Source: Centroberyx gerrardi
Lineage: Eukaryota; Chordata; Actinopteri; Beryciformes; Berycidae
Assembly (NCBI RefSeq): GCF_048128805.1
Contig: NC_135997.1
Coordinates: 17,196,116-17,260,115, forward strand
Reading direction: 5' to 3'
DNA length: 64,000 nucleotides
The notes under the pieces: generated by a model
The model's database searches: none
Told to the model about the DNA's origin: nothing
The model's input: only the letters and a program-made list of their open reading frames with translations
In this document: in pieces, positions 1 to 64,000 of the stretch
Layout of the letters: every line of letters starts with the position of its first letter
Position numbering within the stretch: position 1 is the stretch's first letter
Position numbers and translations under genes: made by a program

Positions 1-3000
1 GTCCAGCCCCTGGAGCCCTGTGGTGTATCAGAGCACTTTCCCTGACGGTGAGCATCTCTAAATCTAAATAATTTCACTTAGCTATAATATGTTAGTGAAT
101 GGAGAATGGCTGAAAAAGTTTGAGAGCCACTGCTTTAGTTTAATCTATTGAGTCGTTCCAGTAGCAGTTTCCTCAGTGATCCTGCTCCTGATACTCTGTT
201 GTAGTATTTATGGTATGTATCTTTGTCAGTTATTTTATTTGACTTTGGTCTTTTCCTCCATCCCAGCCCCCACACTGCCCCCCTCCAGTGTGAAAGTGAC
301 TCTTATTGAAGAAGACACAGCGCTGGTATCATGGAAGCTCCCGGACGAGCCCAACTTAGCCGTGACACGTTACACCATCCTGTACGCCTCCAGGACGGCC
401 TGGGTCGCTGGCGAATGGCAAATCCTGCAAAGAGAAGGTAAGGACGAGTGGGGAAAGAGAGGCATAGAGGAAGAGGGGCTGCAAGCTATAAACTACTGTT
501 CTACAGGGGCCCAGACCCACAAAACCTGTCCCTCTCCCAGATAAATGGACCATTGGAAATCAGTAACTCATTTCATCCTCCAGTCCTGCACTCTTTGTGT
601 TTCCTGGCTGGTGCTAGATAGGCCGAACACACTCCTTTTGTCTCACTAATGAAAGAACAATATGGACTTCTTTTGTGGTTAAAAGGAAGAGTTTGATTTA
701 ACTTTCTATTGACCTTATTCTACCTGGAAGAGCGAGTACAGTTGAGCTTTATGTTCTACTGTTGTGTACCAAGCTGCTCATCATAGTCAGCTAGTTGTAA
801 AAAGAGTTTTACCTTAAATCATGTTTGGACATAACCCTTGCCTTCTCCCACAGGGGCAAAATGATGGTAGATATTTTTGAATATGTTTTCACTGTGGATT
901 TTACTGCAGGACTTTCTACAGTTGAGACCATAATTGCAAATGGTTACTCTAAAGCAAGATTCACAATTTCTTGTCAAGCTGTCCACAGAAAGAACAAAAA
1001 CGCGTGCAACAGTTCAGCAGTTAGTATTTTTTCTTTGTAGGGTGAACCTGCATGTAGACTACAAGATGTGTGAAGAGGCCAATCTGAGTTTGTATAATCA
1101 GTGGGAATTGTATTGTTCTATAGTTTAAGCATAGTATTACTCTTACTCCACACAACTGAATGGACAGGCTCACAGAGATATAAATTGTAGGTGTGTTATG
1201 TTTGCTGGGATTAAGGCTAAAGAGTTAGAAAAAAAGTTAATGCACAGCACTCACAAAAACAACACATCAAAATGCCCCAAAGTAGCAGCAGATGTTCTTT
1301 CCCACCGCCAAAAAACAAACCACTTCTTGGTAAAGCAAGCTTTCCCCTCAAAAGCTGATGTGTGGCAGTAACTAAAAAAGTAGTTGTTGGTTTGTGGTTC
1401 ATGTGTAGCCACAGATTGTGCGCAGCGTAGGTGTTATTAAGAGCAGATGACCCCAGGAAACACAGGCACCCAATCTTTCCCCCTTTGCCTCTGGCGAAGG
1501 GGTCAAAAGTGAAGCTGTTCACAAAGCCCCCCTGCCCTGCCCCAGCCCCCTATCACTTAAATCGAGCTTCCCCCCTCTGACAGTTACTGGCCACGGCGGT
1601 GAGGAGGCTGGGTGGTACTGGATAGGGGAATGTGTATGGCTCTGATCCCTGACCCCCTGCTCTGCCCCTGAGAGGCTGGTCACAAATAGCCCCTCACACC
1701 CATGAGGATTGTTTTTATGTTTATTTTTTCACCGCATTACAAAACCCTGTTCTTCAATGGTCGGCTGAACTATGCTAGGATGCAAAAAGTCAGGGGTGTA
1801 GTGTTAAAGTGTTTGGACGGCAACATACTTTTTTACACATATTCTTATTATTTTGGATGTGAAATGACACAATTGTTAGTTTCAGTTCGAGGGGATTTTC
1901 AGCCATCAGATGCATAAAAGTATTTGGACATATTGTCACTATATTCAGTTAAGTTGCCAACTTTAGTATGTAGCCAAATATTCCACAATCTTAAATATCA
2001 CTAGAAAATCCCTATCACCACACTCTATCACCAGATCTTATACCTTTTAATACATGTGTCTACCTCATCTCATTTACCCAAACCATGTACTACAGAGTGT
2101 CTCAGAGTAATTTAGAGTAAGCGGGGTCACAGAATACCTGGATGTGAATCATCAGATATGCACTGAAATGCAAATCTGAGGAAAGTTTATTTTCCATGTG
2201 TCTTAATGGCCACAATCATCTTGTTTGAAAAACCCAATCCTATTTAGAAGCATATGAAAAATGCGTAGTTCAACAGCACAGCTAAATCTCATTGACAGGG
2301 GGCATCACCATGGCGCTGCTGGAGAACCTGAAGCCCGGCCAGGTTTACTTGGTGAAAGTTTCTGCATCCAACGAGATGGGCGACGGACCGTTTTCTCATA
2401 CGGTGGAGCTGGCGGTGCGAGCTGATGGTTTATCCTCGGGTCACGTTCCCAGACTCTCCCACGGCTCCCTACACACCACAGGTCAGTGACGACCAAGTCT
2501 CCAGGGCCGGGCGTCCGCTCACAGCCATCACATGGGGGAATTTTTACTTTTTAAAGTGTTTTACTTACAGTATAGTTATTCAACATTATCCTCATGACAG
2601 CATTGTTTGACATCTTGTGATTGGAGTCAGAATACACACTGCTATACACACTTGAGACTGTAATATGATAATATTTTGGGTTTATCTGACAATATTGATA
2701 CTTTGCAGTTTTCTCTGATGGCTTCTACCACCTGGACCAAAAGTCAATGACAGGGATCATCGTGGGAGTCTGCATCGCACTGATCTGCATCATCATCTGC
2801 GCTTTCATCATTGTCTGTAGAGGCAAAAACAGGTAATTATCTGTCCACACAGTGATAGTAGTGCTCACCGTTCTTCATAGGGGTGACAAGGCAAAATGTA
2901 ACCTTTTTTCTTGAGTATCCTCTGTCTTCAATGTTGTCATGCTTGTTTCCCTCCAGGAAATTTTCAGCTGTTAAAATGCACAGACAAGGAGCGAACGCCA

Positions 3001-4069
3001 CCGCTGCAGGTCATCTGGGCTCTGAGGGACAGGCTGAGAACGCTGATGTGATGGTGCCCATGATGAGTAGAGACCATTATATTGACGCCAAGGTACTAAC
3101 CCTTAACACTTACTACAGTATGTAAGCACATCAGAACCACGTAGAAAGACAGAAGACAAGCAAAGCCGTTGAAAATTGTACCAATATCAATCTTACAGAG
3201 AAACGTATATTTGTCACCATACGTTATGAAGTATAATGTGGTCAGTTTTATTTAAGGCTCATACTTTTTCATACTTTTTCATTTGTAGGGAGGAACAAAT
3301 CTAATGATCAATTGTCTTGGACCTGTTCACCCCAACACCGAGAAGAGAAAGAAGTGGTTTTCCTTCAGCAATGAGGAGAAGAGGAAGGCTCAAATGATGC
3401 AGGTAAGATTGAGAATGATGAGTCCTTCAGCCTCCTGAATTGTCATCAGTGGTTTACAGTTTGGTCGGTTTGAAATTATCCCACAATGCATTGTTTACCC
3501 AGTGTTTCCAAACTGGCATGCGCTGACAAATGCGGATGTTGACATTAAGATCTTTGTTCTGCGGGAACAGTTAGGTTGCAGCTGTCCATATTAACTGGTC
3601 AATATACTGCTAAAAAGTTCATATTAACTGAACGAACACTTTATCTGTGGTGCAGAGCATGAGACACGGAGCGGCCTCCTACCCGCCGGGCAGCACAGTG
3701 TTGTGTTATGAGGAGGAGCTGTCCACGTCTCCGGACCAGCCCGGCACCCTGCAGGTCCTGCTCCGGCCCCCCGGCGACACGGAGGGCTCCTCCACCAGCG
3801 AGGGCAGCCACGAAACGGGCGACTCGGGCCGCTACTCTCACGACGAGACGGAGATGACCAACCTGTCCTCCGGTCCCAGCAGCCGGCCCCCGTCTCTGAG
3901 AGCGGAGGACAGCGAGGGCTCGGACTGCAGCGGCTCAGCTGAAGGGAGCGAACAGGAGAGCGAGCTGAAGGAGCAAAGTCCGCCTGAGCTGAAGTCGCTG
4001 GAGGCCGCTGAGAACGGATGCCATCGCCACGAAGCCCAGAGCGGTTCCCAGTCTGCACTTTCTCTCTAA
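1..4069 (+). CDS. prtg: Protogenin (PRTG), 3' end only: last FN3 segment, transmembrane helix, cytoplasmic tail
   Basis: Seven exons are visible: 1-47 (cut by the window edge), 267-437, 2299-2481, 2709-2832, 2957-3092, 3289-3402 and 3656-4069. From base 2 they give 395 codons in one frame with GT-AG borders. The first three encode the last fibronectin-III type region (motifs [36 protein letters not shown]). Exon 4 carries a single-pass helix ([20 protein letters not shown]) followed by basic CRGKNR. The tail is Ser/Glu rich and ends QSALSL. The DCC/neogenin-related family (PRTG, IGDCC3, IGDCC4) are Ig/FN3 cell-surface proteins of early embryonic and neural development. Human gene order, with PRTG beside CCPG1, PIGB and RAB27A, favours PRTG over IGDCC3/4. 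The N-terminal Ig domains lie upstream of the window. Confidence 0.85.
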
Positions 4070-4081
4070 GTGTGTGTGTGT

Positions 4082-4150
<69 letters not shown>

Positions 4151-4158
4151 TGTGTGTA
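4070..4158 (+). repeat. (TG)n microsatellite at the start of the PRTG 3'UTR
   Basis: About 44 TG units with a few TA interruptions begin at the base after the PRTG stop codon. The run is long enough to be polymorphic and may be unstable in the mRNA. Confidence 0.95.
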
Positions 4159-4345
4159 ATAAGGCGGTGGTATACTTACACCGAAGTTGAACTTGCCCGA
4201 AATAGAAATACAGTCGAGCACGTCACCTCATAGAAATCTGTGTTTACTCACTACAGCTTTGTATTGTTTATTTACAGTGAAGGTACATGAAGATTAAGAG
4301 GTAACCGTAACCTAGGGAACCTGGAAGTAGTGGTGACAAAAACTC

Positions 4346-4371
4346 AGACAACAACAACAACAACAATAACA
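4346..4371. repeat. (ACA)n short tandem repeat
   Basis: ACA/ACAATA triplets, about 26 bp, in the PRTG 3'UTR or spacer. Confidence 0.85.
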
Positions 4372-4429
4372 ATGGCTGATCAGTGATAAAGGTGCAGATT
4401 TCCTCTAACAAACTCAGTAATCCTAATTT

Positions 4430-4724
4430 AGTCCACATTAGGGCCACGGACCCCCATTTGATGCGATTTTGTCCCTCGGACCCAAATCTGAGAATATTTT
4501 TTATTGTTGGATATGATTTTGTCCAGAACTCCATGACTCTCTGTATTGTAGGGAGAGAGATAACAGTGAAACTATGATCAAAATAGTCAGTCTCCTACAT
4601 TCTATAATTGTTCTTGTAGATGAAATAATGAAGTTTAACGATTCATCAATTTGCTGGGGACCCCCTGGGATCCCCTCAAGGACCCCTGGTGGTCCCCGGA
4701 CCCCACGTTGAGAACCACTGTTTT
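4430..4724. repeat. Decayed MITE, 'gagaaccactg' terminal family
   Basis: The right end reads GGTCCCCGGACCCCACG then TTGAGAACCACTG, the reverse of the common fish terminal repeat CAGTGGTTCTCAA. The body has CCC-rich blocks at both ends. The left terminus is not clear. A related remnant lies at 40700-40980, and the fragment GTTTGAGAGCCACTG at 118-135 looks like a third end of the same family. Confidence 0.55.
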
Positions 4725-4875
4725 AGGCCAATTGGCGACGGTCACGCAGTGCGAAGAATTTGACGAGTTCAGCCAGTAAACCTGTGCACATAAGCTTCGT
4801 TTTTTTCCGCAAAAGTGTCCTTTTGTCCATACGAACCTGCCGATATTCGTTTCCGCAGCAAGTATACCGTGGCCT

Positions 4876-4919
4876 TGAGTGTCGGTGTGAGAGTCGGTGT
4901 GAGAGTCGGTGTGAGAGCG
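4876..4919. repeat. 13-bp tandem repeat, three copies
   Basis: Three consecutive copies of GTCGGTGTGAGA-type units, followed by a short GAGA tract. No gene was recognised around it. Confidence 0.85.
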
Positions 4920-5099
4920 AGGGAGAAAGAAGAGAGAGAGAGACCGTCTTCACCTTTATCCTCTATTGTTCTAACAGACAATGAACAGGACGCCAGCAGA
5001 GGCAGGCAGGGGTTCACAGGATTTCTTTCTTCTTTCAATGAATGTCTTTTTCTTTTTATTTGTGTGTATGTTTTTGAAAAAAAAAAAAATCTCACCCAC

Positions 5100-8000
5100 C
5101 ATGAATGTTTAAAAAGATTGTCAAAAATGTGAAAAGTGACTGTTACATTTCTGACATTATTTAAGAGAGTTTATCACTGGAGCAAAAGGGAAGTGTGAGT
5201 TCTTTTGCTGATTATCTACCTCGGTTTGCCTCTGGGTAAACTTCCACTGTATATTTAATAACTACTTATACCTACGTTATGTGATGGGTTGTTTCAGTTA
5301 CATAACATTTGATACTTCCTGATGGCTTTTTCTGATTGCCATCCCATTTTTTTTGTCTTTCCTCCATTGTTCTGAATATTTGGGTTGTAAGGGCGCTGCA
5401 GCTTTCACTTAAAGCTATGTAATTCTTTTTTCTTCCCACCTGTTGTGTGGATCGAGGGATACAAGATGCACATAACAGTTATGTTCCTCCTCAGATGTTG
5501 CTGAGGTAATATTGAGCCAGTATTATTAAGGATTGTACTTTTCATTTTATCCATTATAGAGTAATGGTATTGGAAAATGATGAATGTCTGCTTTTTTTTT
5601 GTATGTCAATGTGCAGCTGCCCTTGCAATTCCTGTTTTATACTACCTCGTTTAACAAATTATTTTATTGTGTTATTATTTTCCTAAACTCAGGGAACAAA
5701 GTTTAGTACATTGAAAAGTCATGTAATGTTACATGGTAAACTGACAGGGTATCTTCTCAGTGCTAAACTGTTCTAATGCGTAATTGCCTGATAGATATGC
5801 TATGAATGTATCTCTGAAATTGTGTGCCAGTGCTTCAGATGTTTGTGCTGCCCTCCTCTTAGATGAAAAAAACTTCTTTAGTTTCATTTCAGTTCAAACG
5901 ATGTCTGTTGTGCAACAGGCTCTATTTTGTTTGTTGACTTCTTCCTTTGTATCCATGCAAGAATACATCCCGAAAGTGCTTGAATTGGCATGGTGGTACA
6001 GAAAACCTTAAGCTTTGTGATTGGTCTTAATGTGGAAAGCTTCCCCCAGATGCTAATACCAAAGTCTAATCTTTCTGAGGGAGAAGCTCCACATGGGGAT
6101 GCAACACTTATGAAGTATGATTGTTGAAAAGCAATGGAAGTGTTTAATCAGAGACGAAAGTGAAGAATTGAATGAACACCATAAGACATTTTACCTCGGA
6201 AAAATCTATATTTTTGTTAGAAGATATGTGCTACTGAGTACACATTGTAGTTACTTTTGTTCCAAGTAGTTTATGCTTTACTGTAGAGTAGATAAAGATT
6301 AGCACTTGTCTGTCAAGTAGTTTTGTATTATCAGCCAATGTGCAGCGGTGACTGATGCTATTATCCAAAGAGTTGTTTGCTCCCTGATTTCTTTTAACTT
6401 CTCAACTGACCTCTGGCAAAAGGTGAATGAGGAATGTGAGATAATCTTATGCATTAGACCAAAGATGAAACACGGCCTTGCAGATAAGTTGAGATGCTGC
6501 TCCTGAAACAAAGCCTTGCACGTTAGTGGCCTTGTCCCGTGACCAAACGAGTTGTGATGCGGGTTGACTCAGAGAAAAGTGCCCACAGGATTCCCAGGCA
6601 CTTAATGATGGATAAAGAAGTGACAATTATAATCAGTTTCATGCACGCTAACCAAATTATCCTGTTGTAGATGTCCTCGAAAAATGTGACTGTTGCAAAT
6701 AGATCTGTACATTGTAGGTGAAAATTATATGGAGTTATATACAGTAAATTATATTGATTTCAATCTGTTGCAACAGTGCAGTCGTGTGTAAATGTGCATC
6801 CCTTGATTTTTTTTACTCATCTTGTTAATGAGTAAAAAATAATTAACAAAATAATTTAAAACTTAAGTATTTGGGATTTTTCCTTAGTTGTGACAAAGTA
6901 TTGTAACAACACGGAAAAGCAAATTCTAGAAATGTATGTTAAGGTATAAAATTAAATGAAACACTCGCAAACATTTGTTCATTTTATTTGTTAATTTAAG
7001 TTCATGTTCAGATTGTAGTTATAGGTTTTGAACATGTTCCATTTAAAATAGTTCTGAAATAAAATAAAATAGCTTCTCAAGGAGTGCAAAAAGTCAGTGG
7101 ATGCATAAACATTTGCACATTGCTGTATTTTCAATCAGAGGATTCTCGAGAGGATTCAATCAGGGGAACTATTGAGGCGGCTGTTGGCATGAAAAGCGAC
7201 ACAATCAGTTTAACTTTATTTTGAAAAGCAAACAATGTAAACCAAAGATTTTTGAGGTCACCGTTGCATATTGGCAAGAGATCCGTTAAAATGCATCCTA
7301 TCTTTGTGTGATATTTTGTCATTTTCAGTGTTCTCATACCTACACTATTTGTCATTTGATAACTATGTAATGTGTTTCTACTAGACGACAAACCAAGATG
7401 GAAATGGTACACTGTGCTTGTGATTGATCATCATTTATTTCCCATAAATTCAATTAGATTTCTTTTTTTTCTTTTTTTTCATTTTATTAACCTTGAGAAA
7501 TTGGGTTATTGTTACCACAGTGGAATCACATGCATCCTGCTTTTACCATAGTACCAACTTTTCATTTTAACATGAATCCTAAAATATATTAATATTTGAC
7601 ATGAAAGCCCCATTTGTTGCAGATGTGCAGCTAAATATTTGAGGGGGGGGTCGACCATCCTGTATCAGTAGCGCCACAACCTGAAACCAGCGCTTTTCTT
7701 TGCGCTCATGCTGGCTTTATGTTAAAATCTTCAAAACCAAAACTCTGCATTCAAGTGATGTTTTGAAGCTGTTAATATGTGCAGCATGAGCAATGACAAG
7801 ATACTGACCTCCCACTTCATAAAAACTGCAACTGTTCATGTTTTCATGTCATAATATTACTACAGGTGACCGCTGGACTTTACTAGTCCATTCAGGTACA
7901 TAATCGCTACCTCAGGTTTTTATTTTAATTTTTTTTTATTACGATAGATGCAGATGCAATACACCTGGGTCCTCAATGTCCATGAGATTGAGGTCAAGAT

Positions 8001-9328
8001 GTAAGAAGTTCAAACAACAAGGGATATGAGATGTTGTCCTGTGTCTGTTTCATCTCATGAATGGTGTTATGTTGGAATTATGTTCCTTTCTGTGAATTTA
8101 AAGGGATAAGATGTAGAGCTTGGTTTGTGTATGAGCTGACTTGCTCTGTTGTCCCTTCTGCAGTAACATTGTGTTCTGTTAAGGCTCAGATGGCTTCAGC
8201 TGCAAAGGTGGGGCGCTGTGGGTCATTTACAGTTAAACTCAGGGGAACCCACTGCTGCTCCACCTTTTGAAGTGAAAGCAGGTGTCAAGTCTTGAAAATT
8301 GAATGTACCTTTTGTAATTATAATGGTTTTCTGATATTTTGTGTTAATGTTTTGGTATATTTTGTCAGTTTGTCTTTGTCCCTCATCAAAATTACTTGCA
8401 AGAATGTTTCTGCCAAAAATGATGTTTAGCTTGGAGATTTTATACAGTGGTTAATTATGAAAAAGGCTGATTCCCAGTTCAAATAAAAGTATAGAAATAG
8501 CAACTCGTCTACAGTTGTATTTTATTTTTTCATTTCTTTCATTCAGGTGTTAAACAGTCACTCAGTTCCTGTGCTGGTTCAAAAGACAGATGAGATCACT
8601 GAGGAAAACAATTGTGTACTTTTTCTTGACAGTTTGCTTTTGCTCATTGTTGTCAGAAGGGTCAACTGTCCCATTTGCCTGTTGGAGATCTTCGTGAGAT
8701 CAGATGTTATTGTGTGTGATGTTGTGGACTAGGTAAAGGCCTGAGAGTAGGTGTCATGTCGGGGTAATATAGTGAGTAACTGGAGGACCGAGGTTCAAGC
8801 CTCTGTGTCAGCAAGCATCAACTAGCTGAAGTGTCTTTCAACAGGAAACAATCCCTACCAGCTCTATCTGTGCTGCACTAGCTGTACAGTTCTGTGTGGG
8901 TGTCATACGTTAATGTCTGTCTATAGCTGCTGGTTAGTCTAACTTAGCTAAGTTATGGACAAAAACAGTGATGGTTGTTGCATGCTATTTTGGTCAGGTT
9001 AAAATATATATTGATCTTCAACGTACTGAGATGATATTGAGGTGAAATGGAATGTTATTGAAGTGCAATTAGATGTTACTGAAAGTTAAATGAGTTGTTG
9101 ACTGTAGTGAAATCGAATGAGATGTTATTGTACCTGATCTGCTCCTTCATCTACCTAACAGAAGTGGGTTGTAGTTGTAATACATTAATATACAGAGCCA
9201 GTCCAGCTGCACCAACCACTTCTCTGTGATCTGGAGATGGAGAACTGCAAATTGTTGACCAATATAAATCCTTGCAACTGATCAACTTTCTATAACATCC
9301 CTCAAGTCTACATATTGATGACTGTATA
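5100..9328. other. Non-coding stretch, PRTG 3'UTR or spacer
   Basis: No open frame here resembles a known protein, and the short ORFs lack splice context. AT content is high. A possible + strand poly(A) signal AATAAA near 8483 could end a long PRTG 3'UTR. Human PYGO1 and DNAAF4 map to this interval, but no exon of either was recognised. An inverted-repeat remnant at about 6770-7127 is listed separately. Confidence 0.5.
6770..7127. repeat. Probable Tc1/mariner-type MITE remnant with inverted ends
   Basis: The left end (CAGTGCAGTCGTGTGTAAAT, then GTGCATCC) and the right end (GGATGCATAAACATTTGCAC, then ATTGCTG) are imperfect inverted copies. The interior is AT rich and carries TTGTGACAAAGTATTG, a string typical of fish mariner-like elements. 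No transposase is visible. Confidence 0.5.
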
Positions 9329-10675
9329 CAAGGGCGGATATTTCATTTCACTGTTGGGGGGGACAATAAACAGAAAAATTTCTCAAGAGCAATTCCTGAA
9401 GGGGACACCAAAGGTGCCGCCAAAAGTACTGTTGTATTAAATGTATATAGAGGTCCATTATGAAACATTTCCATAAGCACTTCATTCCTTTCTTATGAAG
9501 ATTTTATCAAATTGCCTTTGATATTACTGGGGTCTTTCTACTTGGCGTTTCGGTGCACTGAAAAATGATCGGATGTCTGTTTTTCTTTTCTCTGCCATTT
9601 TAACTGACTGGCTGACAAATAGGCACACACACACACACACACACCCCACACACACACACAGCATGCAGGTTATTTACAGTAGTAGGTGAGATGCAACACC
9701 CATTAACTGAACTAAAGCTAATATATGCCTAATTAGATTTAGTTTTCCCGAAAAAGCAGATCTCTAATGTTTTGCTGTTAATGTGTAAAAGTCCAGAACG
9801 CTATGAAGCCTGCCAGAAACTTTATTTCAATAAATTTAAAATTTAATTTATTTCCAAAATTATGAACAAAATAACATAGTGGCAGCCATTTTACATGCAG
9901 TAAGAAAAAAATAATATACTTAGAACCTAATTACGTAGGGTAAGTTAATCTTAAATATTATATTATAGAAATATTACTGTTACCATCTACAAAAGATAAA
10001 GTATTTTGTTATGAAAACCGGCATTTTAATTTAACCAAGTATCCTGTATCATAAATACATGTCTGGCATTTGTAACAAACCAAACCGCTTGAAAATCGGT
10101 CGAAAATTCAGTGAGTTATGATGATTTTAATTGTGGACAGACTTCCTGCCTCCATACACATACATGCATTAGGAGACGCGGCTCCGTACCAACACGCTGA
10201 CGCACAAGATTCAACCGCGAGGTAACGGAACAAAATGTAGTCTGGTTACAATTGTGAATGTGTTTTATTCTATTGAGTGGTAGAAGTAAAGAAAAATGTC
10301 TGACACATCCTTTGTTTTAAGTTAACCTTTGCAAAGTAGCTTCTTACTGGAGGTCTGCCACCACTGACACACTTCCACAGATCCTCCACAGACACTCGTA
10401 CCGAGGGCTAATGTGTGTGTGTGGGGGTTCGGGGAGGCAGGTAGGCAGTGGACCAAACCACTGTGAGGCGTATGAGGGGGGGACGCAATCTTTCGAAACT
10501 TAAAAACGCATTGTTTTGCGTCTATAATTAGCACAAGTGCTTTCAATGCATATTATTATATTATTTAAAATTATATAGTTATGTTTACAATGATATATTG
10601 AGGGGGACAACTCTCTGTTAGTCCCAGGAAGGGGGGGCCCGGACCCCCCTGTCCCCCCCGTAATTTCCGCCCCTG
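9329..10675. mobile_element. Non-autonomous hAT-like DNA transposon, ~1.35 kb, intact 8-bp TSD
   Basis: The 8-mer ACTGTATA occurs directly before (9321-9328) and directly after (10676-10683) this segment. The ends are inverted: the left begins CAAGGGCGGATATTTC and the right, reverse-complemented, begins CAGGGGCGGAAATTAC, both followed by a run of G then ACA. An 8-bp duplication with CA(A/G)GGG termini is the hAT superfamily signature. No transposase domain is seen inside, only AT-rich sequence with an AC microsatellite at 9623-9660, so it is non-autonomous or internally decayed. Confidence 0.85.
9623..9660. repeat. (AC)n microsatellite inside the hAT-like element
   Basis: AC repeats with one CCCC interruption. 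Confidence 0.9.
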
Positions 10676-10683
10676 ACTGTATA

Positions 10684-11309
10684 GCCCATTAGCTCAGAGT
10701 GTCCTTGTCAATTGTGTCTTAATAACAATGACACTTTAGATCACAAGCGTTGTCAGCAGGGAATGCCTTGATAACTTTTTAAGTAAAACTTGATCAACAA
10801 ATCTCTATCCATTGTACTTTATCAAAAGCCTCATTCAACTAAATATGTCTCTATTCAACAAAATATCCAGCTAATTAAACTAAATCAGTGCAATCAAGTA
10901 AATTCAACTAATTCAGTGAATTCAATTTCAACTTGCTGAATAAACTAAATTGAGCACACTTTAAAAAGCGCACACACATTTTGATAAAGTATGGGCATTT
11001 GTGTAACAACTTAACCAGTCAGAGAGCATGAGGTCTGTCTCGTGCACACACCATATCATCTTGTGCCCCAGTGTCGTGGCGTTAAAGTATATGTTTTTCT
11101 CAACCGCAGCTGCTCCTGGGCTCCATAATAATAATAATGACACTGTGATGTGAGGGAGTAACACCAAAGTGAGATATTTTGTTTCTTTCCTATAGTTTGT
11201 GACACATTAGGTGTCATATAGATTGTCCTATAGAAACACATTGTCATGCTCCCTCCCCTCCGTGCCTTTTCAATAATTCCAATGAATTGAATCTATTTGC
11301 AAGTCACCC

Positions 11310-11380
<71 letters not shown>

Positions 11381-12200
11381 TGGATTACAAATTGAGTGGG
11401 GCACCCAGAATTCCTAGTAGCGCCCCTGTATGTTTCCCTGGCGCCCAATGAGGAAGGGAAGGGCAGGGCAATATGGCATAGCCTTGACAACACTGACCTC
11501 TGCTGATATAAATTAACAACACAGATCATATTATCGACCCTATAGCCTACTGACTGACTACCTACTGGACTGCTGAGATTAGGGCTACTGTCCTTCGGAA
11601 TGAAGCAGGCATAGGCCTACATATAACTAAAGAAAAACATGCGTGCTTATTTTGTTTAAGTAGCCTATTGTTAGTGTTTTCCAGTGTTATACTTTCGCTT
11701 CAGAATTAAACGAGGATCAAATTGGTGTATTTAACAGAAGAATTTGATAGGTTTTTAATGACAAACAATAGTTATAGTGACTTTAAAGAGATGAAAGTGA
11801 AATTTTTACTACAGGCTACAGGTCATGTCTCGTGCCTTATTTTCTTCGGTCGCATGTCATCCACCGAGAGCGCCAGCCTGCCAGGCGGGAGAACCAATAT
11901 AACTGGTAAAACGTTGCTCTTTGTTTATCAACCGGTTGTTTTCCTGGCAGAAATCTAGACGAAACACTGTGAAATCTTGGCGCCTACAGTTCACAACATA
12001 ACAACGACGAGCACGTGCATTCTGTTAAGTATAACGTTTTCCCTGTATGTGTAGCGTTTGCCAAACACCGTTGTCATGTCCGTCAAGGCTGCAGCATTGC
12101 AGACATGTGACAAGTTAGAATTTTCTCGTCTTCATTAAACGTTGCGTTGTCACACTTCCTTGTTTATGTTTTGGTCGGGGACGCATTTTTTTTTGTTTCA
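10684..12200. other. Spacer upstream of CCPG1
   Basis: No convincing exon. It contains a pure (AC)n tract at 11311-11377. The rest is AT-rich sequence becoming more CpG-containing toward the CCPG1 promoter. Confidence 0.5.
11311..11377. repeat. (AC)n microsatellite
   Basis: About 33 uninterrupted AC units. Confidence 0.95.
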
Positions 12201-12224
12201 CAATTTGCTCCACCCTTGCTGAGC

Positions 12225-12456
12225 CTGTTTGGTCACGTGACTGACTATCAGCACCGTGGGAAACGTCGTTCCAATAGTTTGGGGGACGCGTGCGCACAGT
12301 CGTCGGCTATTCTACCATAAAACTACATTTCCCATTCATAGCCACAGTTTGTCGGCTTCGCAGTGTTGTTAATGGGTAACTTAGGCTGAGGGCATACTGC
12401 AATAATTTTGCAACAGCTTGTAATCAACTGCCTCATCGTTGGGCATCAAGCTTCGG
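12225..12456 (+). promoter_or_regulatory. ccpg1: CCPG1 core promoter and non-coding exon 1
   Basis: A perfect palindromic E-box GTCACGTGAC lies at 12232-12241; this fits the CLEAR motif bound by TFEB/TFE3/MITF and also USF. At 12322-12336, ACTACATTTCCCATT fits the ZNF143/THAP11 promoter motif (ACTACANNTCCCA). A CpG-containing stretch lies between them. A good donor, CTTCGG/GTAAGT, near 12456 fits the end of a 5'UTR exon, joining the acceptor at about 14692 just before the start codon. The TSS is inferred, not seen. Confidence 0.6.
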
Positions 12457-12889
12457 GTAAGTTAACTTCGTTAGTTTCAAAAATTGACGGTTCATGCTGT
12501 CGAGCTGCCGCAAACGTTAACCAACGTCATGCTCTAACGTTAATTAGATATGCACGAACAATACACAGAAAGGTGACGTTACTAGTTAGTTAAGACCCAT
12601 TAATACCGCTATTTATGGTAACTGCTAGGTAACAGACGTTACTAACGTTAGCTTGTAACGGCAGTTGCGCTGCCTAAAGTAAACATTATGGTGTTTTACA
12701 GTCATAGGCCGCACTGTGTGGCATCATCTGCCAGGTTTTGGGGTCTGCGGCTCGCTAGTGGGCGCTGTTTCTGTCTGTCTGCTTGTTTGTTTACACCCAA
12801 TTAATTGACCCAGACAGGTAATCAGTCCCAAGTGTCTCTGATTTAGAAATAAAAAGGTAATAAGGGTGCGCGTTACCCTGTTGAAAAAA

Positions 12890-13040
12890 ACAGCGTAGAC
12901 CAGTTATTATTATTATTATAATTATTATTATTAGTGGTGGTTTTGGCTGGTCATGCTGGTCTTTTTGGACACTTCCAGGAATCGATGCTACTGGGCTAGT
13001 TAGCTGGTCAGGCTGGCCAACCGTTTAAACAGCCCTAACA
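12890..13040. repeat. Fish-wide 'gctggtcaggctgg' repeat fragment
   Basis: It starts near CCCTGTTGAAAAAAACAGC, contains an (ATT)n tract at 12905-12932 and ends with AGCTGGTCAGGCTGGCCAAC. This matches, from memory, a small non-autonomous repeat common in teleost introns. The family name is uncertain. Confidence 0.5.
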
Positions 13041-13265
13041 TAAAAGTTAATAAATGTAAGTAGAAAAATGGGATAGTGCATTGTGTTTGTAACAAAATTG
13101 GATCTTGCATTATGTCGGTGACAGTGCTAGCAAAAAACTCAGTGGCACCTACTGATTACTGTATTGGAGGAGTTGGCCAGTGAAACAAGACTAAGAAGAA
13201 AATCGGACAAGCAAGCTTGTCTTTATTGTGTCACACAACACACCACAACACTTGCATGCAGCGAC

Positions 13266-13267
<2 letters not shown>

Positions 13268-13322
<55 letters not shown>
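13268..13322. repeat. (AC)n microsatellite
   Basis: About 27 AC units. Downstream sequence (CTCTGCATTTGACCCATCC) resembles a common fish interspersed repeat, so the microsatellite probably sits inside or beside an old insertion. Confidence 0.9.
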
Positions 13323-13325
<3 letters not shown>

Positions 13326-13668
13326 CTGACGGTGGTCGGTGAAATTCAGTCTCTGCATTTGACCCATCCAAGGCATGTCCTTCCTCCAGGGGGCAGCCAG
13401 GAGCAGACTAGACGTGCCTAGTGGTGGCTAAACCATTCTGGTCTGAAATGAAATATAATATATATACCAAAATTGACTACATTGTTGAGTGATGAGCAGA
13501 GCCAGAGGTCAAATTACCCAAGAAGGTCCAATTCAAAGGCTTATCTCCAAATCGATCGTGTGAAATTCTTGTTAACTGACAGCATTTACAGTTTTGATCT
13601 TTAGTGTTAATAAAAGGCCTATTCATTGCCAACATTATGATTCACATTGTTTCTTTGATTTGTTTGTT

Positions 13669-13738
13669 GTCTTTGGTGCCAGGTGATGTCACCTTCTACA
13701 GAGTACAACAGGTGGTGACATCACCTGGCACCAAAGAC
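13669..13738. repeat. Perfect 25-bp inverted repeat (hairpin), CCPG1 intron 1
   Basis: Bases 13669-13693 are the exact reverse complement of 13714-13738, with a 20-base loop. The arms contain GGTGATGTCACC, which is itself nearly palindromic. Confidence 0.95.
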
Positions 13739-14721
13739 CAGCCAATAGCAGATGGCAATTTCAGTAGCATGCTTTGTACCTATAGATGTCAGGCTTTACA
13801 CAGATTTGGGTTTGGTGTTTAGTTTAACATTTTGTTAATTTTGTTGAACTCATCAAACTTGTCCAACTCAGACCAACCGACCTCTTGGGTTGGTCGCCAG
13901 CTGTGGCTGCTGCCACTTGCTGGCCCAGCCAAAAATAGAAGCAGTAATAAAATGATTATAGTCAAACAGTCCAACAGATTTTATCACCACACTTGCTCTA
14001 TCATCTTGCCTTTTTTGAAATTGCTACAATGTTAACATGTGGTCAGAACAAGCTGACAGACATATAGAAAATAAAGGACAAAGTAACAGTGACATCACTG
14101 GTCTGTTTGAAGCCTGGGAAGTGGGATTTCTTTCTATATTATGGATGTTTTTTGTAGCTATGCTTTTTATTTTAGCTTGTGTCCAAGTAGTGTGTATAGT
14201 TCACTGATTGCCCCACAGCTCTGAAAATCTTTTGTGCACAACTGGCCTTGATTTCTTAGGTCAAAGAGCAAACTTAAGCTTACAGTAATCAGAGGCCTGG
14301 AAGTGGGATTCCAGTGCACCGACATGTTGCAGTTTAGCAGCCAGAGTTTGAGCAGCAGAGTAAAAGGGTGGAGGCAGGGTGAAGCCCACAACTGCAGGAC
14401 AAGCCAGCCCATATTGCCTTATATGTGACGCCTGGCAGTTTGCCACTGCCAAGACACTCCCCCTTCCATACACTGAAATTTGCGCAATTCCTACTCACAC
14501 AATTATGCAAGGGGAGACATGTAGGTATAATATGTATGAACTTTTCGGCTTGTGTCATATCATTGACCTACTTTATGTTTAGGCATATTGCTCAACATCT
14601 GAACTCACTAGGCATTTCAGTCTTTAAAAAAAATATTCATCATCATAACACATTGTAGTCTACACAGTAACTAACCTTTTTTTTTTCCTGTAGATCCTTT
14701 TATTGCTGACAACTGACAGCA

Positions 14722-17700
14722 ATGTCGGAGACCTCGAGTGATGCAGAGTCTTCTTGTGGCTGGACTATTATAAGTAATGAGGTATGAATCATGTTTCTTG
14801 ATCTCTGATCCCACCCATCTTCATTTAATTATTATTTTATGTTTTTAAGGTGGTGGGGAGGGGGGTTGCTTGTGTCCATGTAGCATGTATAGTCCACTGA
14901 TATTACATTGTGTACATGACACCCTTTCTCATGGTAAAACATCCTGAAAACTCAAAATATAGTTATGAGCACAGAAGCAACATGGAGTCTACTGTAGCAC
15001 AACATGTTATCGATAAGGATGGAGTATGTCTGTCTTATGTCTGTATGTCTTAGACATAAATCTATCACCAATTATCTAAAAAGGTTGGGCTCATAAATTA
15101 GATTTTTCTAATACCTTCATTCTCGCCCAGTTGTAATTTATGTCTGCAATTGTGTTGTAGGGTTCAGATATTGAGACCCTGGGCCCGGAGGCGGCAGTGG
15201 AATATGGGACTGAGCTGCTGGAGAGTCCTGCTGTGGAGCCGCAGCTGCAGGACCCACCTGCCTCTCTGCCTGGAGGTAAGGATCATCAGATGCTCAGTCG
15301 TCCCCTTATTGGGCATATATACAGGGACATATACAGGGGGTAGACAAAATAACAGCAAATGACAAAACAGCAACATGAAAAATGACTACATATTAAGTTT
15401 AATGCCAGTTAGCAGTATGTGTCAGCTTTAAAAGAGGTCTGGCCATCTCCTCTCTGTTATGTGAGCAGGTATTGACATTACGTTCTTCCATTTCAGCTGG
15501 GTGTGCCGAAGAGAGGGGCGGTGACTCCCATGACGACACTCTGAAAGAACAAACCTTAGACGAGACACTGTCTGCTGCTGAGGTGAGAAGACCATGAAAA
15601 TAATCTGCAGGGTTTTCACTACATTCTGCTGAAACCCCATGACGCCCTCTTGCCAGTCTCTGTACCAACCATCTTGAACGTATCCTCTCCAGGCTGGAGG
15701 TGGCACCGCGGGGAAAGAGCATGTGACACTGTGGTCCTCCAGTGACCACTCAGACATTGTGACTTTAGGGGACATGAAGGACGATGAGCATGCAGCAGTG
15801 GAGGAAGAGGCAGCAGCCAATGAGCAGTTCTACCTGGGCACCTCCTCCAGCAGCCAGTACGCCTTCTCCGCTGCCGAGACTGGTAGGACTGCAGCACTAC
15901 ACACTCTGTACTATATAACACAATAACGTCCCTATGTTCTCATTAGACAAGCGGATTTGATTTCCACTTACAGCCAAAATTCCAGTAGTAGCACAGGGAC
16001 ACAAAGCGACGGCAAAGAGAGAAACACTGCAACACAAAACATTTCTCCCCCTGCCTGTTTTTCCCTTCCCAAAGCAGGTTTGACGTTGAATCAGTGGACG
16101 CTTCCACAGAGTCTGTGGAAGTTAGGCTACCATCTGAAAAGCCAGCTGTCTGGAAGCCGCTCTCTCCCAGGTGGCCTAATTGATATTGGAGTGAATATGA
16201 TAGTATGCTCATCTTGCTCAGCAATGTGCAGAGCTAACCCCGATAAATTGCTGCCAGGAACAAATGCTGTCTGATGGTGTCTAGTGACTAGTTGTGCTTC
16301 TTTTAAAGCATGTTGCAACTGCCAGTGGGGAAAGAAAATCGTGTGTGGTTTCACTCACTCTTTCTCTAAATGTGTGTGCATGTGTGGGTCTTTTTTTAGG
16401 TCTGTCTGACTAAGATTATAAGTGTTATTAATATCTAAATATTAATTTGAGAATTGATAAATGTTATTCCCATGGTCTAGGGCACAGATTTGTGAACATC
16501 AGAAGTTCTCAAAGCCAGAAACCAGAAAACTAAGATAACTTGTTTTGTGTGTTTGATACTTTTGTGCATGTGCAAATTTTTAGGTGTGAATTTGGTGAAA
16601 CCATGCAGTTTTTCTTTTTGGAGAATTGAGATAATACCATCAACAAACCATACAGTAATCAGAGGGAGAGTAGAATTTGGGAGCACCGTTGTTTTTCCAT
16701 TTTGGTTTGGTTTAATTTGAATCTGTTTTGTATTGGCTGCCTTCTGCTTAATGTATTCGAAAGCATTTGAGAAACACAGTAGTGAATAAAGACTTGTTAG
16801 GAATATTTATTTGTCCATTCTGATCATAAATCGTGTTACTGAATCAATTTATTGTTGTGGTCATATTTCAAGTGGTATTTGTTTTGTGCACGATTGAATT
16901 ACTTATGCATGGTTTCCAAGCATGTTAAGTTTGTTTGGACTTCTTCATTAATTCATTTTCAACATGTAACCACTGCAAATTAAATTATGTGTTCTGCTGT
17001 AGTTTTCCCAGTGCAGCAGCCTGCAGTGTCACACTCCAGCAGCAGTGAGGATGAGGCAGTGGAGAGCGCCACGCCTGTTGTACGGAGACGGAGGTTGAGG
17101 AAGAATACCACCAGCGTCGCAACGGAGCCTGAGGAAGAGGCACTGGAGTCTGGCCCAAGTGAGGAGGAGGAGGAGGTCGGAGAGGAGGTGCAGCAGGAGG
17201 AGCAGGCTGAAGTACAGCCCACTGCCCCCCCACTGCAAGGCCACATCGGTGGCATCCTCAACAAATGTATCCTGCTGGCCCTCGTCATAGCCATCAGCAT
17301 GGGTTTTGGTCACTTCTATGGTAAGAGACTTGCCGTATAGAATTGGAAGAATCCACCGATGTTATTGCTGATGCAGAAAATGCGCTTATAATAGAAAGTA
17401 AGTAGAATGGAATGCACTGTATCCTAATTTGCAAAATTGCTGAAGATGAAATACAGAAATAACTAATTGCTCAAACTTGATCAAGTTGAATGGGAAGCAT
17501 CTGTGAATAGCTATCTTCAAGTCATCCCCATAGATTTTCAATGGGATTCAAGTCTGGGTTTTGGCCGGGCGACTCAAGACTTTAACATTCTTGTTCTGAA
17601 GCCATTCTCTTATTTATTTTACAGGCACAGTCCAGATTCAAGAGAGGCAGAAAACCGTGGAGAAAATCAGAGAGAATGAGCTTGGTGATGTCAGGGATTT

Positions 17701-20197
17701 GCTTCAACAGCGTTTGAAAGAACATATTTTCACAAGCCAGGTCAGTGACATGAAGTTTAACTGATAAGCCAACAACTCATAAATCATAATAAACTCATTC
17801 GCAGCTGAATGTAACAATACTCAGTCAGTCCATTTTGCACCATGCTTGTGACTTGTCTGTCTTGCATAAAATGCATCTTATTTATATCTATATTTCATTT
17901 ATATTATATAATCAAGCTAAACTATTATGAAAATGAACTAAATTAAGCATATAATTGAAAATAGTGTGCTCCAGTATTTCCTTTGGGTTAGTCTACATGA
18001 AGTGGCCCAGAGGCTCTTATTTACATGACGGTCCTATTTTGGAAAGCACCTGTTCTCCCTGTTTGGAAATGCTGAAGCTCGTGAAATCCCCTTTATTATA
18101 TGAACACTGAAGTTTAAGACTCCGCTTTAAGCGAGTGGAGCTTCTCACCAGAGTGCTTGTGCTCACATTGGTGATGGTGTTTCCACACATTTAGAGAGTG
18201 ATTGAGAGAGCAGACCGAGATGAGCGCGACATAATGGAGTCACTCCCAGGAATAATGGAGAAGGTTACAAACGAGAACCAGGAGCTCAGATTCAAGCAGG
18301 CGCAGATTCAGGTAACCTGCAAGTCCATGTTGCACTTTGAAGACATAAAGCAAATACAGAATAAATATAAATGTTATAACAAATTATGTTTTGGGAGGAT
18401 ACTATGAGTTTCAAATCATTGCTGCAACAAAATACAATTTGCTGCTGCATTTTGTTTTATTGTTCACCTCCTTAGAGGCAGAATGATTGTTTTCATTCAG
18501 TGAACATTTTGACCCAAAAATGAATCACCAGTTTAACCACGACTTTTATGAGCCATAATTCGTTCCTGTCCCCAACCTTTTCCCAATAAGGCCCAGAGGG
18601 AAGACCTGGAAATGCAGCTGAAACAGATGACTGAGGAGAGGACTAACATGGCATCTTGGCAGCAGAAGTTGACAGCTGAGAACCAGCTGTTGAAGAACTC
18701 CCTGGATCGTGAAGAAAAGTCCCTGTCCACCTTGCAGGAGGAACTGAGAAACCTGCGCTCCAAGATCAGAGACCTCGAGGACAGAGGAGCTGGCGCCGAC
18801 TCCTTACTGTCGGAAAACCAGAGGCTGAAAGACCAGCTGGAGGAGGAGAAGCAGCTGATCCGGAGCTTCCGAGGCCAGAGGGAAAGCTTGATGGCCGAAA
18901 TCCAGACACTGAGGAAGGAGCTTCACAAGGAGAGGATGGATACAGACCAGCTGAGGAAAGAGTTGATTCAGCTGAGCAGTCACAGCACTGCGGCCGGAGA
19001 GGAAGCCAACGCAGAGACAGAAGAGCTACAGTCCCGTCTGATGGAGCTGGAAAAGAAACTCAGCTTTGAGCAGCAACGCTCTGACCTGTGGGAGAGGCTG
19101 TACGTGGAAACCAAAGAAGAGAGGGCCAAAGGAGACACTCAGTCCAAAGTTAAAAAAACAAAAGATGGCATGGCAGGGAAGGTGAAAGAGACATTTGATG
19201 CTGTCAAGAACTCTACCAAGGAGTTTGTTCACCACCACAAGGAGCAGATCAAGAAAGCCAAGGAGGCTGTGAAGGAGAACCTGAGGAAATTCTCTGATTC
19301 TGTCAAATCAACCTTCCGCCACTTCAAGGACTCAGCCTCGACTTTCATTAACAAGGCCAGAGGGTCTTACAGCAGGAGATCTGGCGAAAAGGATGCAAAG
19401 GAGTCATGGCAGCACAGGTCCCACAAGCCGCACCACAGACACCCACACAAACCCACAGACGACTCTTTCCAGAGCAACCACAACACTCGAAAATCAGGGA
19501 GTAAAGTTCAGGAAGATCAGGACGCCCACAAAACCGCTCCCAAGGGTTGTTCTGGGGTTTTCGACTGTGCCTACCAAGAATCCATGAGCCTCTTCAACAT
19601 AGCCATGGAGCCGATAAGAGCGGACGAGTTCCACCAGCTCCTTCAAAGCTACCTCCAGCAAGAGGTCGACCACTTCCGCCACTGGAAAGAGCTGGAGAAA
19701 TTCATCAACAACTTCTTCCGTAACGGCGTGTTTATCCACGACCAGATGCTGTTCACAGACTTTGTCAGTGGCGTGGAAGACTACCTGGAGGACATGCATG
19801 AGTATCACGGCCTTGATGATGACGTGTTCGAAGACCTCGACGAGTACGTGTACAGGCACTTCTTTGGAGATACTTACTCAAAAAACTACGGTCCAAGGTA
19901 AGCCTCCTCCCTTCTTCCATAATAATGCTCCAAGTTCTGCATATTTTATATGAGTGCAAAACACATCACTCTGATACTTGGCCATTTACTTTTTATCTGC
20001 AATCCCACAGCAGGCCTTTTGACAGACCAGACGCTAAAGAGGAGCCCCGGGTGAAGCAGCAGCAGCGTAAGCAGCAGAAGGCTCGCCCCCGACCACAGAG
20101 AGAGAAGAAGTGGAGCAGATCAGGAAGGAACGCAGACAGACACATGGCTGACGTCAAAATAGAGCTGGGCCCTATGCCGTTTGATCCAAAATATTGA
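14722..20197 (+). CDS. ccpg1: Cell cycle progression protein 1 (CCPG1), ER-phagy receptor
   Basis: Nine coding exons: 14722-14781, 15161-15275, 15497-15582, 15693-15882, 17003-17320, 17625-17740, 18195-18311, 18591-19897 and 20011-20197. They sum to 2496 bases, or 831 residues (human about 757). The cytosolic N-terminus starts [18 protein letters not shown]14-I17 is the LC3-interacting motif seen in human CCPG1. GSDIETL and HSDIVTL match the two FIP200-interacting regions. Residues near 240 form the single membrane helix ([19 protein letters not shown]). A luminal coiled coil follows ([19 protein letters not shown]), then a conserved C-terminal domain ([47 protein letters not shown] end). In mammals CCPG1 is a UPR-induced ER-phagy receptor. 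The start is the only ATG in the exon and matches human. Confidence 0.96.
15325..15400. repeat. DNA-transposon fragment with 'agacaaaataa' end
   Basis: CAGGGGGTAGACAAAATAAC resembles the end of the larger copy at 27197 (CAGGGGCTGGACAAAATAAT). It is probably a short relic of the same element in a CCPG1 intron. Confidence 0.4.
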
Positions 20198-21012
20198 AAA
20201 ATATCTACATAGGCTTAACCTGATCATAGTTGCAAATTCTATTTTTGGTTTTATTTAGATTGAAAGTCCTTTTTTTTGTAATTTTGCACAAAGTTAACTT
20301 TTTAATGCTACTGAATGTCCTCAAGCTTTTTGTGTTTAGTGAAGTAATCCTAACTAGGTTAGAGTGTAAAATGTGGCATATTTTTTATGTCGTGCAAATA
20401 ATGCTACTTGCATTTAAATTATTGTGGTAAGAATGGAACTAGAGCATTATGCGGGAATACAGGGCAGGTGGCAGCCAACTTCAGTGTGATCTTCAGGACT
20501 ATCAGGACAGCAGTTAGATCAGTTTGGGATTTTTTTTTTTTGAAAGATTTTACAAGCTGTGTAATATTTACAAACTTATCTATGAGTGCATTTAAGAAAT
20601 GTGGACATGAATCAGTCTTAGTTATGTTATTTTTGTGGCCAAATCACTATGGACCTGCTGAAGATTTCATGTTGAAACACCATGGATCTTACCCTCAACC
20701 ACATGACTGTCATTAAACATGACAACTGTCATTAAAAATGACTTGGGGAAAAATGTTAATTGGAAACATAACTGTTGTGGACTGTTAAACCTAGACAAAA
20801 ATGCAATGTAATGATGTAAGTCATATTTTGGATGTTTCTGTTTTCAGCCCCATAATTGTTTTATTTGCTGCTACAAGGACAGCTTTGTTTGACATGGTTG
20901 CAGTTTGCTTTCAAAGTTAAATGCTGTTTTCTAACATTCCACATATAACTCGTTTTTACTGGAGCTGGCAATTTAATTTGACATTTAGATGTGTTGGAAA
21001 AAAAATGTTTCC

Positions 21013-21019
21013 CAATAAA
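21013..21019 (+). terminator. ccpg1: Probable CCPG1 poly(A) signal
   Basis: AATAAA about 820 bases after the CCPG1 stop. The next gene, PIGB, reads toward it and has its own reverse-strand signal near 21122, so the two 3'UTRs end within about 100 bases of each other. Confidence 0.55.
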
Positions 21020-21121
21020 AAGTAAGTTCACCATGACTAAATTTGATCCTGAATAATAATCTTTCACAAGTTTGTCTGACCAGTGACATTTTAAAAATCA
21101 TAACATTTCAGCTGAAAAGAT

Positions 21122-21127
21122 TTATTT
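21122..21127 (-). terminator. pigb: Probable PIGB poly(A) signal
   Basis: TTTATT on the + strand is AATAAA on the - strand, 64 bases beyond the PIGB stop codon. This gives a very short 3'UTR. Confidence 0.5.
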
Positions 21128-21190
21128 CAGAAGCAAATATCATGAAACATTCTCAATAAGGAAAATAAATTGTCATTGTTCCAGAGTCTG

Positions 21191-24100
21191 TCAGTGCCTT
21201 TCATAAATAAAGATGCTTCCTCCAACTCTTCCCTCAGGGAAATGAGTATGAAATATCTCTGCTGTCCTCACAAATTTATTCCCTTCCAAAAACGCAGAGA
21301 TTTCCTGGAATGGTAAAAAAAACCAAATGGTAAAATAAGCACAATTATAAGACATTTCCACAAATTATATAACTGTGCAGAATTACCACCTATAAAACAT
21401 CTTACCTTTTCCAAAACATCAAACAAAACCAGGTGAGTCGGCAGAGAGGACTTGTATGGAAATGAAATCCTCAGCCAATTTAGAGGTTCGTCAAAGAATC
21501 TCGCAGCTTCTTCGACATAACCCTCTTCTCCGAGATCTGGAGGACACTCGAGGAACCTCATCCTTATTGGGCAGTGGATGTGGCTGCAAGGAGAACGGAC
21601 CGTCAGGTGCTGCATTTGACTGGCAGGTGTATCCTGATCAAATTATGAGTTGACGGCATTCAAGTGGGTTCTTTAGGTTGGAAAAGTCGGGTCAAGTAAG
21701 ATCCAAGGTAGCAAATTCAACTATATGAGTGTGGCATAAGATAATAATCATTACCATTAAGCAATTTATTTTCCAAATCTGTATTTTGAAAATGCAAAGT
21801 AAATATATTTTCAATACATTTTTGCCACAAGTATTTTGTAGTTTTTTTGATACAATTTTGTGAAGGAATATTTAAACAACAGGAATTATTTTGTTATTAC
21901 TCTAGATTTGTGCATTTAATTGAGCTCAGTTCGAAGCAGGTACGGCTGCATATGAAGGACGCAGGAGAATTTGAAGTGGACAGCAGTGGCACTGAATTAT
22001 AAGCATGAGAAATATCAGAAACACTTCAATTTTAAATAACACAACTCTCCCATGGAATTAAAAAATACCGAACCCCCATTCAAGTTCCATTGTGCAGCTC
22101 CTAACTTGCAAACTGTCCCACTGGTCTGGAGCAGCGTACCTGTAGAAGGGAGTGGAGTGACAGGGCATGAGGAAGAGGACGTCTGGCTGGGGACGGGCCG
22201 GGACGCTGCTGATGTCACACACTGTCTGCAGACGGCTCATGACATCCAGAGTGCCTCGCTGGTGTATCAGGCCGGTATACAGAGCTGGAAACAAGTTGGT
22301 CACCAGCAAGCCGTAGGCAGCAGCTCGCCTCCACGTTTTCAAATTTGCCAAAGATATACCTGTAGTAGCCATTGAGCACAAAAAAAACAAACATACGATC
22401 AATATAAATGTCTTGTCTGGCTGTTCATGACCATGAAAAACTAGACTTTTAATTTGAAATCAGGCACTTACCACAAAACACCATGCAAAACGGCAGAACA
22501 GGATAGATGAATCTGAACTCCTTGTGAGGAAGCAAACTGGATAAAAGAATTCAATATGTCAGTTTGTCTTTATAAAGTGTCTACACTACATGTAACCAGG
22601 GGTAAAAACACAAATACTTTACCTGTAAACCATTATTGTCCAGACTAGCGCTACCAGCAGTATTCTGTATCTTTTTGAAGCTACGGTGCATCCATGAAGG
22701 AAGAAGGGAAGATGAGGACCGATCACAACTGCAAACCCCTGAGTGAAGTACCAGTGCCAGGGATGGGAGCCGTAGAACTCAGCCACACCATGCAGGACGT
22801 TAAACTTCAGGAAGTTGAACTGCACCAGAGTCCACTGTCAAACAGAGGACTACTGTTAGATATGCACTTGACTTCAGAAGAGGCAATTCAATTATTGCAA
22901 TTCACAAATTACTCAGACTCAATTCATAGTATTCTGTTACATCGACACACAGCCCTCTTGGTAGGAAAATAACAGCTGATTGTAATAAATTAAAAGGTGA
23001 TTATAATCAAATGACAGCCAATGAGCTGTGTATATGGTAAAACGCCATATTGGTAGGAAAAGCATGTAACATCATGGGAATACTATAAATAGTTCTTACC
23101 TTGTCATAGAACAGGCAGTCAATTAATGTTGAGATCCCAACAGTCAAAGCCCTGCAAATGAGACAGAGGATTATGGAATACAGATAAAAGGAGAAACTGC
23201 AGAAGAAGCAGAGTGAAAGTACGAACCCGATGGGAACGCAGCGGCGAGTAATGAGTCTGAGCTTGTTGTCTTCCTGCCAGAAATGGTAGATCAGCAGAGG
23301 AAGCCAAACGATCAGGGCTGTCGGGCGAACGATGACTGCCAAGGCGACCAGGCTCAAATATTTTTTACTGCAAAAAAAAAAAAAAACATCAACAATGGTT
23401 TTGTATACAATCTATTTTGGAGATGAATGTGATTCAAAATGAGAAAGGTTAAACGTTCAGTGGGCTCCGACCTGCTGTGTGTTTTGGAGCCTGGCAGGGG
23501 AAAGTAAAACAGAGCCAGAGTAGTGAGCGTCGTCTCCATGGTGTTGGTCATGGTCCGGGTGCAGCAGAACCACGAGAACCAGGAGCAGAGGTGGCAGAAG
23601 AACTGGAGACGCAAACAAGATGAAACAGAGGGTTAAGACTCCATGAAACAACACAAAACACTTCAGTCCTTACACTCAAGCCATAAAATATAAAGCAAAA
23701 GGGGGCTTAACAAAAAAGGTAAATATTTAGAATTAACTTCTGCATGGATGAAAGTATGATACACCAATATGTTTTCTTTGTTGCTCATTATGTTTTGCAT
23801 GCTTTACACCTTCCTTTTGTTTATTTTCTATTTACGGAATACATTCTCTTCATTTTCCTCTTCATTGATGCTTTATATTTAAGTTTTGAGTGCAAGGACT
23901 TTAGCTTTTTGATAAAAAACAAAGTAAGACGATGCCTGTGTATCTTGCAAATGCAGAAGCCCTGAATGGAATCAAAACAGACAAAAAGGGCAGTTTGGTG
24001 AATGAGATGAATTGGAACATAAACAGGCTAAATCTTTACCGTCCACTTTGCAACATCTTGATTTTCCAGTGTTTGGATGAGCAGGTAAAACTTCACATCT

Positions 24101-25191
24101 GCAAACGCAGCCAGCAGAGCTTGAATTATTCGTGGAAGCCAAATCTGCAGAACCGGTCAGACCAGGTTTAGTGAAACAACGTGACCACAAGAAATTAATC
24201 TGGTCATAAATATGCTGATAAAAAAAATTGTCTTAAGTAGTGAAAGATATGGACTTACCAAGAGATAAACTGAGTCATAGTTTATAAAGTGTAATATCTT
24301 GTATATGAATGCAAAGAGGAGCGGGTAGGAGAATCCTCTTATTCCTTCCTTCCATTCCCAGGTCAGATACCCATAAGTGAAACTGTCAAGGTTGTAACAG
24401 CATAATAGTAACAATTATTTAAACATATAATAATAATATTAATGACCAATAGTGCGGAAACGATTAGTCGATTAATCAATTAGTCAGTCAACAGAAAATG
24501 TATCAATTTTGATAATAAATGAATCGTTTTAGTAATTTATCAAATTGCTATGATTTGCTTGCTTTTCTCCATTTGATACCATTACAAAATGAATACTTTG
24601 GATTAATGGCTACTGGTCAGACTAAGTAAGCAGTTTTAAGACATCACTTTGGGCTCTGGCATTTGTTTTACATTTTATAGGCTAAATGATTAATTGATTC
24701 ATTTGATTAAGTTGCATCCCTAATAACCAGTAATAGCAGCACAGTCACAGAGATTATAATCACATTACTTTTCCCCAAAGGATATTTGAAAACCATATGA
24801 TGGGAAACCTCCAGGGACTGCCAGTACTCATCAGGGACGAAGCTGGTCTGGACCAGGAAGCAGTTCACAAGGCGGAAAGCCACACAAAACAGAGCAACGT
24901 TGGCTCCCAAGACACCTGAGGAGTCAATAACATCATTTCAGTTTAGTTTTAAAAAGGTTTTAAGTTATCATCAGTTACCAGATAAACACACACTGGTTTA
25001 TGGAGACAATACTTGTTACCATTATCTTAATCGTTAGCATTACTTGCAGAAAATAAAATGTAACAAATAAGGGGCCCACCATTATTTAGAGGACTTGCAT
25101 CTTCCTTGTTGTATAGTTGGGATTTTCGTTTCCTCAATTTCACATCTTCAACTTTATTCCCAAAGTTTAAGCGCGCGCGAATCGTTTCCAT
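21191..25191 (-). CDS. pigb: GPI mannosyltransferase 3 (PIGB)
   Basis: Twelve exons, 5' to 3': 25080-25191, 24786-24915, 24259-24376, 24040-24144, 23472-23602, 23227-23367, 23100-23151, 22623-22834, 22472-22536, 22140-22359, 21406-21583 and 21191-21304. They sum to 1578 bases, 525 residues (human 554). The protein adds the third mannose to the GPI core in the ER membrane and belongs to the GT22 (PIG-M/ALG9-like) superfamily. Recognised blocks: [16 protein letters not shown] with the luminal PDE acidic motif, [100 protein letters not shown] and [12 protein letters not shown]. Multiple hydrophobic segments fit a polytopic protein. Intron 2 is AT-AC (listed separately). The start ATG fits the family N-terminus. 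Confidence 0.96.
24377..24785 (-). other. pigb: U12-type (AT-AC) intron of PIGB
   Basis: On the minus strand the intron begins ATATCCTTT (24785 down to 24777), the U12 5' splice-site consensus, and ends AC (24378-24377). CCTTGAC (24391-24385) fits the U12 branch site, with its adenosine about 9 bases from the exon. Joining here gives [11 protein letters not shown], identical to the human junction. No GT-AG pair gives an open frame at this junction. Confidence 0.88.
24446..24722. repeat. Fish 'AACGATTAGTCGATTAATC' MITE copy inside the U12 intron
   Basis: The left part has AACGATTAGTCGATTAATC, the middle CACTTTGGGCTCTGG, and the right part ends AAGTTGCATCCCTAA. These are landmarks of a roughly 270-bp MITE common in percomorph genomes whose consensus ends GTTGCAGCCCTAA. 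The copy is strongly diverged. Confidence 0.7.
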
Positions 25192-25399
25192 CACGAAGTG
25201 TTTTCCTACGGCCACAGTCTTCTGTCTGCGCAGTCTTCCTGCAGCATACTGCAACCTGTCGCTGCTGTAGCCGGCGAGATGTAAATCAGGTTTGTTCAGT
25301 CAGATTTGTCATTGAAGCTCCCAAGTAAACAGTTGGGCTGACAGTTCTCATGTCAAGGAAATCAGACGAAGTGAATTAAACTGAAGAAACGGGTGTGTA

Positions 25400-25600
25400 A
25401 GCACTAGCTGTTAGCCGGTTGTTCAAACGAGCTCACGCGACGGGCTGAGGAGGAACAACGAGGTGTCTCTTCGTTTATTAACGTGTTGTTGTTATCATGT
25501 CCCCCTAAGGCAATACTATCCACAGTAAACGGCGTGAACCACCGAGCTTGTCCAGTCCGCTTCCGGGTTCACGTACACTTCCGGTAGAATGTTGATCCTG
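25400..25600. promoter_or_regulatory. pigb: PIGB upstream/promoter region
   Basis: Two ETS-type sites (GCTTCCGGG, CACTTCCGGT) lie about 370-390 bases upstream of the PIGB start codon in a CpG-containing stretch. This suits a TATA-less housekeeping promoter. It may be bidirectional, since PIGBOS1 lies downstream on the other strand. Confidence 0.45.
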
Positions 25601-25719
25601 ATTTCACAATAAAAGTCCTGAAGCTTGAACGAAGCGATGATCATAAAAACGGACGTATTTACTAAATAAAACACATTATTTAAATTAATTTGTTATTATC
25701 ACTAAAAGCTTTTGGTTGA

Positions 25720-26460
25720 ATATCTAGCGTGATTGAACATGCTAATATAAACAAAATGTGCGTGGGGGTGAAATTGAATATTGAAATATGTCAAAGAATA
25801 AATAACATATTTATCTTAGCTGAGATAATTGTGACGATACTTTGTAATAGGCTGAGGAGGAACGGCCAGGGAAAGTTGTGGTTTGTTCAGATTCAGCTGC
25901 AGTCAGTTTGACCTTCCATTATTAAATCATCGAAATTTTGATGATAATGCTAAGATGACACAGAATGGGAACTGCTCTATTCAGCTTTGTTGGATACCTG
26001 CCACATAGTGTATGACAAAGAGAAAGCAGACACCAAAGAGACCCCTTCAATTTTAAATGATAACGACATACTGGAAGTACCATTTGGAAGGGTTGAGGTG
26101 AAACTGTTGATAAGAACTGCCGTCATGAACTCCTGGCAAAAGAAATGGGATACAGATAATACAGAAAGGAAATAGCCTACTATAGAAATCTATAAAGGTG
26201 AAACCCTATAAAGGGAAAAGCAAGAGAGAAGAAGTCATCTCTTTTTCTAATGTCAACATGTAATTCAGATAAATGTGATAATTGTGATGTTCCAGAAGAT
26301 ATAGTGGATATACTTTGGAAATGTACATTGGAAGGGAATGAAATTTGAAAGAGTTTATAGCAATGGGAAAGTGTGGGGTGCAGCAGGGCTCTTTTTGATT
26401 TTCTATGGGATACAGGAATAAGAAATAGTGAATAGTTCAATTAAGTCATGACACTACACA
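25720..26460. other. Spacer between PIGB promoter and PIGBOS1
   Basis: Two short open frames on opposite strands show no recognised homology or splice context. It is probably non-coding. Confidence 0.45.
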
Positions 26461-26464
26461 CACC

Positions 26465-26654
26465 AGTACAGTAGGTGGCGCCATGCACCTTTTACGTTGC
26501 GGTCTGCCAGTAATTTACCGAAGAAGAAGAGTGCTTATCGTGATGTCCTGGTACAACAATAAGCGCTTTAGCAGTAACAACGTTTCAAGCACTGTGTTCT
26601 TCTGTCTTAACGTGTTTGGTGTCCTCAACCACTTCGGATAAAAAGATTACTTCG
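26465..26654 (+). promoter_or_regulatory. pigbos1: Probable PIGBOS1 promoter module and non-coding exon 1
   Basis: AGTAGGTGGCGCC (CTCF-like core) is followed about 47 bases later by GAAGAAGAAGA and then a transcribed-looking segment ending TTCG/GTGAGT, a good donor at 26654. The next acceptor, TTCTTCCAG at 27510, opens the coding exon. The same module stands before VRK3 at about 43145. Confidence 0.5.
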
Positions 26655-27196
26655 GTGAGTTGGCTCGTAGCACATTGCTGCTGTAGGGAATGTCAATGTC
26701 CACTAAATCACTAAAATCAAAATGTCTCTTGCGATACAGTTAGCTAGCTCGTTAGGTCACTGTCAAGCCAGCAGACGGCACTCACTCTGACATCCGATCT
26801 GGATCTTTCAAAATAATAGTCCTCATAAACTAGATTACAAACTTTTTAGAGAAATTGGTAAATCTGATTAAATGAAAGGTCAGTTTTATGTTGCAAAATA
26901 TTTTTAAATGAAGAACATACAATCATGCCACGTTGCCAATAAAATACTTGTATCATGTCAATATATTTTTTTTATTTTTTTTATTTTTACCATCTGAAAG
27001 ATTGCATAATTGTCCATACTGCAAAATACTTAGTTGTGAAGACTGACTATTTATATTTGTTGACGTCAAATGATTTCTCCCTTTAGATAATACTGCTTTC
27101 AAACACAATGTGTGCTCCCAAATTTATATAATTTGCCTTGTTTAAAATGCAGCTTACAATTAAATAAAGGCCCTGCATTCAGCTTCTGTAGGATAT

Positions 27197-27480
27197 ATGC
27201 AGGGGCTGGACAAAATAATAGAAACACCTAACAATATATAAATATCAAACACTTATTAAGTTGAAGGGCCACCCTTTGACCAGCTTCAGTCCTTTTTGGA
27301 TTGCTGTCATACAAGTCCTGAACTGGGTTAGTTTGTTAGTTAGTGGGATATTGAGCTATTCTTCACGAAGAGAAGCCTCCTGTTCTCTGAAGGATGAAGG
27401 AGGAGGAAAACTTCTTCACACTGTGATCCAGTACTTCAATGATGTTTTGCACTAGCATGATCCTTTCAAGTGTCCTGAAT
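27197..27480. repeat. DNA-transposon remnant upstream of the PIGBOS1 coding exon
   Basis: CAGGGGCTGGACAAAATAAT, then AGAAACACCTAAC, GTTGAAGGGCCACCCTTTG and GATATTGAGCTATTCTTC, are recognisable pieces of a fish-wide Tc1/mariner-like non-coding repeat. Its right edge runs up to the polypyrimidine tract of the PIGBOS1 coding exon. Confidence 0.5.
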
Positions 27481-27575
27481 GCCTTAACACCACTGTTCTG
27501 TTCTTCCAGGATCATCTTGTGACTCAGTGAAAGGATAAATTGATTGGGGTTCCCGGTTCCATATCGAGGGAAAGG

Positions 27576-27845
27576 ATGTTTCGACAGAGGATACCCTTCA
27601 CACAGATGGCCATTGCCACAATGCTGGGAGTTGCTGGTGGTGTTTATATTTACAGACCTTATTTTGAGCCTCTGCAGAAGAGCCCAGGACAGCAAAATCA
27701 GGATGTGCCAAAGAATCAGAGTCAATTAGAGGAAAATTATTTGTCAGTCCCAGAGAATCCTGAACAGGCAGAAGCCAGAGGAGCTGCGTCGGAGGCTGGT
27801 GGACTGTCAGAACCAGAGGCCACACCAGAAAAAAGGCCAGCATAG
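27576..27845 (+). CDS. pigbos1: PIGB opposite-strand protein 1 (PIGBOS1), mitochondrial microprotein
   Basis: A single coding exon of 89 residues, starting MFRQRIPFTQMAIATMLGVA and continuing GGVYIYRPYFE. Human PIGBOS1 is 54 residues (MFRRLTFAQLLFATVLGIAG, then GVYIFQPVFE), so the N-terminal 27 residues align without gaps. The hydrophobic run near residues 7-24 is the outer-mitochondrial-membrane anchor. In human cells the C-terminus contacts the ER protein CLCC1 and tunes the unfolded-protein response. The fish tail is about 35 residues longer, acidic and Glu/Pro/Ala rich, and poorly conserved. The exon opens at the acceptor TTCTTCCAG (27510). The gene lies head-to-head with PIGB, as in mammals. 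Confidence 0.9.
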   Translation: MFRQRIPFTQMAIATMLGVAGGVYIYRPYFEPLQKSPGQQNQDVPKNQSQLEENYLSVPENPEQAEARGAASEAGGLSEPEATPEKRPA

Positions 27846-27899
27846 ATGAATCCAGGCGTCTTTTGGAGAGATTGTTATTGTGCAACATAAAGTATTTAA

Positions 27900-29250
27900 T
27901 AATTTGCCTTATTTCACTTAATTATCTTCTCAATGTCAAAGTTTCATGTCTCATTGTTCTTGTCTACTATGTTTTTGATCGATGTCCAATGCTTGTACAA
28001 TGAAACAATGAAAATTGCACTGAATTCTTCTTTTTGTTGTTCTTTCACACTTATTCTTTTCCACTACATGCATGGAGAATAGACTGGCAACATTTTCCCC
28101 TAAAATCACCCCTCAAAAAAGAAACTATAAACCCACTAAGATATATTGCATATTGGCTTTGTTGGCAAAAAAGCACAATTAGGACGTTTTGAATCTAAAT
28201 ATTGCAGCAAACAGGTCAGCAACATGACATATGCAATCTTACTGTTTTCAAACTAGCTTTGATTCAAATATTTTGGAACACTGATAAAGCAGCTAGTGTA
28301 TGACTATAAAATCCCATACTTAGATTTCCTAGTTTCTAGCCTGGTCTAACAAGAGTTTAGATACTCAAACATTAAATATTCCCATTACTGCCATTTTAAG
28401 GCGACTTCGCACTGTGAAATGAAGCCCAAATGTTCTCTCAGATGTGAGTTCACTGAATTATTAATCTATGAAGACTCAAGGGCTAACCAAGTTGGTTTCA
28501 GCCTGACCAAAACAGATTTTTCCATCTCAGATTCAAGTGGGGAAATGGCCTGGTGAGTGTGGCCTGAACAGACAAGAAATAAATGTTTTCAGGCGAGGCA
28601 GTAAAACAGACTGTGCCAAAAATAACACATGCCTCCTTTCCTTCATTACCTCCTCATTCCCGCAGTGGCCCAAAACACAATGTTCACCTCAGCATGATGC
28701 CTGGTGTCCCACTAGTGGAGGAGCTGATAGATGCTAAAACATTTCCCAAAGTCTCCTCCGGGTGGCAGGCTGTCCTCTCCAGGAAAGAGCCTGCATAAAA
28801 TGATAGTGATATGTGTCCATCATCCCCAATCAAACGCCATGCTTCTCAGATGTGAGATGACTGGACCATTACTTAGGCAAAAACACAACTTTCAGAATTA
28901 TAATTATTGGTTTAAAGACATAGATTCAATTACTTGAAAGCTAACAACAACTTTTACCTTAATACATATTGACTTGAAAAGTTACTTTTAGCGGACTCAT
29001 CTATTAGCTTGGCAAGTTCATCTCACCTGACCTCTCATCTATGATGACACTGTATGTCAGGCTCTGTGGGGCAAACCCTGTCATCAAGATGCACTTTCCT
29101 CCTCTTTATGGACTGTAGCTGGAGTCCTGGGGTGAAGTGCCCCAAAGGTGCTGGTGTGTGATGGTGCAAAAGCGCTTTGAACTTTTAATTTTTACTTTTG
29201 GGAATCCCAAATTAGAGACTTTTTTTAATCTGACATACAGTAACTACATT
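27900..29250. other. PIGBOS1 3'UTR and spacer before RAB27A
   Basis: No further exon recognised; short ORFs have no homology that I can name. Confidence 0.45.
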
Positions 29251-29259
29251 ATGATAGTT

Positions 29260-29610
29260 ATTGCACATGAAGAAACCCGCAGTGAATCAGCACAACATGC
29301 CCCGGGCCTGGTGGACCGACCTCCCCTCCACTCAGCAGGGGTTACGGAGCATCCTGTAGCCCCGTTAACCTTTCATCCATCCACCACACTCTTAAAGCAC
29401 TTTAAAAGTGTTTCGCCTGGGCGGAGATTTCTGAAGCTCCTTTCCGACCCCAGCAGGTCTACAATAACCGAGCTGAGCGTGAGATGTGAGATGGTTTTGT
29501 AGCCGTGTGGTGTTTCCCCTCCAGTTAGCTGGTGAGTAACCAACGGCCCCGAGCTTCGTGGGAGGAGCCGCTTCTCCTCAGCATGAATACCACGGAAAGT
29601 AAGTAGTGTG
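29260..29610 (+). promoter_or_regulatory. rab27a: Probable RAB27A promoter and non-coding first exon
   Basis: A local rise in GC/CpG ends in two good donors, AGCTG/GTGAGT at 29531 and GGAAA/GTAAGT near 29600, either of which could end a 5'UTR exon spliced to the acceptor at 35350. No TATA box was seen. Confidence 0.45.
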
Positions 29611-32600
29611 GTGTTAATGAAGCTAGGCAGCTAATGCAACTAATGGCCCAAAGGGGCGACGGAGAAAGCACGGTCCTGATTTAGTTTACCTTTCGGGAAA
29701 GCCTCACTGTTAGTTTACAGCTGTTATTAATCACGAAACGTTACGCAGCAACGCCCAGGGGCTGGTAAGTGTATTTTCAGGAAATGTCACTCGGGGAAAA
29801 CAGTTTCTAGCATCTGCCTGGAGTTAGCGAGAGGCTGGAAAGTTTGCTTAACTTGCTTGCTAGCCTGATTATTTGCTACAATGACTGATAAACTGCTTAC
29901 AGCTCTTCAATTTGAACCCTCACATAATCCAAGACCAGACGCTGGGAAACATGTTTTTTTCTCTTGATTGTTTTTTTTTTGTGTTTTTTTTTACACCTGT
30001 CTTCTTCTCTTCTCAACTGTAATGTTAGCTTTTCTTTTCGGCAGCTAAACAGACAAACCTCTGTGTTGTGATTATAAATCAGTCCTTCACCCTGCAGGAA
30101 TAGTAGTTAACACCTAACAGTTTCCAGGCAGTCTGGCAGACATACTGTAGGCTGCTATATTTCTGTGTGACAGATGAAGGTGGGAAGTTGCAAAATGTCT
30201 TCTAGAGATCCATATCATCTCCAAAAGTGTCATTTCTGTGTGAGAGGTCATCTGACCACCCAGGACGACCACATGAGGACCAGCTGAGGGTCATTAGATC
30301 AGGGTCATTCTCTGTTTTAAGTTGGCATTTGTTTCAGTTAATCAATTTGATGAGTTTCTGTCTCATCGTGGGAATGAGTTTTCAGTCATGCCTCATGTAT
30401 CCTCTCACATCCTGGTGCTGGTGTTGGGCTTCTTCAACAGGTATTTTAATGACTGGATAGTTAGTGACATTGGATGCCAGAGTTTAAAGATGCTTGGCAT
30501 TCATATCTATTATCACCCATTACTTTTTATAGATTTGTGGCATCTATAAAAAGTGGCATATCATTTTAGCACATTGTGTGGCAAGTGAGTGCCGAGGCAT
30601 TTAGTGTCGCCCTTCTGCTACATCCCTTTTCATCTTGTGCAGTTACAGTGGCTTAAGTTTATGGTATCTGCATTTCCTCATTTTCCTGAGGAGCTGACAG
30701 CCTCTGTGTTGGACCGCTGCCCAGGGTGGGTCCTGCACTTCTTCTTGACGTCTGATTAAAGCCAGTTTTTGTTTGCTGGTCTGTGTGGGTGGTAGGAGCT
30801 GCCTGGCAAACACAGCTAATTCCCTCAGTCCTGCTGCTACAGCTGAGGAAGAAATGCCAGCTGAAAGGGATATCAAGGTACGGCTTGGAGCTGCTCCAGT
30901 GTTCAACCTGCTGGTCCTCCAAACAATCTGACCACCTTACAGCTATTCACCCCCATATTAAACTACAATTAGACAATCAGCAAAATGTCAGTAGTTTTCA
31001 ATAATGAACAAGTACAACAATTGAGAATATTGAAAATGTCAGTCCTCCACAAAATTGTCAGGAGAATCCTGCTTTATATTATAGCTATCAGTTCCATACT
31101 AGACAAAATGTTTCTTAATATTTTGTTCTAGACACCAAAACATTCGGTTAACCTAATTGCAGTAGTTGGTCATGGAGTGTTTTCACTACCATTTCACAGT
31201 CAGTGAGCCTCTCCTGCTGTGAGGAGCCTCCACCCCACCTGAAAGAATTCAGTTACATTACTCTGAGTGGATCGTTTTAGTGTCACATGGTGTAAATGCT
31301 GTTTGTAAGACCTTTCCACTGAAGGGAAATACTATATTCTGTAACACCTTGGTATTTTAGTGCGACAGGGCCTCAGGTGCTGTCTATAAAGAGGTACAGA
31401 GTTGTTATTTTTGCTTTAAAAGTGGACCGATTTAACCCAGATTAGGTTAACCTACATGTTTTCTGAGGCAGAAAGGTCAATATGGGCAAGTTAATAAGGC
31501 AAGCTGGAAATGGGCAGACAAACACCCGTCTCCCAGCCAATGATTCACAATGTAGCCCTAGATTTTGATGTAGGCTAAGAGGAGACAGATGTCTTGCCAA
31601 GTATTCTGGCCAAGAATTCATGTTTTCTTAAAACCAACTCCTTTCCACCTTTTTGACTTAAGTGAATAGTTAGATCAGCATCATTATAGTTAATTTAGAG
31701 AAGTCTACATCCAGTAAAGGGATAAGGGTTAGAAGGTTGGAAATCAAGCCTGATAAGGGCATTAGAGTTCACTTTACGTTCAGCACGGTCTGTGTTAGAC
31801 AGTAATTAGGATAAGAGTTAAATATTTCCTCTCACTGCTTCCTTTACTGCACTCAGAGTATTTTGTTGCCTAACATAACGGAAGATCTTGCCCTGCCATC
31901 ATAGCTTTTGTGCTTCCTTTTCAAGTTGTGATAGGACTAGATAGTGTGATATAACTACAAAATGGTGTTGAAAATTCAGTTTTCAACACAGTTTTATGTA
32001 CTAGGTGTAGCCTACTAATATGCATGACCACTTCCACCTTCTTTTCACTTTACCAACCGCCATATGGACATGTTATCTATGTTTTGAATTGGACCAATAT
32101 GTCGTTTCTTAATGAGCATGCTCAGTTATCTTGGTGATAGTCTGTGGTAATTCACTTACATAATCTGCATCTTCAACAGTGTGGTTTTGCTTGACTTAGG
32201 CCACTGCAAGTAACATGCAGATATCCTGTACTGACTCAAGTTCGTTTGGATAGCAGCACAGCCAGTTTTCTGTCAGGACTTTCAATGATGTCAATTATTC
32301 GGGTGGAAAAAAGATAATGTCAAATATATATGCTGATAAACATGGTCCTTGGTGAGTAATCTCTCTTTTGGCTCTCAGAGTTGTTAATAGTGACTCAATG
32401 AAGGCTATTTGACTACTTAGCCTAAGTGTATCTTTATTCAACAAATTGTCATTTTAATATCCAAATAGAATAAGTGGTTCAAAAAAGTATTCACTATTTT
32501 TGACGTCTTGCACATCACACTGCTGAAGGATTTTAAAATACATGCACTGGGGACTTTTGTGTATCAGAGGGCCTTTCAAATGGAAGATGAGCGACAATGC

Positions 32601-35350
32601 AGGAAAGATGAAAAGTGGCAAGAAGTTGTCATGTTAAAGTGAATAAACCACCTTGCTTACATGTGAATACAAAGAATGTGCATGTTGTGGCCTGAGGAAG
32701 GAGGAGCAACTTAGTTCATTGATAGATGTGGAGCGAGCTTGCTAGCAAGTTTAGCCTGTTAGATTAATACATTTCACTGTGGGGTACCAATTTATAACCA
32801 TACCTTATTATTTATATTCGTCAACAACAGAAGGCAGATAGTGAAAGTTTGGCCTGCTAATAGCCACGACTTATTTATATTATTAATAAGGTAGGGATGC
32901 TTTTTTTTTTTTGAAGATTTTTTTTCAGTGTACACTGATGGAAAGTGGCTGTGAAGGCCTGAAGGTCTTTCCATCATCGGGAAGCCAGGGAGGAGAAGAG
33001 TCTAGACTGCGTGGATTAATGGGTCAGGTTGCCACATAGAGGGTAAAATTTTAATTTGCATTGCACATTTCAAAACACACTTACAAAGAGCTTAAATAAA
33101 AGCATCAGATAACATCAGTAGTAAAAAGTAAAAAGCAATGTAAGCAAAGCAAGAACCTGAAAACGTCATGTAAAAAGTGGTTGTCAAGCACTAAAGATCA
33201 TTACGTAAATATAAGTTTTAAGAACTGGTTTATACGATGATGCTGAGCCGGCCTAAGCTCCTTGGCCAGGCCGTTCCAAAGGCCTGTGTCTTAAAAGTGC
33301 AAAGTAAAATCTTAAAACAAATAAAAATAATACAAATTCCTCGTGCCGACAGACTCTGTGCCTGTAGCTGCAGAGATCAGGCCACAAGCGGAGCGTCAGA
33401 CTTCATAGTTGCAGGGCTTCGTGTTCATAGTTCACCAACCTTTGAGGCACATCACCGGCTTGAGCAAACCACTTCCATCACACCGCATTTATCATGGATC
33501 TTGATTTTGCACGAGACCTTAAGCTGCTTATTGCTTAGGATGAAGGCTTCAGTGCCGGTCACAGTGGAAGAATGTTGGACTTGTCTGAATCCTTTTCTAT
33601 GCCATGGTCATATGATTCATGCTATGTTTTCTTAGTTTGTACTGTAGGAATTTGTAGACCTTGCCGATTGGGAATTTAACATCCAGTAGATATCTGCTTC
33701 TTATTCTCATTGTGTAGCTGTAAGAAAAGGCTGGATTTCTATGCTGTAATTCTCATTATGTTTCAGTCTTTAGCCCAAAACGTGAAGAAAAACAGTCTAC
33801 TAATCAGGGGAAAGTTCACTGTGGAAATTCTAATTATATAACTAGATATATAATTAATTCTAAGTACTTTCATGCCACAGTGTAGTGATGGTGTGTGTAG
33901 GCAAAAACTGAAATATCATTTGGTTAGGTGTGTGTGAGTGGCCGCAGAGGGACAGAGGGATTTCAAGTGTTTCCTGTTACTGTGTCAGCAAGAAGAACAG
34001 GAAAGACTTCATGGTACACAGATTAGCACTTCTATCTAGGCTACTGTGTCTACATTTCTAGAAGGGTTGCATCATATTGGAAAAAAAGGCTAAATTGATA
34101 TGTATTTCTTCTCCCAGAATTGACTACAAGTTAATCCACATAGAACGTGAGTCTTATGTGGGTAGGCCTCGGCCTGTTTTCTCTGTTTTCCCTCACATAA
34201 AGGAAATGGATATTGCTTTAGGCCATGTTGCGATATCTAATGGGTTACTTACGGTAATGGTTATGCATAGTTAATAGTTTTAAAGTGAAGCCTAGGCCTA
34301 AGCTGTCTCACAGTCTTGTCACTATGTTTTGTAATGGGTACAATGTAACACGTTGCCAAATTCGGATTGGCTTCTGTAGTAAACTGAGTTCTGTGAGGTG
34401 CGGGACATTCGTTCACGCAACACTACATCAGAAAATTGGCACAGGCAGACCTGCTGTAGTGTTTGACAGCTGTTCATGCTCCTGGTCAACCTGCATCACC
34501 TGAGTGAGGATGGAGCGCATCTAAAGATGATGGCCAGTACTGTTAGTGAATGTAGATTGCATACTATTAACCAACCAGTTTGACTAAAAAGACTACAGAC
34601 TAGACTACTGACTAAAAGCCAGGCACAGAACGGGACACAGATTGAGGTGATCAGTCCTTCAGCTCTTCATGAGAAATTAATATCTAAGTTCTATAATTGT
34701 TCATTTGAAACTGTAGTTCATATTAAAAATTATCTATGTTGGCAACAAAATGTTAGACAAATTATCTAAATGTCTTCAAGGAGACAGATAATGTATTAGC
34801 CCTGTAGTGGACAAATGGCTAATAATTAAGCCCCAGCTAGCCCTTATTTAGCCCTGGGGTAGACAACTGGCTAATGTACAGTATCAAAGACGTCCTGTTT
34901 TGTAACTGGCAATCTGTAGCTTACTAGAAGTACGTACCACACTTTCCACTTGTCCCGGATAATCAGACAGCCGTAAATGTCGAACGCTCCATGCGTGTTT
35001 GAGTGGATTGGTGAGCTGCTCGGGGAACTGTAGGGTGCTTTGACTGTGTGGGTTCAGATCCAGTTTGTGTGTCACCTTGGTTCTCTCTCTATCATCTCTT
35101 TACTTTACAACTTCACTCTCTTTCCTTTACAAGTTCACTCCATAATCTGGGGAAAGAAGTCATATTCTCATCACACAGTATATTGTCATTTGATCTCAGT
35201 GTTGTCTCATTTGTACATAGACCTAAATCTCAAAATACTCTGATTAGAGTGTGTCAAGTAGTTTGCCTTAGGTTTACAGAAGAAGTTTAGGCAAGAGGAT
35301 GTTGATTGTTCTCAGGTTTGTGTGTTTTGTGTTTTGTGTGTGTGTGTCAG
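29611..35350 (+). other. rab27a: Long 5'UTR intron of RAB27A
   Basis: About 5.7 kb without a recognised exon. It holds a perfect 13-bp hairpin at 30522-30554 (ACTTTTTATAGAT arms). A stretch at about 33040-33290 (GCTGAGCCGGCC, then GGCCAGGCCGTTCCAAAGGC) resembles an interspersed fish repeat. Confidence 0.5.
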
Positions 35351-35356
35351 ATATAA

Positions 35357-39302
<3,946 letters not shown>

Positions 39303-42300
39303 GCTCCACAGCAACGAGAAGCCATTTTAGTTCCCCCTCTCTGTAATACTGGTGTAAAATAGGAATGGATTACATTTGATAAGACATCTACGTTCGTGGT
39401 GACATTGATTTTTAACAAAGATAGAGTATATATTGTATTTTATGTTAGGTAAAACTAACATTAACTGCTGACCACTGCCCCACAAACCAGTGCATTATTG
39501 ATAAACTGTTATTGACGTGTTTCTGCTAAGTCAGTACAGAGTCAAGTGCCTTTTGAACACGGGCATTTTCATTTGAATTCATGAAATGAGTCTTTTAAGT
39601 AATTGATTCATATTGGCACATTTATTTCCTGTAATGCCTGGCTTAAATGTCCAACTTTGATCACCGGTTCAATATGCTGATCACATTTCCAGGCATGACT
39701 TCTGCGCTCCATATTGCCTGCCTCATCCTCACCACTCCACAGGGTGCCACAAAGCATGCTGCGATACCAAATATGTAATGTTATAAATATGTGAATACTC
39801 TCTTTACTTGCTGAAACATTAGCATGCATTCACACTGCGAGCAAGGCACTTAGTCCATTCATTTTCTACAGCCAGAGAAACGTTGACTGATGTTAACCAC
39901 GGTCACCTCATTTCCTCTTTGTTGGCGCAGAAAAGTTGGCTGTGGCTGAACTGAAGGGAAACGCTACCCACCAGCAACCGATTATGTACTACTGATGTGA
40001 TACTTGTGTATGTCCAGAGTAACGCTGCGACCTCATTGGCGCTACAGCAAAGAAAACCGTGGCTCAAATTGTCCATCCAGCATTAGCTCGGCAATCTTGC
40101 TAGTGGAATGAAGCCAGAGTTACTTTCCACCTTAGCACTTATGTATTTTGTTTCCTAAATCAACACTTGTGATTATGTTTGCCTGCAGAATGTAAATTAT
40201 GGAATACAATTTGACCAAGCCACGCAATTACAAAATTGGCTCTTCAATGGTTTGATAGTTGGGGTAAATGGGTCACCGATATTGAAAGTAGAAACTGAGC
40301 AGTACCTCAGGAAAACATATTTTTATCTTTATACACTTATTTGACCTTTTTGTGCATTTCTTCATCCTGTTTTATAAATGGATCTCAAAATGCACACATT
40401 CATTTGGGATTTTTTTGTCTGAAACCTGTGCAAAAAAACTGTAAATTTATTTAATAGAAAACAATTCAACACAAGTCTAGTCTGTGAAACTATTCTTCAT
40501 ATTTTATTTTGGATAACTTCAAATTGTTTTGTAGACATGAAATGTCTAGAGAGAATAATGTTACTGTACAGTACTGTAGGCAGCATCAGGTACAGTGAGG
40601 CGGACTTGGATCCAGACTCCTGAATTACTCATTTTTGGTTTTGGTTTTATTCACTTGTCAAACATGCCTACTGTTTTGAATTATACATGACTCAACAGTC
40701 TTTGGGGCTGCTTCCCTTACACTAGATCCCAGATGAGCCCCAAATATAAGTTTGTAGAGTAGAGTTTTGTAGATAAGATATCACGTTACAGAATTGTATA
40801 ACTTTCTATATTGTGGGTGTGAGTAAACAGTCCGGTGAAACTTCCAAAATAGTCATCATTCTCTCATTAGGCTAACTTCTGGGAAATTAAATAACAGTAA
40901 AATTAAACTATTCTATATTGACGGGGATTCCTCCTTAGGGCCACCTGGAGGTCCTCAGACCGCACTTTGAGAAGCATTCACGCTTCATTCCAGTCTGCTC
41001 AGTGTCAGAGCGTCAAAACGGCCTCCTGAGGAAACCCAAGCCAGAGCTTTGAATACTGAAGCTGTGGTTAATAAGCAAATACAACAGTTGAAAAAAACAA
41101 AAAATGAAAATGAGTTGTTCAGGTGCTGCATCCAGGAAGGATTGCTTTAGCATAATGTAAGTTTCTAACTTCTAGGTTTCTGGGCACTAGAAGACTCCAT
41201 TGCTAAATTACATAACCATAACTACATTATTGGATGGAAGTCTCTGTGTTTCAGGTGTTAGTCTGACCTTCATATGTTAGCAGGGGCATGTAGATTGCAG
41301 GGTGTTTTAATTTTTCAAAGCTAATAAACCCACATTTTGGTTTTACATTTTTGCAATTTTTTGGAGTAAGCCTTTGTATAAGTAAGAAAATGAAATGGGG
41401 CTTTTATATCAGACACTTTACCTTCATAGTGAGCATTTAGAATCCAAATGCCCCCTGTACCATTTCTTTGTATATACTGTTGACATTTTACATTAAAAAT
41501 GTGTAACGTATAATTGCACTCAGTAGAAAAAGACATATTATGTGAGAATATTTGTCCTAACTGGATTTAACAGTTTCACACACAAAGGGTTATTTATGAT
41601 ACACTGTCATCTATTCTTGAATAGTATAAGTCCTGATCACATGATATATTTAGTTAAGACTGATCATTAATGTAAACCGATATATATTTCACACTCTCAC
41701 AATTTCAGTCCACAGATTCAAATATTAGCAAAATTATCACTAAAATCTAATTTGTTTGATTATATCATGAAGATTGGCCTGCAATATAGATCTGATATTG
41801 TCAAACATGCCAAACACTTTCATATGCCAAATATGTAAATTATATCTAAAAATAAATGTTTAAATATTTATTTAATCATGTCTTGAAGCCATATCTCATT
41901 TACTTATCTTGGAAACATTTCACAGCCATGTCAAAGGTTCACATCATGTTCTATGACGTAATTAAAAGTTGGTAACTTTTTGAGGGGAGTTTGTGAGGAA
42001 AATGGATGAAAATAAGACTTGAGTCAGTGAGTACAAAGGTGCCGTGGATATCAGGTCCCGTAGCCGCTATTAATCTATTGCATGTTGTTCCTGCAACACA
42101 TAGGACTGTAAATAATAATCGCTTCACCATGATGCAAGTAAAATTTAAGTACTTTTCCAGTACTTTTTCCAATATTATTTTAATAATGCCAAGGATATAT
42201 AAGTAACTACATTTTACATTACATTAATACATCCCATTATATAAACATAGCCAAAAAGAAGATTTTAATGAATGTGACTGGGAAAACTGTAAATTGAGCA

Positions 42301-42400
42301 CTTATGAAGTGGGGATGAGCCTGAATGAGTGGGTGGAAAGGAAGGAAACTTTAAATTTTTACCAAATAATTAAAATTCAAAATCTGAAATGTTTTGAGTC
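39303..42400 (+). other. rab27a: RAB27A 3'UTR and spacer
   Basis: No exon. Candidate + strand poly(A) signals are AATAAA at 41323 and 41851. A relic of the GAGAACCACTG MITE family lies at about 40700-40980 (GGCCACCTGGAGGTCCTC, then CTTTGAGAAGC). Confidence 0.45.
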
Positions 42401-42414
42401 AATAATGGATCCAA

Positions 42415-42560
42415 ATTCCTTTCAATGTCCTTGACATGTCTCTACAACTTGATTGGAGTCCACTTATGGTTAATTCAATTGATTGGACATAAGTTAGAAG
42501 AAACACCTATGTCAATATCAGGTCCCACAGATGATGGTGCATGTCAGAGGAGAAACTCCG
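42415..42560. repeat. Tc1/mariner-type transposon remnant
   Basis: CAACTTGATTGGAGTCCAC, AATTCAATTGATTGGACATA, CAGGTCCCACAGATGATG and GTGCATGTCAGAG are successive landmarks of a DNA transposon extremely common in fish. Only about 150 bp survive; no transposase is readable. Confidence 0.7.
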
Positions 42561-43079
42561 TCATGAAAGGAGTCGTATTGGATTTCGAAAACATGTTTTC
42601 ATTTTGTCATTATTGTTTGCAGATTGTTGACAAAATCTCCACTGAAGCCATTTTTAATTCAGGCTGCGTCATCACAAAATGTGGAAAAAGTGTTTCAGAA
42701 AGAAAAGTTCAAGTGTTTGTGGATGCTGATGAAAGCTCAAAGCCCTCCCCCCTTTTCCTCTTCACCAAAAACAACGGCCTGGCAGCAAGCAAGATTAAGT
42801 TACATCTGATATCAACAACAATGATAACAGCCCTCCAGTAACAACACTGTTATTAAAAAACATTGCTGTGATTATGCTGTTAGTGACTAACTGAAAATAT
42901 CCATACACAATATTAAAGACCAATAACACTTCGAAGACATATTTGGTAAGTAATGTTAGCTGACATTGGTTTAATCCGGATTAGGTATCTATTATTTCCG
43001 TCCACATCTTATTACATTTTCATACAAAACTGCGAATATCTCACAACAAGCATCAACATAATGTTAACATTGCAGAGGA

Positions 43080-43282
43080 GCCATGATGCATCATGAAGTG
43101 GTTGCTGAAGATACTGAACAGGTGTTGTCCGTCCTAACCTCCTACAGGGGGCAGCACGTGGCCAGTGCAACTTTGGTGCCAGAAAATATTAGCAGACGAA
43201 GAAGAAGATCACTTCTGCTGGAAATCCTGAAGTGTAGGCTGACTCTGACCAGCGGGGAGGAGTGCCTTCCTCTGGACTAAGG
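43080..43282 (+). promoter_or_regulatory. vrk3: Probable VRK3 promoter module and first exon
   Basis: CTACAGGGGGCAGCAC (CTCF-like core) is followed about 52 bases later by GAAGAAGAAGA, the arrangement also seen before PIGBOS1. A donor CTAAG/GTACCT at about 43281 could end a 5'UTR exon joining the acceptor at 45433. Confidence 0.45.
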
Positions 43283-45433
43283 TACCTGAACAGGGACCTA
43301 AGCAGCCTTGGGTTTAGGGATAAGCTTTTAGGAATAGAATATAACCTATAATTGTACCCAGGCTCCAGTTTTAAAGACAGACCACCAGGCTCCAAGCCAG
43401 CAGCGGGATACTCCCGTCGATAACGAACTACCCTTTACTTTCCCCCAGGGTTTTTTCAAATGCTACAATCTTTGTCTCTCGTCTCAGCGTTAGCTAACTG
43501 TTAGCTCTTTACTATATTTTCACATCTGAAAGTGGCACATGTTAAATTAACGCCATGTTAGTGTCACAGGACCTGCTGCTTTCTGAAGCTACTGAATGCC
43601 AAAATGGGTTGGTTTTTCATGGTGTTGCCTCACTGCTAACGTTAGCTACCTTAGCTGTTAGCTAAGACTGTGTTGGTCGTTATGACTTGTTTTGCATACA
43701 TTACAGTAGAATAAGCTTCACTTCCTAGATCACCACAAAATGCGAGCAACCAAAATTGCGTGTAAGGTCTGAACTTCTATTCCCTTAGAGTATTCCCGTG
43801 ACCACAGAGTGATCATGAGTACTAGGAAAATAAACAAAAAGTAAGATTTAGAAGGGACACACTCATTGAAATACTGTATATTCAACAATGAAAAAGAACC
43901 ATAATTATCGTGTTACTTAGTTTTTGACATATAATAAACCATCTTACTTGGTTAGATAGGAAGGAAGGTGCTTGTCAGAACATGAATCTCTATGACAACC
44001 GGCGTTCTTTCATCACCAATAGAATGTTGGCTGTAAACCAAAACAAGGAAACATTTTTTTACATTCTAAAGGAAGAGTTTATTTAAACCCTTTATTCATT
44101 TAATTTTTTTCTTTGGGCAATGTTAATCCTTGTCATTTATCAGTGAGCAGAATACAGCAGAGAGATACAATGGCAAACTGCACTTCAGCTAATACATCTC
44201 CAGTTCAATAAATATTCACAAATGATCATTTTCTTGGACAGGACTAGCATATGTTAACTAGGGGCAAACCCATGAGTCAATCAGGTTTACCTGAGTGAAA
44301 TATGGGCCAGGTCGAAAATTATTTTGCAAAGAAAAAAGTGTTTGTAGCAAAAATGCATCAAATTTAAGCATTCATGTTGACTGATTTGTAGAAAATCTAT
44401 ACCAAGATATTTCCAACTATTACAGACACCAGAAGTGTTCACACACTCAATGCAGTGCATTATAAGTCAGTGAAAGCCTAATGCGGAAAAAGTTAACTCC
44501 TAACAACTCCATGTGCTACTTTTCCCAGCTTCAATATTAGCCTACATCTAGAGCTGGACCTAGGTACAGTGTCTGTGTCTTGGTTCCATGTTTCATCTGT
44601 TGTTAAAGATCTCAATAGTCTCAACACTTTTCCATTGATTGCATGACTTGTTCTATTTTGGCCTGCTAAATTTCTATTGTTTATTTTGCTGATATTTCAT
44701 ACACTGACTGTTCTCAGGTACATTGCCCAAACAGTTGCCTGGTGCATCACTGCAGTAAATGAAAGGTACTGGCAAGCTTTTCAAGAACATTAGTGAACAA
44801 AAAGGATTTAATTTAATCCAAACTTAAAACTGGGAAATCACTGACTAAAGTAGCTTCTCACTGTAGCAGTGAAATGATTTTCTGCACTTTAAGCGAGTTT
44901 GCCAGATAATCAATGCACAGATCATATAATTTCACAACTAAGTACACATGCGCTGGGTACATGACAGATAGGAGTAGTTGCCGGATATTTGTCATGTGGA
45001 AATGAATAATCTGATTTGTCAGCTGTATATGTGCTAATAAAAAATGTGCTATAGTAAAAACAACTTATATGCAGTGTACCTGCAAACAACATGGGCAACA
45101 TGAACCTGAATTTGGCTCAAGAGTTCTGGCTGGTATGGAAAACGCAATCCTGTCCACTTGAGCAGCTAAAATGTCAGCCTCTCTAGCTGCTAACCAGCTT
45201 TTTAGCTGTTCAAGTGCAATATCAAGAGCATTATAATTTGCTCGTGACGGAGTGCCTCAATAAGAACTGGGCTCTGTGTGTTTGTCAGTGCAGGTCTGTG
45301 GGTGCGAGGACGTACGCACAGGATCAGCCCCAGTATTACACTAGGTGGAGTTGAGACATATCTATTGTCTGTCAGTCAGTCAGTGTGTCAGTCCATCTGT
45401 CTGTCTAATCTCTCATCGAATTGTTTTTTGCAG
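43283..45433 (+). other. vrk3: VRK3 5'UTR intron
   Basis: No recognised exon. The first 400 bases are rich in GTTAGC/GCTAAC strings. Confidence 0.45.
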
Positions 45434-45434
45434 G

Positions 45435-48400
45435 ATGCCTTTCCATTTCTGTCCCCAGTGTGGGACGAAGCTGCAGCCTGACTTCCGATTTTGTCCATCA
45501 TGTGGGGAGAAGCTTCCTTCTCCTGTTGATAGTTTGGCACCTTTGGGTGCTACCACTTCTTCAGGTGTCTCTCCACTCAGAAGTGTTGAAACGGCATCAT
45601 CAGTAAACAAAACAAGCCTGCCTGCTTCAAACACAACTTATGAAGCCGCAGAAAGTAAGAGCTATGCTTTTGACAACATTTGTATGTCTGCACTGGTGTT
45701 AACTTGTGAAAGTTGATGTCAGTTGTTCTCTTCTATAGGCCTTGCGTGTATCTCGTCCATTCCAATATGTACTCGTCCTCCACTGCGAAAGACCCGTAAC
45801 TCCCTTCGTGTGGACAAGGGAGATAAATCCCCCTTCAAAGGTGCCACCCAACCTGTGGCTCCCTCCTCTACTCCTGTCGCAGGTAAAAGGGCTAAAGGTA
45901 TTTACATGGTCTTGAAGCAACAATATTTTCTGAGCAATAATGCGTTCTGATAAAAGACTGATTTTGAAAATTAGATCTATATGAATACATTGGGTGTAGT
46001 TCAAAATAGGTTGATAGCCGATGCCTTTATTCTTGGTCTCTGTCAACAGATAATGGTGTTGGATCCCAGGTATCGCCACATAAACTACACACAGTTACTT
46101 TCAAACTGAACGAGGAGGTTGAGCCGGCGCTAGAGTCGTCTTCACCTGTCTCAAAGTCTCCTGGACGAGGTGAGCTGAAACAGAAAAATAAACGCATGAC
46201 GATTTCTATCCATCCACATAGTGTTGTGGAAAATATGATTCCTCTCTTTTCTTTGCTTTGTCACAATCTTTTCTCTCCTTTATATGCATTGGGACTGGAT
46301 CCATGCGCAGTGAAGGGAAAGGGAAAGATCTCCAGGTCTGTGAATGACAAAACAAGCAGGAAAGGGGAGGAAACAACGGTAGATTGCCATTCCTTGCCGG
46401 TCTCTTCACCTGTTTCCTCACCGATCTACAGGTCCCCATCAACAGGTGAGCTATCGCAGCCATCAGAAAAACACAAGACATTACACAGAGCAGGCTGAAT
46501 GGCACTGCATTTATTTTATGCTGTACTGACCTACATGTAAATTTCTTATTTTTATCTTTTGCTCCTGACTGTCATTTTACCTTTTCTCTCTAATATGATT
46601 CATCGTGTTTGTATTCATGTGCAGTCAAAGGAAAGGCAAAGAAGGCAAAGCGTGTTCCTGCTGTGGAGCCACTAGAGGAAGGGGAGGAGGTGACAGACAC
46701 AACGGGCAGGAAGTGGAAGTTGGTGAAACTGCTTAGTCAGAGCTCAACAGAACTGATCTATGATGGTGAGAGATCATATCGATGATATTGGTGTTCAGTT
46801 CTGAAGATATACACAATTTTTTTCAAGCTGTCTCTCCTCCTTGAAAGTTACAATGAAGCAGTCTGGGATATTTAGATCACATATTTCCTATAATCAGTCA
46901 GCCAGCATTTTTATTTTTTAAATCGCTTTTTGAAGTAGATATAAAGGTCACAAGACAAAGATAAAATGCATTAAAATAAAACTAGCACAAATAGGCAAAC
47001 CCACAGTTGGAAACAAGTTTGTAAACACATTTTAATAACATTTAAAAGATAAAAGTTTACCATTCGTAGATTCAAGGAGAAAGGATAGCTTTTTGACGGT
47101 ATGTGTTGTGTTTTCATGTTGTTTAGATTTAGAGAGTCACAATAGTCTGCAGTAGTCTATAACTCACACTATATATTCATAAGACTATAACAGTCTTATG
47201 AAAATGAGGAAACTGACAGTAGAACCAAGCCCCGTCTTGTCACATCTTAATATTCTCCTTGTTTCCTTTTTGCAATCTTGCAAATAGTGTCACCGTCCAA
47301 TTCCAAGGACTCTAATCACATCCTCAAACTGGTAAGTGTAACCTCATCACGCCTTTGAAGTTTTTCTGAATACAGCATCCAAAAAGTGATGCATTATCAT
47401 CTCGCTTGCTATGCTTTTATCTAACGTGATTTTGATATATATTTGATATCTCTTAGGGAGCTAAAGATGGGAGGATCTTCAACGAACAGAACTTCTTGCA
47501 GAGAGCCGCTAAGCCTTCATCTGGTGAGGCTTATGAATTCTTTTCTCCCAAGCTTAGCATGGTCAAATCTTCAGTTAAGTTCCAGCAATACATTTGAATG
47601 TTTATTCCCAGGCGTTTCTAAGAGGGACGAAAAGCGTGAAGTTTAGAACAAAATGGATATAATGTCATATGTTAAGGGGTTATTATACTGAATGGACCTC
47701 AATTTTGAAAAACTGAGAATAAGGAAGATGAGGAGCAGGAGTGTGTATTGTGGTACATTTTTCAGGTGATACCTAGAAGAGATCTAAATTTTGTCAACAT
47801 TTTTGTCAAAACTGCCGCTCTCTCTCAGGATTGTGCACATTGTGTGTCACAGTCAAGAGTTTACAGAAGTTAGAGCAAGCCAACTGAAAGACAGAGTCTC
47901 TCAGGCGACACCCAGACACTACCACAGAAACCAGTCAGAAGAGGTTGAGATCCACCAATATTGCAGCCTGAAATAGACCTGGCTGGTTGCTAGCGATTTC
48001 CCATGTGATCTAACTACACAATAAAAAGTAAAATAACACTACCATCTATCTCTCTCTTTATAATCCATTCAAGCAAAGCAGAAGTAGACAAGCGCTTAGT
48101 CAATTGGAGTAACATTTTTACAACCCCCCCATTTATTTTAGGCATTTTTATGCTTTATTGATATAGACAGTGTGAGAGAGAGACAGGAAGGTATGGGAGA
48201 GAGAGAGGGGAGGACATGCAGCAAATGACCGCGCTCTACTCGGTGAGCCACCGGGGCGCCCAATACGATTTATTTAAAAGACAAGTCTGATTTATTATGA
48301 GAATAATCTTGAACATATCCTACAACTTTGATTTAATTAACTTGTGAAGCACTTTGTGACGCCCGCTCTAGAAAGGTGCTGTATAAATAAATAAAAGTAT

Positions 48401-49528
48401 ATATGGTTCTGTATCTATTGTATCAAACTCTTTAGTTGGGTGCCTCCCCTTCCTATACCTGTTGTGGACCTACAGTGTGTTCAACCAGGCCTACCTGAAT
48501 ACACAGGGACTGGCTGAGAGACGAGGTCTGACTACATTATGTGAAATGTTCTTGTCTCTCCCTAGTGGACAAATGGATGAAGCACAACAAGATGAATTTT
48601 CTCGGGATTCCTTCCTGTGTGGGCTTTGGTCTACATGCCGATTCCTACAGGTGTGAGAGAGCGCTGTCTGCTTGTGAAGTTCTGCACATTATATGACTGC
48701 ATCTTGGATGATAGCAGAGGTTTGCTATGTTCTGTGTTTTTGTAGGTTTCTGATTTTCCCCAGCATGGGCCGATCTCTGCAGTCTGTCATGGAGGAGGAA
48801 GAGGAGCTGCTGTCTGAGAAAGCCATTCTTCAGCTTGCCTGTAGAATAGTGAGTTATCTCTTGTAGGACTCGTTTTCGGACGATACTCTTTAATCCCTGA
48901 AAAAAAAAACATGATCAAGAGCTCATTAAAAACTATGTATCCGTTTCCCATGATGCTGCTTATGTAACAAACCATGACATTGTTTTCTCCTTGCAGTTAG
49001 ATGTGCTGGAATACATCCATTCAAATGAGTACGTTCATGCCGATATTCACGCAGAAAACATCTACATCAAGCCAGGAGAGCAATCACAGGTCAGAAACAT
49101 TCTGGAGTGCAAACTGCAGATTCCTGAAATATCAGTTAATGTACATTTTCATGATGTACATATCAGTGTATCAATTTTTGTGCTTTTGCTTTTAATATGT
49201 GATTCATTGCTTGTGTTTGTGTGTGTGTGTGTGCGTGTGTGTAGGTATACCTTGTAGGGTACTGCCATGCTTTCCGGTACTGTCCAGGTGGGCAGCATGT
49301 AGAGTACCGCGAAGCTAGCAGAACGCAACATGAGGGCGCCATAGAGTTCATCAGTCTGGACGCCCATAAGGGAGCAGGTGAGTCAAAAACTAAAACATTC
49401 CTGCCCATGATAGGGAATTACACAGACCTGTTTATTTAGCATATTCTGCAGTCTACGATAAACCAAACCCTACCAGCCTTCATCCCTTCCCTTCCCTGCT
49501 GCCGGTCTATCTTTATTCTTTGGCCGCA

Positions 49529-49580
<52 letters not shown>

Positions 49581-50352
49581 ATAAGATTGTGATTTGTGTT
49601 TCTCTTATTTTTAAGTTGAATTGTGTACATAGTGTTTCTGCCTTGTGAAGCTGTTTGTGATGCTTTTTTTGTAAGCATAAGCATTTTTATAAGCTGCTTC
49701 TTCTTCCAGCCCCATCTCGACGCAGCGACCTGCAGTCTCTGGGCTTCTGCATGCTGCGCTGGCACACAGGAACGCTGCCATGGGCTGAGCTCACCAACCC
49801 CGACCAGGTGGCCGCCACGAAACGGAGGTGAGAGAGTTTATCATCAGTGGAATCACCTGCATTAGGTCCACATAAATTTGAAAAAGCATAGAAATATTAC
49901 AATTTCTAACTTCTAAAATTTCTACATTGCTATGTTCCACTGAACTAGGTACTTCAGTTATGATGTCATTTTTTTTCCAAAATGAAATTATGCAAAAATA
50001 GTTTGTTTGTTGACAGAAAATCTCAGTCACTTTAAAACATTTCAAATCTCATCTCAGGTACATGGAGGATGTGCCTGCACTGTTGAGTCACTGCTTTGGG
50101 AAGAAGCGAGTTTTCAGTGAGTTAAAATCCTTCTGAACATTGTTTATGTCATATAACATAAAATCGGTGTGTGGTTACATGACCTTTGCTCATATGTGTA
50201 TGTGTCTTGGTGCAGGTGCGCTGCAGGTCTACCTGACTGAAGTGACGGCTCTGCAGTACTCCGACCAGCCGGACTACTCGGCGCTGAAGGCCGGGCTAAG
50301 TGCCGCCTTACTGCGGCTGGGCGGCTCGCTGGAGCAGCCGCTCGGCTTATAG
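45435..50352 (+). CDS. vrk3: Vaccinia-related kinase 3 (VRK3), probable pseudokinase
   Basis: Fourteen coding exons: 45435-45654, 45739-45882, 46050-46169, 46311-46445, 46625-46765, 47288-47331, 47457-47523, 48566-48650, 48746-48848, 48997-49089, 49245-49377, 49710-49827, 50058-50116 and 50216-50352. They total 1599 bases, 532 residues (human 474). The N-terminal zinc ribbon is FCPQCG (C6, C9) and FCPSCG (C20, C23). A basic Ser/Pro/Lys-rich linker follows, likely with a nuclear signal (VKGKAKKAKR). The kinase fold has GRKWKLVKLL, FNEQNFLQRAAKP, FGLHADSYRFLIFPSMGRSL, YVHADIHAENIYI, YLVGYCHAFRYCPGGQHVEY and SRRSDLQSLGFCMLRW. Human VRK3 is a nuclear pseudokinase that binds VHR phosphatase and restrains ERK. 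Here the catalytic-loop Asp remains, but the DFG-position Asp is Gly and the Gly loop is degenerate. The start follows the acceptor by one base. Confidence 0.95.
48140..48262. repeat. Percomorph interspersed repeat, 'gacatgcagcaaatgacc' type
   Basis: GACAGTGTGAGAGAGAGACAG, GGAAGGTATGGGAGAGAGAG, GGGGAGGACATGCAGCAAAT and a tRNA-like end GAGCCACCGGGGCGCCC match a repeat seen very often in percomorph introns. Confidence 0.65.
48336..48400 (+). repeat. Non-LTR retrotransposon (LINE) 3' tail
   Basis: GTGAAGCACTTTGTGACGCC, then AAAGGTGCTGTATAAATAAA, is the typical 3' end of a fish LINE, with the consensus ending in a short ATAAATAAA tail. No coding part remains. Confidence 0.6.
49529..49578. repeat. 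(CA)n microsatellite in VRK3 intron
   Basis: About 25 CA units between the 49245-49377 and 49710-49827 exons. Confidence 0.95.
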
Positions 50353-51915
50353 GTGAGAACACACAACTGAACCTGAACATCTCTGGTACACAGCCTGCTT
50401 TTGCCACTGATTACAGATGAGCCACTTGCTTTAGCGCGTAGTCCTGATTTTACATTGTGAGATTCTGCCACTTCAAGCAGTATTTTAACTTGTATAGGAC
50501 TTTCTCTAGACAATGATATATTTTACTTTTTTGCTCTTATTCTAAGTCACTGTGGATAAGAGATTCAGCTCAACACTGTGAACACCACAGTTATTTGGGC
50601 TGTGGTACATTGTTTTATCTTTTGGCTCCAAATGCTCCAATTGTGGTTTTGATGTAAAATGACACGACGACTATGTGGTTTAAATGCAGTCAGCTTTAAT
50701 TTCACAACTTTTTCAGCTGCACCTGATGAACACTTAAAAATTTACAGTTCCTCCTCTTGTACATCACATTCTGATTTTAGGGTACCAAAAGGTTTTGGAC
50801 CGGTTAAGGTTATATTCAATAAGTATTCAGGATTCAAAATAATTTAGTAGACATTTTAGTATGAAGTTAAAAATTCTGATGTCCACAAACCCTCTTGGTT
50901 TGTAGCTCATCATGGTGGTATTTCCCTCTCTTCTTAATTATTTGTACATTTTTTCTGCCTTTTTATAATCTTTTCTTCCTACCTACACGCCTCACCATGG
51001 ATCATAGTAACATTTTGACACTTGGGAAATGCATTTGTCTTGTTTGATGCCTGGTTTTATTCATTATTGGAAAATAAAAAACACTTAAATGTTATAGTGA
51101 TTGTGCTACTTTGTGACTAAATACGAATATGAAGCCTTAACATCAAACTGTCTGGAGCTTAGCTCACTCTGTGTGACAATATTCAAAAGGGGTGTGTAAG
51201 AGTGTATTTTTGTTTTATTTTTCAGAGGAATGGCACAGAAAGGAGATAATTGGAAGATGGACTTTTACTGATTTTAGAGTAATGATGTGTTTTAGCTGTG
51301 ATGTTTTATTGCACTAAAATGGGAGTGATTGTTGCGTGTTTCTGTTAGCACAGCTGTGACTGTGCCAGGTTTCCTTGTGTAGTTCAGTGGGTCGACCCAG
51401 ACACTAACATTGTCAGGATTTGGTTCTCATGGGGTCAATATATGAGTTCATGGTGCTGTAAGGTTCTCTGGATGAAAGTGTAAAGCAATTGCATTTTGTC
51501 TGTTGTTGCTCACAGTGCACTGCAGTTTGTAGCATTACAGTGGCAATGTGAATAGCAGAGCCCAAGTTGCAATTTTTAATACACAGATTTGAGGTGATTT
51601 GTCATTGTTACAGTTGCAAATGTGTCACAGTGTTCCTATACTTTTTTGTCTGGTGTTAGGAGTTTTAATTAATCTTTTCTGACATTCTAAAATGCTTTTC
51701 AGTGATATACCTTCCACTTTGTCTTTATCTCCTGTGAATGTCAAAGGAAAGGAGGATGTAGACAAATGTAAATTATGTATACATGCTTACCTTCATTTTC
51801 TGATATGACCAACTAATGTAAAAATACTGGAGACAAGCCAGCAGACATGGATCAACAAATGACCCACTCCCTGACGCTTCTTTACATGATGTGTGGGCCG
51901 TTGGGCGTTTGCCTC

Positions 51916-51934
51916 AATAAATGGCTATTTTATT
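51916..51934. terminator. Back-to-back poly(A) signals of VRK3 (+) and RIPOR1-like (-)
   Basis: AATAAA at 51916-51921 (+) and TTTATT at 51929-51934 (AATAAA on -) are 7 bases apart between two convergent genes. An earlier VRK3 candidate lies near 51073. Confidence 0.5.
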
Positions 51935-52154
51935 AGCAAGTCGGAGTGCCTTAGTATCCTTCTGAAATTGAATTCTGAACCCTGAAATCTAAAGAGCACT
52001 CCTTTAGCATTTTCCTATGTGGATCAGAATCCTTCTACAGTTTCCAAATACTCCCAACAATTTCACAGAGAGCCAGCTTGGAGCTCTTGGTGTGACGTTT
52101 GTTTCACCACAGCGCTTCCTGGGCTGAGACTGTCACGGTCCAAATTACAGCAAA

Positions 52155-52186
<32 letters not shown>

Positions 52187-53931
52187 CTTGCTGATTCATT
52201 CAACACAAAAATACACTCAAAGGTATTTTCAAAGAAACCTTTATAAAGTTTTAACATTTCTGAACATAAACATTTAAATTTTAAACATTTCAGAACATAT
52301 ACAATTCTTTATATGAAACAGTAAATAATTCTCTTATTGTGCACACTCTGTAAGTAATTCAGAAAATAAACACTGTATCTTTGCCCATGTTCATACTCCT
52401 CTCTCGTTCATGGCATTAATTTATGTAAAACCTTACATTTCTGTCACTTGAGGCACTTTCTGAATGAAGAGGCTCTGTAGATCAATTTAAAGCATAATGC
52501 AGAAAGAGTATAGCGCCCCCTTGAGGCAACACTTGTACACAACTACAGACTCGATAGCTTCCTTAGATTGAAGAGTAGTTTTAAACGCTTAAACTGATCA
52601 TCTGAGCTTTTGATACACACACACTGGCAGTGTGACACAGCTAAACATGCAGGTTTAAATATATTTTGAAATTGCAAATTGTATGTTTGCATTGTTTGTA
52701 AACACTGGACCAAAATGCATTCTGTATCTGGTGGAAAGATGCGAAGAGATTCTCAGCAGAGATTATTAGGCAGTCCTATCCTTCAAGTCTAAAGTGTATA
52801 TCTCCAGTACTAATATACTCAATACAACCTCTGGTGTGGCTTCAGGTGAAATGCCACTGAATTTCAGCTATGAAACGTTACTCCTGCACCCCGTGTGTAT
52901 TGGTGAACATTCTCTAGAACGGTCTCTGATGCCCAGAACGAGAGGATTTTCTTGATATCAGGGTACAATCCTGGTTTGGAACTGATTAAATTACCACTTA
53001 GCACTGTGGCTCACTTGGATATAAAACTTCAGACAAACATCACATGGTCATAAAGTCTAGTTTCCCAGCCGCTGTCAGCGGAGCGGCTCTAGGCCGTGCA
53101 TTGACGTGACATTGCAAATCATAACCCGGATATTCTGGTTTCCAGCTCTGAGGGTTGTTCTCGTCCACAAATAGCGACCGGATTTTCCTGGGCCTTAACC
53201 TCATACACACATAATGTTTTGTTGCTGTCGGGTGAAAACCTCATAACTCCAATTTTGGTGATTTTCATGTTTGAAGGAATACACGGTCCTCTATGGGTTG
53301 AGAAAATTCTCTAACCTTTTGGTCCCATGAAACCCTTTCAAAACTCATCAGATTAACGTCAAAAATGCATTGTCATCAAGCTAAAAACAAGACTGTTTTT
53401 CTTAGTTACTGAATTGTTGACATTTTAGAAATACGTTTTCACCTGACAGCAACAATTTGTGAATTTATAAATTGAGTGGTATTCCCCTTTAACCTGGGCT
53501 ACATTATGAAACTATGTGTGTGTGTGGAGGCAAGAGAGTGGGAACTTTGGAGTGGAAGGATCTTCAGTCACGACCGGGGTGCAGAAACCCCAACATTTTT
53601 CGTTCTTGGGCAGAACAAGGCAAATACATTTCTGTCTGCACAATCTCCACCGTTTGGCAGAGCTTGCTTGTCTGAGCAGTTAAGTGGAACATCCTTGAGG
53701 CCTTTCATCTCTAAATGGGAGATTGTATGAGCAGATCTGAGTCGGGGAAATGCTTTAGCTATGGTTCCACTACATCATTACAGGACAGTAGTGGCCAAAT
53801 TGCTGGGGGTAGAGGGACGGTCCTCCTGATCACGGGACGTCTCCTCTGAAAGATGAAAGCAAACAAAAAACGAGACAAATCAACATAATGCTTGATGCAT
53901 CAGACATGCATTTATGTTTTCATACCAGCAA
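51935..53931 (-). other. Putative 3'UTR of the RIPOR1-like gene
   Basis: No exon with similarity to the C-terminal half of RIPOR proteins is found here, on either strand. Sequence is AT rich with only short ORFs. Confidence 0.5.
52155..52185. repeat. (CA)n microsatellite
   Basis: About 15 CA units in the shared 3' region between VRK3 and RIPOR1-like. Confidence 0.9.
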
Positions 53932-56900
53932 CTACGACTCGGCATACTGGCCAACTCCTCTCACCAGGTTGTTCATCTCCCTTTTCTTCGCTGTGGTGCT
54001 CCTCCGCCTCCTCGGGCATTTCCACCTGACCCAAGTCCTGCAGGTTCTCAACGCTTGACCCCTTTTCAAAATATAAGTTTGTTACGCACTGTATTATTTA
54101 AACTTTCATTTAATAAACATGAAAATGGACACAAGGCACACTGGACAAGGAACAGAACTGCATTAGCAAACAGTTCAACAGACATTCACGCTCTGATTAC
54201 CTGTGACTGGGAGTAACAGTCTTCATCTGAGTTCCTAAATCCTTCTGGGGCCTCCATAAGCATCTCCAGAGCCTCCCCCTCCTCCTCTTCATCACTGTTG
54301 AGAGAGACAAAATACATGTATCAGGTCAAATATACTTTACTGTAAAGCCTTCCTTATCATGCTTTATTTACAGCAAGGTATTAAACAGAAACAGGTTTAT
54401 GAAAATGTGGGATTGGAGCGTCAATCATTTCAAAAGTATAATGGGTCATGTCTTCAGTTTAAATAGCTCCTATGGATTTGTATGCAGGGCTTAAAGACCT
54501 CCGGCCAGGTGCCGGATTTCCGGCATATGGACATTTTAGATTCACAAACTATTTTCGACAACAAAAAAAAAAAACTCACTCCACGTGGGTTTTTGTTTTT
54601 GATGCGTTTTATCCAATCATATTCAGCGAAGCAAAGCAATATTTTACATTTACCAATGGAATGCGAGCAAGTTTTTTTTTATCCAATGAACAGCAAGCTA
54701 CTTTCTATCACAATGTAGCGCCGATTCCGTGGTGTAGCACAGCTGAAATATGGAAACGAAGTTTATGAAAGCTGGTGAAGATACACGCGTCACTGAGAGA
54801 GGAGTAAAAAACAAACGGCGATAGGTATGGATTGAATAAACGGGTGGAGACGGGAAACCGTTTGACACTTGGTGCGACAAATTGTGCTCAACCAGCAGAT
54901 AGAAAGTGCTCCTTCCACATGAGGTAAATCCCAGACACAACGCCGCTATGCGCGCACTCCGATATCTGAGCACACCGGGAGCGACAGTTACAGCTGCCGC
55001 TCCAGCAGCACTGACAGACCGGAACCTGACCTGTCTTTCACAATTTACAATCGTCATTCAGCATAAAAATGTGGCATTGCTTTGGCTGTTCTCTACAGAG
55101 CTCCCCAGGGGTCACCTGGTAAGAAAAAAGTAATTGATGTGGAAATCCATATGGGTATTAGTAAACCGTGCCCTCGAATTAGTAATCAGTGCGCACGGAG
55201 TCCTAAACCATGCCCGCGGATTAGTAGGCCGTGCACACGGATTTGTAATATGTATATTGATAACGTCAAACAGGGACACCACAGCGGCCCACAGAGTTGC
55301 ATATAAAATGTAATTAACATGCTTTTTCTACAAGCATGATTTATAGGGAGTAAATAGGTTTCATATTGTCACCAAAACACATCGGATCATAAATTAGACC
55401 TACTGATGTGATTAATCAATGGTTATGGTTCACATATGGTCTACGTGCCTATGGCTATTACAGCTCACTATATGTATGCCAAGCTGTGTGTGATGGCTCT
55501 GGCTCACTGTATATAGGCCTAAAAGTCCCTCTTTGATGTTATCAACATAGATATTACAAATGTGTGCGCATGGTTGACTAATCCGTGGGCACGGTTTAGG
55601 AGTAAATTGTAAGAAAACCGTGCCCACTGATTTCCGCATCATTTTTTTTTTGTACCAGGTGACCCCTGGGGGGCTCCACAGTTATCCTTATTGCACTAGG
55701 TTTATAGATTAATAATGCTGTGTGTTGAATATTCACTCATTCAGCACAGAAATCTGTCCCCCCCCCCCCCCCCCCCCAATCAGTCAGGAACATTTCAGGC
55801 TCAGAATGTTTTTTTGCTTTAAGCCCTGCGTATGGACAAAACTATTCCATATGAATAAACTGGGAATGTCACTGAACTTCTGCATGGGTGAAAAAAAGGC
55901 AGCCAGTCATGTGAAATGGGAATGGAGATAGATAACATAAGAATTTGGGTTATATGAAGTCCTTATGAAATCAGGCTAAAAGAGTAGGCGTTGAGAAACT
56001 ATTCAGTGTTCAACAACAAATATTTTTGGCGATCTGTACACTTCCCGACACAAAAATCCCAGATGATACACACCTTCCTCCAGTGTATATGTTCTCCTCG
56101 TCCTTTTCTTCCTCCGCTATATTCTCTTCCTCCATTTTGTGTTGGTCCTCTCCATGTTCTCCATCCTTGTCTTCCATTTCTACTTGGTCTTCTTCCTTTT
56201 GTTCCTCCTCCTGCTCCTCCTCCTCCTCCTCGAGGTCAGAGCAATTGAGAAAGTCGAAACTTTCGAGGGCCGTCTCGACTTCCTGACTGAAACTAGCAGA
56301 ACTAGGCAAACAAACCTATGGAGAAAACAGAAATTTAGGCATCAAAATATCACCGTCAACATAGTGGATACCCACGCGAAAACACCCAACGTGCACACAT
56401 GCACACGCTCACCGCCGGAGGATCTTCTGGTTGTTTTGACTCCTGGATGGACTGGTGTGGCTGAGCGTTTTCCTCTGAGGCTTCTTCTCTAAGTCCCTCT
56501 GCATTTGCTCCCATCTCAGTGGTGCTGTCCTCCGTCTCCACTTCAGACTGTTCAGCCTGAAGTGCTGCTGAGTCCTTGGGTGTGTCATCGTTCCCCTCCT
56601 GGGCTGACACACACACGTCTGGGTCTCCACATTCGGGTAAATCCGAGCCATCCGGCTTCTCCAGCAACACAGGATGGTTTGAGGAGACGTCAGAACAGCT
56701 CAGGTTTTCTGAGGTTTCAGAAAGCTCGACTGATTGGACAGACGCCTCATCAGTCACAGTACAATCTCGGCTAATGTCGCCGATGTGGCCGTCAGAGCTC
56801 GTACTCTGCAGGTGGCCGTTAGGCACCGAACACTTCGAGGAGTCCGTCTGACAGAAAGCCTCCGCGCCGTCCGGCTCGTCCTCCTCCTGGTTGGACGAGA

Positions 56901-59900
56901 GCGACGGCGTGGAGGTGCCGGAGCGGTGAGGGGTGAAGGACAGCTGAGTGGTGGGAGTGGTCTGCAGCGTGTTGGAGGCCGTCAGCCGCTGGGCGTGGTG
57001 CGCCATGGCCGGACTGGAGGAGTCATCGGAGGATTCGGAGGAGTTGGACCAGACGGTCCCGTTCTCCAGTTCCCCCTGCCTCTTTAACAGAGACTGGAGA
57101 GGAACCCAGCCGCAGAGAGGAGAGGCAGAGAGAGGAGAGAGACAGAAAAACATTAGATTAAAACATCATTATTCTATTATGTCTATACATAAGAAATGAT
57201 TATGGTTTTCATGCGCATGTTGGTTATCAAATTACATCCAGGAAACAAAATATTTTGTACAATACCCCTTTTTGTACCCAAAGGGGCAATACTACACACA
57301 TAATGCTACACTCAATCTTACAAATCACCATACACACCATGTCTCTAATTACAGATAATATGTCAAAATTGCAGCTGCTGAGGGCCCTGCGGGCCTTTCT
57401 GCAGTCTAGATTCAAACTGAAGGTGAACAGGCTTTTGCTATCAGGGTCCCTAAACTGGAATGACTTGCCTGAGGAACATAAGCTAAAAAAAATTGCATCC
57501 AAAAACACATTATTTTAAGATGATATTTTATTGATTTTGCTCGTTTGAACTTGTGCTGTGTCTTCGTTTACTTAAATTCTTTTTCTGTATAGTACCTTTG
57601 TTTTATCGTGTCCCATAAAGCAATTTATAACTGCTTCCACAAAAGTGATATACAAGTAAAGTTCATTATTGATTCATTATATGTTCCCTCTGACTTCTTT
57701 TGGTTCTGTCACCACAACACACCATACTACTCTACAGCTACATGCCAACACACCAACTGTAAACAGGTGAATCGGGGTGTTGTGCCGGTGAAGTCACAAC
57801 GTAAGGCTGCCGTCCGGTCCGTCAAGCTGTCATGGAACAGTTCCACCAGCGAGCGGCTCTGTCCGGCCCCGACCCGCGGCGCCGCGCTCTTCAGCGAGGT
57901 GAGGAAGAGGAGGGACAGATTGGAGCGCTACTCAACCACTATTAAACAGCTACAAGGACCACAGCTCTGTTCATACATACTGTTGGTCTCACACATCCCA
58001 CTACCGCTATCATTCACTTGGGGAGTCGCTCCCCTCGAGTCACGCACGCCTGTCCCACGACCACACATCCTAATACACACTCCTCTGCGAATATCCTCAC
58101 ACACATCACTGCTACCGCTACACACAAAGCAGTCGGGGAGCAGCTGAAACAGAACAAGCCAGCAAAATGAAAGTAATAATAGCCATCAGTAGGAATGAAT
58201 GGCAAAAGAAAAAAAATGTAGGAAAAATATTTTGCAATGAAAAACTGCGTTATACAGTAAGTGTACTATAAACCCCTCACACAAACTACACTACTGGTGA
58301 TATAACAGCAGGTGTGAAGGAGGTTGCTGTTAGCGGACAGTCAAAATGCTGAGATTGGATATGCTCTGGTCATGTGACTCACATAGAACACCTGCTCCCG
58401 CATGGAGGGTGTGTCAGGCGGGCTCTGATTGGATAACAGCCGCTTGGAGACCGTACTGGTGGATGATGTCTGGTCGTCCTTATCAAACGGGCTAAAAAAA
58501 CAAAAACAGTACAGACAAGGAGTGAGATAAAGTGCAAAGCATACCCTAACACACATTTTAATAATTAACATTTTCCTTTTTTTTGTACTACTTGAAAAGT
58601 AATTTATTTTCAGCTTGGTCAAAGAAATCACAAGATGGTGAGGTAATGAGAAGGATTTGCTGAGGTTGGATTTACCTCCAGGTGACCTCCAGGTTGAGTT
58701 TGACTGTTCCAAGGTCGTTGATATCCACAGCGAGCGTCTGGGGCAGCGGACAGAACAGGTCGAGCATCTCGCAGGAGACGCTGCCCACCACCACGTGATT
58801 GGCCAGGCTCTTCAGCTCCGTCACCTGGGCAACCAAAACAGACTCAACTATCAACAACGACGACAATCAGCTGAAGCTTCTGACCATTACCAACAAACGA
58901 TGTGGAACAGGGTTATTATAGTTTGGGATTTTTCATTAGTTTTTATATTTTATGCAGTTTTCAATTTTTACTTCAATTTCAGTTAAGTTTTAGTTTAGTA
59001 GTTTAGTTTTTATTTAGTTTCAGTTCTAGTTTTAGCATTTTTGGTAGGGGTGGTGTTTTTTAAACATTTAATGATAGAAGTTCATAACAGGTATTTTGAA
59101 TATGTTTGCAACAGGTATTCTGTAATACAAACAATAAATCATATTCTTTAAAAAAATGTATTTACATAAATGTTTCAATGCATTGTCAGCTAACTTAGAG
59201 GTTGGACCAATTTGGCTTCATGCTGCATAAATGAATTGCATTAGCAATGAATTCAGACCATTTAGCTCAAAATAATCCCAAACATTTTCTCCCAACTATT
59301 TTCTGCACACGTGTTGTGCAGACGGCGATGCTGTTGGCACTTCCTCTGAGAGCCAGAGGGGATCATGGGGCCGAACATGTCGGTCTACAGGATAGCACCA
59401 TGGTGTCTTGTGGTGTAGTATTCAGTAAAAATAGCCAAAAATTGTTCACCCCAAATTCATTCTCTTTTATTACCCTGCACATAAACAAAAGACTAAAACT
59501 AACATCTCACCATCATCTCTATATTTTTATTTTAGTTCGTTTTAGTTCAGTTTTAGTCTATTTTTTATATTTGGTTTTTAAACACCTAGTGTTCGTTTTA
59601 GTTTCCTATAATAACCTTGATATGGAATATTTTTTAGTGCGTGTAGTTTTACTGGTAGGTTTAAAGCTAATTTTCTCACCTTGATTGACAGCAGTTCTGT
59701 GACGAGAGGCAGGAAGATGTAATCCTCGCTGTCCCATATCTGCTTGTTGCTAACTTCCACTCGGCCCCGCAGCCTCCAGCGCTGCCGCCCGTAGCGCATC
59801 AGGACCTGCGGGGGCAACAAGCAGCCAACGTTACGTGTGTGAACAGAGACTGGAGCAAAATCTGTGCGTCTGTGTGCGTGTTTATGTGTTTCTGACCTCA

Positions 59901-61225
59901 TACTGGTCACCAGCACACAGCCGCGCAAAGCCAGCGAGACCTGAAACATCAGAGACGGACAAGAAAGTAAGAATACGTCTGATAAAGAGTGGAGGGACAG
60001 CAGAGTCAAGTGAGAGAGAGAGAGAGAGAGAGTCAAGTGGGTGCAGAAACTGACTCACCCTTCATCTTAATGTGAAACTCTCCCATCTGGCTTTCCAGCT
60101 CACTCTCAAGTGAACACATGTGCTGCAGAGGAAGACAGAGGGAGAGGGATGAATAACTTATGATGTGGGATATCATTAACATGTGGCCAAATATTTATTT
60201 TTAGCAAAAGATTTTTTTTTTTTTTTAGATTGGGTGTGGCCCCAGAGAACCACATCCAATCTACTGTACATGTTCACACACACAAACACAATTACTTGAG
60301 GTGAAATACTCACCTCTGTGCATTCCCTGTAGCCCTTGTTGGCCTCGCTCAGGCTCTCCCGCGCCTCCTTACTGCCAGTGGCGGAGTTGAAGGCTGCCAC
60401 CATCTTACTCGCTCCGTCACGCAGCCGCCGCTGTATACAGTACGCATCATACAGCTCCTCCACCTGGAGAAGCAGTTTACAAAGGTTTATTTTGTTCCAT
60501 TTATTTTACTGCACTTCACGTCATTTTGTGAAGACAAGAGCTGTACCAATAGTGTTTATTAATATTATCACCAACTGACTATTATTTACTGTATATACAC
60601 ACCTTGCTGAGGTGGAACTCCAAGCGGCGCATGAACCTCTCTATGGCTTTCACTTGCTGGGGAAAAAAGGAACAAATACCAACTCAGTAAACTAATACAT
60701 CATCTTCTCTCTACCCTTTTCAAACAAGTTACTTAAGGAAACTCACCTTATCCTGCTCATACAAAGACCCCTGCAGAGAATGACAAGAACAAAACAGTTA
60801 ACATCACAAAGCATCAAATTAACATCCTGAATGAGGATAGATAGAGGTGACAGCAGCTAGGCTGGTACTGGATGGATGGTAATACTGGTGCGACTGGTTT
60901 GACTACATGGGTTCTCACCAGACGACCGTTCCTCTTGTTTTCTCTGATCTGCTGACCCAGACTGTCCAGCTCCAGCTGGTGGACCTGCAGGTACGACCTG
61001 ACAACAGAAACAATCACCATGACTTTTGTTTTAAAGGTTCACAAAGAGCCATTTCCTGTTAGTTGAGCGATGTTCCACCTGGCAGCCATCCACTGTAATC
61101 AATGAGGACAGCGCCCCAAATGTGTTTACTCACTGTAGGCCTCTACGCAAGGCAGCGTACACTTCATCCAGCCTCTCGGGCTGGGGTGTTTTAGTGGGAG
61201 GGAGTTTGGTGGAGCCCGTGAACAT
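53932..61225 (-). CDS. ripor1: RIPOR1/FAM65A-like Rho-interacting protein, C-terminally short
   Basis: Fourteen exons, 5' to 3': 61134-61225 (from the ATG; exon runs to 61268), 60919-60997, 60747-60770, 60603-60656, 60314-60463, 60059-60122, 59897-59940, 59680-59805, 58676-58824, 58383-58491, 56413-57093, 56074-56315, 54201-54294 and 53932-54060. They total 2037 bases, 678 residues. The conserved N-terminal RIPOR/PL48 region is complete: [84 protein letters not shown] and [39 protein letters not shown] and [21 protein letters not shown] place it with RIPOR1, not RIPOR2/3. [11 protein letters not shown] matches the RIPOR1 segment before its C-terminal ARM-like half, but here a Glu-rich stretch and a stop follow. 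RIPOR proteins bind RhoA/C and MST kinases to steer polarity and Golgi orientation. The final exon may alternatively be spliced at 53965 onto 53846-53769 and below. Confidence 0.85.
54484..55829. mobile_element. DNA transposon with GCAGGGCTTAAAG ends, in RIPOR1-like intron
   Basis: The left end GCAGGGCTTAAAG (54484) and right end CTTTAAGCCCTGC (to 55829) are perfect 13-bp inverted repeats. GTATG lies just outside both ends, allowing for one shared base, which suggests a short target duplication. hAT-like termini (CAGGGC) are possible. The interior is not coding in any frame that I recognise and includes a second element at 55095-55683 and a C homopolymer at 55758-55777. Confidence 0.75.
55095..55683. 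mobile_element. Foldback-type element with ~180-bp terminal inverted repeats, nested
   Basis: Both outer ends read CCCAGGGGTCACCTGGTA inward. Each arm then carries short internal units of about 24 bp around AAACCGTGCCC.CGGATTAGT before reaching TTTGTAATAT.TAT.TTGATAAC in inverted orientation. The arms are roughly 180 bp and the loop is about 230 bp. Both arms translate to KPCPRIS-type strings, an artefact of the repeat. It lies wholly inside the element at 54484-55829. Confidence 0.8.
56212..56236. repeat. (CTC)n encoding a poly-Glu run in the RIPOR1-like protein
   Basis: Triplet repeat within exon 56074-56315. On the minus strand it reads GAG repeats and gives the acidic EEEEEE stretch after LNCSDL. 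Confidence 0.85.
57330..57690 (+). repeat. LINE 3' remnant with RT C-terminal end and tail
   Basis: The frame ending at 57518 reads [18 protein letters not shown], typical of the last coding block of fish non-LTR elements (consensus near LWNSLP). It is followed by a 3' tail with AAGTAAAGTTCATTATTGAT. The insertion is sense to + and antisense to RIPOR1-like. Confidence 0.65.
57767..57898 (+). other. GC-rich open segment with splice-like borders, antisense to RIPOR1-like
   Basis: On the + strand it is preceded by CTGTAAACAG and followed by GTGAGG. The 132 bases between form 44 open codons in phase 0 ([31 protein letters not shown]). Its GC content is far above the flanking intron. I do not recognise the product. 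It may be an exon of an unannotated antisense transcript, an insertion-borne fragment, or chance. Confidence 0.3.
58908..59619. mobile_element. Non-autonomous hAT-like element, 712 bp, in RIPOR1-like intron
   Basis: The left end CAGGGTTATTATAG and right end CTATAATAACCTTG are inverted repeats differing at one base. The flanking 8-mers ATGTGGAA (58900-58907) and ATATGGAA (59620-59627) match at 7 of 8. The interior has TTTTAGTTTAG strings on the left and TTTTAGTTCAGTTTTAGTC on the right, a family recognised as common in fish. No transposase. Confidence 0.8.
60014..60032. repeat. Short (GA)n tract
   Basis: About nine GA units in a RIPOR1-like intron. Confidence 0.85.
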
Positions 61226-61377
61226 CCTGCTTCCCTTAGAAGGCACTTTTCTTCTGGACCAAACACTGCTGAAGGAGGAAGAGGGAGAGAGAAATCATTT
61301 CTGACAAAGATGATAAGGCCTTCATGCTTACAGTGCAATACAAGCACATTCAAAATGGGCAACAAGGGAGGGGAGAG

Positions 61378-61378
<1 letters not shown>

Positions 61379-61414
<36 letters not shown>
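61379..61414. repeat. (GA)n microsatellite
   Basis: About 17 GA units, directly before a retroposon tail. Confidence 0.95.
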
Positions 61415-61417
<3 letters not shown>

Positions 61418-61420
61418 GTA

Positions 61421-61521
61421 TTCATTTTTCTATTATTTCATTGTTTATGTTAGGGACTTTGTGCTTTGGCAACATGTTTTATCAAAACATCATGCCAATA
61501 AAGCTTAATTGAATTGAATTG
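61421..61521 (+). repeat. Non-LTR retroposon 3' end, copy 1
   Basis: GTGCTTTGGCAACATG, CATGCCAATAAAGCTTAATT and a GAATTGAATTGA tail: the 3' terminus of a fish LINE family, + orientation. Confidence 0.55.
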
Positions 61522-61536
61522 AGACAGAGAGAGAGA

Positions 61537-61653
61537 TTACTGTTAGTACTTTCATTATAATTTTAATTTGTATTTGTATATGTTGCTTTGGCAATAAGTA
61601 CCTTTTGTATTTCATGCCAATAAAGCCCATTTGAATTTGAATTTGAATTTGAG
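61537..61653 (+). repeat. Non-LTR retroposon 3' end, copy 2
   Basis: GTTGCTTTGGCAATAAG, CATGCCAATAAAGCCCATTT and a GAATTTGAATTTGAA tail: the same family and orientation as copy 1, separated from it by a short GA tract. Confidence 0.55.
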
Positions 61654-61675
61654 AGAGACAGAGAGAGGGGGGGGC

Positions 61676-61676
<1 letters not shown>

Positions 61677-61740
<64 letters not shown>
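61677..61740. repeat. (GA)n microsatellite
   Basis: About 30 GA units ending 6 bases from the donor of the upstream RIPOR1-like exon (61747). Confidence 0.95.
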
Positions 61741-61743
<3 letters not shown>

Positions 61744-61746
61744 CAC

Positions 61747-61834
61747 CTGTTGAGTGGAGAAAGACCGTCACTACTGCAGCATGCTTGGACAGTTGAGTGC
61801 AGCACAGCGGCTCTAACAGACTGAAGGACATGTC
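61747..61834 (-). other. ripor1: Upstream exon of the RIPOR1-like gene (5'UTR or alternative N-terminus)
   Basis: On the minus strand an acceptor (GTAATTGCAG) opens at 61834 and a donor (CAACAG/GTGAGC) closes at 61747. Spliced to the exon at 61268, the frame of MFTGSTK stays open upstream ([20 protein letters not shown]). A more 5' start codon in an unseen exon is therefore possible. Human RIPOR1 also has coding sequence before this point. Confidence 0.55.
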
Positions 61835-61859
61835 CTGCAATTACACAGAGAGGAAGACA

Positions 61860-64000
61860 TTAGAGGCCGAACTCCCCCTCCCCCTCTCTCTCTTCTTCCC
61901 TCTTCACTTCACGCCTTACTCTTTCTTCACTAATGATTACTGAGTATTCCTGATACCAGTGGTCAGCGAAGAGAAAATGGTGGAAGAAAGAGGACGGAAA
62001 CCGCTCTCTCACTTCCTCCACATTGTTTTGTTGAGAGTCTGGGACGGCGAGCGACATGCAGCGACCGCAGCGGCCACCGCCGACAACAGCGGGGAGTAAC
62101 AGTCTGCTTCTGCTTCCCTTCCCCTTCCTTCCCCGTTTCTCCACCCCCCCCTCCACATCCAACACACGGCTCAGGAAGTCTCATGGCTGACTCTCTACAC
62201 AGGAAATTCTACACAGAGGTTTGGCCCGAGAATATAAAACCATCTCTGCGTGTGTGTGTAAAACCGCCTCTCTCTGCTCTGCTAAACCTTTCCACACGAG
62301 AGGAGAAAACTAAATCAGAGACACAAGTCATGTCACTTCAGAGTGGCGTGAAGCCACTGTCAGAGGAATGAGCAGTGATGATTCAATATTATCGTTTGTC
62401 GTGTTTCAGTGGAATCAAATTGTGTTGGTATGGTGATTTTGGGATATTGCGACACACAATTCTGCTCTCTAATCTGATGATAACAAGCAAATTTCATTTA
62501 AAAACTCTGACAAAACGAGGTACGGCAGGAATATTATTTGAAAATTACCATTCTGTTAAATCATGGGATGAACATTAACTTGATTATTTAACATGATTTT
62601 ACATACGTGAGCCACATCCTGATATATATGGATCCTTATGATTATGGTGAATTAGATTTCAACCATATTGCCGAGCCCTAATGACCAGCACAGCTTCTAC
62701 AGGAGCAGAGGGTCGTGCCGGGGCTAAGCTAGTCACAAAAGGGATTACAGACTTAAACCGGACTAAATCTGTCAAGCAAGAGCCAAACCCATATTAACAC
62801 ATGGGATCTGTGAATGAGTTAACACAAAGCTTACACAAACCAGAGACAGAGCGTAAAAACTGGTGGCATCTGTTGCTCCACACTACTTTCTGTGCAGTGA
62901 CTCTCTCAAAAAGACAGAGAGGGAAATGTGTGAGTGCAGCCTTTGTGCGTTAATAAGACAACAGATGGGAGAGTGAAGTGTTCGGCCTGTAGGAGTCGCA
63001 GAGACAGACAGACAGACAGACAGACAGACTATCCTTTAACATGCTCAAACGCCTTTTCAGAGACAACATCACTGACAGGAGAATATGCTCTTCAAGTCCA
63101 GATCAATGCTGCAGTGACAGCGAGTCCAGTGAGGGTGCGGACTCGGTGGGCCTGCAGTGCTTCAGGGGTCCAGCTAAACCTCTAATCTCAGCCGCATGCT
63201 GAGAGGATTAGCTGGAGCCGGTCAGGGTGAGAGCATGGCGAGGTAAAGGTGCCATACCAGAGAGCCTTTTCAGATAAAACTAACTTCCCCCCCACACACA
63301 CACCCCAACTTTTTGCCAAACAGAAGGCAGAAGACATGTGATGTAGTTAGCACTCGGGCCTGCTGCACCTTGAGGTGGGCCCAGCTATGGATGAAAGTGC
63401 AGTTGGTCATCATGACACACTGATACACATGTGAAAGGCCAGACAGACAGCACAAATCCTCCACTCCCTACCCCCCCCACCCCCCCACCCACACACACAC
63501 CTCAAGCCTACACCTACACCTGTGATAGGCTCAGCAGGACTCTATCAGTATTGATTATCAGTGTCAATCGCCTAGTTTGTCCCTCTGTAACCTTTCATCA
63601 ACATTATGGGGATCATTAGCTGTATTAATCCTCTCCGCGGGCAGCCTGAACAAAGAGGAGACTGTTTCAATCACCTCACAAGACTCAAGTTTTATAAAGA
63701 GCCGGTCACACACTCAGCAGGCCGGCGCGTGAACGACGAGTAGATGGAGACACGCGCACGCACGCACGCACGCGCACGTATAGTCCAGACTGTATTCCGT
63801 TTTTTTTTTTCCTCAATTCTGCATCTAGACTGGAGCTCTTAACTGATAACTACGTCGCACAAGCACACGCACATTTTAGACTATATAATCCATACTTTTG
63901 TGTGTGTGAGAGTGTGTGTTGGAGGAGGAGGAGGAGGAGGGGGGGGTCCTGGTTTGGAAAAAAAATAAAACCACCTCGATTTACAGATTACTGGATTAGC
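61860..64000. other. Upstream flank of the RIPOR1-like gene
   Basis: No further exon recognised. It holds a (GACA)n tract at 63001-63029, a CGCACG repeat near 63755-63778 and (GGA)n near 63922. A decayed MITE at about 62375-62682 has a right end (ATTGCCGAGCCCTAA) matching the common fish terminus TTAGGGCTGGGCAAT. Confidence 0.45.
63001..63029. repeat. (GACA)n microsatellite
   Basis: Seven tetranucleotide units. Confidence 0.95.

Follow-up and report, generated by a model that had tools for sequence, protein, structure and literature searches.

A predicted U12-type AT-AC intron in the PIGB gene of Centroberyx gerrardi

The window, a 64-kb stretch of the Centroberyx gerrardi genome, contains a PIGB gene on its minus strand. 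The coding region (21191..25191) consists of 12 exons, which join into a 1578-nt open frame encoding 525 amino acids. The protein matches the Pfam family PF03901 (Glyco_transf_22, Alg9-like mannosyltransferases) with 379.3 bits and an E value of 3.8e-113. The match extends over profile positions 3-414 of 414, and this full-length domain places the protein among the GT22 / GPI mannosyltransferases. We take the subfamily to be PIGB on the basis of the human protein and of a neighboring frame that resembles PIGBOS1. A search of solved structures returned a single match, 9s6t_A ("Mannosyltransferase"), which aligns with residues 154-373 and leaves the junction of exons 2 and 3 outside the aligned part. 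Relatives of PIGB were not found among bacterial and archaeal genome contigs (70 pattern matches, 0 confirmed) or among viral contigs (14 pattern matches, 0 confirmed). The boundary of exon 1 is less sure than the rest of the gene model, and intron 1 (25079..24916, minus strand) has an odd donor, TAATG|GTGGGC.

Two other open frames lie close to PIGB. The PIGBOS1-like microprotein frame (27576..27845, plus strand, 89 amino acids) is divergent from PIGB, with the two starts about 2.4 kb apart. It matches PF23670 with 59.3 bits (cut-off 27); residues 1-52 align with the 54-position profile, and the other 37 residues form an unmatched C-terminal tail. On the opposite side a 429-amino acid frame with coiled-coil-like sequence (18612..19901, plus strand) is convergent with PIGB. 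It has no Pfam family match, and it resembles CCPG1, which adjoins PIGB in human. The order of the genes and the repeats are teleost in appearance. A comparison of the window with Rfam gave no family at or above the gathering score.

Ten of the eleven PIGB introns have GT-AG termini, and the exception is intron 2. This intron (24377..24785, minus strand) is 409 nt long and in phase 2, and it begins with ATATCCTTTGGG and ends with CCTTGACAGTTTCAC, so that its termini are AT and AC. Its 5' splice site, ATATCCTT (24778..24785, minus strand), agrees at all eight positions with the U12-type consensus RTATCCTT. The putative branch site, ACCTTGAC (24385..24392, minus strand), agrees with TCCTTRAY at seven of eight, the mismatch being an A at the first position where the consensus has T. 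Both consensuses are as given in PMC2831892 and PMC10853781. The AC acceptor occupies 24377..24378 (minus strand), and the candidate branch adenosine at 24386 lies 9 nt ahead of the last intron base. This distance is short, as in the U12 class, yet it falls below the optimum of 11-13 nt given for U12-type introns in PMC3584512, which is a mild point against efficient splicing of intron 2. The phase agrees with the bias of U12 introns against phase 0 described in PMC7367187.

The other introns of the gene do not combine these signals. Among the ten, the best U12 donor score is 5/8 (intron 10), and the best U12 branch score is 7/8, in intron 6, whose own donor scores 2/8. Intron 2 also has the lowest U2-type acceptor score of the eleven, -2.57 on a matrix that, like the other U2 splice matrices used, is approximate. 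By the same approximate score, a distinct polypyrimidine tract is absent before its acceptor, which is characteristic of the U12 type.

The protein determines where exons 2 and 3 must meet. Exon 2 (24786..24915, minus strand), which ends in CATATGGTTTTCAA, alone covers PF03901 profile positions 3-37, and exon 3 (24259..24376, minus strand), which starts with TTATGGGTATCTG, alone covers positions 39-78; only one residue is left between them. The junction was slid from -15 to +15 with the protein length kept, giving 31 junctions. Just one of these has GT-AG, GC-AG, or AT-AC termini, and it is the AT-AC position described above. GT-AC occurs at one other shift and TT-AG at one, while GT-AG and GC-AG occur at none. 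Eight joins were also compared by the Pfam score of the N-terminal part of the protein, and the AT-AC join scored highest (185.1 bits), followed by a join with an AT-AG end (176.9 bits) and six GT/GC-AG joins (127.7-167.7 bits). The original prediction is upheld: its intron coordinates, termini, branch motif, exon junction, and 12-exon frame of 1578 nt were all reproduced. Two other products were considered as normal outcomes and rejected: retention of intron 2 brings a translation stop after 106 residues, and skipping of exon 3 loses the frame.

The donor motif is not significant by itself, because its count is close to the chance expectation. ATATCCTT occurs twice in the 64 kb on both strands together, compared with a mean of 2.23 in 100 shuffles, and at least two copies were present in 66 of the 100. 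The second exact copy (42198..42191, minus strand) has no exon evident beside it by eye and is probably a chance occurrence. The motif gains weight because it is sited exactly at the junction fixed by the protein. A perfect match to RTATCCTT begins at 3 of 127,984 positions. Among 127,880 random 3' ends, 2,419 (1.9%) have a branch motif of at least 7/8 with its A placed 8-20 nt ahead of them. If the two are independent, the product of these rates puts the joint odds of a perfect donor and a branch motif at a pre-set junction at about 4e-7. A looser scan for [AG]TATCCT with CCTTRAC downstream of it within 2.5 kb, in which an acceptor was not required, gave five further places in the window.

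The distribution of these signals suggests that intron 2 of PIGB is a U12-type intron of the AT-AC subtype, removed by the minor spliceosome. The sequence signals, the reading frame, and the continuity of the domain are observed directly. That the RNA is spliced at these positions, and by this spliceosome, is predicted from them with a probability of roughly 95%. Recognition of minor introns by the U11/U12 di-snRNP, followed by the action of U4atac/U6atac/U5, is the standard pathway. In PIGB the U11 snRNP and U11-48K would recognize ATATCCTT at the donor, and U12 would pair with CCTTGAC and leave adenosine 24386 as the branch point. After recognition by the di-snRNP, U4atac/U6atac/U5 would excise the intron. 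The exon 2 end ...TTC AA would then be joined to T TAT GGG... of exon 3, producing F-N-Y-G within the mannosyltransferase domain.

A very improbable alternative is that the major spliceosome joins exons 2 and 3 at different boundaries, by removing an intron with GT-AG or GC-AG termini, so that residues near YGYLTWEW are altered. Such introns can be drawn. A scan of GT or GC donors with exon ends from 24900 to 24421, and of AG acceptors as far as an exon start at 24263, yielded 50 pairs that are in frame and open; in the best-scoring of these the first exon stops at 24764 and the following one starts at 24297. The original claim of an unavoidable frameshift under a GT-AG reading was therefore too strong as a general statement, although it is correct for the donor that had been named (exon end 24769) used with the AG at 24384-24383. 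Six of the 50 were run through Pfam, and their scores were lower than that of the AT-AC join by 17 to 57 bits. The best-scoring pair loses YGYLTWEW, and its donor-plus-acceptor score is 0.38, whereas the ten GT-AG introns of PIGB range from 4.62 to 13.75, all on the approximate U2 matrices.

Even less probable is a U12-type intron that ends in AG at 24383 and adds two residues to the protein (VFN-FT-YGY). This join is in frame and open, and it ranks second of the eight tested with Pfam. However, its final G would be just 3 nt from the branch adenosine, compared with the 11-13 nt optimum, and introns with the mixed AT-AG ends seem to be disfavored, both according to PMC3584512. The notion that PIGB is broken at intron 2, as a pseudogene or through an assembly error, and that the U12 appearance is accidental draws on the abundance of ATATCCTT, which as such is no rarer than in shuffles, but it can be practically dismissed given that the 525-amino acid frame is intact over 12 exons, that PF03901 is matched from one end to the other, and that both U12 signals sit at the required junction. 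The U12-type AT-AC intron is thus the only reading examined that has recognized termini, both U12 signals, and an unbroken PF03901 domain, and the original prediction is supported on this point.

Intron 2 probably also contains a decayed transposable element, a MITE that may be hAT-like. The candidate (24450..24722, minus strand) is 273 nt long, has imperfect terminal inverted repeats, and lies between the donor and the branch site. Its terminal inverted alignment score is 19; none of 1000 dinucleotide shuffles reached this value, and the best shuffle scored 18. The 8-mers that flank it (24723-24730 and 24442-24449) are identical at six of eight positions. Together these features fit a hAT-like element in decay. 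A blastn comparison of intron 2 with the window (E up to 0.01) gave the self-match only, and thus no second copy within the window. A MITE between the splice site and the branch point, as originally proposed, is probable from the sequence, but its terminal repeats are degenerate and its target-site duplication is just 6/8.

The analysis fixes the PIGB gene model at the exon 2/3 junction, the spot where a gene finder limited to GT-AG introns would damage a conserved domain. If RNA confirms intron 2, GPI-anchor synthesis in Centroberyx gerrardi would be tied to the function of the minor spliceosome. A further idea, which is very doubtful and extrapolates from signals to regulation at every step, is that the short branch distance and the MITE might make intron 2 inefficient and prone to retention, and that PIGB and hence the supply of GPI anchors could be throttled in this lineage via the minor spliceosome and CENATAC.

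Overall it appears that intron 2 of PIGB belongs to a known class. No paper that mentions PIGB along with U12 or minor introns, or with the minor spliceosome, was found in the literature searched, which did not extend to U12 databases and supplements, and it is likely that the intron has already been listed in U12 resources. U2-type AT-AC introns share its termini, and the donors of that type differ in sequence from U12-type donors. Intron 2 is unlike them in its 8/8 match to the U12 donor consensus, its U12-like branch site, and its U2 acceptor score, the lowest of the eleven. AT-AC introns account for 22% of the U12-type introns of zebrafish and 12% each of those of Tetraodon and Takifugu (PMC7367187, Table 2), suggesting that intron 2 is an ordinary member of its class. 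The A-type (AT-AN) minor introns reportedly depend on CENATAC and have relatively high basal retention (PMC8280824), and intron 2 resembles the CENATAC-sensitive introns of this type in its AT-AC termini and U12-type motifs. A close counterpart is the U12 intron of human SMYD2, for which the Table 1 entry in PMC7367187 shows an ATATCCTTT donor, a CCTTGAC branch core, and an AC end, all as in PIGB. The SMYD2 intron belongs to a different gene and is in phase 1 rather than phase 2, and the base preceding the branch CCTT is T in SMYD2 and A in PIGB.
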